From Methylobacterium gnaphalii (GTDB taxonomy: Bacteria > Pseudomonadota > Alphaproteobacteria > Rhizobiales > Beijerinckiaceae), in contig NZ_BJZV01000005.1 in NCBI RefSeq assembly GCF_007992215.1, forward strand, positions 62,001 through 126,000: a stretch of DNA of 64,000 bases, read 5' to 3'. The translations under genes were made by a program, and so were the position numbers. The notes under the pieces were generated by a model. That model was not told the DNA's origin and did no database searches. It worked only from the letters and a program-made list of their open reading frames with translations. Shown here piece by piece: positions 1-64,000 of the stretch (positions within the stretch are counted from its first letter, which is position 1; the number at the start of each line of letters is the position of its first letter).

Positions 1-1
1 G

Positions 2-343
2 GTCGATCTCGCTGCCAATGCGCTGCGCGGCGCCGGCCCGGCCGAGGCGGACCGGCTCGGCGCCGAACTGTCCTACCTGCGCAGGCGCTCCTTCGTCCTC
101 GACATAGCCGTGGTGCTGGCCTCGGCGGGCGGCATCATGACCGGCATCGCCGTGCTCACCCTCTTCGTCGGGGTGCTGCGCGACGCCACCACCACGACGG
201 TCCTGTTCTTCTGCTTCGGCGTGGCGCTCGTCTGCACCGTGGCCGCCATCGCGGCCTTCCTCGTCGAGATCCTCCTGGCCGGCCGCGGCATCCGGAACGA
301 GGTCGACCGCCAGAAGGACAATGCGGCGGCGCAGGCGTCCTGA
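2..343 (+). CDS. DUF2721-like small membrane protein, 5' truncated
   Basis: The frame is open from the first bases of the window, so the N-terminus lies outside; 113 residues are visible. Two hydrophobic segments can be seen, roughly residues 35-57 and 65-95. The end of the second segment reads FLVEILLAGRGIRNEV, which resembles the conserved C-terminus of DUF2721 proteins, a family of unknown function with about 130 residues. A basic stretch (LRRRS) precedes the first membrane segment, as in that family. The family call is from memory of the pattern. It ends 8 bases before the convergent stop of the lytic transglycosylase gene. Confidence 0.55.
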   Translation, partial: VDLAANALRGAGPAEADRLGAELSYLRRRSFVLDIAVVLASAGGIMTGIAVLTLFVGVLRDATTTTVLFFCFGVALVCTVAAIAAFLVEILLAGRGIRNEVDRQKDNAAAQAS

Positions 344-351
344 CGACGCTC

Positions 352-2688
352 CTATCGCGCTGCGGGCATCGCCTCCGCGCTCGCCGCCGGGCGCGCGCCG
401 CGGGCGAGGTCCTGCTCGATCAGTAGCGTGGTCTTGCCGTCACCCTTGGCAGCGAGCCGGTTGCGATAGACCTGGAGGTTCTCCATCACGCGCTGCACGT
501 AGTTCCGCGTCTCGGTGAAGGGGATGCGTTCCACCCAATCGATCGGATCGATGCCGGGTTTGCGCGGATCGCCGTAGGCGTCGATCCACTTCTTCACGTT
601 GCCGCCGCCGGCATTGTAGGAGGCGAAGGCGAGAATGTAGGAACCGCGCCAATCCTCCATCAGCTCGCCGAGATGCGCCTGGCCGAGCCGAGCGCAATAG
701 GCCGGGTCGCTGGTAAGCCGCGCCTGCTCGAAGCCGGTGCTGACGCGCTTGGCGGTGCGCTGAGCCGTCTGCGGCATCATCTGCATCAGGCCACGCGCGC
801 CGACACCCGACTGGGCCTGCGGATCGAATTGGCTCTCCTGGCGCGCGATGGCGAAGACCATCGCCCGCTCGACTTGCGGCACCGCCGTGGACGCCTCGTA
901 ATCCGGGATGCCGATGGTCGGGTAGGCATGCACGTCCAGCGCCAGGCCACGCTGCGTTGCAAGCTTACCGAGAGCGACGAGCGCGCGCGCATCCCGCATC
1001 TGGGTGGCGACATCGCCGAGGGCGTTCAGCTCCGCCTCGCTCGTCAGCGACTTCGCCGCGTCGATGTAGAGCGGCAGCGCCAGCTCCTTCATCGAGGCGG
1101 CGGCAAGGAGCTTGAGAGCACGCACGAACAGCCGGTCGTCAAAACTTTTCCGCGCGTCGGCGTCGAGATCGGCAGCGCGGCGCAGGTCGAGGCTCGACTG
1201 GCCGAGCCTGGCACGGGCGAGCTGGCCGTAATAGGCAATCGGCTGGGCCGCGGCACGCTCGTAGAAGGCCTTGGCTTCTGTTGCCTCGCCGAGCTGGTCG
1301 GCAGCGCGGCCCTCCCAGTAAGCGGTGCGGGCGATCGAGATCGGCGTCTCGGCGATGGCCGCGGCCTTGGCGAAATGCGCCTGCGCAGCCTTGGCATCGC
1401 CCGCGAAGCGCAGGGCAATCCAACCAGCATGGAACTCGGCCTCGATGCGCTTCTCGACCGTGCGCGCGCTGTGCCCACCGACGATCGCCAGGGCCGTCTT
1501 GCTGTCACCCTTATCGATGAGCTTGCGGGCGACGATGCGGCGCTCGACCCACCACTCGTCGCCGTCGACGAGCACCTCCGGATTGGTTGGCGCGGCGGCG
1601 AGGATCTTGGCCGCCTCCTCGAACTTCTCAGCCCGGCGGTAGTATTGGGCGCGAGAGAGCATGAAGGAGGAATCGTTGCGCAGGCTCGGCGGCACGGCGT
1701 TCAGCGCCTGGGGTGCCCCGGAGCCCTTCGCCTCGACGATGCGGCGCGCCCGCACCAGGCTGGCATAGGAGCCGCCGGCATAGCCGGCCGCACGACCCGC
1801 CATCTCCCAGTCCTCTTTCAGGAGGGCACGCTCCATGCGGGTACGGTGATCGACGGTGGTGAGGATGCCGGGCATGGCGTCCATCACCTTGGCCTCGAAG
1901 GCGCGCCCGAAGCTGTCGCCGCGCCAGAGATCGCGCACGAGATCGGCAGCATCCGCATCGAGCCCGTCGGCCTTGAAGGCGAGCGCCAGAGCGAGCTTGC
2001 CCGGCGCCGTCTCGGGCTTCGAGGTCGCGAAATAGGCACGGACCTGTGCCGCGTCCTTCTTTTCGGCGAGCAGACGCTCCTCGGCACGGCGGCGGACCAG
2101 GGGTCCTGCCGGCCAACCGGGATTATCACGCAGGAAGGCGGTGATGCGGCGGAGATCGACGCCGGTCCCGGCCCGGATCGCCACCCATTCGCAGAGCGCG
2201 CGGGCAGCCGGATCCTTGAAGCCGTCGCGAAGGCGGTCACCGTCGGCGAACTTGCCCTTGCGGTAGAAGTCGATCGCCTGCCGGAGCTGGCCAAGATCTG
2301 TGTCGCCAGCGAAGAGCGCGCGGGCCGGATCTGGCACCTCGGGCACAGGGGCTGCGGGCGATGCAGAGGCGTCGGGTAACGGGAAGGCGAGGGGTATATC
2401 GGTATCGGTGGAGGCGTAAGCGCTGGCACCGGCCGGCAGCGGCGCATCACTCGCACCCTCGCCCTTGGCAGCCTCGCTCTTCGAGGGCTCGACTCGCAGC
2501 GCATCGGCAGCGACTGGGTCGGAGGGCGCGGTATCCTTCAATCGACTGGAACTGGCATCCGCGTCGCTCGACGGGACCACCTTGGCGGCCGGCTCCGCGG
2601 TCTCTGCCGCCCATCCCGGCGCGGCGAAGGCTACGCCGCCAAGGACGAGCGCGAGAAGCGCAAGTCGAGGTCGATCAGAGACCGCCAT
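352..2688 (-). CDS. slt: soluble lytic murein transglycosylase (Slt family)
   Basis: This 778-residue periplasmic enzyme should cleave the MurNAc-GlcNAc bond of peptidoglycan to leave 1,6-anhydro ends. Residues 1-27 form a signal peptide, with a basic start, a Leu/Val/Ala core and an AAPGWAA cut region. Residues 30-120 are a low-complexity Ala/Ser/Pro/Asp linker. Residues 120-590 are a helical, Ala-rich region like the Slt70 superhelical ring. The catalytic SLT domain is near 605-740: ARQESQFDPQA holds the catalytic Glu618, followed by GARGLMQMMP and ASYNAGGGNV. Its length is slightly above that of E. coli Slt (about 645) because of the linker. It is divergent from dapA with 184 bases between the start codons. 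Confidence 0.93.
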   Translation of the reverse strand: MAVSDRPRLALLALVLGGVAFAAPGWAAETAEPAAKVVPSSDADASSSRLKDTAPSDPVAADALRVEPSKSEAAKGEGASDAPLPAGASAYASTDTDIPLAFPLPDASASPAAPVPEVPDPARALFAGDTDLGQLRQAIDFYRKGKFADGDRLRDGFKDPAARALCEWVAIRAGTGVDLRRITAFLRDNPGWPAGPLVRRRAEERLLAEKKDAAQVRAYFATSKPETAPGKLALALAFKADGLDADAADLVRDLWRGDSFGRAFEAKVMDAMPGILTTVDHRTRMERALLKEDWEMAGRAAGYAGGSYASLVRARRIVEAKGSGAPQALNAVPPSLRNDSSFMLSRAQYYRRAEKFEEAAKILAAAPTNPEVLVDGDEWWVERRIVARKLIDKGDSKTALAIVGGHSARTVEKRIEAEFHAGWIALRFAGDAKAAQAHFAKAAAIAETPISIARTAYWEGRAADQLGEATEAKAFYERAAAQPIAYYGQLARARLGQSSLDLRRAADLDADARKSFDDRLFVRALKLLAAASMKELALPLYIDAAKSLTSEAELNALGDVATQMRDARALVALGKLATQRGLALDVHAYPTIGIPDYEASTAVPQVERAMVFAIARQESQFDPQAQSGVGARGLMQMMPQTAQRTAKRVSTGFEQARLTSDPAYCARLGQAHLGELMEDWRGSYILAFASYNAGGGNVKKWIDAYGDPRKPGIDPIDWVERIPFTETRNYVQRVMENLQVYRNRLAAKGDGKTTLLIEQDLARGARPAASAEAMPAAR

Positions 2689-2872
2689 GGTTCACCCCGA
2701 GTCGGGAGGCCAAACGTTAAGCTGGCCTCTGCTGCGTTAAGAAGGCATTAACTGCGCCTGCAGAGGGTTTGCGCGGCTGCGGCCGAGCGCCTATGTCTGC
2801 CCGCCCCTTTCGCGGATACGGCCTTATGGCGGCGGAAGAACGGCACTTCACGAGACGGCTGGGACCAGCACG

Positions 2873-3781
2873 ATGACCGATACCCGTTCGCGCCCGACCG
2901 ACCGTCTGCGGGGCTCGATGACCGCGCTGGTGACGCCGTTCCGTGACGGCGCCGTCGACGAGGCTGCCTTCAGAAAGTTCATCGACTGGCAGATCGAGCA
3001 GGGCACACACGTGCTGGTACCCACCGGCACCACCGGCGAGAGCCCGACACTGAGCCACGAAGAGCACGACCGTGTGGTCGAGATCTGCATCGAGCAGGCC
3101 GCCGGCCGAGTGCCCGTGATCGCGGGCGCCGGGTCGAACTCGACCATCGAGGCCGTGGAGCGGGCCCGTCATGCTGAGGCCGCAGGCGCGGACGCGGTGC
3201 TCACCGTCACACCCTACTACAATAAGCCGACGCAGGAGGGCATGTACGCCCACTTCAAGGCGGTGAACGACGCCGTCGGCATCCCGATCATCATCTACAA
3301 CATTCCCGGCCGCTCCATCGTCGACATGAGCGTCGAGACGATGGCGCGCCTGTTCGAACTCAAGAACATCGCCGGCGTGAAGGACGCGACCGCCAAGATC
3401 GACCGCGTCAGTCTGCAGCGCCACGCTATGGGAGAAGAGTTCATCCAACTTTCGGGCGAAGATGCGACGGCGCTCGCCTTCAACGCGCATGGCGGGAAGG
3501 GCTGCATCTCCGTGGCGTCAAACGTCGCCCCGCGCCTCTCAGCCGATCTCCAGGAGGCCACGCTCGCCGGCGATTACGCCAAGGCGCTCGCGATCCAGGA
3601 CCGGCTGACTCCGCTGCACGCGGCCCTGTTCTACGAGTCGAACCCCGTGCCAACGAAGTACGCCCTCAGCCGCCTCGGCCTGATGTCGGGCGAGGCGCGC
3701 CTCCCGATGGTACCGCCGACCGAGGGCTGCAAGAAGGCCGTCGATGCGGCGCTCCGCTATGCGGGGCTGATCGCCGGCTGA
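2873..3781 (+). CDS. dapA: 4-hydroxy-tetrahydrodipicolinate synthase
   Basis: Condenses pyruvate with aspartate semialdehyde in the first dedicated step toward diaminopimelate and lysine, in the cytosol. The 302-residue product has all family marks: GTTGES near the N-terminus, VTPYYNKP with the catalytic Tyr, IIYNIPGR, and IAGVKDAT carrying the Schiff-base Lys170. Residues 1-15 are extra relative to E. coli DapA, so the internal Met16 (MTALVTPF) is a possible alternative start. No strong ribosome-binding site separates the two. It stands alone, divergent from slt and followed by a repeat element. The TIM-barrel aldolase family also contains KDG aldolases and sialate lyases, but the match is closest to DapA along the full length. 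Confidence 0.95.
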
Positions 3782-3830
3782 CATCGTGTCCACCCGATGG
3801 CTTGGCCCCCGTTGGTCCGCGCTCGGTCGA

Positions 3831-3905
3831 CATCGCGATTGCAGCGAAGCAATACAGGGCGACGTCGTGGGGCCTGGGTTGCTTCGCCTGCGGCTCGCAA
3901 TGATG
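3831..3905. repeat. dispersed inverted-repeat element (copy 1)
   Basis: The left part reads ATTGCAGCGAAGCAATACAG and the right part TTGCTTCGCCTGCGGCTCGC, followed by AATGATG. They are imperfect reverse complements separated by about 15 bases. The same core (GAAGCAA/TTGCTTCG plus CTCGCAATGA) is found at 26,914-27,005, so this is a dispersed family. It resembles short palindromic intergenic repeats common in alphaproteobacterial genomes. It lies between dapA and smpB and could affect transcript stability. Confidence 0.6.
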
Positions 3906-4016
3906 AAGCGGCGACGAAGCGATCAGACGGAACTGGTCTGAGGCTTCGGCCTCGCTGAACGACCTCTTCGATGCCATATCAGGCGATCCGCCGCAGATAC
4001 GATCGACTCCCGAACA

Positions 4017-4490
4017 ATGGCCCCTAAGTCCGACCCCAACCGCAAGGTCGTCGCGGATAACCGCTCGGCGCGCTACCACTACGCGATCGAGGACGTGATC
4101 GAGGCCGGCATTGCGCTGAGCGGCACCGAGGTCAAATCCTTGCGCAACGGCAAGGCGACGATCGGCGAGTCCTATGCCGGTCCGTCGGGCAACGACCTGA
4201 TGCTGTTCAACTGCAACATCCCGGAATACCTTGAGGCCAACCGCTTTAACCACCAGCCCAAGCGCCCGCGCCGGCTGCTGCTGCATCGCCGCCAGATCGA
4301 CAAGCTGATCGGCGCCACACAGCGCCAGGGCATGACTGTGGTCCCGCTCAAGATCTACTTCAACGAGCAGGGCAGGGCGAAGGTCGAGCTCGGTCTCGGC
4401 AAGGGCAAGCAAAATCACGACAAGCGCGAGGCGACCAAGCAGCGCGACTGGCAGAGGGACAAGGCACGGCTCATGCGCGACAGGGGCTGA
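4017..4490 (+). CDS. smpB: SsrA-binding protein SmpB
   Basis: This RNA-binding partner of tmRNA rescues stalled ribosomes by trans-translation. The 157 residues match the family length. The N-terminal [19 protein letters not shown], the [11 protein letters not shown] barrel core and the [17 protein letters not shown] loop are diagnostic. The basic C-terminal tail ([20 protein letters not shown]) is the part known to occupy the empty mRNA channel. The gene starts 110 bases after the repeat element and is followed after 29 bases by the peroxiredoxin gene in the same direction. In many alphaproteobacteria dapA and smpB are neighbours, which supports the call. Confidence 0.96.
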
Positions 4491-4519
4491 TCCCTCCGCG
4501 AAAGGCGGTAGATACCACG

Positions 4520-5089
4520 ATGGCCACGCCCGATTTTGCCGATCTTCCCACCGATCTGCCAGTGCCCGTCGATGACGGCGGCGCCGATCACCTGACCGGC
4601 CTGCGCCTACCAGACGTTGCGCTAACTGCGACGGATGGGACAATCGTTTCACTGGCCCGGTTGTCGGGCCGCACCGTCGTCTTCGCCTATCCTCGCACCG
4701 GCGAGCCAGGACAGCGGAACCTCGTCGAGAACTGGGACGCGATCCCGGGCGCCCGAGGCTGCACGCCACAGGCCTGCGAGTTTCGCGACCGGCATGCGGA
4801 CCTGATCAAGCGTGGCGTCGCGCAGGTACACGGTGTGTCGACACAGTCGAGCGCGTATCAGCGGGAGGCAGCCGAGCGGCTGCACCTGCCCTACGCGCTG
4901 CTCTCCGACCTGCACCTTGCTTTCGCCCTTGCAGCGCGGCTGCCCACCTTCGACGCAAACGGCACTGTGCTGTTGAAGCGCCTCACCCTCGTCATCGACG
5001 AGGGTGTCGTGACGAAGGCATTCTACCCAGTATTTCCGCCGAACCGGGGTGCCGAGCAGGTCATCGACTGGCTCGACGCACGGGCCTGA
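4520..5089 (+). CDS. peroxiredoxin, BCP/PrxQ-like
   Basis: A 189-residue thioredoxin-fold peroxidase expected to reduce hydrogen peroxide and organic peroxides. The active region reads GARGCTPQACEFRD, giving a peroxidatic Cys81 and a likely resolving Cys86 in the CxxxxC spacing of the BCP/PrxQ type. The family strand VVFAYPRTGEPG precedes it. About 15 extra residues (QRNLVENWDAIPGAR) lie between that strand and the catalytic Cys, where BCP proteins usually have only a few. It is probably cotranscribed with smpB. It ends 4 bases from the convergent NYN-domain gene. Confidence 0.85.
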   Translation: MATPDFADLPTDLPVPVDDGGADHLTGLRLPDVALTATDGTIVSLARLSGRTVVFAYPRTGEPGQRNLVENWDAIPGARGCTPQACEFRDRHADLIKRGVAQVHGVSTQSSAYQREAAERLHLPYALLSDLHLAFALAARLPTFDANGTVLLKRLTLVIDEGVVTKAFYPVFPPNRGAEQVIDWLDARA

Positions 5090-5093
5090 ACGC

Positions 5094-5762
5094 TCACGCG
5101 TCGGCGCTGTCCTCGTCGCCCGGCTGGCGGATGCCGTAACGGCTCTCCAGCCCCGGATTTGGGGCGGCTCCGCGTGGGGCTCCACGCTCAGCGAATTCGC
5201 GGCGGCCATTATCTGCCGCAGGACGGGCAGGGCGCTCGCCGGGATCACGACCGACGCGGTTGATGAGTTGAGTCAGGTCGAGGAACTCGTCCGCCTGCCG
5301 GCGCAGGTCGTCGGCGATCATCGCCGGCTGGGTCTGGATGGTCGAGACCACGGTCACACGCACGCCGCGCCGCTGCATCGCCTCGACCAGTGAGCGGAAA
5401 TCACCGTCACCGGAGAACAGGACCATGTGGTCGATGTAGGGGGCGAGTTCGAGCGCGTCGATCGCGAGCTCGATATCCATGTTGCCCTTCACCTTGCGTC
5501 GCCCGGCCGAGTCCGTGAATTCCTTCGCTGGCTTGGTGACGACTCGGTAGCCGTTATAATCGAGCCAGTCGATCAGCGGGCGAATCGAAGAATATTCCTG
5601 ATCCTCGACCATGGCCGTATAGTAGAAAGCGCGAATGAGATTGTCGCGCGCCTGGAATTCTTTCAGTAGACGCTTGTAATCGATGTCGAACCCGAGCGCC
5701 TTGGTGGTCGCGTAGAGATTAGCGCCGTCAATGAAGAGCGCGCTACGTTGATGCGTCGGCAT
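5094..5762 (-). CDS. NYN-domain (LabA/DUF88) protein, predicted RNase
   Basis: 222 residues. Residues 6-160 form a PIN-like NYN domain: FIDGANLY (Asp12), KGNMDIELAIDAL (Asp96) and LFSGDGDFRSL (Asp119, Asp121) are the acidic metal-binding residues of this nuclease fold. LVEAMQRRGVRVTVVS and the LRRQADEFLDL helix follow, as in LabA-type proteins. The last 60 residues are a disordered Arg/Pro/Gly tail that may bind RNA. The family is mostly uncharacterised in bacteria; RNase activity is inferred from the fold. It is a single gene, convergent with the peroxiredoxin, with a long AT-richer region upstream. Confidence 0.85.
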   Translation of the reverse strand: MPTHQRSALFIDGANLYATTKALGFDIDYKRLLKEFQARDNLIRAFYYTAMVEDQEYSSIRPLIDWLDYNGYRVVTKPAKEFTDSAGRRKVKGNMDIELAIDALELAPYIDHMVLFSGDGDFRSLVEAMQRRGVRVTVVSTIQTQPAMIADDLRRQADEFLDLTQLINRVGRDPGERPARPAADNGRREFAERGAPRGAAPNPGLESRYGIRQPGDEDSADA

Positions 5763-6113
5763 TCAAAAATCCATCGAAATCAAATCAATGAAATTGGTGA
5801 TGGCTCGCCGCGAGGCTGACGGGCCGCGAAAGAGTCCTGTCGACTGTGTAAAGTCACTTGCAACCGAGACTGCGTGAGAGGCTCGGCAACTAAATGCTAC
5901 CGAAAATCGGCAACGCAGCCATCCAACCCGAAAACATCTTCTCCTAAAGAAAAAGCAGATGCAATCGATACCAAATATTTCTGATGAACCGTCACGATAT
6001 TGTCAAGCGACGAGAAGTTTTTGCTGCAAGTAATTCGTCTATCGGCGAAGTTTCGTGAACGTAGTCCTATCGAACAACTTAAAGTGGCGTCGTCTGACAG
6101 ACTCTCATCCGCG
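5763..6113. other. 351-base intergenic region, AT-richer than its surroundings
   Basis: It lies between the start of the NYN gene and the stop of pyrE. It is visibly richer in A and T than either neighbour, with runs such as AAAATCCATCGAAATCAAAT and CTAAAGAAAAAGCAGATG. No reading frame longer than a few dozen codons looks coding. It must contain the promoter of the NYN gene. The remainder could hold a small RNA or a decayed sequence, but no clear hairpin with a T-tract was found. Confidence 0.4.
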
Positions 6114-6704
6114 TCAAGGTACGGGAATCGCGCGGCTTCCCGGCTTCACGGCAGGCAAAGCCGCCAGTTCGGGCGGCAGCGCGTCGGCCGAATAGGCAGG
6201 GATGTCGAGAGCGGCGAGCGAGATCATTGGCAGGCCGATCTCACCGCGTCCGCCCGAACGATCAATCAGGCAGGCCGCGCCCACCACCTCGCCAGCTTCT
6301 CCGGCGAGCGAAGCGAGACATTCCCGCGCTGAAAGTCCTGTGGTGACGATGTCCTCGACGATCACGGCGCGCTTGCCTGCAGGGATGCTGAAGCCGCGGC
6401 GGAGTTGGAACGGGCCGCCAGGATCGCGCTCGACGAAGATCGCCCGGGCGCCAAGATGCCGGGCCGTCTCATAGCCGGGCACGATGCCGCCGATCGCTGG
6501 CGAGACCACGATGTCGATCTGGCCGAACCGCGCCGCGATCACCTCCGCCAGAGCCCGACATAGGCGCTCAGTCCGCGGGGGGTCCGAGAAGATGTTCATC
6601 TTCTGCAGGAAGGTCGGGGAGTGCAGGCCAGAACTGAGCACGAAATGCCCCTGAAGCAGCGCACCGGACGAGCGGAACTCTTCGAGGACGTCCTCATGGG
6701 TCAT
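6114..6704 (-). CDS. pyrE: orotate phosphoribosyltransferase
   Basis: Adds orotate to PRPP to form orotidine 5'-phosphate in pyrimidine synthesis. The chosen start (Met at 6704) gives 196 residues beginning [11 protein letters not shown] longer frame upstream to 6770 adds 22 residues rich in Arg/Ala/Pro that do not look like family sequence. Marks: [28 protein letters not shown], and the PRPP loop [11 protein letters not shown]. Normally the loop ends TTGGS; here it is TTGLS, a small deviation. It lies 75 bases downstream of spoT/rel in the same direction and is probably cotranscribed with it. Confidence 0.92.
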
Positions 6705-6779
6705 GCTGGCACGGCTTTCAGGCGCAAGGGCAAACCTGGGGCTTCTCGCAAGGCAAGCCCAGCGAGGCAAGAGTGCTGC

Positions 6780-9020
<2,241 letters not shown>

Positions 9021-9135
9021 CCGCCGAAACAACCTTCCGCAAATCCGGCTGGAATTCTCAGACCCGACTATTCCCGCATCGAGCCGCGCGGCGCCAGATG
9101 CCGCGATGAGGATATGGCGTTGCGTGCGCTGCGGC

Positions 9136-9167
9136 AAAGAAAAAGCCCGGCCGCATGGGCCGAGCTT
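9136..9167 (-). terminator. rho-independent terminator of rpoZ
   Basis: On the minus strand GCTCGGCC, a CATGC loop and GGCCGGGC form an 8-bp GC-rich stem with one G-T pair, followed at once by TTTTTCTTT. It lies 31-62 bases after the rpoZ stop and before the spoT start, so it ends or attenuates the rpoZ transcript. Confidence 0.8.
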
Positions 9168-9197
9168 CATCAGGACCTCGCGATCGATGACCCAGGC

Positions 9198-9611
9198 TCA
9201 ATCGCCCTCTTCGTCCGTCTCGGTCGGAGGCGCAAGGTTCTCAAGGCCGCGGAGCAGGTCTTCCTCGCTCATACGGTCGAAGCTGACCTCGCTGTCGTCG
9301 CTTGAGTTCGTCTGCGGTGCCACGGCGGCAGCGGCCGGCGAGCTCGACAGCAGCGGCACGGTCTCGGCCTCAGGCTCGTCGACTTCGACATATTTCTGCA
9401 GCGAGTGGATCAGTTGCTCCTTGAGGTCGTCCGCCGTGATGGTCTCGTCGCCAATCTCGCGAAGCGCCACGACCGGGTTTTTGTCGCGGTCGCGATCGAC
9501 GGTGAGCGGCGCGCCGGAGGCAAGCAGGCGGGCGCGGTGGCTGGCGAGCAACACCAATTCAAACCGGTTCTCGACCTTCTCGATGCAGTCTTCGACGGTG
9601 ACGCGAGCCAT
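9198..9611 (-). CDS. rpoZ: RNA polymerase omega subunit
   Basis: The small subunit of RNA polymerase that helps fold and hold beta-prime; in proteobacteria it also forms part of a ppGpp site. 137 residues. The N-terminus [20 protein letters not shown], then LASHRAR and NPVVALREI, is diagnostic. The acidic Ser/Ala/Glu tail (75-137) is longer than in E. coli omega (91 residues) and typical for alphaproteobacteria. A good ribosome-binding site (GGGAAGGAG) precedes the start. The order rpoZ then spoT/rel is conserved in many proteobacteria, but here a terminator separates them. Confidence 0.96.
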
Positions 9612-9732
9612 GTGAAGCGGCTCCTTCCCAAACGCGTACGGAGTGTTGCGGAGTGAACGGGCTCCTTACACCCGATGCGGCCCTGCAACAAGCGTGCATG
9701 AAAGACGATGAGCGGGCGAGCCATGCAAGGAT

Positions 9733-10983
9733 ATGACTGCACCGCCATCCGCCCCTTTTCGTAAGCGCTGCAGAAGGAAAATGCAGATCTCACACGTACT
9801 CTTGAGCTCGCGATGGGATCAGGAACGTCTCGTCAACCACGGCAGCAGTAAAGTGCTTTCCCCCGGTGGCAAACCAAGCCATTCGGTATCGACTTCGAAG
9901 GGGGCCCGCGTGCTGACCGGCAGCATCGTCGTCTTGAGCAATCGGCCCGATCGCGATCGGGCCCTGGCCGACGCGGTTGGCGCAGTCAGCGAATGCCGGT
10001 TGATTGGACTCGACGAGCGCTGGGCCGAGATCGACGACGTCATCGGCATCATTGCCAACGTGAATCTGACAGAGCCCGAGGCACGGCGTTGCCTGACCCT
10101 GCTGCTCCGCCGGCTGCAGGGGCGCCGGATGCCCTTCATCCATCTCGTCCGCAACAGCACCGCCTCGACGGTGCGGGAGGCACAAGCCTTCGGCGCGACG
10201 GCCTGCCTCTCCTCCCTGCTCGATTCCAATACGGTGGTCGAGGCACTGTTTCGCCAGATCCAGCCCGACTCGACCGTGTCGGAGTTGGTGGTCCAGCGCC
10301 AGATCGCGCGGACCGGCACCCTGATCAACTCCATGTTCAAGACGGCTGCAACGGGCCAGATCGACATGCAGGAGGTCGAGCAGGGGCTCGATCCGGTGTT
10401 GAACGCGGTCAAGGAAGGCGGCCTGACCGGCTGGCTCGAGGTGGTGCGTGCGCATGACGACGTCACGTTCCAGCACTGCCTGCTCGTCGCCGGTCTGACC
10501 GCCGGGTTTGCCCGCTCGCTCGGCCTGTCGAGTAAGGATTCTCACCTCATGGTGCGCGCCGCCCTCGTCCACGACGTCGGCAAGTCTCGCATCCCGCCCG
10601 AGATCCTGAACAAGCCGGGCCGGCTCGATCCAGACGAGTTCACGGTGATGCGCACCCACGCACCGATCGGACACGAAATCCTGCTCGCCTCCGGAAATTG
10701 CGATCCGATCACCCTTGCCGTCACCCGCCATCACCACGAGTTACTCGACGGCTCGGGCTACCCCGATGGGCTCAGCAGCGATGCGATTGCCGACCCTGTA
10801 CGGCTCTTGACGATCTGCGATATCTACTCGGCACTGATCGAGCGGCGTCCTTACAAGAAGCCGCTGCCCGAAACGGAGGCTCTGCGCATTCTGCACGGCA
10901 TGGCGGGCAAGCTGGAAGACGGCCTCGTCGCCGCCTTTGCCAAGTCGATCAGCACTGATTGCCGGCATCCGATTGCAACCTGA
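9733..10983 (+). CDS. HD-GYP domain protein with degenerate receiver domain
   Basis: 416 residues if read from 9733. Residues 60-180 look like a response-regulator receiver ([19 protein letters not shown] ... GIIANVNL ... [10 protein letters not shown] ... [10 protein letters not shown]), but the usual phospho-acceptor Asp is not at the end of the third strand. Residues 230-405 form an HD-GYP domain: HDVGKSRIP (H280, D281), [14 protein letters not shown] (GYP at 342-344). HD-GYP proteins with these residues hydrolyse cyclic di-GMP. The start is uncertain. The ATG at 9781 has AAGGA close upstream, and a GTG at 9910 with AAGGGGG five bases ahead would remove most of the unordered N-terminus. 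Confidence 0.85.
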
Positions 10984-11025
10984 GGGCGCGTCTTCCGAAA
11001 CCTTCCTTGTGCGTCGCATCGTTGA

Positions 11026-11049
11026 CACTCGCTGCCGCGGATGCGAGTG
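11026..11049. promoter_or_regulatory. 24-bp imperfect palindrome overlapping a TTGACA box, upstream of fabD
   Basis: Arms CACTCGC and GCGAGTG are perfect complements, and the centre CCGCGG is itself a palindrome, so 20 of 24 bases are symmetrical. It overlaps TTGACA (11,022-11,027), a good minus-35 box, and lies 67 bases upstream of the fabD start. It could be a repressor operator of the fab cluster or a hairpin in the leader. No T-tract follows, so it is not a terminator. Confidence 0.45.
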
Positions 11050-11115
11050 CGCCGCGCCTTGAGCGCCCAGTCCATCTCTCGATGGCGCTTAAGGCGACGA
11101 GGGAGGACGACGCGA

Positions 11116-12048
11116 ATGACCCGAGCCTTCATCTTCCCCGGTCAGGGCAGTCAAGCTGTGGGCATGGGCAAGGCGCTCGCCGAAGCCTCCCAGGCCGCGC
11201 GCCACGTCTTCTCCGAGGTCGACGACGCGCTGAACCAGAACCTCTCCCGGATCATGTTCGAGGGACCTGCTGAAGAGCTGACGCTCACCGCCAACGCCCA
11301 GCCGGCGCTGATGGCGGCGAGTCTCGCAGTCTTGCGCACGTTGGAGACCGAGAAGGGCCTCGACCTCGCTCGCGACGCGGCCTTCGTCGCCGGACACTCC
11401 CTCGGTGAATATTCGGCGCTCGCCGCCGCCGGCACCTTCTCCATCGCCGACACCGCCCGCCTGCTGCGCATCCGTGGCGAGGCGATGCAACGCGCCGTGT
11501 CGCCGGGCGAGGGCGCTATGGCGGCGCTGATCGGCCCCGATCTCGCCACCGCCCACGCCATTGCCGAGGAGGCCGCCGAGGGGCAAGTCTGTGGCGTCGC
11601 CAACGACAACGGGGCAGGGCAGGTCGTGCTCTCCGGCCACAAGGCGGCCGTCGAGCGGGCCATCGCGATCGCGCAGGCCCGCGGCGTGAAGCGCGCGATC
11701 CTGCTTAACGTCTCCGCGCCTTTCCACTGCGCCCTGATGGGCCCGGCGGCAGAGGCCATGCGCGAGGCACTCGCCGGCGTCTCGATGCACGCGCCGTCGG
11801 TGCCCGTCTATGCCAACATTACCGCCGCCCCGCTGAGCGATCCGGAGGCGATCCGAGAGGCGCTCGTGGCTCAGGTCACGGGCACTGTACGTTGGGCTGA
11901 GAGCGTCGCCGCGATGGCTGAAGCCGGCATCGACCGCTTCCACGAGCTCGGCGCCGGCAAAGTGCTCACCGGCCTTGTCAAGCGCATCGCCCCTGGGGTC
12001 GCCGCCAATGCCATCGGTACGGCGGACGACGTCGCCGCCTACGCTTGA
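11116..12048 (+). CDS. fabD: malonyl-CoA:ACP transacylase
   Basis: Loads malonyl units from CoA onto acyl carrier protein for type II fatty-acid synthesis. The start at 11,116 gives 310 residues, MTRAFIFPGQGSQ, with GGGAGGA eight bases upstream. The frame extends 25 codons further up, but that stretch is Arg-rich and crosses the palindrome. The catalytic Ser95 is in AGHSLGEYSA; the second active residue is the His in SAPFHCALM. GQGSQ at the N-terminus and the NDNGAGQVV segment are also family marks. fabG follows after 11 bases. Confidence 0.96.
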   Translation: MTRAFIFPGQGSQAVGMGKALAEASQAARHVFSEVDDALNQNLSRIMFEGPAEELTLTANAQPALMAASLAVLRTLETEKGLDLARDAAFVAGHSLGEYSALAAAGTFSIADTARLLRIRGEAMQRAVSPGEGAMAALIGPDLATAHAIAEEAAEGQVCGVANDNGAGQVVLSGHKAAVERAIAIAQARGVKRAILLNVSAPFHCALMGPAAEAMREALAGVSMHAPSVPVYANITAAPLSDPEAIREALVAQVTGTVRWAESVAAMAEAGIDRFHELGAGKVLTGLVKRIAPGVAANAIGTADDVAAYA

Positions 12049-12059
12049 GGACAGCTTCC

Positions 12060-12800
12060 ATGTTCGATCTCACCGGCCGCAAGGCGCTCGTCACCGGTGC
12101 CACCGGCGGATTGGGCGGAGCCATCGCGCGGGCCTTCCACGCACAGGGCGCCCATGTGGCGCTATCTGGCACCCGGCGCACGGTGCTCGACGAGCTCGCT
12201 GCCGAACTCGGTGGCGAGCGGGTCTCGGTGGTCGAGGCCAACCTCTCGGATAAGGAGTCCGCCGAGGCGCTGATTCCAGCGGCGGAGGCGGCGCTGGGCG
12301 GTCTCGACATTCTGGTCAACAATGCTGGCATCACCCGCGACAACCTCTTCATGCGCATGAAGGACGATGAGTGGGACGCGGTGATCGCGGTCAATCTCAC
12401 CGCCGCCTTCCGGCTCTCGCGGGCGGCCGTGAAGGGCATGATGAAGCGGCGCTACGGGCGCATCGTCAATATCGGCTCGGTGGTCGGGACAACGGGCAAT
12501 CCAGGCCAGGGCAATTATGCTGCCGCCAAGGCCGGCCTCGTCGGCATGACCAAGGCACTCGCCGCCGAGGTTGCCTCGCGCAACATCACTGTGAATTGCA
12601 TCGCGCCGGGCTTCATCTCCTCGGCCATGACCGATGCGCTGAACGAGAAGCAGCGAGAGGGCATCCTGGGCCGCGTGCCAATGGGCAGGCTCGGCTCTGG
12701 CGCCGAGATCGGCTCTGCGGCGGTCTATCTGGCGGCTGACGAATCCGCCTACGTCACCGGCCAAACCCTGCATGTGAACGGCGGCATGGCCATGATCTGA
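12060..12800 (+). CDS. fabG: 3-oxoacyl-ACP reductase
   Basis: NADPH-dependent ketoreductase that reduces 3-oxoacyl-ACP to 3-hydroxyacyl-ACP. 246 residues, an SDR fold with the cofactor loop TGATGGLG, NNAG at 87-90, and the catalytic triad Ser140, Tyr153, Lys157 (GSVVGTTGNPGQGNYAAAK). The C-terminal GQTLHVNGGMAMI is typical of FabG. The gene follows fabD closely in the same direction, as in most proteobacterial fab clusters, which separates it from the many other SDR enzymes. Confidence 0.96.
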   Translation: MFDLTGRKALVTGATGGLGGAIARAFHAQGAHVALSGTRRTVLDELAAELGGERVSVVEANLSDKESAEALIPAAEAALGGLDILVNNAGITRDNLFMRMKDDEWDAVIAVNLTAAFRLSRAAVKGMMKRRYGRIVNIGSVVGTTGNPGQGNYAAAKAGLVGMTKALAAEVASRNITVNCIAPGFISSAMTDALNEKQREGILGRVPMGRLGSGAEIGSAAVYLAADESAYVTGQTLHVNGGMAMI

Positions 12801-13071
12801 CAGCTAAGTTTCGCTGCTCTGCAGCATCGAAAACCTAGCCTCTTCGATCTGAAAACCACGCCGATGAACGCTTTCTGAACCGCCTCTCGCCAGAGTGGAA
12901 ACCCTGTGTTAACACCCGGCTCAGCCGTGCGAGGGGAGTTGACGGTTCAGCGGGTTACGGCTTGCGAGAACACGCGCGATCGGACACCGGCCGCCTGACA
13001 AGATCCCCAGTAGCGGGACGGGCGGCCACGGCGCATTCACCATCGATCTGAGAAGACGAGGACAAAAAACG

Positions 13072-13308
13072 ATGAGCGATATCGCTGAGCGCGTGAAGAA
13101 GATCGTCGTCGAGCACCTGGGCGTCGAGCCCGAGAAGGTGACCGAGGGCGCTAACTTCATCGACGATCTCGGCGCCGACAGCCTCGACACCGTCGAGCTG
13201 GTGATGGCGTTCGAAGAAGAATTCAACGTCGAGATTCCGGACGACGCCGCCGAGACCATTCAGACGGTCGGCGATGCGATCAAGTTCCTCGAGAAGAACT
13301 CGGCCTGA
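13072..13308 (+). CDS. acpP: acyl carrier protein
   Basis: Small acidic carrier of growing acyl chains; 78 residues, the normal length. The phosphopantetheine attachment Ser37 lies in [18 protein letters not shown], which is almost invariant in AcpP. The 271-base gap after fabG suggests its own promoter. A TTGACG box at 12,939 and a perfect 10-bp palindrome GTGTTAACAC at 12,906-12,915 lie in the gap, but no convincing minus-10 was found. The start is preceded by GAGGAC about 8 bases upstream. Confidence 0.97.
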
Positions 13309-13549
13309 GGGCTACGGCCCGGCGGCTGAGAGCTTCGGCATCGTCAGCCACCGGGTCAAGGCGACTGCGCGCCGCCGCTCGCAGTCGACACTTCGCAGGC
13401 CGCAGCAACCGGCCTGCTGTGGCGGACGGCCTTGGGGGCACGCGCCTCAGGGCCATCGAAGTGGACGCAGGGCCCATGCGCCCGGGCGGGTCGAACCGGT
13501 CTCCCGCTCCACGCGTTTTCGATGAAGACGAGGATCGGTTCGGGATAGC

Positions 13550-14815
13550 ATGATGCGTCGGGTCGTGGTGACGGGGCTGGGGATTGTGTCGCCGCTGGGG
13601 AGCAGCGTCGAGCATGCCTGGAGCCGCCTTGTCGCTGGTGACAGCGGCGCCCGAAGGGTCACGGCTTTCGAGGTCGACGACCTTGCCTGCAAGATCGCTT
13701 GCACCGTCCCGACCGGCGACGGCTCCGACGGGACGTTCAATCCAGACATCTGGATGGACCCGAAGGAGCAGCGCAAGGTCGATCCCTTCATCACCTACGC
13801 CGTGGCTGCTGCCGGCCAGGCGCTCGACGACGCCGATTGGCATCCGAAGAGCGAGGAAGACCAGTGTGCCACGGGCGTGCTGATCGGCTCAGGTATCGGC
13901 GGCATCGGCACGATCTACGACGCCTCGATCACCCTGCACGAGAAGGGGCCGCGGCGAATCTCTCCGTTCTTCATCCCTGGCCGCATCATCAACCTCGCCT
14001 CCGGTCAGGTCTCGATCGCGCACGGCCTCAAGGGGCCAAACCATGCCGTCGTCACCGCCTGTTCCACGGGCGCGCACGCCATTGGTGACGCCTCCCGACT
14101 GATCGCACTTGGGGATGCCGACGTGATGGTGGCCGGCGGGACCGAGTCGCCAGTCAACCGCCTCGCGCTCGCGGGCTTCGCCGCCTGTCGCGCCCTCTCA
14201 ACCGCCTTTAACGACGAGCCAACCCGTGCCTCGCGGCCCTATGACAAGGATCGCGACGGTTTTGTCATGGGCGAGGGCGCCGGTGTGGTGGTGCTAGAGG
14301 AGTACGAGCACGCCAAGGCGCGCGGCGCCAAGATTTACGCGGAGGTGGTCGGCTACGGTCTCTCGGGCGATGCCTATCACATCACCTCGCCAGCACCGGA
14401 AGGTGAAGGCGGCTACCGCTGCATGGTCGCTGCGCTCAAGCGCGCCGGCATCCAGCCGAGCGAGATCGACTATATCAACGCTCACGGCACCTCGACGCCG
14501 GCCGGCGACGAGTTGGAGTTGAAAGCCGTCGAGCGGTTGCTCGGCGATTCCGCCTCGAAGGTCGCAATGTCCTCTACCAAATCGGCGATTGGGCATCTGC
14601 TCGGCGCCGCCGGCGCAGTCGAGGCGATCTTCTCGATCCTTACGATCCGCGATGGCGTGATCCCGCCGACGCTCAATCTCGACAACCCGAGCGTCGAGAC
14701 CGCGATCGACCTCGTCCCGCATGAGGCCAAGCGCAAGCGCGTCGACGTCGCTCTGTCGAATTCCTTCGGATTTGGTGGAACCAACGCTTCGCTGGTGGTG
14801 CGACGCGTCGACTAA
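13550..14815 (+). CDS. fabF: 3-oxoacyl-ACP synthase II
   Basis: Condensing enzyme that elongates acyl-ACP with malonyl-ACP, including the elongation of unsaturated intermediates. 421 residues. The Cys-His-His active site is complete: Cys171 (VTACSTGAHA), His312 (NAHGTSTPAGD) and His349 (KSAIGHLLGAAG). The C-terminal NSFGFGGTNASL is also diagnostic. Two adjacent ATG codons offer starts; the first is given. A 241-base gap without an evident terminator separates it from acpP. In related genomes mltG usually follows fabF directly, but here about 5 kb of other genes intervene. Confidence 0.97.
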   Translation: MMRRVVVTGLGIVSPLGSSVEHAWSRLVAGDSGARRVTAFEVDDLACKIACTVPTGDGSDGTFNPDIWMDPKEQRKVDPFITYAVAAAGQALDDADWHPKSEEDQCATGVLIGSGIGGIGTIYDASITLHEKGPRRISPFFIPGRIINLASGQVSIAHGLKGPNHAVVTACSTGAHAIGDASRLIALGDADVMVAGGTESPVNRLALAGFAACRALSTAFNDEPTRASRPYDKDRDGFVMGEGAGVVVLEEYEHAKARGAKIYAEVVGYGLSGDAYHITSPAPEGEGGYRCMVAALKRAGIQPSEIDYINAHGTSTPAGDELELKAVERLLGDSASKVAMSSTKSAIGHLLGAAGAVEAIFSILTIRDGVIPPTLNLDNPSVETAIDLVPHEAKRKRVDVALSNSFGFGGTNASLVVRRVD

Positions 14816-14983
14816 GCTGTCGTAGAGCCGGGTGGGGAAAGCACAAGTCAGCCCCGCCAGCCAGTAGGCGTCGAGTGGCAACCCATTGCTCGAGCCGCAG
14901 TAAGCTTTTCACGCGATCCGGCAACCATCTCGACATCGAACAGTTTCACGTCTTCGCCGGGTTCACCGGTGAGGAGACCGAAT

Positions 14984-15142
14984 ATGCGTAAGCTCGCCGC
15001 ACTCACGGTTCTGGCCGTCACGCTGGCCGGCCCCGTCCTTGCGCAAGGCCGTGACCCCAGCAGTTCCTCGGCTGCCTCCGGAAACGCCGAACAGAACAAC
15101 AAGCCCACCTCGAACAGCGCCGGCGGTGGCGGCGGTCGCTGA
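14984..15142 (+). CDS. 52-residue secreted peptide, unknown function
   Basis: A short frame with strong signs of being real. GAGGAGA lies seven bases before the ATG. Residues 1-20 are a clean signal peptide (MRKLAALTVLAVTLAGPVLA, with an ALA-Q cut). The mature part is 32 residues, rich in Ser, Asn, Gln and Gly and ending in a Gly run and Arg. No known domain is recognised. A strong hairpin starts 30 bases after the stop. The peptide would be exported to the periplasm or outside. Confidence 0.6.
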   Translation: MRKLAALTVLAVTLAGPVLAQGRDPSSSSAASGNAEQNNKPTSNSAGGGGGR

Positions 15143-15171
15143 TCGCCGGCTCATACACACTAGGGCGACGC

Positions 15172-15199
15172 AACCCTCTCCTCCCCCGAGGAGAGGGTT
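15172..15199. terminator. 12-bp perfect hairpin after the small secreted gene
   Basis: AACCCTCTCCTC pairs perfectly with GAGGAGAGGGTT across a CCCC loop. It is followed by ATTGTTTG, a weak T-rich tail, so it may end the upstream transcript. A close relative occurs at 53,215-53,242, so it may also be a dispersed repeat used as a terminator. Confidence 0.55.
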
Positions 15200-15379
15200 A
15201 TTGTTTGCGCGACGTGCCGATCCGGCTGGGTAGGCGTGGCTGGATCTGCAGCAGGTTACCCAACAAGGCACTGAATGCTGCGCCGAAGCTCATAAAATGC
15301 ACTTGAACGACTGCTGGCCGGCATCCGAACATTGGGTTGGCGAGTCGAGCGTCGCTGCTGATCTAAGGGAATGCCAGAA

Positions 15380-16216
15380 ATGCCCTTCGTCACAACTCAG
15401 GATGGCGTGGAAATTTTCTTCAAGGATTGGGGCCCGAAGGACGCTCGCCCGATCGTCTTTCATCACGGCTGGCCGCTCTCGTCGGATGACTGGGACGCGC
15501 AGCTGCTGTTCTTCCTGTCGAAGGGCTACCGGGTCGTGGCGCACGACCGGCGCGGCCATGGTCGGTCCGCACAGGTCTGGGACGGGCACACCATGGACCA
15601 CTACGCTGCCGATGCCTCCGCGGTGGTCCAGCATCTCGACCTGCAGGGCGCGGTCCATATCGGCCACTCCACCGGAGGCGGCGAGGTCGCGCGCTACGTC
15701 GCACGGTACGGGGAGCCGCAGGGACGGGTCGCCAAGGCCATTCTCGTAAGCGCCGTCCCGCCCCTGATGCTCAAGACCGAGGGCAATCCCGGTGGCCTGC
15801 CGATCGAGGTCTTCGACGGCTTCCGAAAGGCGTTGGCGGACAACCGGGCTCAGTTCTTCCTCGATGTCCCGGCGGGGCCGTTCTACGGCTTCAACCGGGA
15901 CGGTGCGACGGTCATCGAAGGAGCGATCCGCAACTGGTGGCGCCAGGGCATGATGGGAAGCGCCAAGGCCCATTACGACGGCATCAAGGCTTTCTCGGAG
16001 ACTGACCAGACTGATGATCTCAAGTCGATCAGCGTGCCGACGCTGGTTCTGCACGGGGAGGACGATCAGATCGTGCCGATCGATGACAGCGCCCGGCTCT
16101 CGGTGAAGCTGCTCAAGAATGGCTCGCTCAAGACTTATCCCGATTACCCGCACGGGATGCTGACCACACATGCCAACGTCCTCAACGAAGACCTGCTGGC
16201 CTTCGTCAGAGGATGA
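15380..16216 (+). CDS. alpha/beta hydrolase, non-heme haloperoxidase/esterase type
   Basis: 278 residues from the second in-frame ATG, chosen because AAGGGA lies nine bases upstream and family members start MPFVTT. The first ATG at 15,371 would touch that site. Oxyanion motif HHGWPLSSDDW; nucleophile Ser97 in HIGHSTGGGEVARY; acid in HGEDDQIVP; His in DYPHGM. This GHSTGG pattern is characteristic of cofactor-free chloroperoxidases and aryl esterases. The natural substrate cannot be told from sequence. No signal peptide, so cytosolic. It stands between the small secreted gene and the convergent flavin oxidoreductase. Confidence 0.85.
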   Translation: MPFVTTQDGVEIFFKDWGPKDARPIVFHHGWPLSSDDWDAQLLFFLSKGYRVVAHDRRGHGRSAQVWDGHTMDHYAADASAVVQHLDLQGAVHIGHSTGGGEVARYVARYGEPQGRVAKAILVSAVPPLMLKTEGNPGGLPIEVFDGFRKALADNRAQFFLDVPAGPFYGFNRDGATVIEGAIRNWWRQGMMGSAKAHYDGIKAFSETDQTDDLKSISVPTLVLHGEDDQIVPIDDSARLSVKLLKNGSLKTYPDYPHGMLTTHANVLNEDLLAFVRG

Positions 16217-16264
16217 TCCCGCTCGGCATTCGGCGGCACCGCTGCCGAGCGTCGGATTGAGGCA

Positions 16265-17767
16265 TCAGGCGACCTTTCGCGGCACGAGGCGCTCGCTGGC
16301 GAGCGCCTCGTGAGCCCCAGAGACGCCGGCCTCGGTGTACTCGGCGTCCTCGTTCACGCACCAGGTGTCGTAGACTCGCCCTCCTGCGACGATGTTCTTG
16401 ACCGTCAGCATAGCGGTCATCATCGCATGGTCCTGGTTGTTGTACTTGTGCATGCCGTTGCGGCCGACGAGGTGCAGACTCGGATAGGCCCGCTCCAAGT
16501 CGCGCCGGATCGTAGCGACGTGGGATTTGTAGTCCTCGTCGTAGACTGGATAGGCCTTGGGCTGACGGACGACGCAGGCGTCGACCACGTCGCCCTCGGC
16601 GATCAGACCGATCTGCGCGACCTCACGCTTGGCAAGCGCCACCAACTCCTCGTCCGGCGCATTCCAGAGACCGTCGCCCTCGAAACAGAAATATTCCAGG
16701 CCGAGGCAGGTGTGGCTCTCGTCCGGCACCATTTCCGGCGACCAGGACCGGAAATTCTGCACGCGGCCGACCATCACCGAGGGATCGTGGATGTAGATCC
16801 AGTTGTCGGGAAAGTCCTCGCGCGCCTTGGCGATGAGGGCAACAGTGAGGAAGTCGCGATACTTGAGCGCGCGCGCGTTGAAGATTGAAATCGGGGTCGG
16901 GCGGATCGAGTCCACCAGTTCGCGGATCGGGGCAGAGGAGATCAGGTTGCGGGCGGTGTGGGTCTCAACGCTGCCGTCGCCGCGCCGCGCCGTCACCGTC
17001 CAGATCCCGGTACGCGGCTCGTAGGACAGGTGCTCGACGCTGCGGTCGAGCAGCACCCGGCCCCCATTCGCGCGCGTTTTCTCGGCAGCGGCCTCCCACA
17101 TCATGCCGGGGCCGCGGCGAGGATAGCGGAAGCTTTCAATCAGCGTCTTGATGACCGGGCCATCGGTTTTCTGCCTGCGGCGCAGGCCGAGCGAGCGAGT
17201 GACGCCGTCGATAATGGCGGAGGCGAGGTCGAGGCCCTTGATGCGCTGCGCGGCCCAATCGGCCGAGATCGCGTCGCAGGACATGCCCCAGACCTTCTCG
17301 GTGTAGGTCTTGAAGAAGATCGAGAAGAGCCGCTCGCCGAACTGATTGCGCACCCATTCGTGAAAGGTTTTCGGGTCCTTCACCGGTCGGATACGCGCAT
17401 AGGCATAGGAGGCAACGCAGGCCGCGCTCTCGATCAGCCCGAGATTCTTCAGGGCCTCGAAGGCTTTGAGCGGATAGGCGTAGTAGCGACCCTTGTAGAA
17501 GATCCGCGAGAGACGAGGGCGATCGATGAAGTCGTTCGGTAGGATCTCGTCCCACAGGTCTACGACCGCCTTGGACTTCGAGAAGAAGCGGTGGCCGCCG
17601 ATGTCGAAAAGGTAGCCATTGTGCGAGACCGTGCGACTGATGCCGCCGACCTGGGCAGGGTCGCGCTCCAACACCGTGACCTGACGGCCCTCCTTCGACA
17701 GCAGATAGGCCGCCGTCAGCCCGGCAGGACCGGCGCCGATGACCAGCGTCTCGGTATGGTGGCTCAT
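16265..17767 (-). CDS. NAD(P)/FAD-dependent amine-oxidase-like oxidoreductase
   Basis: 500 residues. The N-terminal FAD loop is VIGAGPAGLTAAYLL with the acidic end of strand two (VLERD), then GGISRTV and DIGGHRFFSKS. This last motif is shared by the protoporphyrinogen oxidase/UDP-galactopyranose mutase-like branch of flavin enzymes, often found beside polysaccharide genes. The segment FKTYTEKVWGMSCDAISADWAAQRI is conserved in this branch. The substrate is unknown; a nucleotide sugar or lipid-linked sugar is an inference. It is transcribed away from the GT-C-like gene, with 439 bases between the two starts. Confidence 0.75.
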   Translation of the reverse strand: MSHHTETLVIGAGPAGLTAAYLLSKEGRQVTVLERDPAQVGGISRTVSHNGYLFDIGGHRFFSKSKAVVDLWDEILPNDFIDRPRLSRIFYKGRYYAYPLKAFEALKNLGLIESAACVASYAYARIRPVKDPKTFHEWVRNQFGERLFSIFFKTYTEKVWGMSCDAISADWAAQRIKGLDLASAIIDGVTRSLGLRRRQKTDGPVIKTLIESFRYPRRGPGMMWEAAAEKTRANGGRVLLDRSVEHLSYEPRTGIWTVTARRGDGSVETHTARNLISSAPIRELVDSIRPTPISIFNARALKYRDFLTVALIAKAREDFPDNWIYIHDPSVMVGRVQNFRSWSPEMVPDESHTCLGLEYFCFEGDGLWNAPDEELVALAKREVAQIGLIAEGDVVDACVVRQPKAYPVYDEDYKSHVATIRRDLERAYPSLHLVGRNGMHKYNNQDHAMMTAMLTVKNIVAGGRVYDTWCVNEDAEYTEAGVSGAHEALASERLVPRKVA

Positions 17768-18206
17768 CGAGGAACTCCAGCCCGATGGCGGGCAAGCGCC
17801 GACGCTGCACGCCGGAACGCCTTGTTCTACCGGCGGAATGGTTAAGACGACCTGAGGACTGGGCGGCCGGCTGGCGCTTACTCAACCCGTGGCAGCATTG
17901 ATCCGGTCTTCAGCAATCCGATCGATCGAGCACTACGACGATCACCAGTCGCGTCTTCTCCTACCCCTCGAACATTCCCTTCCGCTCATGTCATTCGCTG
18001 CTGCCGTATCCGCTCGCGGTGACACTCTGGGCATTCATTGGTCTCGGCGCTCTGGGACTATGAAAGTCGCACTGGCTACGACAGCGTGCTCAGACTGACA
18101 TCGCCGCACGACGCGCACCCTCAGACATGTCCAATTTCGCTTAAGGACTTCGAGCTAGCCTGTTCGCTTGTCGCTGAGCCGGCGAGCGTCAGAAACGACC
18201 TATGCA
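17768..18206. other. 439-base divergent intergenic region
   Basis: It separates the starts of the flavin oxidoreductase and the GT-C-like membrane gene and must hold both promoters. Codon-like stretches exist, for example a frame near 17,990-18,060 that would read LAVTLWAFIGLGALGL before a stop. That stretch resembles a lone membrane segment, but no start codon and ribosome site support a gene. It may be a remnant. Confidence 0.4.
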
Positions 18207-19997
18207 ATGATGGCTCCAAACTCCTCTCTCACCGCAGCTCGACAGACCTCGCCTAGCCTGCTCGACAGCCCGATCCTGCCGTGGTTGCTCGCTGCCTTCG
18301 GGCTGTTCTCTGTGTATGCGACGGGCGATCTCACGACGTCCTTGCGCGCGTTGCACTTCTCCGACAGCGACGACGCCATGCGCTTCGTCCAGGTGCGCGA
18401 CCTCGTGGCAGGGCAAGGCTGGTTCGACATGATCCAGCACCGCTTCCTGCCGCCGACTGGCGTGCTGAGCCACTGGTCGCGCCTTCTCGACGCACCGCTC
18501 GCAGCCGCAATTGCCATCCTGACTCCTCTGCTCGGAGCCCCACTCGCCGAGCGCGCGACGACGGTCGTTTGGCCGGTGGTGCTGTTCCTCGTCTATCTGC
18601 TGATGCTGTTTCGCGGCATGCGCGGGCTGTTCGGCCCGAGGACGGCTCTCCTCGGTGTCTTTGCGGCAACGCAGACCGCTGGGCTGGTCATGCAATTCAG
18701 CCCGACACGGATCGACCACCACAACGTGCAGATCATCCTGATCTTCGGTGTTGGAGTCTGCTTGGTCCAGGCAGAGCGGACGTGGCGCACTGGGGCGATC
18801 GCCGGCGTCCTCGCGGCGGGCTCCCTCGCAATCGGCCTGGAAGCGCTTCCCCTCGTCGCGATCGCCGGCCTGATCGCCGTCGTGGATTGGTGGCATAAGG
18901 GGCAGCCCGCCATGCCTGCGTTCCGCGGCTTCGGCCTGGGTCTCGCTGGCGCTTCGGTAGCCCTGTTCGCGATCCAGACCTCGCCCAGGCTGTGGGGCGG
19001 TAGCTACTGCGATGCCCTCTCGCCGCCCTGGCTCTGGCTCACCGGGATCGGCGCGGTGACCACGCTTGCGGCGGCAGTGATCGCGCCGACCCGCGCACTC
19101 GCCCGGTTCGGCCTCGCAGCGAACGTTGGGCTTGCCGGCGTCGCCGGCTTCGCAGTGCTATTCCCGGCCTGCCTGCGCGGACCTTTCACGGGCATGCCGG
19201 AAGCGGTGCGCCTACACTGGCTCGACCAGGTGCGTGAGATGCAGCCGATCGGAACGATCATCTGGGCGACGCCCGCAGAGGGCCTGGGGGTCGCAGCCAC
19301 CCTGTTCGTCGCCGTCATCGCAGCGGCTGCCCTGGCAGTCTATGACCGCGCGCATCGCAGGATTTTCGTCGTTACCGGCCTCTTCCTCGCTGTCGGCGCC
19401 GTTCAAACTTGCTTCCAGATGCGCGGCCTCTACGTCGCCTCGGCTTTCGTACCGATAATCGCAGGCGTCTGCCTCGACCGGGCGCTGCCGGTTTCGAACG
19501 CACCACGGATCGGCAAAGCCGCGAAGGTCGCGCTCGTACTCGCGGCACTCGCACTTAATGCGCATATCTGGCTGGCTGGCGGCCGCGCTGGAGAGCAAAT
19601 CCTGCAGAAGGCAAGCACACCGAAAGATGTTCAGACTCAAGCCGATAGCTGCTTGGAACCCGCAGCGATCCGTCCACTCGAAGGCCTGCAGCCGGGCGTC
19701 GTTCTCGCTGCGATCGATCTAGGGCCTTTCCTCCTCGCCTACACCCACCACTCCATCGCCGCCGCGCCCTATCACCGCGCCTTTGCCGGATTGATCGCAG
19801 GCCTTGCCGTGACCGACGGCAGCGAGGACGAACTCCGCCGGCAGGCCGAGGCCACGCACGCAAGGTATCTCGTCGTGTGTCCCGACAAGGAAGAGAAGGC
19901 CTTCAGCGCGCGCCTCGCCCGAGGTGAGGTCACGGCGGATTGGCTCGATCCGATCCTGCTCAACGGAACGGCGCTCAAGGCGTGGCGCATCCGCTGA
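18207..19997 (+). CDS. GT-C-fold-like multispanning membrane protein
   Basis: 596 residues from the double ATG at 18,207; the frame continues upstream only to a TTG. About ten hydrophobic segments run from residue 20 to 460, followed by a soluble C-terminal part of about 130 residues. Acidic DSDDAMRFVQVRDL lies in the first outer loop and SPTRIDHHNVQI further on. These resemble the DxD-like and DHH-like loop motifs of STT3/oligosaccharyltransferase and other GT-C lipid-linked sugar transferases. I infer a polyprenyl-phosphate-sugar-dependent glycosyltransferase, but no specific family is recognised. Divergent from the flavin oxidoreductase, which may act in the same pathway. Confidence 0.6.
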   Translation: MMAPNSSLTAARQTSPSLLDSPILPWLLAAFGLFSVYATGDLTTSLRALHFSDSDDAMRFVQVRDLVAGQGWFDMIQHRFLPPTGVLSHWSRLLDAPLAAAIAILTPLLGAPLAERATTVVWPVVLFLVYLLMLFRGMRGLFGPRTALLGVFAATQTAGLVMQFSPTRIDHHNVQIILIFGVGVCLVQAERTWRTGAIAGVLAAGSLAIGLEALPLVAIAGLIAVVDWWHKGQPAMPAFRGFGLGLAGASVALFAIQTSPRLWGGSYCDALSPPWLWLTGIGAVTTLAAAVIAPTRALARFGLAANVGLAGVAGFAVLFPACLRGPFTGMPEAVRLHWLDQVREMQPIGTIIWATPAEGLGVAATLFVAVIAAAALAVYDRAHRRIFVVTGLFLAVGAVQTCFQMRGLYVASAFVPIIAGVCLDRALPVSNAPRIGKAAKVALVLAALALNAHIWLAGGRAGEQILQKASTPKDVQTQADSCLEPAAIRPLEGLQPGVVLAAIDLGPFLLAYTHHSIAAAPYHRAFAGLIAGLAVTDGSEDELRRQAEATHARYLVVCPDKEEKAFSARLARGEVTADWLDPILLNGTALKAWRIR

Positions 19998-20135
19998 GGG
20001 CGTCCTAGAAGCCGCCGGCACTCGATTTTTGCCACAAAATCGCGTGAGGGTAAGCATTCGCGCATGGCCTGATCCGAGAGGCTTCGGCCGGTCGAGACAC
20101 CGGACCGGCCGCGCGAGACGAGAGCAGGATCCTCG

Positions 20136-21536
20136 ATGTTCCGCAGAAGTAAGACGCCTCCGCCTGTACCGGCGGCCTCCGATGAGGAAGGCGGCCCGGC
20201 CCTGCCACAGCGCCTCGCGCCGCGCAGCCCGAGCGAGGCGCTGAAGCCGACCGCCGCCCCACCGCCGCCGGAGCAGCCCGAGCGCGAGCGCGGCGGCCTC
20301 CTCGGCATGGTCAGTGGGCTTCTGACACTGCTGGTGGTGCTCGCCATCGGGGCGATGATCGGGCTCACCATCGTGACGCGTGAGTTCCGCGAGCCCGGGC
20401 CGCTCGCCACCGACAAAGTCGTGGTCATCCCAAGCCGCAGCGGTACCAGCGAAATCGCCGAGACTTTGAGCCGCGAGGGCGTGATCGACCGCACCACTCT
20501 GTTCGAACTCGCCGCGCGCTTCCGCGCCAAGGGTCCGCTCAAGCACGGCGAGTACGTGTTCAAGGCTCATGCTAGCATCGACGACGCCGTCGAGACGCTG
20601 ACCAACGGCCGCCAAGTGCAGCACGCCATCACCTTCCCCGAGGGCCTGACGAGCGAGCAGATCGTCGGCCGCCTCAACGAGAACGACATTCTTTCCGGCG
20701 AGATCAACGAGATCCCGCCCGAGGGTTCGCTGCTGCCCGACACCTACAAGTTCGAGCGCGGCGCCACCCGCCAGCAGATCGTGAACCTCATGCGCGCCAA
20801 GCAGCGCGAGGTGCTTAACCAGATCTGGATGCGCCGCAGCACCGACGTGCCCGTGCGCACCCCCGCCGAGATGGTCACGCTTGCCTCCATCGTCGAGAAA
20901 GAGACCGGCCGTGCCGATGAGCGTCCGCGTGTCGCGGGCGTCTTCGTGAATCGCCTCAACAAGCGCATGAAGCTGCAATCCGACCCGACCATCGTCTATG
21001 GTCTCGTCGGTGGCCGGGGAACGCTCGGGCGCGGCATCCAGCGCTCCGAGATCGAGCGCGCCACGCCCTACAACACCTATGTGATCGAAGGCCTGCCACC
21101 CGGACCGATCGCCAATCCGGGCCGCGCCGCGCTCGAGGCGGTAGCCAACCCGTCCCGCACGAAGGACTTGTTCTTCGTCGCCGACGGCACCGGCGGGCAT
21201 GCCTTTGCCGACAGCCTCGAAGGCCACCAGCGCAACGTGACCCGCTGGCGTCAGGTCGAGCGCTCGCGACAGCAGACCCAACAGCCGGATGCCGCCGGCG
21301 GCGTCGACAAGCTTGATCCGGCCGCGGGCGAGCCGAACGCGGCGCAGCCGGGCCGAGCGTCTGCCTACGCGCCGGGCTCAAATTCGACCTTCACGGCCGA
21401 CACCTCGACCATGGGCACGAATGGGCAGCGCTCAAAGGCTTTCGATGCGTCCGAGGGCACCCGGCTCGATCCGCTGAAGAACCGCAGCTACGATCTCACC
21501 TCCCCGAAGATGGTGCCTCAGCTGAAGAACCCGTGA
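20136..21536 (+). CDS. mltG: endolytic murein transglycosylase MltG
   Basis: Membrane-anchored enzyme that cuts nascent glycan strands and is thought to set their length. 466 residues: a cytosolic Pro-rich N-terminus, one membrane segment near 54-82, then LysM-like and YceG domains. The catalytic Glu254 lies in ASIVEKETG, and SLLPDTYKF, LQSDPTIVYG and PYNTYVIEGLPPGPIANPG are conserved. The C-terminal 110 residues are a disordered extension rich in Ser, Gln and Ala, absent from E. coli MltG (340 residues). It starts the mltG-yicC-gmk group. Confidence 0.95.
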   Translation: MFRRSKTPPPVPAASDEEGGPALPQRLAPRSPSEALKPTAAPPPPEQPERERGGLLGMVSGLLTLLVVLAIGAMIGLTIVTREFREPGPLATDKVVVIPSRSGTSEIAETLSREGVIDRTTLFELAARFRAKGPLKHGEYVFKAHASIDDAVETLTNGRQVQHAITFPEGLTSEQIVGRLNENDILSGEINEIPPEGSLLPDTYKFERGATRQQIVNLMRAKQREVLNQIWMRRSTDVPVRTPAEMVTLASIVEKETGRADERPRVAGVFVNRLNKRMKLQSDPTIVYGLVGGRGTLGRGIQRSEIERATPYNTYVIEGLPPGPIANPGRAALEAVANPSRTKDLFFVADGTGGHAFADSLEGHQRNVTRWRQVERSRQQTQQPDAAGGVDKLDPAAGEPNAAQPGRASAYAPGSNSTFTADTSTMGTNGQRSKAFDASEGTRLDPLKNRSYDLTSPKMVPQLKNP

Positions 21537-21660
21537 TCGAACGGCGATGCGGCCACCAGTCATCCAGCGGCCGCGCGTGAGGCAGCATCCGTCTTGGGCC
21601 AGCCGGGCACGGGTGCTATGAGCCGGCTTCCCTAGCCGACACGAGGCCGCGCTCAGCATC

Positions 21661-22536
21661 ATGATCGCCAGCATGACGGGCTTCGCCCGCGCCGCCGGAA
21701 CCACGGGTCCGGTGCAGTGGGTCTGGGAGGTTCGCTCCGTCAATGGACGCGGGCTCGACATACGGGTGCGCGTGCCGAGTGGATTCGATGGTCCCGGCGA
21801 GGCGGTCCGCGCGGCGTTGCAGAAGGCGCTCGCTCGCGGGCAGTGTCAGCTCTCCCTCAACCTGACCCGGCCGGAAGCCGCGCCTCGTGTCCGCATCAAC
21901 GAGGCATTGCTCGCCGATCTCGCGGCGGCCGTCTCGCGTGTACCGCTCTCGGCGGGCCTCGGGCCTGCGACGCTCGATGGCCTGCTCGGCATCCGGGGGG
22001 TGATCGAGTCGGAGGAGGAGACTGGCACCGATCGCGATGCGCTCGACCGCGATCTCGCCGCTGCGGCCCAAAGCCTCGTCGCCGACCTCGTCGAGATGCG
22101 CGCCGCCGAAGGGCGTCAGCTCGTGGGTATCATCGAAGGTCAACTCACCGAGATGGAGCGTCTCACCGAGGCTGCCGATGCCTGCCCGGCCCGCAAGCCT
22201 GAAGCGGTACGCGCCCGGCTTGCAGCGGCGGTCGCGTCGCTCGCGGAGAATGGCAGCCTCGATCCGGACAGGCTGCATCAGGAGGCCGTCTTGCTCGCCG
22301 CCAAGGCGGACGTGCGCGAAGAACTCGACCGGCTGCGCGCCCATCTTGCCTCGGCCCGCGAATTACTCGCCAAGGGCGGACCCATCGGCCGGCGGCTCGA
22401 CTTCCTGGCGCAGGAGCTTGGCCGCGAGGCCAACACTCTCTCGGCCAAGGCCAACGACATCGCACTCTCGCGGATCGGACTCGACTTGAAGGCCGTGGTG
22501 GAGCAATTCCGCGAGCAGGTACAGAACGTCGAGTGA
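21661..22536 (+). CDS. yicC: YicC family endoribonuclease
   Basis: 291 residues, the normal length. It begins MIASMTGFARAAG and ends with the family block GRRLDFLAQELGREANTLSA, KANDIALSRIGLDLKAVVEQ and REQVQNVE. YicC proteins are metal-dependent RNases implicated in sRNA turnover in E. coli; the biological role in alphaproteobacteria is not settled. The gene lies between mltG and gmk, and the yicC-gmk pairing is conserved across alphaproteobacteria, here with a 34-base gap. Confidence 0.93.
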   Translation: MIASMTGFARAAGTTGPVQWVWEVRSVNGRGLDIRVRVPSGFDGPGEAVRAALQKALARGQCQLSLNLTRPEAAPRVRINEALLADLAAAVSRVPLSAGLGPATLDGLLGIRGVIESEEETGTDRDALDRDLAAAAQSLVADLVEMRAAEGRQLVGIIEGQLTEMERLTEAADACPARKPEAVRARLAAAVASLAENGSLDPDRLHQEAVLLAAKADVREELDRLRAHLASARELLAKGGPIGRRLDFLAQELGREANTLSAKANDIALSRIGLDLKAVVEQFREQVQNVE

Positions 22537-22570
22537 CGTTGCCCGAGACCATGTCCGCGGTGAAGGACCG

Positions 22571-23242
22571 ATGAAGCAGAAGACTGCACCGACCCCCAGC
22601 CCGATCGAGCGACGCGGCCTGGTGCTGATCCTGTCCTCGCCCTCCGGTGCCGGCAAGACGACGCTCACGCGCAACATCGCCAATGCCGGCGGCTGGCGGC
22701 TGGAACTCTCGATTTCGGTCACGACCCGCGAGCGGCGCCCTTCCGAGATCGACGGCCGGCACTACCATTTCATCGACCGCGAGGCGTTCGAGGGTCTGCG
22801 CGCCCGCGACGATCTGCTCGAATGGGCGGAGGTCCATGGCAACTTCTACGGCACGCCGCGCCGTGCCGTTGAGAAGACCCTGGCCGAGGGCCGGGACATG
22901 ATCTTCGACATCGACTACCAGGGCACTCGGCAGGTCCGCGAGCGCTTGCAGGACGACGTCGTCACTGTCTTTATCCTGCCGCCGAGCTTTTCGGAGCTCC
23001 GCCATCGCCTGGAACGCCGGGCCGAGGACTCCCCTGCCACCATCGAGAAGCGCCTCGCCAATGCGCGCAACGAGATGCAGCGCTGGGTTGAGTACGACTA
23101 CGTCATCGTCAACGACGACCTCGACGAGTCCTTTCGAGCGCTCGAATCGATCCTCGCCGCCGAGCGCTTGAAGCGCGTGCGCCGCACCGGACTCGCGGGG
23201 TTCGTCGATAGCATGCTCGCGGAGCCCGCGAGCCTCGTCTGA
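22571..23242 (+). CDS. gmk: guanylate kinase
   Basis: Phosphorylates GMP to GDP, a step in purine nucleotide supply. 223 residues. The P-loop is SSPSGAGKTTLTR; SVTTRERRPSEIDGRHYHFI binds GMP; EWAEVHGNFYGTP and DIDYQGTRQVRE are also conserved. The last 20 residues extend beyond E. coli Gmk (207). The start has no strong ribosome site but has family-like context. It is the last gene of the fab-mltG stretch and converges with the DUF3828 gene. Confidence 0.96.
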   Translation: MKQKTAPTPSPIERRGLVLILSSPSGAGKTTLTRNIANAGGWRLELSISVTTRERRPSEIDGRHYHFIDREAFEGLRARDDLLEWAEVHGNFYGTPRRAVEKTLAEGRDMIFDIDYQGTRQVRERLQDDVVTVFILPPSFSELRHRLERRAEDSPATIEKRLANARNEMQRWVEYDYVIVNDDLDESFRALESILAAERLKRVRRTGLAGFVDSMLAEPASLV

Positions 23243-23263
23243 TCCGCTGCCAGGATCGACCTC

Positions 23264-23737
23264 TCAGCGCTGAGCCCTGGCGAGCATCGCGAGCAGGCTC
23301 GGCACGTCCTTCGTGGAAATGTCGGCGATCCGCCAGCCGGACGGCGTGGCGGCGAGTTTGTAGCGCACGTTGATGGTGCTCTTGCCGATCATGAACCGCG
23401 CGCTCACCCGCGCAGTCTTGCCGTCCTCTTCTTCCACCGAGACCTTCGTCCCTTTCAGGCCCGTATCATCCTGGCAGGCGCAGATCGGGTCGAAGTCGAG
23501 ATTGCCGGCCTCACCGTTCTTGGCGGCCTGCCGCTGATCCTCGCGAACACGCTGCAGCAGCGGATCGGCGAGCCAATTCTGGGGGGTGTCGAAGATAGGC
23601 GAGGCGCCGCCCTTCCGGGGATAGAGCCCGTAGAGCGCCTTGAGCAGGCCCTCCGGCGAGCCGCCTTCCGCAGCCCGAGCCTGCGTTGCGAGGGAGCCAA
23701 CGAGGGCGAAACAGAGGACGAGAATCGCAGTTCTCAT
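23264..23737 (-). CDS. secreted DUF3828-like protein
   Basis: 157 residues from the ATG at 23,737, which has GGAG eight bases upstream and opens a signal peptide (MRTAILVLCFALVGSLATQARA). The longer frame to 23,779 puts 14 unrelated residues before this peptide. The mature part has ALYGLYPRKG, FDPICACQDDTG and an ending of alternating strands (RVSARFMIGKSTINVRYKL, GWRIADIST). This is the layout of DUF3828 periplasmic proteins of unknown function. The two Cys in ICACQ could form a disulfide. It converges with gmk. Confidence 0.65.
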   Translation of the reverse strand: MRTAILVLCFALVGSLATQARAAEGGSPEGLLKALYGLYPRKGGASPIFDTPQNWLADPLLQRVREDQRQAAKNGEAGNLDFDPICACQDDTGLKGTKVSVEEEDGKTARVSARFMIGKSTINVRYKLAATPSGWRIADISTKDVPSLLAMLARAQR

Positions 23738-23932
23738 GGGGACGGCTCCGTCGATCGATGCCGGGCCCACGGCTCGCAATTTCCGGCGTCGCTCTCCATA
23801 TCGTCTTTGCGCGATTTGCGCGCCTCACCCGCCCTTCGCTATGCAGCCCCGGCCCAAGCACGGCCCGACGTGACGCGTTGGCCGCAGCATTGCCGATCCC
23901 GCAAGCACGGCGATCCGCCGAACGGAGACGTC

Positions 23933-24952
23933 ATGAGTTCCGGACTGCCCACGACAGCAGCACCGCTCGCCGAAGGTGCCGACGATGCGATCCTGCCATT
24001 TGCCGTGGAGCCGCTGGATCTGCGCGGCCGCTCTGTGCGGCTCGGCCCCTCCATCGACACCATCCTGCGACGGCACGACTATCCGAACCCGGTGGCGCGC
24101 CTCCTCGGAGAGGCAACCGCTCTGACGGCGCTACTCGGCTCCTCGCTGAAGGGCGAAGGCCGCTTCCAGCTTCAGACCAAGACGGACGGTCCGGTCGAGA
24201 TGATCGTCGTCGATTACGAGGCGCCCGACCGGCTGCGCGCCACGGCGCGCTTCGATGCCTCCCGCGTCGCTGCCCTCGGCGCCAAAGCGAAGGCGGCCGA
24301 CCTGATCGGCAACGGCCACCTCGCCATGACCATCGATCAGGGTTCGACCCAGAGCCGCTACCAGGGCGTCGTCGCGCTGGAAGGGCAGGGGCTGGAGGAG
24401 GCCGCGCACCAGTACTTCCGCCAATCGGAACAGATCCCGACGCGTGTGCGATTGGCCGTCGCCGAACAGGTTGAGGGTGGCGAGCAGCGCTGGCGAGCGG
24501 GCGGCCTGCTGATGCAGTTCCTGCCCTCCTCGCCCGATCGGATGCGCCAGGCCGATCTCAACCCCGGCGACGCGCCGGAGGGTCACGAGCGGCTCGATGA
24601 GAACGCGCTGCCGGAGGACGACGCCTGGGTCGAGGCACGTTCGCTGGCCGCGACCGTGGAGGACCACGAGCTCGTCGATCCGGCTGTGTCGAGCGAGCGA
24701 CTGCTCTATCGACTCTTCCATGAGCGCGGCGTGCGCGTCTTCGAGGCACAGCCACTGGTCGAGCAATGCCGCTGCTCGCGCGAGCGGGTGCTCGGTATGA
24801 TTCGGTCCTTCTCGGACGAGGAGCGTCGCGACATGGTGGCCGACGACGGCAAGATCGGCATCACCTGCGAATTCTGTTCGCGCCGCTACGTTGTCGATCC
24901 GGCCGAGGCCGAAGGCGAGGCCGCGTCTGAGGCAGGCGAGAGCCTCCACTAA
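23933..24952 (+). CDS. hslO: redox-regulated chaperone Hsp33
   Basis: Holdase chaperone activated by oxidation and unfolding. 339 residues from the ATG at 23,933, with GGAG upstream; earlier codons in the frame look noncoding. The C-terminal zinc switch is complete: Cys279 and Cys281 (CRC), then Cys312 and Cys315 (CEFC), in the CxC-x30-CxxC spacing. RGRSVRLGPSIDTILRRHDYP and LKGEGRFQLQTKTDGPV belong to the core. The region around 235-260 is acidic. It stands upstream of edd in the same direction with a 122-base gap. Confidence 0.95.
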   Translation: MSSGLPTTAAPLAEGADDAILPFAVEPLDLRGRSVRLGPSIDTILRRHDYPNPVARLLGEATALTALLGSSLKGEGRFQLQTKTDGPVEMIVVDYEAPDRLRATARFDASRVAALGAKAKAADLIGNGHLAMTIDQGSTQSRYQGVVALEGQGLEEAAHQYFRQSEQIPTRVRLAVAEQVEGGEQRWRAGGLLMQFLPSSPDRMRQADLNPGDAPEGHERLDENALPEDDAWVEARSLAATVEDHELVDPAVSSERLLYRLFHERGVRVFEAQPLVEQCRCSRERVLGMIRSFSDEERRDMVADDGKIGITCEFCSRRYVVDPAEAEGEAASEAGESLH

Positions 24953-25074
24953 GGGGGTGTGCGCTTGACTGGATCCGTTCCATGTTAGGCGAAACGTTGC
25001 GGCGCAGCAGGCTGGTCATCGCTCTTCTCGTGCGATCGGCCCCATGCGCCGGATCCGAGCAGGGCCAGGATCGC

Positions 25075-26898
<1,824 letters not shown>

Positions 26899-26913
26899 CC
26901 GAAGCCGCGAGCC

Positions 26914-27005
26914 CGTCATTCCGAGCCGACAGCGAAGCCATCCAGGACCACTCACCCGACGTCAGCGAGTTGGCCTTGGATTGCTTCGCTGCGCTCGCAA
27001 TGACG
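26914..27005. repeat. dispersed inverted-repeat element (copy 2)
   Basis: The left arm begins CGTCATTCCGAGCCGACAGC and runs to GAAGCCATCCAGG. The right arm reads TTGGATTGCTTCGCTGCGCT then CGCAATGACG. They are imperfect reverse complements around a spacer of about 28 bases. Same family as 3,831-3,905. It sits between edd and eda, where a transcribed copy would fold into a large hairpin. Confidence 0.7.
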
Positions 27006-27033
27006 ACAAGACGACGCTGACGAGGAGACACTG

Positions 27034-27648
27034 ATGGCCAACGACATCGACGCACTCATGCGCTCCGTCCCCGTCATCCCGGTCCTAGTGATCGAGGATG
27101 TCGCCCATGCGGCTCCGATCGCCGAGGCGCTGGTCGCCGGCGGCCTCGTCGCGCTCGAGGTTACCCTGCGCACCCCTGCGGCTCTCGACGTGATCCGTGA
27201 GATGTCGAAGGTGCCGGGCTCAGTGGTCGGTGCCGGCACGGTGCTGAACCCGAAAGATCTCGACGCGGCGCTCTCGGCCGGAGCCAAATACATCGTCAGC
27301 CCCGGCCTCACGGCCCCACTGACGGAGGCCGCGCAAAAGAGCGGCGTGCCTTATCTGCCCGGCATCGCCAATGCCGCCGACATCATGCGCGGGCTCGACC
27401 ATGGGCTCGACCGGTTCAAGTTCTTCCCTGCGGAGGCTTCGGGCGGCCTCAAGGCGCTGAAGGCGCTGGCGGCCGTGTTCGGCAACGTCCGCTTCTGTCC
27501 GACCGGCGGCATCTCCGAGGTCACGGCGCCGGAATGGCTCGCCCATCCATCGGTGCTCTGCGTCGGTGGAAGCTGGGTCGTGCCAGCGGGCACGCCCAAT
27601 CCGGCCGCGATCCGGAAAGCTGCGGAAACGGCCAGCCGCCTGCGGTGA
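27034..27648 (+). CDS. eda: KDPG aldolase
   Basis: Splits 2-keto-3-deoxy-6-phosphogluconate into pyruvate and glyceraldehyde 3-phosphate, the second Entner-Doudoroff step. 204 residues in a TIM barrel. Catalytic Glu42 is in LVALEVTLRTPAAL and the Schiff-base Lys129 in RFKFFPAEASGG. VGAGTVLNP and FCPTGGIS are also family marks. The gene follows edd in the same direction. A GAGGAGA site precedes the start by about six bases. Confidence 0.96.
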   Translation: MANDIDALMRSVPVIPVLVIEDVAHAAPIAEALVAGGLVALEVTLRTPAALDVIREMSKVPGSVVGAGTVLNPKDLDAALSAGAKYIVSPGLTAPLTEAAQKSGVPYLPGIANAADIMRGLDHGLDRFKFFPAEASGGLKALKALAAVFGNVRFCPTGGISEVTAPEWLAHPSVLCVGGSWVVPAGTPNPAAIRKAAETASRLR

Positions 27649-27871
27649 GCATGGAAGGAACGACCAACCTCCTGTCTGGCTGCGCCGCTTATTGATCAAG
27701 GTCTCGCAAAGTCAATTTGCGCCGCAAGCTGCAACAGATCGTGATCGGAGCGCCCCTTTATGGTCAAGCTTGGGCCGCTATCGAGACTAGGATCGACAAA
27801 TCCAAAAATGTCGAAACCCTTTTCGCCCTTCTGACGTTTCGAACCCAGATTTGAAACTGGAGGAAGGTCTC

Positions 27872-28954
27872 ATGAAGAGAGTTGCGATTGGTCTGGCTGC
27901 GCTTCTGCTGAGCACATCGGTCTACGCCCAGCAAGGTGGCGGCGCTGCCAGCGCTGGCAACGCAGGCGGCGGCTCTGAAAGGTCCGCCATGGGCGGCGGA
28001 CGCAGCGGCGGCGGTGCTGGTGGCGGTGCGGCGGCTTCCCGCGATGAGGGTGGCGGTGCAGGTGCCGCGCAGGCCTCTCGTGGCAGCGACAGGGGTAGCG
28101 CAGCCGGCGGGGCAGAAGGCCGTAGTGCCGGGGCAGAAACCAGCCGCAGTGCCGGCAGAGCCGCCACGAATGAGCGCGGCGGCGGAATGCGCGATGACCG
28201 CGGCGTTCGCAGCGACAGGGCCGAGCGCGGCGGCCACAACGAGCGCTTCAGCGAGCGCAGCAGCAGCCGGTTCGACGTCCGCACCTCGTCGCGCGGCGAG
28301 CATTTCGACGGCGGTCGCCGCAGTGGGCGCTACGTGTTCATCGGCGGAAAGCGGGTCATCTACGGCTCGCCCGAGTATCGCCGCCTCGTCGTCACCGAGC
28401 GCAGCGGCAACCGCGGCAAGCGCTACGTGATGGTCCGTGGCCAACGCGTGATCTACGGCTCGCCGGAATACCGTCGTCTGATCGTCACCGAGCGTCGTGG
28501 CGGCACCCGTGAGCGCTACGTGACCATCCGCGGTCAGCGCGTGCTCTACGGCTCGCCGGAGTATCGCCGTCTCTCGGTGAATGTCGGCGGCCGTGGCGGC
28601 TTCGAGCGTGATCGCGTCTCCACCCGCACGAGCGTCTCGTCCCGTGAAAACTTCCGCGGTCGCGACGAGCGCAGCGGACGCCGTGCCGAGCAGACCGAGG
28701 GCAGCAAGGGTATGACCCGCGGCAATGAGGGCGGCATGCGCAATGCCGGCACCGACACCAAATCCGGCAGCGGCATTCGCAATGCCTCGGACAATGGCGG
28801 CACGGGCAGCGGTATCCGCAATGCGGGTGGCGGCGCGGCTGGCGCCGGCAATGCAGGCGGCGACCGCGGTTCTATGGGCGCCGGCGGTGCGATGGGCAAG
28901 GGCAGCGGTGCCGGTGGTGGCGCCGGGGCCGGTGCTGGCGGCGGCCGCAACTGA
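27872..28954 (+). CDS. secreted Gly/Ser/Arg-rich protein with three tandem 31-residue repeats
   Basis: 360 residues from the ATG at 27,872, with GGAGGAAGG just upstream. Residues 1-20 are a signal peptide (TSVYAQ cut). Residues 21-150 are rich in Gly, Ser, Ala and charged residues. Residues 154-246 hold three repeats of 31 residues, each starting Y-V and sharing the core RVIYGSPEYRRL. The C-terminus repeats GSGIRNA and Gly-Ala runs. No known family is recognised; the pattern suggests an exported structural or surface protein. Codon use looks ordinary. A textbook terminator follows. It is a single-gene unit. Confidence 0.8.
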   Translation: MKRVAIGLAALLLSTSVYAQQGGGAASAGNAGGGSERSAMGGGRSGGGAGGGAAASRDEGGGAGAAQASRGSDRGSAAGGAEGRSAGAETSRSAGRAATNERGGGMRDDRGVRSDRAERGGHNERFSERSSSRFDVRTSSRGEHFDGGRRSGRYVFIGGKRVIYGSPEYRRLVVTERSGNRGKRYVMVRGQRVIYGSPEYRRLIVTERRGGTRERYVTIRGQRVLYGSPEYRRLSVNVGGRGGFERDRVSTRTSVSSRENFRGRDERSGRRAEQTEGSKGMTRGNEGGMRNAGTDTKSGSGIRNASDNGGTGSGIRNAGGGAAGAGNAGGDRGSMGAGGAMGKGSGAGGGAGAGAGGGRN

Positions 28955-28985
28955 GCTGCAGGCGCGATCATCTGACGAACGGAGA

Positions 28986-29013
28986 GGGGCCGGAAACGGC
29001 CCCTTTTCTTTTT
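28986..29013 (+). terminator. rho-independent terminator
   Basis: GGGGCCG, a GAAA tetraloop and CGGCCCC form a 7-bp GC-rich stem followed by TTTTCTTTTT. It lies 31 bases after the stop of the repeat protein and just before the convergent speG stop. Confidence 0.93.
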
Positions 29014-29018
29014 GCCAA

Positions 29019-29588
29019 TCAGACTTTCAGCACCGGCTCGCCGACATTGCCGCTGCCGCGCTGGGCGAGATAGTCGGGCTGGAACAGGCACATGCGGACG
29101 GCGTCCCGGTAGCGGCCGTTCACAAAGAACTCGTCACGCAAGACACCCTCGGGCTTGAAGCCGCAGCGCTCGTAGATGCCCACTGCCCGCGTGTTGTCCC
29201 GGTCGACATGCAGATAGAGCTTGTGGATGTTCAGCACGCTGAAGGCGTAGTCCATGGCGATCCGCGTCGCCTTCCAGGCATAGCCGCGCCCCTGGAAACC
29301 CGGGTGGATCGCGATCTGGAACTCGCAGCGCCGGTGCAGGTGGTTGATCTCGACGAGCTCGATCAGCCCGGCCGGCTCGTCCCCCTCCGTCGCTATGATG
29401 AAGCGCCGCTCGGTCTGGTTGTGGATGTTGCGTTCGTAGAGCTGCTGCAGTTCGGCGAAGGACTCGTAGGCCTCCTCGAACCAGTAGCGCATGATGCTGT
29501 CGTTGTTGTTGAGCTGGTGCACGAAGCGCAGGTCCTCGCGCTCCAGCGGTCTCAGCTTCACCAGGCCAGCCGATCGCCTCGCGCTCAT
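29019..29588 (-). CDS. speG: spermidine N1-acetyltransferase-like GNAT enzyme
   Basis: 189 residues from the ATG at 29,588, which overlaps the TGA of the preceding argE-like gene as ATGA. The longer frame upstream runs antisense-like and lacks family sequence. The match to SpeG is strong from end to end: [54 protein letters not shown], the acetyl-CoA loop [12 protein letters not shown], then [17 protein letters not shown] and [18 protein letters not shown]. SpeG acetylates spermidine and spermine to limit polyamine toxicity. Translational coupling to the peptidase gene suggests a shared operon with argE and apaG. Confidence 0.9.
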
Positions 29589-30754
29589 GCCCTGCACTCG
29601 GCCAGCAGGCGTCGCAGGAAGGCTTCCCCCCGCTCCAGCTCGTTCAGGGCGATGAACTCGTCGGGCTGGTGCGCCTGGTCGATCGAGCCAGGCCCACACA
29701 CCACCGTCGGCAGGCCTGCCTGCTGGAAGCGGCCAGCCTCGGTGGCGTAGGAGACGGAGATGGTGCGGTTGCGCCCGGCAAGCCGCAGAGCCAGGGTCTC
29801 GGCCTCGGAGCCCGGTTCCGGCGCGAGGCCCGGCACCGCAACCTCCTCCATGGTCTCGATCCGACCATATGCGCCATAGCGGTTGAGCCGGTCGGAGAGC
29901 ACGCGCTCGCTCGCCTGAGCGAACAGCCGCGGAATCTCAGTCAGGTCGAGATCGGGCAGGCCGCGGAACTCCCACTGGAAGCTGCAGCTCTTGGCGAGGA
30001 TGTTGCGCGCCGTGCCACCCTGGATCACGCCGACATGCACCGTGGTGGCGGGAGGATCGAACCGGCCCGAGGAGTCGCCCCGCTCGATCATGACGTCGGA
30101 GATCCGGTTCAGCTCGGCGACGAGATCGGCCGCCGCCGCCACGGCGTTGGCGCCAAGCGAGGGCTTCGAGGAATGTGCCTCGTGGCCGTGCACGACCGTG
30201 TCGTAGGTGACGACGCTTTTATGAGCGTCCGCCACTTCGAGCCCGGTTGGCTCGCCGACGATGACGGCACCCGGACGCGGCAGGCTGACGCCGAAGCGAG
30301 CGACGGTGTCGAGCACGCCGAGGCAGCTCACCTCCTCATCGTAGGAGAGCAGAATGTGGATCGGCCGCTTCAGCTCGGTCTCCACCGCCTGCGGCACCAG
30401 ACCGAGCGCCAGCGCGTCGAAACCCTTCATGTCGACCGAGCCGCGGCCGTAGGCGCGCCCGTCGGCGATGCGGAGCCTGAAGGGGTCGGAGGTCCAGGCC
30501 TGGCCGGTGACCGGCACCACGTCGGTATGGCCCGAGAGCACGACGCCGCCGTCGATCATCGGTCCGAGGGTCGCGAAGATTGCCTGCTTGTCGCCGGCCG
30601 CGTTCGGCACGCGGACATAGGGCACGCCCCAGCCGTCCAGATAGCCGGCGACGAAATCGATCAGCGCGATATTGGATTTCGAACTCTCAGTGTCGAAGGC
30701 AACGAGCCGTTCGAGGAGTTCGAGGGTCGTGAACCGGCTCGCTTCCGACGGCAT
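29585..30754 (-). CDS. argE: acetylornithine deacetylase (ArgE family, M20 peptidase)
   Basis: 389 residues. Zinc ligands and catalytic residues of the M20 fold are in place: His76 and Asp78 ([12 protein letters not shown]), Asp108 ([10 protein letters not shown]), Glu140-Glu141 ([10 protein letters not shown]) and Glu168 (VGEPTG). GHEAHSSKP marks the dimerisation lid. The expected reaction is N-acetylornithine to ornithine plus acetate in arginine synthesis. Since SpeG acts on polyamines, an acyl-polyamine or acyl-amino-acid substrate is possible. The start at 30,754 lies four bases after the apaG stop; a longer upstream frame overlaps apaG and was not used. Confidence 0.88.
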
Positions 30755-30758
30755 CGCC

Positions 30759-31151
30759 TCAGTGGATGCTGCGGCGAACGTGCGGCGAATCGAGCGAGAA
30801 GGCCGGGATCTCCGCCTCGAAGCTGTCACCGCCGATGATCGTCATGGTGTAGCTGCCAGCCATGAGGCCGTCCGGCGTCGTGAGCGGGCAGCCGCTGGTG
30901 TAGCTGAACGACTCGCCCGGGCCGAGGAGGGGCTGCTTGCCAACCACACCGGCCCCGCGCACCTCCTGGCAGGCGCCGTGCCCGTCGATGATGCGCCAAT
31001 GGCGGGAGCGCAGCTGGACCTTCTCGCTACCGTTGTTCACGATCTCGACCGTATAGGCGAAGAAATAGCGGCTATCGCCGGGTGACGATTCCTCCTCGAC
31101 GAAGCGAGGCTCGACGGTCACCGTGATGCCGCGGGTCTCGGCCTTGTACAT
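30759..31151 (-). CDS. apaG: ApaG (DUF525) protein
   Basis: 130 residues (E. coli ApaG has 125). An immunoglobulin-like beta protein: MYKAETRGITVTVEPRFVEE, then YFFAYTVEIVNNGSEKVQLRSRHW, IIDGHG and the ending EAEIPAFSLD. The family was named in Salmonella for Co2+ resistance and Mg2+ efflux; the molecular role is not established. First gene of a leftward set with argE and speG. The start is only 7 bases from the divergent frame of a membrane protein. Confidence 0.93.
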   Translation of the reverse strand: MYKAETRGITVTVEPRFVEEESSPGDSRYFFAYTVEIVNNGSEKVQLRSRHWRIIDGHGACQEVRGAGVVGKQPLLGPGESFSYTSGCPLTTPDGLMAGSYTMTIIGGDSFEAEIPAFSLDSPHVRRSIH

Positions 31152-31158
31152 CGCCGGA

Positions 31159-31758
31159 ATGGTCTCCCTCGCCCATCGCAAGCGGTCACGCGACAACCGC
31201 TCGGCCTCGTGGTACGTGGCGCCCAGAGTCCCGTCAATCGCGACGAAGTACGTCGGAGTTCTCTTGGCGCAAGCCTCGCCCCAGGCCCTGCATCCTCGAG
31301 TTGCCGACGCCTCCCTGTCCTACTGCCTAGGGTCAGCCGCGCTGCTCGCCGTGACCGCCGGCTTCCTCTCCCAGGCGCCCGTTTCGAACGGACCGGCGAG
31401 TCTCGCTTTGGCCGCCGCGATCGCGCTCGACGCCGCCTCGCGGCTGGCCGCGGCGGCCCTCTCGCGGCGCTGCGGGCTGGCGCTGGCGATGGGCGGGCTG
31501 CCGTCGCTGGTCCTGCCGCTCGGCGCGATGCCGGGCCTCGCCGCCGCCATCCTTGTGCTGCTGCCGCTCCTTGGGGGCGGCCGGTTTCCGGTTGTCGCGA
31601 GCCTGATTGCGGGGCTGATTGCCATGGGCGCGCTCGCGCGCCTCTCCTTCATTCGCAGCGTCCTGTCCCGCACCGGGGCGGAGAAGCGCGATGCCCCGAC
31701 AGGGCTCCAGACCCCGCCCGTACCCTCCGAGGCCAGCTCGGGAAAGATCGCAGCATGA
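31159..31758 (+). CDS. small hydrophobic membrane protein, unknown
   Basis: 199 residues if the ATG at 31,159 is used. Residues 55-165 contain about four hydrophobic segments rich in Ala, Leu and Gly (CLGSAALLAVTAGFL, ASLALAAAIALDAASR, GLAAAILVLLPLLGG, VVASLIAGLIAMGALA). The last 30 residues are polar. The stop overlaps the dcd start as ATGA, suggesting coupled translation. The first 40 residues are basic and have no family look, so the true start may be later, for example at a GTG at 31,216. No family recognised. Confidence 0.5.
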   Translation: MVSLAHRKRSRDNRSASWYVAPRVPSIATKYVGVLLAQASPQALHPRVADASLSYCLGSAALLAVTAGFLSQAPVSNGPASLALAAAIALDAASRLAAAALSRRCGLALAMGGLPSLVLPLGAMPGLAAAILVLLPLLGGGRFPVVASLIAGLIAMGALARLSFIRSVLSRTGAEKRDAPTGLQTPPVPSEASSGKIAA

Positions 31759-32849
31759 CAGGCAATGCGGCCGCGCAGGACGGCATTCTTTCGGCGCGCG
31801 GCATCGCCGCCCTGACCGAGGCGGGGGCGATCAAGCCCGAGCGGCCTTATGCGGCGGACCAGATCCAGCCCGCGAGCCTCGATCTGCGTCTCGGCGCCCG
31901 CGCCTATCGCGTCCGCACGAGCTTCCTGCCGGGCAGGGGGCGCACCGTCGACACCTGCGTCGACGGGCTGGCGCTGCATCCGGTCGACCTCACTGTGGGC
32001 GCCGTCCTCGAGACGGGCTGCGTCTACATCGCCGAGGTGCAGGAGCACCTCGCTCTGCCCGCCGACCTCTGCGCCAGCGCGAATCCGAAGAGCTCCACCG
32101 GCCGGATCGACGTGTTCACCCGCGTCATCACCGACCGGGCCGCCGCCTTCGACCAGGTCGAGGCCGGCTATCATGGCCCGCTCTATGCCGAGATATCCCC
32201 GCGCACCTTCCCGGTCCTCGTCCGAACCGGCACGCGGCTGTCGCAGATCCGGTTCCGCAGGGGCGAGCCGAGGCTGAACGATACTGAGCTCGCCGCCCTG
32301 CACGCGCGTTCGCCGCTGGTGAGCGCAGCCTCGCCGTCCTTTACCGGCGGCGTGGCGGTCTCGGTGGATCTCGCAGGCTTCGACGGGCTGATCGGCTACC
32401 GGGCCAAGCGCCATACCGGCCTGATCCACGTCGACAAGCCGGGCGCCCACAAGACCGCCGACTTCTGGGAGCCACTCGCCGCCGACGGCAGCGGCACGCT
32501 GATCCTCGATCCGGGCCAGTTCTACATCCTCGCCTCGAAGGAATCAGTGCAGGTCCCCCCGGACCACGCCGCCGAGATGGTGCCGTTCGACCCGCTCGTT
32601 GGTGAGTTCCGAGTGCACTATGCCGGCTTCTTCGATCCGGGCTTCGGCTATGCCGGGGCAGGGGGGGCCGGCGCGCGCGCCGTGCTCGAGGTGCGCTCGC
32701 GCGACGTGCCCTTCCTGCTGGAGGACGGCCAGATCGTCGGCCGCCTCGTCTACGAGCGGATGGCCGAGGTGCCGGAGGCGCTCTACGGCGCGGGCGCCGG
32801 CTCGAACTATCAGGCGCAGGGCCTGAAGCTCTCGAAGCATTTTTCCTGA
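31755..32849 (+). CDS. dcd: dCTP deaminase, tandem-domain type
   Basis: 364 residues, about twice the size of E. coli Dcd (193). Both halves look like trimeric dUTPase-fold domains: the first has IQPASLDLRLG, NPKSSTGRIDVFTRVI and GYHGPLYAEISPRTFPVLVRTG; the second has GFDGLIGYRAKRH, FYILASKESVQVPPDHAAEM and HYAGFFDPGFGYAG. The product deaminates dCTP to dUTP, feeding thymidylate synthesis. This duplicated form is known from alphaproteobacteria. The frame is open further upstream to 31,209, but that part overlaps the membrane protein in another frame; the ATGA overlap marks the start. Confidence 0.9.
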   Translation: MTGNAAAQDGILSARGIAALTEAGAIKPERPYAADQIQPASLDLRLGARAYRVRTSFLPGRGRTVDTCVDGLALHPVDLTVGAVLETGCVYIAEVQEHLALPADLCASANPKSSTGRIDVFTRVITDRAAAFDQVEAGYHGPLYAEISPRTFPVLVRTGTRLSQIRFRRGEPRLNDTELAALHARSPLVSAASPSFTGGVAVSVDLAGFDGLIGYRAKRHTGLIHVDKPGAHKTADFWEPLAADGSGTLILDPGQFYILASKESVQVPPDHAAEMVPFDPLVGEFRVHYAGFFDPGFGYAGAGGAGARAVLEVRSRDVPFLLEDGQIVGRLVYERMAEVPEALYGAGAGSNYQAQGLKLSKHFS

Positions 32850-33000
32850 CAGGAGGGCGCCGGGCTCGACATGGCCCGGCGCAAGGCCGACCCAGCTGAG
32901 CACACGCCGAACATGACCGCGGTGCTCACCCGCGACCACATTCATGCGCGATCGCTCGGCCCGGCCATGATTTCTGGCGCCGGTCCGCGCGGTGTCGGGA

Positions 33001-33528
33001 CTATCGGTCCGCGAGGGCCGCGCTGCGGCTGCCGGGGCTCCGGCGGGCGGCGGACCGCGCGGCCGGCTTCGGCGCGACGGCCGCGATGTCGAGCTCCTCG
33101 CCATTGGCTTCGAGGACCGGCAGCGCGTCGAGCTGGAACAGCGCCTGATCCACCACCGCGGGCGCGGCCGGCGCAGGTTCGGCGGCGGCCACCGCCGGCA
33201 GTTCCGCCGGCGCGTCCGTGGCCGCTGCCGGCACGATGGCGGCGATGGGCTCGACGACGGCCTGCGGCTCGGCGGGGGCCGGCGCGGCCGGCGTCAAGAG
33301 CGCGACCGTGCGCGGCTTCACGGGTGCAGGCTGCGCCACCTCCGCCACCGGGGCAAGGGCGGCTGGACGAGGCTGCGAGAGATGCGGGATCAGGACGAGG
33401 CCGCCGGCGAGGGCGGCCGCCGTCAGCGCGAGCGCGGCAAACGGCACCGGGCTGCCGCCGGCCGCCGATACGGCCCTCAGGGGACCGGGAACGATGCGCG
33501 CGGGGCGCCCGAACAGTCTCGACATCAT
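33001..33528 (-). CDS. hypothetical single-pass membrane protein, Ala/Pro-rich
   Basis: 175 residues from a double ATG at 33,528. A short basic N-terminus is followed by one membrane segment (VPFAALALTAAALAGGLVLIP, near 29-49). The rest is Ala/Pro/Val/Glu-rich and probably disordered, ending in a basic tail (RSAARRSPGSRSAALADR). No family is recognised. It lies downstream of pgl on the same strand with a 149-base gap, so it could be the last gene of the sugar-phosphate operon. It converges with dcd. Confidence 0.55.
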   Translation of the reverse strand: MMSRLFGRPARIVPGPLRAVSAAGGSPVPFAALALTAAALAGGLVLIPHLSQPRPAALAPVAEVAQPAPVKPRTVALLTPAAPAPAEPQAVVEPIAAIVPAAATDAPAELPAVAAAEPAPAAPAVVDQALFQLDALPVLEANGEELDIAAVAPKPAARSAARRSPGSRSAALADR

Positions 33529-33677
33529 GCGCCCTCGGCCGCTGCCATATCTCTTCGGCAACAACCCGTTAGCGGCTGTGGCGAAAGTGTGGCAGCCGGC
33601 GCGCCGCCGCTCGATCGGTTGTCGGGAAGTCGTTGCGGCGTCAGGGATGTCGCCTATCGAGGCCGGGAGGCCACAGA

Positions 33678-34409
33678 TCAGGCGTCGGCCGCGGCCTCGT
33701 CGATGAGCCATTCGAGGCGCCCCAGGCTGCTGACGCGGCCGGAGGGCAGATCCTCGCCGGCGGCGAGCCGGGAGAGGGGATCGCGCTTGCCGGCGCCGCT
33801 CACCAGGAAGATCGCCGAGCGGGAGGAGGAGAGAGCCGGGAAGGTCAGCGAGATGCGCGGGACGAAGGGCTCCATGCCCGCCTCCGGCACCGGCACGACC
33901 CAGGCCGTCTCCTCCTCCAGTACCGGCTTGCCTGGAAACAGCGAGGCGGTGTGCCCGTCGTTGCCGAGGCCCAGCAGCACGAGGTCGAAGAGCGGCCGGG
34001 CCGGATCGAGCGTGTCCGCCCCGTAGAAGTCCTGCAGCGTCCGCTGATAGGCACGGGCGCCGACCTCCGCCCCCCCGTCGGAGGGGATGAAGTGGAAATG
34101 CGTCGTCGGCAGTGCCGCGCCGTGGCCGAAGGCCTCGCGCACCATGCGCACGTTGCTCAGGGGATCGTCCCAGGGCACGACCCGGTCGTCCCCGAAGAAC
34201 CAGTGCAGGCGCGACCAGGGCAGGCGCCCGACATAGGCCCCGCTGGCCAGGAGTTCGTAGAGCCGTTTCGGCGTCGAGCCGCCGGACAGGCAGACCGCGA
34301 TGCGATCCGCCGTCGCCGTGTCCACGATCGACAGCAGGTGGTCGGCGGCGGCGCGGGCCGTCGCCTCGGCATCGGGCAGGAGGGTGGTGTTCGGGGGCAG
34401 GGCGATCAT
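33678..34409 (-). CDS. pgl: 6-phosphogluconolactonase
   Basis: Hydrolyses 6-phosphogluconolactone to 6-phosphogluconate. 243 residues of the DevB/NagB-like type: AVCLSGGSTPKRLYELLAS, HWFFGDDRVVPWDDPLSN, LVLLGLGNDGHTASLFPG and SGAGKRDPL are the conserved blocks. It follows gnd with nine bases between them and is the fifth gene of a leftward operon. Its product feeds both Gnd and the Edd/Eda branch encoded 7 kb away. Confidence 0.94.
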   Translation of the reverse strand: MIALPPNTTLLPDAEATARAAADHLLSIVDTATADRIAVCLSGGSTPKRLYELLASGAYVGRLPWSRLHWFFGDDRVVPWDDPLSNVRMVREAFGHGAALPTTHFHFIPSDGGAEVGARAYQRTLQDFYGADTLDPARPLFDLVLLGLGNDGHTASLFPGKPVLEEETAWVVPVPEAGMEPFVPRISLTFPALSSSRSAIFLVSGAGKRDPLSRLAAGEDLPSGRVSSLGRLEWLIDEAAADA

Positions 34410-34418
34410 GGGGCCCCC

Positions 34419-35429
34419 CTACTTGCGGCCGCCGGACGATCCCATGGCCGGAGCCGGCGCGCCCTCGATATGGCCGCCGAAACCCTTTCGCATGGCCGAG
34501 AGCAGCTTGTCGGCGTAGCTGTCGTGATCGCGCGAGCGGAAGCGGCGATAGAGCGCGTTCGACAGCACGTCCGCCGGCACGGCCTCCTCGACGGCCGCGT
34601 TGATGGTCCAGCGACCCTCGCCCGAATCCTCGACGTAGCCGGAGAACCCGTCGAGGCTCTCGTTGCCGGCGAGCGCCGTCGCCGTGAGGTCGAGAAGCCA
34701 GGACGAGACCACGCTGCCGCGCCGCCAGACCTCGGCGATGTCGCCGAGGTTGAGATCGTACCGGCGGAAATCCGGGACGTCCTCGGAATTGGCGTGCCGG
34801 AGGATGTCGAAGCCCTCGGCATAGGCCTGCATCAGGCCGTACTCGATGCCGTTATGGATCATCTTCACGAAGTGGCCGGCGCCGGTCGGGCCGGCATGGA
34901 TGTAGCCCTCCTCGGCGCGCGGATCGCGGCCCTCCCGGCCGGGCGTGCGCGGGATGTCGCCGCGGCCGGGCGCCAGGGTCTTCAGGATCGGGTCGAGCCG
35001 GTCGACGGCCTTCTTGTGGCCCCCGACCATCATGCAGTAGCCGCGCTCCAGGCCCCAGACGCCGCCGGAGGTGCCGACATCCACGAAATGGATGCCCTTG
35101 TCCTTGAGCTCGGCGGCGTGGCGGATGTCGTCCTGGTAGAACGAGTTGCCGCCGTCGATGATGATGTCGTCGGCCTCCATCAAGCCGTGCAGGGCGGTGA
35201 TGGTCTCGTTGGTGATCCGGCCGGCCGGCAGCATCACCCAGAGGGCGCGGGGCTTGTCCAGCTTGGCGACGAGGTCTTCGAGGCTCGTGGCCCCCGTCGC
35301 GCCTTCGCCCGCGAGGGCCTCGACGGCCTTGGCGTCCTTGTCGAAGACCACGGCCGTATGGCCGTTGCGCATGATGCGCCGGACGATGTTGCCGCCCATC
35401 CGGCCGAGGCCGATCATTCCGAGTTGCAT
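34419..35429 (-). CDS. gnd: 6-phosphogluconate dehydrogenase, short (YqeC/GndA-like) type
   Basis: Oxidatively decarboxylates 6-phosphogluconate to ribulose 5-phosphate. 336 residues, against about 470 for the NADP enzyme of E. coli, so it belongs to the short class. [12 protein letters not shown] is the nucleotide loop; the second strand ends in VVFDKD, with an Asp that usually favours NAD+ over NADP+. [27 protein letters not shown] and [13 protein letters not shown] carry substrate and catalytic residues. The final 20 residues are a Gly/Ala/Pro tail. It lies between tal-pgi (190 bases, with a repeat) and pgl (9 bases). Confidence 0.94.
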
Positions 35430-35488
35430 CGCAGGTCTCCTTCAGAACGGCAGTCGGGCGCAACGAGGCCCGCTCGTCCAAACCACCA

Positions 35489-35600
35489 CCTCGTCCTGAG
35501 GTGCTGCAAGCAAAGCGGAGGCCTCGAAGGAGGTCTCCAGACGTCTCGGTGATCCCTGGCGCCCTCCTCCGAGGCTGCTTCGCAGCACCTCAGGATGAGG
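35489..35600. repeat. long inverted-repeat element between gnd and tal-pgi
   Basis: The left arm starts CCTCGTCCTGAGGTGCTGC and ends GGCCTCGAAGGAGG. The right arm begins CCTCCTCCGAGGCTGCTTC and ends GCAGCACCTCAGGATGAGG. They are about 40-base imperfect reverse complements around a spacer of about 30 bases. The sequence type (CCTGAGGTGC with GAAGC) is common between alphaproteobacterial genes. It would form a large hairpin in the operon transcript. Confidence 0.75.
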
Positions 35601-35619
35601 GCGAGGGCGAGGAAGGCCG

Positions 35620-38442
35620 TTACGCCACCGCCTCCTTGATCGCCGCGGCGATGCGCTTGAGGCCGGCCTCGACGTCGCCACCCTTGATGTGGGCGCGCAG
35701 CGCCCGGCGGCCGCGCTCGGCGAGCACGGAGAAGTCGCCCCGCGCCTGCGCCGCGATCACGGTGGCGAAGCCGAGCTTGCGTCCGGGGATGGGCAGATCC
35801 TGCGACGGGTCGGCCGTGATCTGCAGGAACACGCCGCTCGACGGGCCGCCCTTGTAGGCCTGCCCCGTCGAGTGGAGGAAGCGCGGCCCGAATTCGAGGC
35901 AGGTCGCGACCTTCCTGGCGTCCCGCATGGCGAGCCGGGCGGGCTGCAGGATGGCGTGATGGGCCTCGTTGCGCTCGATATAGCCGAGGATGGCCGCGTA
36001 ATCGTTCTCCTTCAGCCGGCCGATATGGCGGGCGATCGTCGCCTCGACGCCGCCTTCGCCCTGGGCCAGCGCCTCGGCATTGGCGGTGTCGGCGTAGAGG
36101 GCGATGGTCTCGTCCTCGAAAAGCGGCGTCTCGGCCGGGAGCGAACCGGTCTCCTCGGCAGCCGCGAACAGCTTCTTGGTCTCGACCTTGCTTGCCTCGA
36201 CGTCGGGCTGGTCGAACGGGTTGATGCCGACCACCGCGCCCGCGACGGCCGTGGCGATCTCGAAGCGGAAGAATTCCTGCGCGAGCTGCTCGACCTTCTC
36301 CAGGTCGATGCGCACCACGGGATGTCCCTCGCTCTCCAGGCCCCGCACCGCCTCATCCTGCCCCGCATCGGCGCGGCCGTCGAGGCGCAGGTAGATGAAG
36401 AAGCGGTCGTGCCCGTAGACCGCCGGCACGCCGACCGGCTCGCCTTCGATCGGGATGACGCCCTTGCCTTCCTTGCCGGTGGATTCCGCGATGAGCTGCT
36501 CGGCCCAGGTGCCGAAGGTGCCGACGCCCGGCGAGCAGATGATCGTCACCTTGTCGCGGCCGTGCTCGACCGCGGCCGCGCCGATCGCCGCGCCGAGGCG
36601 CACGCCCGGATTGTTGGCCGGAGGCACCGCCGGGCCGGACGAGCGCACCATGATGTGCGCGCTCTCCAGGAACTCGTCGATCTCGACGCCGGCCGCCGCG
36701 GCCGGCACCAGCCCGAAGGCCGAGAGTACGGAGTAGCGGCCGCCGATCTGCGGCACGCCGTAGAAGATCTCGCGGAAGCCGTCGTCACGGGCTGCCTTCT
36801 CCATGGCCGATGCGGGATCGGTCACGGCGACGAAGTGGCGCCCGGCCCGGTCGCCGACGACCTCCTTCATGCGGCCGAGGAAGTAGTCGCGGAACACGTT
36901 GGGCTCGAGCGTCGAGCCGGATTTCGAGGCGACGATGAAGAGCGTCTTCTCGAGGTTCACCGCGGCCTCGACGGTGCGGACCTCGCTCGGATCGGTCGAG
37001 TCGAGGATCCGCAGCTTCGGCCAGCCCTCGCGAGCGCCGTAGCTGGCGGCGATCACCTCCGGGCCGAGGCTCGACCCGCCCATGCCGAGCACCACCGCGT
37101 CGGTGAAGCCCTCGGAGCGGATCTCCTCGGCAAAGGCCTGATACTCGCCGAGCCTGTCGAGCCCATCCTCGACGATGCGCAGCCAGCCGAGCCACTTGTC
37201 CTCGTCGCGGCCGGTCCAGACCGTCTTGTCATGCGCCCAGAGGCGGCGGATGGCGCCCTTGGCGCGCCAGGCCTCGATGGTCTTGTCGGCCGAGCCCTGG
37301 AGCTGGTCGCCGAGCTTGCAGCTCTGGCCGTTCAGCCGCGTGCCGAGGAAGGCGGCGCGCTTGCCGGCCACCGCGCCGAGCACCGCATCGGCCGCATCGA
37401 CGAAGAGCTGCACACCCTCATCGACGAGCTGGCGGGCCACGGCCTCGATGTCGATGCCGGCCTTGGCGAGGCGCGCCATCACGGCCTCGGCATCGCCGAT
37501 ATTCTCCTCCAGCGAGGCCCGCACCTGACCATGGTCGCGGAACGCATCCATGGTCGCGGGCGGCATGGTGTTGACGGTGTTGGGGCCGATCAGCTCGGAG
37601 ACGTAGAGCGTGTCGGGATAGGCCTTGTTCTTGGTGCCGGTGGAAGCCCAGAGCAGGCGCTGCGCCTTGGCACCCTTGGCCTCGAGGGCCGTCCAGTCGG
37701 CGCCGGCAAAGATGCGCTTGTAGGATTGGTAGGCGAGCTTCGCGTTCGCGATGGCAACCTTGCCCTTGAGATCCTCGAAGCCGCCCTTCTCGTCGAGCAG
37801 CTTGTCGACCAGGGAATCGATGCGGCTGATGAAGAAGCTCGCGACGCTCGCGACCCGCGAGACGTCGCCGCCCCGGGCGCCGAACTCGGTCAGCCCGTCG
37901 ATGAAGGCGCGCGCGACGGTCTCGTAGGTGCTCTGCGAGAACAGCAGCGTGATGTTGATCGAGATGCCCTCGGCGGTGAGCTGGCGGATCGCCGGGATGC
38001 CCTCCGGTGTCGCGGGCACCTTCACCATGAGGTTGTCGCGGCCCACGGCCTTGTGCAGCCGGCGCGCCTCCTTCAGCGTCTCTTCCGTGTCGAGGGCGAG
38101 GTAGGGCGAGACCTCGAGGCTGACATAGCCGTCGGCGCCGTCGCTCGACTCGTAGACCGGGCGCAGCACGTCGGCGGCGGCCTGGATGTCGGCAATGGCG
38201 AGGCCCTCATAGAGGTCGATGACCCGGGCATCGCCCTTGTCGAGCACCGCCTTGAGGCTGTCGTCGTACTCGGCCGAATGGCCGATCGCCTTCTCGAAGA
38301 TCGCCGGGTTCGAGGTGACGCCGCGCAGGCCGTCCCGCTCGACGAGCGCCTTCAGCTCGCCCTTGGCGATGAAGCCGCGCGCCACGAAATCGAGCCAGAC
38401 CGCCTGCTGGTGGTCGTTGAAGAGGGCGTTCAGCGCGCTCAT
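35620..38442 (-). CDS. tal-pgi: bifunctional transaldolase / glucose-6-phosphate isomerase
   Basis: 940 residues, a natural fusion. Residues 1-370 are transaldolase: GVTSNPAIFEKAI, the Schiff-base Lys141 in NLMVKVPAT, INITLLFSQSTYE and LLWASTGTKNKAYPDTLYV. Residues 390-940 are phosphoglucose isomerase: VLGMGGSSLGPEVIAAS, FIVASKSGSTLEPN, NNPGVRLGAAIG and HDRFFIYLRLDG. The enzyme links sedoheptulose 7-phosphate interconversion with fructose/glucose 6-phosphate. Such fusions are known from several bacteria, including methylobacteria. Third gene of the leftward operon, 267 bases after tkt with a repeat in the gap. Confidence 0.95.
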   Translation of the reverse strand: MSALNALFNDHQQAVWLDFVARGFIAKGELKALVERDGLRGVTSNPAIFEKAIGHSAEYDDSLKAVLDKGDARVIDLYEGLAIADIQAAADVLRPVYESSDGADGYVSLEVSPYLALDTEETLKEARRLHKAVGRDNLMVKVPATPEGIPAIRQLTAEGISINITLLFSQSTYETVARAFIDGLTEFGARGGDVSRVASVASFFISRIDSLVDKLLDEKGGFEDLKGKVAIANAKLAYQSYKRIFAGADWTALEAKGAKAQRLLWASTGTKNKAYPDTLYVSELIGPNTVNTMPPATMDAFRDHGQVRASLEENIGDAEAVMARLAKAGIDIEAVARQLVDEGVQLFVDAADAVLGAVAGKRAAFLGTRLNGQSCKLGDQLQGSADKTIEAWRAKGAIRRLWAHDKTVWTGRDEDKWLGWLRIVEDGLDRLGEYQAFAEEIRSEGFTDAVVLGMGGSSLGPEVIAASYGAREGWPKLRILDSTDPSEVRTVEAAVNLEKTLFIVASKSGSTLEPNVFRDYFLGRMKEVVGDRAGRHFVAVTDPASAMEKAARDDGFREIFYGVPQIGGRYSVLSAFGLVPAAAAGVEIDEFLESAHIMVRSSGPAVPPANNPGVRLGAAIGAAAVEHGRDKVTIICSPGVGTFGTWAEQLIAESTGKEGKGVIPIEGEPVGVPAVYGHDRFFIYLRLDGRADAGQDEAVRGLESEGHPVVRIDLEKVEQLAQEFFRFEIATAVAGAVVGINPFDQPDVEASKVETKKLFAAAEETGSLPAETPLFEDETIALYADTANAEALAQGEGGVEATIARHIGRLKENDYAAILGYIERNEAHHAILQPARLAMRDARKVATCLEFGPRFLHSTGQAYKGGPSSGVFLQITADPSQDLPIPGRKLGFATVIAAQARGDFSVLAERGRRALRAHIKGGDVEAGLKRIAAAIKEAVA

Positions 38443-38590
38443 GTCGGTCGATCCTCAAGAACTTCGTTTCGTCCGCGTCCGAGAGATAGGGCTCGAACGC
38501 TGACCGCAGCACCCTCTCTCGCGGCGGGAGCGGGCATTTTCTTCGTCGGATTCGCCCGACGGCCTTCCATCTCTCTCCGTCAGCCCGGAG

Positions 38591-38677
38591 CCGCAAAGCG
38601 GAACCCGGAATCCAGGATGGAGCGCCACGAAAAGGCGCAGCATCACGGGTGGATTCCGGGTTCCCGCCTTCAGCGGG
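38591..38677. repeat. inverted-repeat element between tal-pgi and tkt
   Basis: AAGCGGAACCCGGAATCCA on the left is matched by TGGATTCCGGGTTCCCGC on the right, with about 35 bases between. It is a near-perfect 17-base inverted repeat with extension. The sequence differs from the element at 35,489, so two unrelated repeats occupy successive gaps of one operon. Confidence 0.7.
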
Positions 38678-38709
38678 CCCGGATTGACGATGGCGTTTCC
38701 TGCCCAGCC

Positions 38710-40785
38710 CTACTTCTTGTGCCGTGCAAGCTGCTCGCGGGCGGCCTCGATGACCTTCTCGGCCGAGAAGCCGAACTTCTTCTGGAGGTCCTTGATCGGC
38801 GCCGAGGCGCCGAAGGTGTGCATGCCGATGATCGCGCCGGCGGAGCCGGCATAGCGGTCCCAGCCGATCACCGTGCCCTGCTCGACGGCGACGCGGGCCG
38901 TGACCTCGGGCGGCAGGACCGCGTTCCGGTAGGCCTCGTCCTGGCGCTCGAACAGATCCCAGGACGGCATCGAGACCACGCGGGCCTTCACGCCCTCGGC
39001 CTTCAGGGTCTCGTAGGCGCCGACGCAGAGCTGCACCTCGGAGCCGGAGCCGAGCAGCAGGATGTCGGGCGTGCCCTCGCAATCGGCCAGCACATAGGCG
39101 CCCTTGGCGGTGCCGGCGGCCGGGCCGTAGGTGGAGCGGTCGAAGGTCGGCAGCGGCTGGCGCGAGAGCGCGAGCACCGCCGGCTGGTTCTTCAGCGAGA
39201 AGATCACGCGATAGGCCTCGGCGACCTCGTTCGCATCGGCCGGGCGCAGGGTGACTAGGCCGGGGATCGCGCGCAGCGAGAGGAGCTGCTCCACGGGCTG
39301 GTGGGTCGGGCCGTCCTCGCCCACGCCGATCGAGTCGTGCGTGAAGATGTGGAAGACCGGCAGCTCCATCAGCGAGGCGAGCCGGATCGGCGGGCGCATG
39401 TAGTCGGCGAAGACCAGGAAGGTGGCGCCGTAGGCGCGCAGGCCGACGAGGCCGAGGCCGTTCACGATCGAGCCCATGGCATGCTCGCGCACGCCGAAAT
39501 GCACGTTGCGTCCGCCCGGGTTCAGCGGGGTCAGCGAGCCGGCCCCCTCGAAGGTGAGGTTCGACTTGTTCGAGGGCGCCAGGTCGGCCGAGCCGCCGAG
39601 CAGGAACGGCACGCGCGGGGCGATGGCGTTGAGCACCTTGCCCGAGGATTCGCGCGTCGCGAGGCCCTTGGCATCGGCGGGGAAGACCGGGATGTCCTTG
39701 TCCCATCCCTCCGGCAGGCGGCCTTCGAGGAAGGCGTCGAGCTCCTCGGCATGGGTTGCGTCGGCCTGCCGCGCCTCCTCCAGCAGCGCCTGCCACTCCG
39801 TGAACAGGGCGGCGCCGCGCTTGCCGATGCCGTCGGCGAAGGTGTCGTAGACGCCGTCCGGCACGTAGAACTGCTTGTCCTCCGGCCAGCCATAGGCGCG
39901 CTTGGTGCCCTTGACCTCCTCCTCGCCGAGCGCGTCGGAATGCGCCTTCGAGGTGTTCTGCTTGGTCGGTGCGCCGTAGCCGATGATCGACTTGACGATG
40001 ATCAGGGTCGGCCGGTCGTGCGAGGCCTTGAAGGTGTCGAGCGCCGCGGCGATGGCGTGCGCGTCGTTGGCATCCGCCACGCGCATGACCTGCCAGCCAT
40101 AGGCGAGGAAGCGGGCGGCGACCTCCTCCGAGAAGGCGAGCTCGGTATGGCCCTCGATGGTGATGGTGTTGTCGTCGTAGATCCAGCACAGGTTCGACAG
40201 GCGCAGATGCCCGGCGACCGAGGCGGCCTCGGAGGCGACGCCCTCCATCAGGTCACCGTCCGAGCACAGGGCGTAGACGTCGAAATCGTAGAGCGGCAGG
40301 CCGGGCCTGTTCAGGCGGCTGTTCAGGAAGCGGCTGCCGATCGCCATGCCGACGGAATTGGCAACGCCCTGGCCGAGGGGGCCGGTGGTGGTCTCGACGC
40401 CGGTGGTGAAATGGTACTCGGGATGGCCCGGCGTGCGGCTGTCGAGTTGGCGAAAGGCCTTGATGTCGTCGAGGGCGATGGCCGGGGCGTTGCCGCTGTC
40501 CTTCTCGACCACGCGGGCGAGGTGCAGCAGCCCGTAGAGCAGCATCGAGGCGTGGCCGCAGGACAGGACGAAGCGGTCGCGATTCGGCCAGTGCGGGTTG
40601 GCCGGGTCGTAGCGCAGGTAGCGGTTCCACAGGGTGTAGGCGACGGGCGCGAGGCCCATCGGGGCGCCGGCATGGCCGGAATTCGCCTTCTGCACCGCGT
40701 CGATGGCGAGCGTCCGGATCGTGTTGATCGCGAGCTGGTCGCTCTCGCTGAAGCCGCTCTTGGCGACGGTGTCTGCTCCGCTCAT
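38710..40785 (-). CDS. tkt: transketolase
   Basis: Thiamine-diphosphate enzyme moving two-carbon units between sugar phosphates. The start at 40,785 has GGGAAGA nine bases upstream and gives 691 residues; earlier codons in the frame are Arg/Pro-rich and not family-like. Marks: QKANSGHAGAPMGLAPVAY, TGPLGQGVANSVGMAIG, the TPP-binding CSDGDLMEGVASEAA with WIYDDNTITIEG, and FADYMRPPIRLASLM. In methylotrophs Tkt also serves in formaldehyde or C1 cycles, but nothing here shows that. It lies 22 bases after the GH15 gene. Confidence 0.96.
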   Translation of the reverse strand: MSGADTVAKSGFSESDQLAINTIRTLAIDAVQKANSGHAGAPMGLAPVAYTLWNRYLRYDPANPHWPNRDRFVLSCGHASMLLYGLLHLARVVEKDSGNAPAIALDDIKAFRQLDSRTPGHPEYHFTTGVETTTGPLGQGVANSVGMAIGSRFLNSRLNRPGLPLYDFDVYALCSDGDLMEGVASEAASVAGHLRLSNLCWIYDDNTITIEGHTELAFSEEVAARFLAYGWQVMRVADANDAHAIAAALDTFKASHDRPTLIIVKSIIGYGAPTKQNTSKAHSDALGEEEVKGTKRAYGWPEDKQFYVPDGVYDTFADGIGKRGAALFTEWQALLEEARQADATHAEELDAFLEGRLPEGWDKDIPVFPADAKGLATRESSGKVLNAIAPRVPFLLGGSADLAPSNKSNLTFEGAGSLTPLNPGGRNVHFGVREHAMGSIVNGLGLVGLRAYGATFLVFADYMRPPIRLASLMELPVFHIFTHDSIGVGEDGPTHQPVEQLLSLRAIPGLVTLRPADANEVAEAYRVIFSLKNQPAVLALSRQPLPTFDRSTYGPAAGTAKGAYVLADCEGTPDILLLGSGSEVQLCVGAYETLKAEGVKARVVSMPSWDLFERQDEAYRNAVLPPEVTARVAVEQGTVIGWDRYAGSAGAIIGMHTFGASAPIKDLQKKFGFSAEKVIEAAREQLARHKK

Positions 40786-40807
40786 ACCGTGTGTCTTCCC
40801 AATTTTG

Positions 40808-42670
40808 TCAGAGCGGCAGGGCGGTCGCCGGTGAGAGCGAGGACGTATCGTCCTCATCATCCCCGCCGGCCGCCTCGGCCGTGCCACGCGTCGCCTTCGG
40901 CGAGGTCGCGCGGCTGTAATTGAGGATCGTGTTCACGAGTGCAACGTGTGTGAACGCCTGCGGGTAGTTCCCCACCAGGCGTTTGCGCTTGACGTCGTAT
41001 TCCTCGGAAACCAGTCCGAGGTCGTTACAGATCCCGATCAGGCGCTCGATGATGGCGCGCGCCTCGTCGCAGCGCCCGAGACCGATCAGGTTGTCGGCGT
41101 ACCAGAATGTGCAGGGCAGGAAAGCACCCTCGCCCCCCGGCAAGCCGTCCACGCGGGACCCCTCGGTCTCGTAGCGCAGGACGAAGCCATCGCGCATCAG
41201 GTGCTTCTCCACCGCCTCGACGGTGCCGATCACGCGCGGGTCGTCCTGGGGCAGGAAGCCGACATGCGCGATGAGCAGCAGGCTCGCATCGAGCGCCTTC
41301 GCGCCATAGGACTGGACGAAGCTGTTGAGCTGCCGGTCGAAGCCCTTCTCGCAGACCTCGGCGTGGATCTCGTCGCGGATCCGGCGCCAGAGGCCGACCG
41401 GCGCCTGGGGCGATTCCTCCTCCGTATGCGCACGGATCGCCCGGTCGAAGGCCACCCAGGCCATCACCTTGGAATGGACGAAGTGGCGGCGCCCGCCGCG
41501 CACCTCCCAGATCCCCTCGTCCGGCTCGCGCCAGGCGGTCTCCAGATGCTTCATGATCGCGCGGCCGACGCGCCAACCGTCCTTGTCGCCGCGCATGCCG
41601 CGCTGGCGCGCCTGGAAGAGCGCGTCGAACAGCTCGCCGTAGACGTCGAGCTGGAACTGCTCGATCGCCGCATTGCCGATCCGGACCGGCCGCGAGCCCT
41701 CGTAGCCCGGCAGCCAGGCCAGCTCGATCTCGGGCAGCAGGCGCTCGCCGGCGATGCCGTAGAGGATGTGCGCCTGTTCCGGGCTGCCGGCGACGGCGCG
41801 CAGCAGCCAGTCGCGCCAGGCCCGCGCCTCCTCGATGAAGCCCGAATCCATCAGCGCCATCAGGGTGAAGGTCGAATCGCGCAGCCAGCAGAAGCGGTAG
41901 TCCCAGTTGCGCACCCCGCCGAGATCCTCCGGCAGGGAGGTGGTGGGCGCGGCGACGATGCCGCCGGTCGGCCGGTAGATCAGCGCCTTCAGCGTCAGCA
42001 GCGAGCGCTTGAGCATCTCGTCCCAGGGCGTGCCCGAGGCGCAGTTGTCCGACCATTCGCGCCAGAAGCGGTTCGTGTCGGCGAGCACCTTACGCGGCTC
42101 GATCGGCGGCGGGTCCTCGCAATGCGACGCGCCGTAGCTCAGCACGAACCAGACGCTCTCGCCCTCGTGGATCGTGAACTCGCTGATCGTGGTCTTGCCG
42201 GCGCCGCGCAGCGGGGCGTGCGTGCGCAGGATGACCTTGTGGGGGCCTGAAATGGCGCGCAGGTCACCGAGCTCGTTGCGGGAGACCCACGGAACGGCCG
42301 AGCCGTAATCGAAGCGCACGGCGAGATCCATGCGCATGGCGACCCGGCCCTTGAGGCCCTCGACGAGGCGGATCAGGTGCGAGCCGTCGCCCGCCGGCAT
42401 GTAGTCGGTGACCCGAACCTCGCCCTCGCGGGTCGTGTGGTAGGTGTCGAGGACGAGCGAGCCGGTGCGGTAGCGCCAGGATTGCTTGGCCTGTTCGGCC
42501 ACGGGCGCCAGCTTCCAGAATCCGTGCTCTTCCGTGCCGAGCAACCGCGCGAACAGGGCCGAGGCGTCGAAGCGCGGCCAGCACAGCCAGTCGATGCTGC
42601 CGTCTCGCCCGACGAGCGCCGCCGTACGGCCGTCGCCGATCAGCGCGTAATCTTCGATTCGACCTGCCAT
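40808..42670 (-). CDS. glycoside hydrolase family 15 protein (glucoamylase/trehalase type)
   Basis: 620 residues from the ATG at 42,670, which has AGG five bases upstream and the typical opening MAGRIEDYALIGDGRTAALV. The much longer open frame to 43,207 is antisense shadow. The N-terminal beta domain runs to about residue 230, and the alpha/alpha-barrel follows. APTTSLPEDLGGVRNWDYRF with CWLRDSTFT contains a catalytic-site acid. PCTFWYADNLIGLGR and KRLVGNYPQAFTHVALVNT mark the C-terminus. Members hydrolyse trehalose, glucoamylose-type chains or other alpha-glucosides; the exact substrate is unknown. No signal peptide, so cytosolic. First gene of the tkt operon. Confidence 0.87.
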   Translation of the reverse strand: MAGRIEDYALIGDGRTAALVGRDGSIDWLCWPRFDASALFARLLGTEEHGFWKLAPVAEQAKQSWRYRTGSLVLDTYHTTREGEVRVTDYMPAGDGSHLIRLVEGLKGRVAMRMDLAVRFDYGSAVPWVSRNELGDLRAISGPHKVILRTHAPLRGAGKTTISEFTIHEGESVWFVLSYGASHCEDPPPIEPRKVLADTNRFWREWSDNCASGTPWDEMLKRSLLTLKALIYRPTGGIVAAPTTSLPEDLGGVRNWDYRFCWLRDSTFTLMALMDSGFIEEARAWRDWLLRAVAGSPEQAHILYGIAGERLLPEIELAWLPGYEGSRPVRIGNAAIEQFQLDVYGELFDALFQARQRGMRGDKDGWRVGRAIMKHLETAWREPDEGIWEVRGGRRHFVHSKVMAWVAFDRAIRAHTEEESPQAPVGLWRRIRDEIHAEVCEKGFDRQLNSFVQSYGAKALDASLLLIAHVGFLPQDDPRVIGTVEAVEKHLMRDGFVLRYETEGSRVDGLPGGEGAFLPCTFWYADNLIGLGRCDEARAIIERLIGICNDLGLVSEEYDVKRKRLVGNYPQAFTHVALVNTILNYSRATSPKATRGTAEAAGGDDEDDTSSLSPATALPL

Positions 42671-42806
42671 GGAACCTCGGGCGACGGCACTGGCGAAGGC
42701 CGCGAGATCGGAGGTAGGGCCAGTATTGGACCGGTCCAGCCCGGCCGCGCTTTCCTGATGCGCATCTGTGCTGCAGCGCGATGGGAGCGCGCCGCGCCAG
42801 GGACGC

Positions 42807-43448
42807 TCAGCGGAGGCTGGCGAGCAGATCGACCACCGAGCCGCTGAGCGAGGCGGCACCGTTGCCGACGCTGCCGCCGATGGTGCGTACGCGCTCGACC
42901 CAGGAGGCAGCAGTGGCGGCGAAGGGCAGAGCGCCGGTGGGCAGATCCTCGTCGACCTCGCCACGGCCCCGCATCGGCGCGGGCACCGCCTCGGGCTCGG
43001 ATGCAGCCCTGACCGGCGCGTTGCGCGTCGCGGTATCGACGCGGCGGCTATCGGCGCAATGGGGCGCAGCACAGGGGCGGCGGGCCGCATTCCGGACGGG
43101 GCGGTTCGCGCCCTGAGTGGCAGGCGCCTTGGCGGCGGGCGACACGTCGGCCATCTGCGGCACTTCGAGAACCGGTGCCGGCAGACGCCCGAAGGCAACG
43201 GCGGCATGGACGCTCGGCATCGCCTCGGATCCGGGCAGCACCGGATGGAAGCCGCCGGGCATCGTCATCGAGGCCGCGGCCGTCACCATGGACAGGGGAG
43301 GCGCCTCGGGAGCGGACGGTGTGTGGCAGAGCAGGGACAGGAGTCCGACGGCGAGCGCGGTGACGAGCGTCGGCAGAAAGGGCAAGGCCGATCCGCGCGC
43401 CACCGTGAGCGCTTCCACTCCGGGATCGCGGGGGGCGCATGCGCTCAT
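42807..43448 (-). CDS. hypothetical Ala/Pro-rich membrane-anchored protein
   Basis: 213 residues from the ATG at 43,448, with GGAGG nine bases upstream. Residues 20-42 are one hydrophobic segment (LPFLPTLVTALAVGLLSLLC); the Cys at its end could be lipidated only if it sits in a lipobox, which is not clear. The remaining part is Ala/Pro/Val-rich and likely disordered, ending in an amphipathic stretch (GNGAASLSGSVVDLLASLR). No family recognised. It is divergent from nasT, so the 230-base gap holds both promoters. Confidence 0.55.
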   Translation of the reverse strand: MSACAPRDPGVEALTVARGSALPFLPTLVTALAVGLLSLLCHTPSAPEAPPLSMVTAAASMTMPGGFHPVLPGSEAMPSVHAAVAFGRLPAPVLEVPQMADVSPAAKAPATQGANRPVRNAARRPCAAPHCADSRRVDTATRNAPVRAASEPEAVPAPMRGRGEVDEDLPTGALPFAATAASWVERVRTIGGSVGNGAASLSGSVVDLLASLR

Positions 43449-43598
43449 CGGCTCGAGCCTCCGGTTCGCCTCGTTCCGGCATTTGCCGACCGGTTTGCGG
43501 CAGAACCAGGGCCGTTTCGTCTCTGGACGGAAACAATTGCAGACACAGCGTCGAGGGAACCGGCCGCTCTTCCGGAGCCAATCGCCGCGCAGAACCTC

Positions 43599-43615
43599 AG
43601 GCACGCGGCTTGCAA
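43599..43615 (+). promoter_or_regulatory. sigma-54 promoter of nasTS
   Basis: AGGCACG-CGGC-TTGCAA matches the sigma-54 consensus TGGCACG-N4-TTGCW with one mismatch, and the GG and GC cores are exactly ten bases apart. The start point would be near 43,625, about 54 bases before the nasT ATG. Confidence 0.8.
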
Positions 43616-43678
43616 ATCCATTTGCCGTCACGCTACCGCAACCCCGTCTCATCGCTCAGCAAAAAGCACCCGGCCTCG

Positions 43679-44266
43679 ATGACCGAGACCAGCCTCACCG
43701 TTGCCGTGATCGATCCCAGCAGCCTGCGCGCCGCGATCCTCGAAGAGGGCCTGCGCGCCGCCGGGGTCGACTCGGTCGTGGTCGTGCCGGACGGACCCGA
43801 CCTGCAGGCGCGGGTCGGTGCGCTGAAGCCCGACGTGGTGGTGGTGCATCTCGAGAGCCCGAGCCGCGACATCCTGGAACAGATGTCGGGCATCTCGCGG
43901 CATGTGGAGCGGCCGGTGGCGATGTTCGTCGACCGCTCCGACGCCACCATGATGCAGGCGGCGGTGGATGCCGGCATCTCGGCCTATGTCGTCGACGGCC
44001 TGCGCACCGAACGGATCAAGCCGATCCTCGACATCGCGATCCTGCGCTTCAACGCCTTCGCCCGGCTGCAGCGGGAGCTGATGGAGGCCAAGAGCGAGCT
44101 CGCCGACCGCAAGGTGATCGACCGGGCCAAGGGCATTCTGATGAGCCGCAAGGGCTTGCCCGAAGAGGAGGCCTACAAGCTGCTCCGCAAGCAGGCCATG
44201 AACGAGAAGCGCAAGATCATCGACATCGCCCGGGCGATCGTCACGGCGGCGGATCTGCTCGGATGA
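43679..44266 (+). CDS. nasT: ANTAR-domain antiterminator NasT
   Basis: RNA-binding antiterminator of nitrate assimilation genes. 195 residues from the ATG at 43,679. Residues 5-120 form a receiver-like domain (VAVIDPSSLRAAILEEGL, MFVDRSDATMMQAAVDAGI, SAYVVDGL). The phospho-acceptor position reads VVVVHLESPSRD, with His57 where an Asp is usual, so phosphorylation is unlikely. Residues 130-190 form the ANTAR domain (ADRKVIDRAKGILMSRKG, EEEAYKLLRKQAM). In the family, NasS holds NasT inactive until nitrate or nitrite is bound. The stop overlaps the nasS start (ATGA). Confidence 0.92.
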   Translation: MTETSLTVAVIDPSSLRAAILEEGLRAAGVDSVVVVPDGPDLQARVGALKPDVVVVHLESPSRDILEQMSGISRHVERPVAMFVDRSDATMMQAAVDAGISAYVVDGLRTERIKPILDIAILRFNAFARLQRELMEAKSELADRKVIDRAKGILMSRKGLPEEEAYKLLRKQAMNEKRKIIDIARAIVTAADLLG

Positions 44267-45267
44267 GGGTCGATCTCGGATACGTGCCCCTGACGGACGC
44301 CGCTCCGGTCATTGCGGCGGCAGAACTCGGTTTCGCGCGGGAGGAAGGGATCGACCTGGTGCTGTCGCCGGAGCCGTCCTGGGCGACCCTGCGCGACCGC
44401 CTGGCGCTCGGCCATCTCGATGCCGCGCATATGCTGGCGCCGCTGGCGCTTGCGACCCGGCTCGGCCTGTCCGGCCCACAGGCGGATCTCGTGGCGCCGA
44501 TGGCGCTGAACCTCAACGGAAACGCCATCACGGTCTCTCTGCCGCTATGGGAAGCGATGGCTCCAGAGGCCGATGACCTCGACGCGGTGGCCTCGGCCTT
44601 TGCCCGTCTCGCCATGGCGCGGGCAGGGGAGGGAAGGCCGCTGACCATCGCCACCGTGCACCCGTTCTCCTGCCACAGCTACCAGCTCAGGATCTTTGCC
44701 GAGCGGGGCGGCCTCGATCTCGGGCGGGCGGTCCGGATCGTGGTGGTCCCGCCGCCGCAAACCGTCGATGCGCTCCGGCGCGGCGAGATCGACGGGTTCT
44801 GCGTCGGCGCCCCCTGGAACAGCATCGCCGTTGCCGCCGGGCTCGGCCGCATCGCCGCGCTCGGCTGCGAGATCGTGCCCGATTGCCCGGAAAAGGTGCT
44901 CGCCGTGCACGGGTCACAAGCGGAGGCACTGTCCCCCCTGGTGGAGGCGCTGCACCGCGCCGGCACTTGGTGCGCCGACCCGGCCAATGTCGGCGAGTTG
45001 GCCGGCCTGCTCTCGGAGAAGGGCGGCCTCGGCCCCGATACCGATCTGATTCGTCGAACGCTCACCGGTCATCTCGTGGTGGATCCCACGGGGCTGTGCC
45101 GGACCGCCCCCGACTATCTGAGGCTCGGCTCCAGCGTGCATCGGCCGAGGCCAGAACACAGGGCTTGGCTCGCCAGGCAAATGGCGGCATCGGGCCAGAT
45201 CGCCGATGCGACCGAGGTTTGCGAGGAAGCCGAGGCCTTCTATCGGCCAAGCCTGCTCAAAGCTTGA
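44263..45267 (+). CDS. nasS: cytosolic nitrate/nitrite sensor NasS
   Basis: 334 residues of the NrtA/CmpA solute-binding fold but without a signal peptide (it starts MRVDLGYVPLTDAAPVIAA), so it stays in the cytosol. LGHLDAAHMLAPLALA, MALNLNGNAITVS, HPFSCHSYQLRIFAERGG and GFCVGAPWNSIA match ligand-site blocks of nitrate-binding proteins. NasS is known to bind nitrate or nitrite and then release NasT. Translational coupling to nasT (ATGA overlap) fits equal production of the pair. The solute-binding domain would otherwise suggest a transporter, but no secretion signal supports that. Confidence 0.9.
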   Translation: MRVDLGYVPLTDAAPVIAAAELGFAREEGIDLVLSPEPSWATLRDRLALGHLDAAHMLAPLALATRLGLSGPQADLVAPMALNLNGNAITVSLPLWEAMAPEADDLDAVASAFARLAMARAGEGRPLTIATVHPFSCHSYQLRIFAERGGLDLGRAVRIVVVPPPQTVDALRRGEIDGFCVGAPWNSIAVAAGLGRIAALGCEIVPDCPEKVLAVHGSQAEALSPLVEALHRAGTWCADPANVGELAGLLSEKGGLGPDTDLIRRTLTGHLVVDPTGLCRTAPDYLRLGSSVHRPRPEHRAWLARQMAASGQIADATEVCEEAEAFYRPSLLKA

Positions 45268-45292
45268 CCATTGTTTGGGGGTCGCCTGCCCT

Positions 45293-45336
45293 TTTGCAGC
45301 GCAAAGCGTCAATCGCCTCATTTTTGTGCAACGCAC
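45293..45336. promoter_or_regulatory. paired palindromes, candidate enhancer sites for a sigma-54 activator
   Basis: TTTGC-AGC-GCAAA (45,293-45,305) and GTGC-AAC-GCAC (45,326-45,336) share the form TGC-N3-GCA. Their centres are 32 bases apart, three helical turns. They lie about 92 and 124 bases upstream of the GG of the nrtA sigma-54 promoter, a usual distance for NtrC-type enhancers. NtrC binding is inferred; the half-sites only partly resemble the NtrC consensus. Confidence 0.4.
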
Positions 45337-45421
45337 CTTCTTGAGCATTCGTGTGCGCCAGATGCTGCAAGGTGTAGATTTTATCTCTTAAAATCAGCAA
45401 TTTAGCTCAATCCGGCCAATT

Positions 45422-45438
45422 TGGCACGGTTCGTGCAA
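45422..45438 (+). promoter_or_regulatory. sigma-54 promoter of the nrt-nas operon
   Basis: TGGCACG-GTTC-GTGCAA matches TGGCACG-N4-TTGCW with one mismatch and the exact ten-base GG to GC spacing. The predicted transcription start is near 45,448, one base before the first ANTAR hairpin, so the transcript would begin with the regulatory RNA. Confidence 0.82.
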
Positions 45439-45448
45439 ACGTCCCTAC

Positions 45449-45492
45449 ATCCGTCAACGGCGACGGATTCTAGCCGTCAGCAAGGCCGCTGA
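45449..45492 (+). promoter_or_regulatory. two-hexaloop ANTAR (NasT) binding element
   Basis: Hairpin 1 is ATCCGTC, loop AACGGC, GACGGAT (45,449-45,468), a perfect 7-bp stem. Hairpin 2 is TCAGC, loop AAGGCC, GCTGA (45,477-45,492). Both loops have six bases with A at position 1 and G at position 4, the known ANTAR signature. Hairpin 2 uses the bases that form the left arm of the terminator, so binding of NasT would block termination. Confidence 0.88.
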
Positions 45493-45549
45493 TCCGGATC
45501 ATCCCACGCGATGCCATCGCGCGGACGATCTCGACCAGCGGCCTTTTTT
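45482..45549 (+). terminator. leader terminator controlled by NasT
   Basis: AAGGCCGCTG (45,482-45,491) pairs with CAGCGGCCTT (45,536-45,545), ending in six Ts at 45,544-45,549. Inside the arm a second hairpin CGCGAT-GCC-ATCGCG (45,507-45,521) folds. The outer 10-bp stem is incompatible with ANTAR hairpin 2. It ends about 39 bases before the nrtA start. Confidence 0.85.
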
Positions 45550-45587
45550 GTTCGACCGCGATAGGCGCGGCGAGGCGTGGGGACATC

Positions 45588-46877
45588 ATGGATTTCGATC
45601 GCAGCAGCACCCGTCGCAGCCTTCTGAAAGGCGCCTCCGCCACCCTCGCGCTGGCCGCCGCCGCGCGCACGGCGCTTCCGGGCGGCGCCTTCGCACAAGG
45701 TGCGGGTCCGGAGGTGAAGGGGGCGAAGCTCGGCTTCATCGCGTTGACCGATGCCGGCCCGCTCTTCGTCGCCAAGGAGAAGGGCATCTTCGCCAAATAC
45801 GGCATGCCCGATGTCGAGGTGCTGAAGCAGGCCTCCTGGGGCACCACCCGCGACAACCTCGTCCTCGGCTCAGAGGGCAACGGCATCGACGGCGCGCACA
45901 TCCTCACGCCGATGCCGTACCTGATCTCGTCCGGCCGCGTGACCCAGAACAACGTGCCGGTGCCGATGTACATCATGGCCCGGCTCAACCTGAACGGTCA
46001 GTGCATCTCGGTCGCCAAGGAGTACATCGACGCCAAGATCGGCGTCGACACCAAGCCCTTCAAGGCGCTCCTCGACGCGAAGAAGGCCGCCGGCAAGTCG
46101 GTCAAGGCCGCCATGACCTTCCCAGGCGGCACCCACGACCTCTGGATCCGCTACTGGCTCGCCGCCGGCGGCATCGACCCCGACAAGGACATCGAGACCA
46201 TCGTCGTTCCGCCCGCCCAGATGGTGGCGAACATGAAGGTCGGCACAATGGACTGCTTCTGCGTCTGCGAGCCGTGGAACGAGCAGCTCATCCACCAGGG
46301 CATCGGCTACACCGCGCTGACCACCGGCGAGCTCTGGAAGGACCACCCGGAGAAGTCGTTCGCCATGCGATCGGCATGGGTCGACAAGTACCCCAACGCC
46401 GCCAAGGCCCTGCTGATGGCGGTGATGGAAGCCCAACAGTGGTGCGAGAAGCCTGAGAACAAGGAAGAGCTCGCGGCCATTGTCTCCAAGCGCCAGTGGA
46501 TCAACGTGCCGGTCGCGGACGTCGTCGACCGCATGAAGGGCAAGTTCGACTACGGCACCGGCCGCGTCGTCGAGAACAGCCCGGTGGCGATGAAGTTCTG
46601 GGCCGACAACGCCTCGTATCCCTACCAGTCGCACGACCTCTGGTTCATCACCGAGGACATCCGCTGGGGTAAGTACGACGCGAATGTCGACGCCAAGGCG
46701 CTGATCGCGAAGGTCAATCGCGAAGATCTCTGGAAGGATGCGGCCAAGGCGCTCGGCGTCTCGGCGATCCCCACCTCGACCTCGCGGGGCAAGGAAACCT
46801 TCTTCGACGGCAAGGTCTTCGATCCGGCCGACCCGGCCGCCTACCTGTCCAGCCTCGGCATCAAGAAGGTGGCGTGA
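45588..46877 (+). CDS. nrtA: nitrate ABC transporter substrate-binding protein
   Basis: 429 residues. A twin-arginine signal peptide is clear (STRRSLLKGASATLALAAAA, cut near AFAQG), so the protein is exported folded. The mature part has the NrtA/CmpA layout: LGFIALTDAGPLFVAKEKGIF, RLNLNGQCISVAKEY, FPGGTHDLWIRYWLAAGGID, CFCVCEPWNEQLIHQGIGY. Binds nitrate, perhaps nitrite, for the permease. Bicarbonate-binding CmpA is the nearest relative; the operon decides for nitrate. The leader carries the NasT-controlled terminator. The stop and the nrtB start share one base (TGATG). Confidence 0.92.
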   Translation: MDFDRSSTRRSLLKGASATLALAAAARTALPGGAFAQGAGPEVKGAKLGFIALTDAGPLFVAKEKGIFAKYGMPDVEVLKQASWGTTRDNLVLGSEGNGIDGAHILTPMPYLISSGRVTQNNVPVPMYIMARLNLNGQCISVAKEYIDAKIGVDTKPFKALLDAKKAAGKSVKAAMTFPGGTHDLWIRYWLAAGGIDPDKDIETIVVPPAQMVANMKVGTMDCFCVCEPWNEQLIHQGIGYTALTTGELWKDHPEKSFAMRSAWVDKYPNAAKALLMAVMEAQQWCEKPENKEELAAIVSKRQWINVPVADVVDRMKGKFDYGTGRVVENSPVAMKFWADNASYPYQSHDLWFITEDIRWGKYDANVDAKALIAKVNREDLWKDAAKALGVSAIPTSTSRGKETFFDGKVFDPADPAAYLSSLGIKKVA

Positions 46878-47749
46878 TGGCCTCGAGCTCCGCACTCTCC
46901 TCGGCCATCGGCGCCGCCCGCGATAAGGCCTCCGCCAGGAGCCGCGGGCCCTTCGTGACCATCAAGGGCATCCGGGCGGTCGCCGCCCGGGTGATCCCGC
47001 CGCTGGTGGTGCTCGCCGGCTTCCTGCTGCTCTGGCAGATGTTGTGCTCCGCCCCGACGGCCGGCCTGCCGCCGCCCTCGCGCGTCGTGTCCGAGGCCTG
47101 GGACATCATCGCCAACCCGTTCTTCGACAATGGCGGCACCGACAAGGGCCTGTTCTGGCACCTCGCCGCCAGCCTGCAGCGCGTCGCTCTCGGCTTCTCG
47201 CTCGCCGTCGTCGCCGGTGTCCTGCTCGGCACGCTGGTCGGCCAGTCGGAATGGGCCATGCGCGGCCTCGATCCGATCTTCCAGGTGCTGCGCACGATCC
47301 CGCCGCTCGCCTGGCTGCCGCTCTCCCTCGCCGCGTTTCGCGATGGGCAGCCATCGGCCATCTTCGTGATCTTCATCACCTCGATCTGGCCGATCATCAT
47401 CAACACGGCGGTCGGCATCCGGAACATCCCGCAGGACTACCGCAACGTCGCCGCGGTCATCCGGCTGAACCCGATCGAGTTCTTCTTCAAGATCATGCTG
47501 CCGTCTGCGGCGCCGTACATCTTCACGGGCCTGCGGATCGGCGTCGGCCTGTCCTGGCTCGCCATCGTCGCGGCCGAGATGCTGATCGGCGGCGTCGGCA
47601 TCGGCTTCTTCATCTGGGACGCGTGGAACTCGTCGCACATCAGCGAGATCATCGTCGCCCTCGTCTATGTCGGGCTCATCGGCTTCGTCCTCGACCGGCT
47701 GGTGGCCGGCGTGGGCTTGCTCGTGACCCGCGGCACCAGCGCAGCCTGA
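46877..47749 (+). CDS. nrtB: nitrate ABC transporter permease
   Basis: 290 residues with about six membrane segments (VIPPLVVLAGFLLLWQML near 38-56, then four to five more). The permease EAA-like loop lies near YRNVAAVIRLNPIEFFFKIMLP. The C-terminus GVGIGFFIWDAWNSSHISEI is typical of NrtB/CmpB/SsuC-type importers. It forms the channel for NrtA and NrtD. It starts at the ATG overlapping the nrtA stop and ends 11 bases before nrtD. Confidence 0.94.
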   Translation: MASSSALSSAIGAARDKASARSRGPFVTIKGIRAVAARVIPPLVVLAGFLLLWQMLCSAPTAGLPPPSRVVSEAWDIIANPFFDNGGTDKGLFWHLAASLQRVALGFSLAVVAGVLLGTLVGQSEWAMRGLDPIFQVLRTIPPLAWLPLSLAAFRDGQPSAIFVIFITSIWPIIINTAVGIRNIPQDYRNVAAVIRLNPIEFFFKIMLPSAAPYIFTGLRIGVGLSWLAIVAAEMLIGGVGIGFFIWDAWNSSHISEIIVALVYVGLIGFVLDRLVAGVGLLVTRGTSAA

Positions 47750-47760
47750 GGAGAACGCGC

Positions 47761-48558
47761 ATGTCCCACCTCACCCTCTCCCAGGTCGGCATCAGCTTCA
47801 CCCGCGCCGGCAAGACCTCCGAGGTGCTGCGCGAGGTCGACCTCACCATCGCCAAAGGCGAGTTCGTCTCGATCATCGGTCACTCCGGCTGCGGCAAGTC
47901 GACGGTGCTCAACATCGTCGCCGGCCTGCTCAAGGCCTCTACCGGCGCGGTGCTGCTCGACGGCAAGGAGGTGAACGCTCCCGGCCCCGACCGTGCCGTG
48001 GTGTTCCAGAACCACTCGCTTCTGCCCTGGCTGACGGTGCGCGAGAACGTCGCGCTTGCCGTCGACAAGGTGCTCGCCGGCAAGAAGAGCCGCACCGAGC
48101 GAGCCGAGTGGATCGAGCACAACCTCGCCCTCGTGAACATGATGCATGCCGCCGACAAACGTCCGGCCGAGATCTCCGGCGGCATGAAGCAGCGCGTAGG
48201 CATCGCCCGGGCGCTCGCCATGGAACCGAAGGTGCTGCTGATGGACGAGCCCTTCGGCGCCCTCGACGCGCTCACCCGCGCGCATCTCCAGGACTCGATC
48301 ATGGAGATCCAGATGCGGCTGAAGAACACCGTCATCATGATCACGCACGACGTGGACGAGGCCGTGCTACTCTCCGACCGCATCGTGATGATGACGAACG
48401 GCCCCTCCGCCACGATCGGCGAGATCCTCGAGGTGCCGCTGAAGCGTCCGCGCCGCCGGCTCGAACTCGTGGAGGATGCCGCCTACGTGCATGCCCGCGC
48501 CGCGGTGCTCGAGTTCCTCTACGCGCGCCACGCCAAGCCCGCCTCTCTCGCAGCCTGA
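47761..48558 (+). CDS. nrtD: nitrate ABC transporter ATPase
   Basis: 265 residues. Walker A GHSGCGKST, Q-loop VVFQNHSLLPWLTV, signature ISGGMKQRVGIARAL, Walker B VLLMDEPFGALDA and switch ITHDVDEAV are all present. The start has GAGGAG eight bases upstream. A large open frame continues far upstream but belongs to the shadow of nrtB. It has a single ATPase domain, the NrtD type, not the NrtC type fused to a binding domain. Energises nitrate import with NrtA and NrtB. Confidence 0.95.
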   Translation: MSHLTLSQVGISFTRAGKTSEVLREVDLTIAKGEFVSIIGHSGCGKSTVLNIVAGLLKASTGAVLLDGKEVNAPGPDRAVVFQNHSLLPWLTVRENVALAVDKVLAGKKSRTERAEWIEHNLALVNMMHAADKRPAEISGGMKQRVGIARALAMEPKVLLMDEPFGALDALTRAHLQDSIMEIQMRLKNTVIMITHDVDEAVLLSDRIVMMTNGPSATIGEILEVPLKRPRRRLELVEDAAYVHARAAVLEFLYARHAKPASLAA

Positions 48559-48577
48559 GGACGAGGGTCAGCGTGTC

Positions 48578-49801
48578 ATGAGTGCGAGGGAAAGACTCGT
48601 CGTCGTCGGCAACGGCATGGCCTCGCTCCGCTTCCTGGAGCGGCTGACGGAACGGGCGCCGGGTCGCTTCGACGTCACCGTCGTCGGGGCAGAGCCGGTC
48701 GCCGCCTACAACCGGGTGCTGCTCTCCTCGCTGCTCGGCGGGGAGGTCGACGAGGCGGCCTGCGGCTTCCGCGGGCTCGACTGGTACGCCGGGCACGGCA
48801 TCCGGCTGATCACGGGCGCACCGGTCACGGCGGTCGACCGCGAGAACGGTCTGGTCGTCGTCGGCGAGACCCACGTCCTGCCCTTCGACCGGCTGGTTCT
48901 CGCCGTGGGCTCGCTGCCGATCCGGTTGCCGCTGCCAGGCGCGGATCTGCCCGGCGTCGTCACGTTTCGCGATTTCGCCGACGTCGCCGCGATCCGTTCG
49001 GCGGCGGTGGACCAGGCGAAGGCGATCGTCATCGGCGGCGGCCTGCTCGGCCTCGAAGCCGCCGTCGGCCTCGCCCGGCTCGGCGTCGACACCACGCTGC
49101 TCCACGTCATGGACCGGGTCATGGAGCGCCAGCTCGACCACACCGCTGCCCGCCTCGTGACGGCAGCGATGGAGGCGCGCGGTGTGACGATGCGGCTCTC
49201 GGCCGACACCGCCGGCATCGAGGGCGACGGGAGGGTCGAGCGCGTGCGGCTCAGGGACGGCACGGTGCTGCCGGCCGATCTCGTGGTGATGTCGGTGGGC
49301 ATCAGGCCCTCGACCGCCCTGGCGCAGGCCTGCGGCCTCGCAACCGGGCGCGGCATCACCGTCGACGACCACATGACGACCTCGGACCCGCGCATCTTCG
49401 CGCTGGGCGAATGCGCCGAGCATCGCGGCATCGCCTACGGGCTCGTCGAGCCGGCCTACGAGCAGGCCGACGTGCTGGCCCGGCATCTCATCGGCGAGGA
49501 GGCGGCCTATGCCGGCACTTCGCTGGCGACGAGCCTCAAGGTTTCGGGCCTGCCGGTCTTCTCGGCCGGCATCGTCGACACGCCCGAGGGCACCGACGCG
49601 ATCACCGTGCACGACGCCGCCGCCGGCCTCTACCGCAAGCTGACGATCATCGATGGCCGCCTGGCCGGCGCGGTCTTTGTCGGAGACATCTCCGAGCAGG
49701 CTCGGTGCAAGGAGCTGATCCGCTCCGGCGCCCCTCTCACCCTCGACGACCGCGACGACCTGATGTTCGGGCGCCGCGAACCGCAAGCCCTTGCAGCGTA
49801 A
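48578..49801 (+). CDS. NirB-N-like FAD/NAD(P)H oxidoreductase
   Basis: 407 residues. Two nucleotide-binding loops: FAD at VVVGNGMASLRFLERL and NAD(P)H at AIVIGGGLLGLEAAVGLARLG. AYNRVLLSSLLGGE and the C-terminal ALGECAEHRGIAYGLV are hallmarks of the N-terminal half of nitrite reductase NirB and of NasB-like electron-transfer proteins. The siroheme and Fe-S half of NirB is absent, so this is a free-standing reductase. It probably passes electrons to NasA or to the nitrite reductase encoded next. Confidence 0.85.
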   Translation: MSARERLVVVGNGMASLRFLERLTERAPGRFDVTVVGAEPVAAYNRVLLSSLLGGEVDEAACGFRGLDWYAGHGIRLITGAPVTAVDRENGLVVVGETHVLPFDRLVLAVGSLPIRLPLPGADLPGVVTFRDFADVAAIRSAAVDQAKAIVIGGGLLGLEAAVGLARLGVDTTLLHVMDRVMERQLDHTAARLVTAAMEARGVTMRLSADTAGIEGDGRVERVRLRDGTVLPADLVVMSVGIRPSTALAQACGLATGRGITVDDHMTTSDPRIFALGECAEHRGIAYGLVEPAYEQADVLARHLIGEEAAYAGTSLATSLKVSGLPVFSAGIVDTPEGTDAITVHDAAAGLYRKLTIIDGRLAGAVFVGDISEQARCKELIRSGAPLTLDDRDDLMFGRREPQALAA

Positions 49802-49806
49802 CGGAC

Positions 49807-51603
49807 ATGACCATGGCCGGAGACTTCAACGCCGAGCAGAAGCGCTACCTCGAAGGCTTCGCCTCGGGCATCGCCGCCGCTCGCCTGACCGGCGGCCTCG
49901 CCCTCGGGGGAGGTGCCGCGGCGGCCCCGTCCGAGCCGACGGGGCCCGATGCGATCCACATCAAGGCGCAGGACAAGACCGTCAAGGACGGCGGCAAGCT
50001 CTGCGACCAGGAGAAGTGGAAGCGGGCCGAGAACCCGTTCGATGGCCATAACCGGCTGATCCGCGAGGCCGCCGCCGGCACCCAGCCGAAGCCGGAGGAC
50101 AATTTCCGCTGGCGCTACCACGGCCTGTTCTGGCTCGCGCCGAACAAGACTCACTACATGTGCCGGATGCGTATCCCGAACGGGATCCTTCAGCACTGGC
50201 AGTTCGCCGGTGTCGCCGATCTCGCCGACGCGCATGGTGGCCCCTACACGCATGTCACGACGCGCGCCAATCTCCAGGTGCGCGAGATCACCCCGGAGCA
50301 CGGCCAGGCCTTCCTCGACGGCCTGACCGATCTCGGCCTGACCGCGCGCGGCGCGGGTGCCGACAACATCCGCAACGTCACCGGCTCGCCCACCGCCGGC
50401 ATCGACGCGCAGGAGCTCATCGACACGCGCCCGCTCGCCAAGTCCTGGCACAACTGGATCCTCAACGATCGCTCGCTCTACGGCCTGCCGCGCAAGTTCA
50501 ACGTGGCCTTCGACGGCGGCGGCGTGATGCCGGTGCTGGAGGAGACCAACGATATCGGCTTCCAGGCCGTCGAGGTGGTGGAGGGAGCAGGCGTCGAGCC
50601 GGGCGTCTGGATGCGCCTCGTCCTCGGCGGCATCTCCGGTCACAGGGACCTCGCCCGCGACACCGGCATCGTCCTCAAGCCCGAGGACTGCAACTTGGTG
50701 GCCGACGCGATCATCCGCGTCTTCATCGAGAATGGCGACCGCACCAACCGGGCGAAGGCGCGGATGAAATACGTCCTCGATGCCTGGGGCTTCGACAAGT
50801 ACCTCGCCGCCGTCGAAGAAAAGCTCGGGCGCAAGCTCGATCGGGTTGCTCCCGAGCACGTTGCTCCTCGCAAGCCGACTGACCGTTTCAGCCATGTCGG
50901 CGTGCACCGGCAGGCGCAGGACGGCCTGAACTGGGTCGGCGTCGTCCTGCCCGTCGGCAAGATGACCACCGACCAGATGCGCGAACTCGCCAGGATCTCG
51001 TCGGAATGCGGCGACGGGCAGATCCGTCTCACGGTCTGGCAGAACTTCATCTTCTCCGGCGTGCCGGACGCCAAGGTCGCCGAAGTCGAAAGTCGCGTGG
51101 CGGCCCTTGGGCTTACCACCAAGGCGGCCGGCATCCGCTCGGGCCTCGTCGCCTGCACCGGCAGTAACGGCTGCAAGTTCGCGGCCGCCGACACCAAGGG
51201 CGACGCGATCCTCATCGCCGACCATGTCGAGCGGACGGTGAGCGACCTAGACGTGCCGGTGAACGTTCACCTCACCGGCTGCCACCATTCCTGCGCACAG
51301 CATTATATCGGCGATATCGGCCTGATTGGCGCCAAGGTGCCCGTGGGCGAGGACGGCGACATGGTCGCCGGCTACGACATCGTGGTCGGCGGCGGCTTCG
51401 CCGAGAACCCGAAGATCGGCACCGAGATCTGGAAGGCCGTGAAGGCCGAGGATTGCCCCGGCCGGGTCGAAGCCCTGCTCAAGACCTACATCGCCCTGCG
51501 CACCAGCAAGGACGAGAGCTTCCAGGCCTTCACCGCGCGCAAAGGCCCCGAGGCCCTGCGTGATGCCGCCGAAGAACAGCCCGTCCTCAAGGCCGCAGCA
51601 TGA
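49807..51603 (+). CDS. nirA: siroheme ferredoxin-type nitrite reductase
   Basis: Reduces nitrite to ammonium with six electrons. 598 residues; a second ATG at 49,813 is possible. Two repeated half-domains are visible: the first with GGPYTHVTTRANLQVREI, ADNIRNVTGSPTAGID and KFNVAFDGGG, the second with TVWQNFIFSGV. The 4Fe-4S/siroheme ligands are Cys450, Cys456 (CTGSNGC) and Cys492, Cys496 (CHHSC). Sulfite reductase is the nearest alternative, but the nas context supports nitrite. The stop overlaps the next start as ATGA. Confidence 0.9.
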   Translation: MTMAGDFNAEQKRYLEGFASGIAAARLTGGLALGGGAAAAPSEPTGPDAIHIKAQDKTVKDGGKLCDQEKWKRAENPFDGHNRLIREAAAGTQPKPEDNFRWRYHGLFWLAPNKTHYMCRMRIPNGILQHWQFAGVADLADAHGGPYTHVTTRANLQVREITPEHGQAFLDGLTDLGLTARGAGADNIRNVTGSPTAGIDAQELIDTRPLAKSWHNWILNDRSLYGLPRKFNVAFDGGGVMPVLEETNDIGFQAVEVVEGAGVEPGVWMRLVLGGISGHRDLARDTGIVLKPEDCNLVADAIIRVFIENGDRTNRAKARMKYVLDAWGFDKYLAAVEEKLGRKLDRVAPEHVAPRKPTDRFSHVGVHRQAQDGLNWVGVVLPVGKMTTDQMRELARISSECGDGQIRLTVWQNFIFSGVPDAKVAEVESRVAALGLTTKAAGIRSGLVACTGSNGCKFAAADTKGDAILIADHVERTVSDLDVPVNVHLTGCHHSCAQHYIGDIGLIGAKVPVGEDGDMVAGYDIVVGGGFAENPKIGTEIWKAVKAEDCPGRVEALLKTYIALRTSKDESFQAFTARKGPEALRDAAEEQPVLKAAA

Positions 51604-53204
51604 CCCAGCACGTCGCTCCCCCGCTCGTCCTGATCCCCGAGACGGCCCCGTTCGACACCGATCAGCGCGCCTGGCTGTCGGGCTATTTCGCGGCCCTGCT
51701 CGGCCCAGCCGTCGGCGGCGCAACCGCGCTGGCGCCAGGCGAGGGCCCCTCGGCCGGCCCGAAGCTCGCCGACAACGATGATGCGCCCTGGCACGACCCG
51801 GCGACGCCGATCGCCGACCGCATGGCGATGGCCAAGGATGCCTCGGAGCCGCAGAAGCTGATGGCCGCCATGGCCCAGCAGGATTGCGGCCAGTGCGGGT
51901 ACAACTGCGCCGACTACGCCAATGCGATCTTCCTCAAGAAGGAGGAGCGGCTGAACCTCTGCCAGCCCGGCGGCAAGGAGACGCTGCGCATGCTCAAGAA
52001 GCTGGAGGAGGAATTCGGCGCCTCCGGCGGCGCGGCCCCGGCAAATGCGGAGTCAGGCGAAACGCCGAAGGCTGACGTTGCGCTTGGTCCCCTCGGCTAT
52101 TGCCGCGAAAACCCCGTCTACGCGACCTTTCTCTCCCGTACGCGCCTGAACGCTCCGGGCGGCGAGAAGGAGACCTGGCACGTCGAGATCGACCTCAAGG
52201 ACACGCCGATCGACTACGCCGTCGGCGACTCCCTCGGGCTGTTCCCGGCCAATGCCCCGGCTTTGGTCGATGCGGTGATCGCCGAACTCGGCGCGCGTCC
52301 GGAGCGGATCATCGGTGGCCGTACGCTGCGCGACGCGCTGCTCACCGACTACTCCCTCGGCGCGGCGCCGGACGGGCTCTACCAGCTGCTCTCGCTGCTC
52401 ACCTCCGGCGAGGCGCGCAAGAAGGCGCAGGCGCTCGCGGCCGGTGAGGATCCGGATGGCGACGCCGCCTATCTCGACGTGCTCGGCGCACTCCACAAAT
52501 TCCCAGGCGCCCGGCCCGATGCTGAAGTCTTCCTGGAGTCGCTCGACGAGTTGCAGCCGCGGCTCTACTCGATCTCCTCCTCGCCGAAGATGGACGCCGG
52601 CCGGGTCTCGCTGACCGTCGACGCGGTCCGCTACAACCATCGCTCGCGCCTGCGGCTGGGCGTCGCCTCGACCCATCTCGGCGAGCGTCTGCCCGAGCAG
52701 ACCAAGGTCAAGATCTACCTGCAGAAGGCGCACGGCTTCGCCCTGCCGGAGGACCTCTCCAAGGACGTCATCATGTGCGGGCCGGGCACCGGCATCGCCC
52801 CGTTCCGCGCCTTCCTGCGCGAGCGTGCCGCCACGGGGGCGCCGGGCCGCAACTGGCTGTTCTACGGCCATCAGCGCCAGGCCTCGGACTTCTTCTACAA
52901 GGACGAGTTGACCAAGCTGCGCGACGACAAGATCCTCACCCGCCTGTCGCTGGCTTGGTCGCGCGACGGCAAGGAGAAGACCTACGTCCAGGATCGCATG
53001 CGCGAGACCGGCGCCGATCTCTGGAAGTGGCTCGAGGGCGGCGCGCATTTCTACGTCTGCGGCGACGCCAAGCGCATGGCCAAGGACGTCGAGCGCGCGA
53101 TCATCGACATCGCCGCCCAGCACGGCGGCAAGAGCCCGGACGAGGCGGTGACCTATCTCGCGGGCCTGAAGAAAGCGGGGCGGTATCAGGCCGACGTGTA
53201 CTGA
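51600..53204 (+). CDS. 4Fe-4S / FAD / NADPH reductase (CysJ-like without flavodoxin domain)
   Basis: 534 residues. Residues 90-125 contain an RnfB-type Fe-S motif: Cys96, Cys99, Cys103 and Cys121 in DCGQCGYNCADYANAI and LNLCQPGG. From about 165 a cytochrome-P450-reductase-like FAD module follows (PRLYSISSSP), then the NADPH module (CGPGTGIAPFRAFLRER, YVQDRMRE, HFYVCGDAKRMAKDVE). The flavodoxin domain of CysJ is missing. Annotated in related genomes as sulfite reductase alpha. By position between nirA and nasA it likely supplies NADPH electrons to the nitrite or nitrate reductase through its Fe-S centre. Confidence 0.88.
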   Translation: MTQHVAPPLVLIPETAPFDTDQRAWLSGYFAALLGPAVGGATALAPGEGPSAGPKLADNDDAPWHDPATPIADRMAMAKDASEPQKLMAAMAQQDCGQCGYNCADYANAIFLKKEERLNLCQPGGKETLRMLKKLEEEFGASGGAAPANAESGETPKADVALGPLGYCRENPVYATFLSRTRLNAPGGEKETWHVEIDLKDTPIDYAVGDSLGLFPANAPALVDAVIAELGARPERIIGGRTLRDALLTDYSLGAAPDGLYQLLSLLTSGEARKKAQALAAGEDPDGDAAYLDVLGALHKFPGARPDAEVFLESLDELQPRLYSISSSPKMDAGRVSLTVDAVRYNHRSRLRLGVASTHLGERLPEQTKVKIYLQKAHGFALPEDLSKDVIMCGPGTGIAPFRAFLRERAATGAPGRNWLFYGHQRQASDFFYKDELTKLRDDKILTRLSLAWSRDGKEKTYVQDRMRETGADLWKWLEGGAHFYVCGDAKRMAKDVERAIIDIAAQHGGKSPDEAVTYLAGLKKAGRYQADVY

Positions 53205-53214
53205 CAGCCCATCA

Positions 53215-53242
53215 AACCTTCCCCCGCTGAGGGGGGAGGGTT
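53215..53242. repeat. GC-rich hairpin repeat before nasA
   Basis: AACCTTCCCCC pairs with GGGGGAGGGTT around a GCTGA-containing loop, with one G-T pair. It resembles the hairpin at 15,172-15,199. No T-tract follows. It lies 10 bases after the reductase stop and about 50 bases before nasA, so it could weaken transcription of nasA and cysG. Confidence 0.5.
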
Positions 53243-53290
53243 CGGCCCGACCCTGCTGTTGCTGACCCCACCCCTGCCGAGGATCACGCC

Positions 53291-55978
53291 ATGACCGTGC
53301 CCGTGTCCGACGCCACGCCAGCCGTCGTGAAGACCACCTGCCCCTATTGCGGGGTCGGCTGCGGCGTGCTGGCGAGCCCGGACGGGCAGGGGGGCGCCGG
53401 CATCGCGGGCGATCCCGGGCATCCCGCTAATTTCGGCCGGCTCTGCTCGAAGGGCTCGGCGCTCGGCGAGACGCTCGGGCTCGACGACCGGCTGCTGCAT
53501 CCGATGGTCGACGGCTCCCGGGTGACCTGGGAAGGCGCGCTCGGCACCGTGGCCGGCAGCCTGCGCAGGATCGCCGAGGAGCACGGCCCGAACGCCATTG
53601 CCTTCTACCTGTCCGGCCAGCTCCTGACTGAGGATTACTACGTCGCCAACAAGCTCGCGAAGGGCTTCCTCGGCACGCCCCATGTCGACACCAATTCCCG
53701 GCTCTGCATGTCGAGCGCGGTGGCGGCGCACCGGCGCGCCTTCGGCTCCGACACGGTGCCCGGCTGCTACGAGGATCTCGACGAGGCCGACCTCATCGTG
53801 CTGGTCGGCTCCAACACCGCCTGGTGCCACCCGATCCTGTTCCGGCGCATGGCCGACGCGAAGGCGAAGCGCGGGACGCGGATCGTCACAATCGACCCGC
53901 GCCGCACGCAGACCGGCGAGGAGGCCGACCTGCATCTCGGCCTTCGGCCAGGCACCGACACCGCCCTGTTCTCGGGGCTGCTCGTGCATCTCGCCACGCA
54001 GGGCGCCGTGGACCGCGGCTACGTCGCCGACCATACCGCAGGCTTCGACGCCGCCCTGGAGCGGGCCCAAAGCATCGCGCCGAGCATCGCCGCCACCGCC
54101 GCCGCGACCGGACTGGGCGAGTCGGACGTCCAGACATTCTTCGAGATGTTCACCCGCACGCGGCGCGTGGTGACCTGTTTCAGCATGGGCGTGAACCAGT
54201 CGGCGCAGGGCACCGACAAGGGCAACGCCATCATCAACTGCCACCTCGCGACGGGACGGATCGGCCAGCCCGGCATGGGGCCGTTCTCGCTGACCGGCCA
54301 GCCCAACGCCATGGGCGGGCGCGAGGCCGGGGGGCTCGCCAATATGCTGGCCGCCCACATGCACTTCGCTCCGGAGGAGGTCGACCGCGTCCGCCGCTTC
54401 TGGGATGCGCCGAACATCATCACCGGCGAGGGCATGAAGGCGGTGGCGATGTTCGAGGCCATCGCGCGGGGCAAGATCAAGGCGCTCTGGGTGATGGGCA
54501 CCAACCCCCTCGTCTCGATGCCCCGCGCCGATGCCGTGCGCGAGGCGATCGCGGGGCTCGATCTCTACGTGGTCTCCGAGGTGCTCGCCACGACCGACAC
54601 CGCCCGGGCCACGGCGAAGAAAACCGTCCTGCTGCCGGCGCTCGCCTGGGGCGAGAAGAGCGGCACGGTCACCAATTCCGAGCGGCGCATCTCGCGCCAG
54701 CGCAGCTTCCTCGCCGCGCCCGGCGAGGCGCGGGCCGACTGGGCGATCATGAGCGACGTCGCCAAGCGCCTCGGCTTCGGAGCCTCCTTCGCCTACACCT
54801 CCGCCGCCCAGATCTTTCGCGAACACGCGGCGCTTTCAGCCTTCGAGAATGAGGGGACCCGCGACTTCGATCTCGGCGGCCTCGCCGAGATCAGCGACCG
54901 CGCCTACGATACCGCAACGCCAGTGCAATGGCCGATCCCGAAGCGATCGGGCGATCCTCGCAAGGGCAGGGCGCGCCTCTTCGCGGACGGGCGCTTCTAC
55001 ACCTTCGACGGGCGCGCCCGCTTCGTTGCGGTTCAGCCGCCGGCCCTGGCCTCGGTCCCGACCGCCGAGCGGCCGCTGATCCTCAACACTGGCCGGGTGC
55101 GCGACCACTGGCACACCATGACGCGCACCGGGAAGAGCCAGCGCCTCTCGGCCCACCGTGCGGCGCCCTTCCTGGAGATCCACCCCGACGACGCGGTGCG
55201 CTACCGGCTGACGGAGGGCGGCTTCGCCCGTGTTTCGACGGACCATGCCAGCGCCATCCTCGAAGTCGCGGTCACCGACGGTGCGCAGCCGGGGAACGTG
55301 TTCGCGCCGATGCACTGGAGCGACATGACCGCCTCGCATGGCCGCGTCGTCGCCCTGGTGCGAGGGGCACCGGACCCGGTCTCCGGCCAGCCCGAGCTGA
55401 AGGCGACGCCGGCCGCCGTCACGCCCGTCGCCTATCGCTCGCGCGGCTACCTGTTGACCCGATCCGCGATGCCGGCCACCGCGGGCTGGTGGTGGACGCG
55501 CGCCGCCGTTCAGGGCGGCCACGGCCTGATCTTCGCGACCCAGGACGGCTCGCGCGAAGTGGCGCTCGCCCTGCGCGGGCTGTTTCCAGGCCACGAGATC
55601 GCCGAGTACTCCGACCATGCCCGCGGGCTCTACCGGCTCGCGGCCTATCGTGACGGCCGCCTCATGGCCTGCCTCGCCGTCGAGGCGGGCGAGCGGCGGC
55701 CGGACTGGGAACTCGCCAAGCAGGTCTTCGCCGCCGACGAGATCACGGCGGCCGACCGGCGCAGCCTGCTCTCGGGAAGGGCGCAGACGGCCTCCGCTGG
55801 CCCGGTGATCTGCGCCTGCCACGGCGTCGGGCTCGACGTCATCACCGCCGCCATCGCGGCAGGCGCCGGCTCGGTCGAGACAGTGGGCGCGGCCTGCAAG
55901 GCCGGCACGAATTGCGGCTCGTGCATCCCAGAGATCCGCAAGCTGCTGCCCGCGGCGCTTGCGCGCGACGCTGCGTGA
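53291..55978 (+). CDS. nasA: assimilatory nitrate reductase catalytic subunit
   Basis: Cytosolic molybdopterin enzyme reducing nitrate to nitrite. 895 residues. The N-terminal 4Fe-4S ligands are Cys17, Cys20, Cys24 and Cys52 (CPYCGVGC and LCSKG). MGVNQSAQGTDKGNAIINCH, TGRIGQPGMGPFSLTGQPNAMGGRE and NTGRVRDHWHTMTRTGKS bind the molybdenum cofactor. The last 60 residues form a BFD-like 2Fe-2S domain (CACHGVG ... CKAGTNCGSC), which probably receives electrons from the flavoproteins of the operon. No signal peptide. It is followed closely by cysG. Confidence 0.95.
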   Translation: MTVPVSDATPAVVKTTCPYCGVGCGVLASPDGQGGAGIAGDPGHPANFGRLCSKGSALGETLGLDDRLLHPMVDGSRVTWEGALGTVAGSLRRIAEEHGPNAIAFYLSGQLLTEDYYVANKLAKGFLGTPHVDTNSRLCMSSAVAAHRRAFGSDTVPGCYEDLDEADLIVLVGSNTAWCHPILFRRMADAKAKRGTRIVTIDPRRTQTGEEADLHLGLRPGTDTALFSGLLVHLATQGAVDRGYVADHTAGFDAALERAQSIAPSIAATAAATGLGESDVQTFFEMFTRTRRVVTCFSMGVNQSAQGTDKGNAIINCHLATGRIGQPGMGPFSLTGQPNAMGGREAGGLANMLAAHMHFAPEEVDRVRRFWDAPNIITGEGMKAVAMFEAIARGKIKALWVMGTNPLVSMPRADAVREAIAGLDLYVVSEVLATTDTARATAKKTVLLPALAWGEKSGTVTNSERRISRQRSFLAAPGEARADWAIMSDVAKRLGFGASFAYTSAAQIFREHAALSAFENEGTRDFDLGGLAEISDRAYDTATPVQWPIPKRSGDPRKGRARLFADGRFYTFDGRARFVAVQPPALASVPTAERPLILNTGRVRDHWHTMTRTGKSQRLSAHRAAPFLEIHPDDAVRYRLTEGGFARVSTDHASAILEVAVTDGAQPGNVFAPMHWSDMTASHGRVVALVRGAPDPVSGQPELKATPAAVTPVAYRSRGYLLTRSAMPATAGWWWTRAAVQGGHGLIFATQDGSREVALALRGLFPGHEIAEYSDHARGLYRLAAYRDGRLMACLAVEAGERRPDWELAKQVFAADEITAADRRSLLSGRAQTASAGPVICACHGVGLDVITAAIAAGAGSVETVGAACKAGTNCGSCIPEIRKLLPAALARDAA

Positions 55979-56000
55979 GGTCACGTTCGCAGTGAGCACG

Positions 56001-57479
56001 ATGTCGAGACCCACGCTTTCGTCGATGAGCACGCCCCGCCAACCCCGCGAAACCCGCGCCGGCCTCGAGCCGCTGGCGGTGCTGCCCGTCTTCGTGCCGC
56101 TGCAGGGCAAGCGCGCCGTGCTCGCCGGCTCGAATGGCGGTGCCCCCTGGAAGGTGAAGCTGCTCGCCGCCGCCGGCGCCCTTGTCGACGTCTACGCGCC
56201 CGAGCCGAGCGAGGAACTGCTGGCCGTGCCGGGCGAGATCGCCGCCGGCTCCGTCACCTTGCACCGGCGCGGCTGGACCCCGGAGGATCTGGCAGGGGCC
56301 GCCTTCGCCATCGGCGCGACGGAGGACGAGGCGGATTGCATCGCCTTCGTCGCCGCGGCGCGCGCGGCCGGCGCCATCGTCAACGCCGTCGACCGGCCGC
56401 ATCTCTGCGACGTGAAGTTCGGCGCCATCGTCAACCGCTCGCCGCTGGTGGTGGGCATCTCCACGGAGGGCGCAGCCCCCGTCTTCGGGCAGACGGTGCG
56501 GGCGCGCATCGAGGCGATGCTGCCGCGCGGGTTCAGTCGCTGGGTTGCGGCAGCGCGCGACTGGCGCGATGGGGTCTCGGAACGCTTCCACGGCTTTGCC
56601 GAGCGCCGCGGCTTCTGGGAGCGTTTCACGGACCGCGCCTTCGCCGAACCCGACCGAGCCCCGACGCAAGGCGATCTCACGGAGCTGCTGGGCGAGACCG
56701 AGGCCGCTCCGAAGGGCGGCGCGGTAACGCTCGTCGGGGCAGGGCCAGGCGATGCCGAGCTCCTGACTCTTAAGGCCCTGCGGGCGCTGCGCAACGCTGA
56801 CGTCATCCTCTACGACGACCTCGTCGCCCGCGAGATCCTCGACTATGCCCGCCGCGAGGCCCGCACCATGCTCGTCGGCAAGACCGGGCACGGCCCCTCC
56901 TGCCGCCAGGACGACATCAACGCACTGATGGTCTCGCTGGCCAAGACCGGCAAGCAGGTGGTGCGCCTGAAATCCGGCGACCCGCTGGTCTTCGGGCGGG
57001 CCGGCGAAGAGCTGGAAGCCTGCCGTCTCGCCGGGGTGCCCTGCACCGTGGTGCCCGGTGTCACGGCCGCCCAGGGCGCCGCCGCCTCGCTCGGCGTCTC
57101 GCTGACCCATCGCGACGCCGCGCGCCGCCTGCAATACGTCACCGGCCACGACCGCCGCGGCGCGCTGCCGGAAGACCTGAACTGGGGGGCGCTCGCCGAT
57201 CCGAGCGTCACCACCGTGGTCTACATGCCCAAGCGCACCCTCGGCGTCCTGCTGGAGCGCGCCATCTCGGAGGGCCTCGCCCCCGCGACGCCAGCCCTCG
57301 TCGTCTTCAACGCCACGCGGCCCGATCAGGCCACCGTGACCGGCACGGCTGCGGACCTCGCGGCACGGATCGAAGCGGCCGGACTCGAAGGCCCGGCGAT
57401 CCTGATGGTCGGCGAGGCGTTAGGCCTCCGCGAGGCCGAGGCGATCATCGGCACCGCGCCGGATCGGCTGGCGATCTGA
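56001..57479 (+). CDS. cysG: siroheme synthase (precorrin-2 dehydrogenase/ferrochelatase + SUMT)
   Basis: 492 residues from the ATG at 56,001; a GTG at 55,992 is also possible. Residues 15-215 form the CysG-B half: LPVFVPLQGKRAVLAGS, NAVDRPH with the catalytic Asp, and SPLVVGISTEGAAPVF. The cofactor loop GSNGGAPWKVKLL differs from the GGGxVAxRK of E. coli, as in alphaproteobacterial homologues known to me. Residues 235-490 form uroporphyrinogen III methyltransferase (LVGAGPGDAELLTLKALRAL, RLKSGDPLVFGRAGEELE). It makes siroheme for NirA. Last gene of the operon. Confidence 0.94.
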   Translation: MSRPTLSSMSTPRQPRETRAGLEPLAVLPVFVPLQGKRAVLAGSNGGAPWKVKLLAAAGALVDVYAPEPSEELLAVPGEIAAGSVTLHRRGWTPEDLAGAAFAIGATEDEADCIAFVAAARAAGAIVNAVDRPHLCDVKFGAIVNRSPLVVGISTEGAAPVFGQTVRARIEAMLPRGFSRWVAAARDWRDGVSERFHGFAERRGFWERFTDRAFAEPDRAPTQGDLTELLGETEAAPKGGAVTLVGAGPGDAELLTLKALRALRNADVILYDDLVAREILDYARREARTMLVGKTGHGPSCRQDDINALMVSLAKTGKQVVRLKSGDPLVFGRAGEELEACRLAGVPCTVVPGVTAAQGAAASLGVSLTHRDAARRLQYVTGHDRRGALPEDLNWGALADPSVTTVVYMPKRTLGVLLERAISEGLAPATPALVVFNATRPDQATVTGTAADLAARIEAAGLEGPAILMVGEALGLREAEAIIGTAPDRLAI

Positions 57480-57620
57480 GCAGCGCGGCCGCGTGACAAG
57501 GGCGCCCTGTCTCGACGCGGCCATAGCCCTGCGCGCTTGCGGATCCTTGGCGGGGCAGGGGGCTAGGCGGTAAAGGGGCGGGCACGCCGAGCCCACCTGA
57601 TCAAGATCGGTCGATCCGCC

Positions 57621-58223
57621 ATGCCCGCTGCCACGCCTGCCGCGCGCCGCATCCTCCTGCCGCTCCTGGCCTTCGTCGCGGGCATCGTGTTGCTCTCGGC
57701 AGCCGCCGTCGTCTACCTCGTCCCGCAGGGCCGACCGGCCGCGACCGCCGCCGTCGGCGGCCCGTTCACCCTGGTGAACCAGGATGGCAAGACCGTCACC
57801 GAGCGCGACTTCGCCGGTACGACGCACCTGATGTTCTTCGGCTTCACGCATTGCCCGGACGTCTGCCCGACGACATTGCAGCAGATCTCCGATGTGCTGG
57901 CCGCCCTCGGCCCCAAGGCCGACAAGCTCAAGGTCGCCTTCGTCACCGTCGATCCCGAGCGCGACAATCCGGCCGCCCTGAAGGAATACCTGTCGAGCTT
58001 CGACCCGCGGATCACCGGGCTGACCGGCACGCCCGAGCAGGTCACCGCGGCGCTCAAGGCCTATCGCGGCTATGCCAAGAAGGTGGAGGGCAAGGACGGC
58101 GACTACGTCATGGAGCACACCGCGCTCGTCTACATCATGAGCGCCCGCAACGAGTTCATCGGTTCCCTCAACCTGCAGCGGCCATCGCAGGAATCGGCCG
58201 CGGAGCTGGCGAAGCGGATCTGA
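57621..58223 (+). CDS. SCO1/SenC family copper chaperone
   Basis: 200 residues. Residues 12-35 form an uncleaved signal anchor (LLPLLAFVAGIVLLSAAAVV), so the thioredoxin-like domain faces the periplasm. The copper ligands are Cys78 and Cys82 (FTHCPDVCP) and His166 (VMEHTALVY). DPERDNPAALKEYLSSFDPR is also conserved. The family delivers copper to the CuA site of cytochrome oxidase or maintains its thiols. Its last 56 bases overlap the convergent glycosyltransferase gene. A 141-base gap separates it from cysG. Confidence 0.93.
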   Translation: MPAATPAARRILLPLLAFVAGIVLLSAAAVVYLVPQGRPAATAAVGGPFTLVNQDGKTVTERDFAGTTHLMFFGFTHCPDVCPTTLQQISDVLAALGPKADKLKVAFVTVDPERDNPAALKEYLSSFDPRITGLTGTPEQVTAALKAYRGYAKKVEGKDGDYVMEHTALVYIMSARNEFIGSLNLQRPSQESAAELAKRI

Positions 58224-60102
58224 GACCGGAGCGCGTCAGCCGTGCACCACTGCGCGAGGTGCGGGCCAGCCCGTGCTCGGTCTTGTTCCAGCGGTGCGGA
58301 TGGCGGGCGAGTTCGAAGACCGCCAGCCATGCCGCGGCGCTGACCAGCCCGAAATAGAACGGCAGCAACAGGGTCCAGAGCATCAGATCGTGGCGTTTGC
58401 GTCGCCGGCAGGCGACGAGCGCCGGAAGCACCATCGCGAGAAGCCCTCCGACGAAGACGGCGTGCGAGCCCATCCGTGTCGCGTCTGAGAGGATGCCGGC
58501 CTCGGCCTGCGGACCGAGCAGCATCTGGTAGATCGTCCAGAGCGTCAGGAGCGGATAGACCAGCGCCGACAGGACGGTCCCCGGCACGAGCGTCAGCGCG
58601 AAGAAGCTCCCGACCGGACCCAATCGACCGTAAGTCTCCCGCGGATGGCGCAGATGGGTGAAGCTCGTCTGCAGAAATCCCTTCATCCAGCGCGTTCGCT
58701 GGCGCAGCCAGGGCTTCACCTTGACGAGCCCTTCCTCCTTGGTGTCGCTCGGCAGGTCGCCGACATGATAGCCCGCCAGGGCCATGCGGATGCCGAGATC
58801 GGCATCCTCGGTGACGTTCCAGGCGTCCCATCCATAGAGCTCGCGCAGAACGCGTGTCCGGAAATGCGTCGTGGTTCCGCCGAGCGGCGTCGGCATCCGC
58901 CACGCGGCAAGCGCCGGCCCCAGCACGTCGAACAGGGCCGAGTACTCGATGGTGAACAGCCGGGTCAGCCAGCCGTCCTTGCAATTGTCGATCAGGAGCC
59001 GCCCCTGCAGGCAAGCCGTCGTGGCGGGCGCCCGCGCGAAGAGCGTGGCGGCCAGCCGGAGCTGGCGCGGGTCGACCACGTCCTCGGCATCGTAGACGAC
59101 GAGATAGTCGCCGCGGGCCAGGGGAAGAGCCACGTTCAGCGCGCGTGGCTTCGTCCGGGGCAGCCCCGGCGGTGCCGTGACGACCTCGAACCGCGCCGGC
59201 ATCGGCACCCGCCGCAGGGCGGCAGCCGTCTCGGCATCGTCGGCCTCGATCAGGAACTTGATGTCTAATTTCGCCTGCGGGTAGTCGAGGCGCCCGAGGG
59301 ATAGAAGCAGCTGATCCACGACGCGCGCCTCGCGACAGAGCGCGACCATCACCGTGTAGGTCGGGAGCGCGTCATCGCCGAGACAACGCATGCCGGCGAC
59401 GGCGTTGGGACGCGACCACACGAAGATGGAGGCGAGCCGTACCGTCAGCATCGCCGCGGTCACGATCTGAAGCAGCCCGAGCAGGCTCATGCTGAGTCCG
59501 TTCGGAAGACTCGTCATCAGAAACAGCAGGGCGAGCACGGTACCGACGACGATCAAGTCGCCTGGCTGGACACCGGGCCGGCAGGACCATTCCGGAAAGT
59601 GCTGTTGCAGGCCATCTGCGGCCTCGGTCGCGACGGCGTCAGCGCGTTGCGCAAACACGGCAAGCCGCAGCCGGGTCGGTGTCGTGATCGCGGGAAGAAC
59701 GGCGGAGCGCTTCCGCGCTTCGATCAGCTGAGCCACGGCGCGTCCGCGCGGTGCGCTGACTGCGGCGCGGGGTGATGGCTGCACCAACGGTGCAGCGCCA
59801 TCCTCGAGCACCTGCTGCGTGCCTGCCGACAGGCAAAGGCGGATGTCTTCGAGAAACGGAGCGCCGAGCGAAGCGGCCAGAGCGCGGTAGAAGACGTCCT
59901 CGCTGATGAGCCCCGTATTGAGCAGTGTCGTCGCCGCATCGATCCGGCATCGGGGTGCCGTCTCGGCCGCTTCGGCCAGCGTCTGGTAGGGAAATCCTGC
60001 CGCGAGCAGGAAGCCGATCTCCGGCGGAAGCATCACGGCTTCCGCCGCCGGTCCCTCGCCGAGCGCGCCACGTGCCACGATGGACCTGTCGAGGACCGCC
60101 AT
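58168..60102 (-). CDS. membrane glycosyltransferase (family 2, cellulose-synthase-like) with N-terminal EpsE-like domain
   Basis: 644 residues from the ATG at 60,102 (GGGAG upstream). Residues 25-90 resemble the N-terminal domain of type II secretion/EpsE ATPases (TTLLNTGLISEDVFYRALAA). Two membrane segments follow near 183-228. The GT2 domain is 250-480: EADD near 287, YDAEDV near 337-342, TEDADLG at 431-437 and QRTRWMKG at 468-475, the D-D-TED-QxxRW set of processive transferases. Three or four membrane segments follow from 490 to about 610. It likely polymerises and exports a polysaccharide; the sugar is unknown. Divergent from the solute-binding gene with 44 bases between the starts. Confidence 0.85.
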   Translation of the reverse strand: MAVLDRSIVARGALGEGPAAEAVMLPPEIGFLLAAGFPYQTLAEAAETAPRCRIDAATTLLNTGLISEDVFYRALAASLGAPFLEDIRLCLSAGTQQVLEDGAAPLVQPSPRAAVSAPRGRAVAQLIEARKRSAVLPAITTPTRLRLAVFAQRADAVATEAADGLQQHFPEWSCRPGVQPGDLIVVGTVLALLFLMTSLPNGLSMSLLGLLQIVTAAMLTVRLASIFVWSRPNAVAGMRCLGDDALPTYTVMVALCREARVVDQLLLSLGRLDYPQAKLDIKFLIEADDAETAAALRRVPMPARFEVVTAPPGLPRTKPRALNVALPLARGDYLVVYDAEDVVDPRQLRLAATLFARAPATTACLQGRLLIDNCKDGWLTRLFTIEYSALFDVLGPALAAWRMPTPLGGTTTHFRTRVLRELYGWDAWNVTEDADLGIRMALAGYHVGDLPSDTKEEGLVKVKPWLRQRTRWMKGFLQTSFTHLRHPRETYGRLGPVGSFFALTLVPGTVLSALVYPLLTLWTIYQMLLGPQAEAGILSDATRMGSHAVFVGGLLAMVLPALVACRRRKRHDLMLWTLLLPFYFGLVSAAAWLAVFELARHPHRWNKTEHGLARTSRSGARLTRSGLRSASPAPRPIPAMAAAG

Positions 60103-60146
60103 GATGGACGCTCCCGAGGGGCTCGACGGTATGGTAGGGAGGCGCG

Positions 60147-61091
60147 GTGAGCCCGATCTCGTCATCCCTTCCGCAAAGCCATCGCAACCGCCCGCGACGA
60201 GCAAGCGTCGTGCGCGTTCTGGTTGTGAACGGTTTGTTAACCTTCGCCCTATTGCTGGCCGGTGCGGCAGGTTCGACACAGGCGCAGGCTCCGGCCGCAC
60301 CCGTGGCACAGCCGTCGAGCCCCTCCGTCACGATCCCGAACTTCTGGAATCCGCGTGCGCGCGGCGAGCGGGTCGAGGCGCCGCAGCTCGGGCGTCCGGT
60401 TCGATTCCTCACCGACGACGAGTTTCCGCCCCTGCATTTCGCGGGGCCCGACGGCAACCCGACCGGCTTCTCGGTGGAGCTGGCGCGCGCGGTCTGCGAA
60501 CGCCTCTCGATCCAGTGCACCGTGCAGGCGCGCCGCTTCGACACGCTGCTCGATGCGCTGGGCGACAAGCAGGGCGACGTCGTCGCCGCCGCGATCCCGC
60601 TGACGCCGGGCCTGCGCGCCCGCTTCCTGGCGACGCGCCCGTATTTCCGCTGGCCGGCGCGCTTCGTCTCGCGCGGCGACAGGGGGCAGCCCGCTCCGTC
60701 TGCGCAGGCCCTCTCGGGCAAGAATGTCGGCGTGATCGAGAACAGCGCGCACGCGGCCTATCTGAAAACCTTCTTCCCCGCTGCTGTGCCGAAACCCTTC
60801 CCGGATCTCTCGGCGGCGGAGGCCGCGCTGAGGCGAGGGGAGGTCGACTACGTCTTCGCCGATGGGCTCAACCTCGCCCTCTGGATCGGCGGCCAGGATT
60901 CCGAGGGCTGCTGCGCCTTCGTCGGCGGCGACTATCTGGAGAACCGCTATTTCGGCGAGGGCATCGGCCTCGTCACGCGCAGCGAGGATGCCGCGCTGAA
61001 CCGCGCCCTCGACGACGCCCTGCAGCGCGTCTGGGACGACGGCAAATATGCGGAACTCTACCTGCGGTTCTTTCCCATCAGCCCGTTCTAG
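60147..61091 (+). CDS. periplasmic solute-binding protein, SBP family 3-like
   Basis: 314 residues from a GTG at 60,147, with AGGGAGG just upstream. A basic N-terminus leads to a long signal peptide (VLVVNGLLTFALLLAGAAGS, cut near AQA about residue 48). The mature part fits amino-acid-type binding proteins: VRFLTDDEFPPLHFAGPDGN, TGFSVELARAVCERL, ALGDKQGDVVAAAIPLT and GIGLVTRSEDAALNRALDDAL. Two adjacent Cys at about 238-239 (EGCCAF) are unusual. No permease or ATPase is adjacent, so it may serve a distant transporter or act as a sensor. Confidence 0.75.
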   Translation: MSPISSSLPQSHRNRPRRASVVRVLVVNGLLTFALLLAGAAGSTQAQAPAAPVAQPSSPSVTIPNFWNPRARGERVEAPQLGRPVRFLTDDEFPPLHFAGPDGNPTGFSVELARAVCERLSIQCTVQARRFDTLLDALGDKQGDVVAAAIPLTPGLRARFLATRPYFRWPARFVSRGDRGQPAPSAQALSGKNVGVIENSAHAAYLKTFFPAAVPKPFPDLSAAEAALRRGEVDYVFADGLNLALWIGGQDSEGCCAFVGGDYLENRYFGEGIGLVTRSEDAALNRALDDALQRVWDDGKYAELYLRFFPISPF

Positions 61092-61099
61092 AGCCGTAT

Positions 61100-61122
61100 C
61101 CGGCCTGATTGCATCAGGCCGG
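61100..61122. terminator. perfect 10-bp hairpin after the solute-binding gene
   Basis: CCGGCCTGAT, TGC loop, ATCAGGCCGG. Outer bases GAGCC and GGCTC can extend it across a short bulge. It begins 9 bases after the stop. There is no T-tract, so termination would be weak; it may stabilise the 3' end. Confidence 0.5.
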
Positions 61123-61239
61123 AGGCTCAAGGTCTGGTTTGACGCGCTTTCTTTCGACGGACTGGCATCCACTTCGTCGCAAAGCGCTCTGTGCCATCGC
61201 GTTGACCGGCCCGGACCCGGTCCATAGTAAGTCTCGCCC

Positions 61240-62943
61240 ATGACCGTCCCGCTCGCTCTCGACCCCGATACCGTAGAGGCTGCCGCCACGGCGGCTGCAT
61301 GGCCCTTCGAGGAGGCGCGCAAACTCGTCGCGCGGCTCGAGCGCAAGCCGAAAGCGGAGGTGCTGTTCGAGACTGGCTACGGCCCCTCGGGCCTGCCGCA
61401 TATCGGCACCTTCGGTGAAGTCGCGCGCACCTCGATGGTGCGCCACGCCTTCCGCGTGCTCACCAACGACAGTGTGCCGACGCGGCTCATCGCCTTCTCC
61501 GACGACATGGACGGCCTGCGGAAGGTGCCGACCAACGTCCCCAACCAGGACGCGCTCACGGCTGCGCTGAACCTGCCGCTGACGCGAGTGCCCGACCCCT
61601 TCGGCACCCACGAGAGCTTCGGCCACCACAACAATGCCGAGCTGCGCCGCTTCCTCGACGCCTTCGGCTTCGACTACGAATTCCGTTCCGCTACAGAGTG
61701 TTACAAGGCCGGGGTCTTCGACGACACCCTGCGCCTGGTGCTCGACCGCTACGAGGCGGTGATGGCGATAATGCTGCCGTCGCTGCGCGCCGAGCGCTCG
61801 GCCTCGTACTCGCCCTTCCTGCCAGTCCACCCGGTCACCGGGCATGTCATGCAGGTGCCGATCGACGAGGTGAAGCCGGCCACCGGCACCATCGTCTGGC
61901 GCGATCCGGCGACCGGCGAGGTCTACGAGACCCCCGTCACCGGCGGCCATGCCAAGCTGCAATGGAAGCCCGACTGGGCGATGCGCTGGGTGGCGCTCGG
62001 CATCGATTACGAGATGGCCGGCAAGGATCTGATCGATTCCGTCAAGCTCTCGGGCCAGATCGCCCGCGCGCTCGGCGCCGAGCCGCCGGAGGGCTTCAAC
62101 TACGAGCTCTTCCTCGACGAGCACGGCCAGAAGATCTCGAAGTCGAAGGGCAACGGCCTGACCATCGACGAGTGGCTGACCTACGGCACGCCGGATTCCC
62201 TGGCGCTCTACATGTACAACAAGCCCCGCGAGGCCAAGCGCTTGTTCTTCGACGTGATTCCGCGCCACGTCGACGAGTACGACAACTTCCTCGGCCGCTA
62301 CCCCAAGCAGGATGCCAAGCTGCGTCTCGGCAACCCGGTCTGGCACCTGCATGCCGGCAACCCGCCGGCTCCGGAAGCGATCGACGCCTCCGGCACGGTG
62401 CTGAGCTTCGCCATGCTGCTGAACCTCGTCGCCGTGGCCAATGCGGAGACGCCGGACGTGCTGTGGGGCTTCATCCGCCGATATGCGCCGGATGTCGGTC
62501 CGCAGACGCATCCGCGGCTGGCCGCGCTCGTCGACCGGGCTCTGGCCTATTACCGGGACTTCGTGCGCCCGAATAAGGCCTACCGTGCGCCGACCGAGGA
62601 AGAGGCTGCAGCCCTGCACGATCTCTCACAGACGCTTGCCGAGCACGCCGGCTCAACCGATCCCGAAGCGTTGCAGGCCGTGGTCTACGAGGTCGGCCGT
62701 CGGCATTTCCCGGATCTCTCGGGCAAGTCGAAGAGCCCCGACGGACGCCCCGGCGTGGCCAAGACCTGGTTCGCCTCGATCTACAACCTGCTCTTCGGAG
62801 AGGCGCAGGGACCGCGCTTCGGCTCGTTCATCGCGCTCTACGGCGTTCCCGGCACCCAGGTCCTGATCGAAAAGGCGCTGAGCGGCGACCTCGTCGCCGA
62901 ACATGCCGCCTTCCTCGAATCCCGGAAGGCCATTTCAGGCTAA
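61240..62943 (+). CDS. lysK: lysyl-tRNA synthetase, class I
   Basis: 567 residues. Charges tRNA-Lys. It has the class I signatures, not the class II fold of E. coli Lys[14 protein letters not shown] (HIG at 54-56) and KISKS (298-302). [21 protein letters not shown] and [14 protein letters not shown] are conserved in the archaeal/alphaproteobacterial class I enzyme. Its C-terminal helical part is normal. The stop overlaps the convergent SDR stop by four bases. No second lysyl-tRNA synthetase is in the window. Confidence 0.95.
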
Positions 62944-63944
62944 CGGGACATCGTTCCGCGCCGGGCGACGAGCAGGGCCGCGCCGGCCGCCAGTCCCAGC
63001 GCTGCCGCTGCGCCCACGCGCAACCATGCGGGATCGGCCGCCACGACGTATCGTGAGGCGTCGGCGTCGAACCGTCCATGCGCTCCGGGGTCGGTATCGA
63101 CGGGATCGAACAGATTGTCCGGCCGTTCGCCGCTCTCGGCGCGGTTCGACATCTCGCCCTGGTAGCCGTTGCGCCCGAGATAGCGGTCGATCAGGCCCGG
63201 CATCAGCATGTTGCCCAGGATCGCCGTCCAGGCGGATGTGCCGATCCAGAGCTCGCGTGGCGCATCAAGCGCGGCGCGATACACATGGCGGGCAATCGCC
63301 TCGGGCTGAAAGATCGGCGGCACCGGCTTCGGCTTGCGGGGCAGGGTGGAGCGAGCCCAGTCGAACTGGGGCGTGTTCACGGCTGGCAGATGGACCATCG
63401 ACAGCCTGACGCCGCTGCGGTCGTGCAGGAGTTCGGTACGCAGCGAATCGACGAAGCCGCGGACGGCCGCCTTTCCCGCGCAGTAAGCCGATTGCAGCGG
63501 GATCGAGCGATAGGCCAGCACCGAGCCGATCGACACGATGGTTCCGCGATCGCGCGGTAGCATGTGCCGGAGCGCGGCCAGCGTCCCGTGCACCTGCCCC
63601 AGATAGGTGACGTCGGTGACGCGCCGGAATTCCTCCGCGGTCATACGAGCGACGGGGGCATAGACCGTCACCATCGCATTGTTGACCCATGCATCGATGG
63701 CGCCGAAACGCGCCGCCGTCTCGTCCGCCACCTGCTGGATCGCATCCGGGTCCGCGACATCGACCGCGAAGGTAAGAGCCCGCACACCCTCGCGCTCCAC
63801 CTCGCGCCTGGCTCCCTCCAGACCCTTCTCGCCTCGCGCAACGAGGACGACGTTCCAGCCATTGCGGGCAAACTCGACCGCGATCGCTCGTCCGACGCCC
63901 GCGCTCGCGCCGGTGACGACGACGGTTCTCCGGTCTTTGCCCAT
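62940..63944 (-). CDS. short-chain dehydrogenase with C-terminal membrane segment
   Basis: 334 residues. NAD(P) loop [24 protein letters not shown], catalytic Ser in [15 protein letters not shown], and Tyr/Lys in [13 protein letters not shown]. After the SDR core (to about 250) comes a linker with [11 protein letters not shown] and a final hydrophobic stretch ([18 protein letters not shown]) that would anchor it to the membrane. Substrate unknown. The gene is convergent with lysK; its promoter is in the last 56 bases of the window. Confidence 0.85.
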
Positions 63945-64000
63945 GCGATTCCCACCCCGAAAGCAGCGCCCTGGGACTGGGCCCTGCCTGCAAACGCAGC

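Follow-up and report, generated by a model that had tools for sequence, protein, structure and literature searches.

In Paracoccus denitrificans, NasT binds the nasA leader when nitrate is present, following its nitrate-driven release from NasS (PMC3795266), and the leader hairpins HI and HII have been probed by mutation (PMC5424462). Hairpins for NasT have also been predicted in the narK leader of Bradyrhizobium diazoefficiens (PMC6759348). An ANTAR dual-hairpin RNA consists of two hairpins of at least 3 bp separated by a variable linker (Ramesh et al. 2012); both six-base loops have A as their first and G as their fourth base (A1 and G4), the second hairpin overlaps an intrinsic terminator, and binding of an ANTAR protein leads to read-through. 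A NasS-NasT system comprises an ANTAR-type NasT and an NrtA-like NasS encoded together, with nitrate or nitrite freeing NasT from NasS and an operon for nitrate or nitrite metabolism as the target. No description of a NasT leader in Methylobacterium was found in the open-access literature searched. Here, a 64-kb stretch of DNA (the window) from a Methylobacterium genome of 4.78 Mb was analysed, and the 5' leader of its nrtA nitrate-assimilation operon is, with high probability, a NasT-dependent transcription antitermination element. The genes around this leader are arranged as follows.

43679-44266, + strand: nasT, a receiver-like and ANTAR RNA-binding regulator (Pfam ANTAR, E=1.7e-20).
44263-45267, + strand: nasS, an NrtA-like sensor of nitrate/nitrite with no obvious signal peptide (Pfam NMT1_2, E=2.7e-65).
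45588-46877, + strand: nrtA, the nitrate ABC transporter binding protein and first gene behind the switch (Pfam NMT1_2, E=7.2e-110).
46877-48558, + strand: nrtB and nrtC, the nitrate ABC transporter permease and ATPase (NCBIfam TIGR01183 and TIGR01184, above cut-off).
48476-57479, + strand: rest of the block, namely a NirB-N-like FAD oxidoreductase, a NirA-family nitrite reductase, a CysJ-like flavoprotein, a molybdopterin nitrate reductase and cysG (starts not refined).

The nasT and nasS genes overlap by four bases and lie directly upstream of the leader, so that an ANTAR NasT and an NrtA-like NasS, the latter resembling the NrtC/CmpC regulatory domain and NrtA structures, are encoded together. 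Downstream, nrtABC, the nitrite and nitrate reductases and cysG make up the nitrate and nitrite metabolism target, and the block from nrtA to cysG is presumably co-transcribed. Between these two groups of genes, the leader contains two hairpins (HP1 and HP2) and an intrinsic terminator.

45449-45468, + strand: HP1, 7 bp, with ATCCGTC and GACGGAT enclosing the hexaloop AACGGC (45456-45461; A1 and G4), read directly.
45476-45493, + strand: HP2, the antiterminator hairpin, 6 bp including one G-U, with GTCAGC and GCTGAT enclosing the hexaloop AAGGCC (45482-45487; A1 and G4).
45482-45549, + strand: intrinsic terminator, with the arms AAGGCCGCTG (45482-45491) and CAGCGGCCTT (45536-45545), an inner hairpin in between and six T at 45544-45549.

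The two hairpins are separated by a linker of 7 nt, and the 5' arm of the terminator lies wholly within HP2, where it comprises the loop and the 3' arm. Because bases 45482-45491 are common to both, HP2 and the terminator are mutually exclusive. The preliminary description of this DNA had placed two hairpins with A1/G4 hexaloops, followed by an intrinsic terminator sharing these ten bases with the second hairpin, behind nasT and nasS and before nrtA; the loops proved base-exact, the arms and T run were recovered, the overlap is exactly as claimed, and the gene positions were confirmed. The calculated fold of 45449-45549 has an energy of -48.3 kcal/mol (z = -5.0), and none of 200 shuffles was equally stable. 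A scan of both strands of the window for a pair of AxxGxx hexaloops of which the second can pair with a downstream arm that leads into a run of T returned this one match, and none in 40 dinucleotide shuffles of the window. When the terminator condition was dropped, two of ten shuffles contained one double hexaloop each; double hexaloops alone thus occur by chance, and what discriminates is their overlap with the terminator. In calculated folds of the growing RNA, HP1 and HP2 persist to ~45537, while the terminator is ahead from 45541, the final difference being ~11 kcal/mol (-48.8 for the terminator fold vs -37.5 for the HP1 and HP2 fold). Judged from its sequence, the leader has the features of an ANTAR dual-hexaloop antiterminator, and together with the neighbouring genes it fits a NasS-NasT system.

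The transcript that carries the leader may start immediately before HP1. Only two strong sigma-54 sites are present on both strands of the 64 kb, and one of these, which was absent from the preliminary description and is added here, precedes the first hairpin.

43599-43613, + strand: sigma-54 (-24/-12) promoter-like site AGGCACGCGGCTTGC before nasT, found by sequence scan.
45421-45436, + strand: sigma-54 (-24/-12) promoter-like site TTGGCACGGTTCGTGC before HP1, with GG at 45423-45424 and GC at 45435-45436, from the sequence.

The GC of the latter site is 12 bases from HP1. As the usual sigma-54 geometry fixes the start relative to the -24/-12 site, this gap predicts a transcript start at ~45448, at the foot of HP1. 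The host genome encodes rpoN, and the site recurs with near-fixed spacing to HP1 across most of the genus; by analogy with homologues, it is likely to serve as the promoter and to set this start.

Conservation of the element was followed with a covariance model of HP1 and HP2 built from the leaders of 24 relatives. An exact-complement scan of the relatives had missed most true leaders because many of their terminator stems contain G-U pairs, and it was replaced by sigma-54 anchoring and alignment. A MAFFT alignment of genus and rhizobial leaders, which shifted the rhizobial HP1 by two bases, was kept out of both the covariation analysis and the model. The model matches 110 of the 111 genomes of the genus, the sole miss being a 70% complete assembly, and NasT was detected in 109. 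Among the 24 relatives, HP1 is paired in 98.4% of cells and three of its seven pairs have changed on both sides, a pairing that was lost in a control in which the partner strand was slid. HP2 is paired in 99.3% of cells, with pairs that vary one-sidedly only. The terminator helix is paired in 99.6% of cells and displays no covariation beyond shuffles among these leaders, since it is nearly invariant. G4, likewise, never varies in either loop among the 24 leaders. The rhizobial comparison set was chosen by patterns favouring A1 and is therefore not counted as independent evidence for this base.

In the genome itself, the leader scores 64.9 bits against the model and the next match 25.9 bits; the latter (C3:5032) has neither promoter nor terminator, is coding-like and was rejected. 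With a single strong element in the genome, one switch therefore serves one long gene block. The genome search for further double-hexaloop elements proposed in the preliminary description thus left this leader as the only strong match, and the claim of a complete NasT-type leader before nrtA was borne out, as every structural element is present and conserved in the genus and the genes for the trans-acting proteins adjoin the leader. From its position between nasS and nrtA, the terminator would also block read-through from nasTS, and it could accordingly be viewed as a constitutive attenuator or as the end of the nasTS transcript, with the double hexaloop incidental or vestigial. Such a reading is very improbable, as a plain nasTS terminator would need neither HP1 nor HP2, whereas the hairpins, the loop identities and their overlap with the terminator are kept across the genus, HP1 covaries, and a sigma-54 site stands directly before it.

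The neighbouring NasT is the probable reader of the leader. It is similar to the structures of Rv1626, EutV, NasR and AmiR. In EutV, the RNA is contacted by R142, K143, K147 and M172 (PMC8934654); in a pairwise alignment, R144, K145, R149 and M174 of NasT align to these residues, and all four are invariant in 19 NasTs, suggesting that they are the corresponding RNA contacts. At the phospho-acceptor position (codon 57), the alignment of the 19 NasTs has His in all five Methylobacterium proteins aligned and Asp in the 14 others. This replacement would agree with NasT being controlled by NasS and not by phosphorylation. The NasT locus comparison covered the 80 nearest NasT loci listed by the contig scan. 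It could be asked whether an RNA-binding regulator other than NasT reads the leader, but this is barely conceivable: a search of the host genome for ANTAR proteins matched nasT only, which is also the adjacent gene, and across the genus the element and NasT are found together (110/111 and 109/111).

Taken with the homologous systems, on which NasS-NasT sensing, RNA binding, promoter use and the direction of the effect are modelled, these features suggest how NasT-dependent antitermination would proceed. RNA polymerase with sigma-54 would start at ~45448, probably with NtrC as a putative activator under nitrogen limitation, leaving HP1 at the extreme 5' end of the transcript. As long as nitrate is absent, NasS would hold NasT, and as the polymerase advances, the far more stable terminator (45482-45545) would displace HP2, so that transcription would halt ~40 nt upstream of nrtA. 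In the presence of nitrate or nitrite, NasS would let NasT go, and the ANTAR domains of the free protein would bind the hexaloops of HP1 and HP2. HP2 would then be held, the 5' arm of the terminator would be unavailable, and the operon would be read; in terms of the calculated folds, a protein clamping HP2 between ~45537 and 45541 would give read-through. Very probably, the switch restricts expression of the nitrate-use genes of this Methylobacterium to conditions in which NasS/NasT reports nitrate. The readable nitrate RNA switch of the preliminary description is thus the best-supported reading, with NasT binding and nitrate-dependent read-through drawn from homologous systems, and strictly speaking it is no riboswitch, because sensing would be done by the protein NasS. 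As Methylobacterium is a widespread genus of plant-associated methylotrophs, assigning a concrete, testable switch to its nitrate operon may be of value. The regulator is of a known type and the mechanism is not new, the leader being a well-formed new example.

Variation within the genus separates the requirements for A1, G4 and the terminator. In nine of the 24 leaders (L065-L071, L073 and L075), the first base of the HP2 loop is G (GAGGCC or GAGGCT), with G4 and the terminator kept; A1 of this loop is hence not strictly kept across the genus (G1 clade). The one G1-type leader checked for its gene, L069, precedes an FAD oxidoreductase, not nrtA. In addition, 12 of the 111 Methylobacterium genomes carry nrtA away from nasTS, with its own sigma-54 site and a double AxxGxx hexaloop and with no U-tract terminator (L176:1900-2060, L177:2002-2160, L178:1855-2009, L179:1880-2035, L180:2021-2180 and L182-L186). 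The pattern search for this second element had matched 49 genomes, mostly by chance, and 12 seem genuine. Ten elements of this kind were aligned; in nine, the sequence ahead of the gene lacks any run of four U, and the single such run of the tenth is not placed as a terminator tail.

ANTAR hits without terminators may act on translation (Ramesh et al. 2012; PMC3369931), and together with these 12 genomes this raises the question of whether the element described here, too, acts mainly on translation or Rho access and not by intrinsic antitermination. For this leader, such a role is extremely improbable, as its strong terminator takes in precisely the loop and 3' arm of HP2 and stops ~40 nt upstream of the nrtA ATG, and HP2 is clear of the ribosome-binding region, as seen in the sequence and in calculated folds. 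While intrinsic antitermination by NasT is preferred for the nasTS-linked leader, it could tentatively be speculated that functions are split in Methylobacterium: the clade with G1 in HP2 keeps the terminator, and there mainly G4 might be read, as in the EutV crystal, and the nrtA elements unlinked from nasTS lack a terminator, so that the same NasT might antiterminate at one operon and use Rho or translation at another.

Outside the genus, in the leaders of Mesorhizobium and its relatives (L086-L111, L132 and L136), HP1 follows the sigma-54 site at a distance of ~33-38 nt. This gap contains an additional small 5' hairpin, in many cases with a UUCG-like loop, which is absent in Methylobacterium. 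A third AxxGxx loop in these leaders was considered and rejected, as the extra hairpin mostly has other loops.

At the gathering threshold, Rfam returned no match for the leader, and miRNA-family matches on the terminator stem were rejected as inverted-repeat artefacts far below threshold. Against the narK RNA family (RF03032), the leader scores 26.9 bits (45423-45489), below the gathering score of 43.2 bits, and is not counted as a member, although its parts have counterparts in the family. The consensus of this family contains a -24/-12 sigma-54 site, an AACGGC hairpin and CGAC-AAAGAC-GUCG, a second AxxGxx hexaloop that is unpaired in the model. RF03032 has nine matches below threshold in the order, of which at least four (L195, L196, L197 and L199, the last a Methylobacterium nrtA leader) have two AxxGxx hexaloops before nitrate-assimilation-type genes. 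From these parts of the consensus, the sub-threshold double hexaloops and the independent prediction for the B. diazoefficiens narK leader (PMC6759348), the Rfam narK RNA seems to represent an element of this kind, and the family may be suggested as an ANTAR element for NasT with an unannotated second hairpin. Unlike in the present leader, the terminator falls outside the narK RNA model, and the downstream gene here is nrtA, not narK.

Compared with the experimentally described systems, the locus resembles the nasA leader of Paracoccus denitrificans (PMC3795266, PMC5424462) in having nasT-nasS directly upstream, hairpins in an intergenic leader and a nitrate assimilation operon downstream. It differs in that the first gene is nrtA, encoding part of an ABC transporter, in the sigma-54 site immediately before HP1, and in the His57 of NasT in place of the phospho-acceptor Asp. 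The RNA architecture is like that of the Enterococcus faecalis EutV dual-hexaloop RNA (PMC3369931, PMC8934654), with two hairpins, six-base A1/G4 loops and the second hairpin embedded in an intrinsic terminator, yet EutV responds to ethanolamine via a phosphorylating kinase and not to nitrate via NasS, and the linker and stems differ. Finally, NasT and leader hairpins are shared with the nosR, nirA and narK leaders of Bradyrhizobium diazoefficiens, where an interaction of the nosR leader with NasT has been reported (PMC6759348); there, several operons, including denitrification genes, are targets, whereas the Methylobacterium genome holds one strong element.
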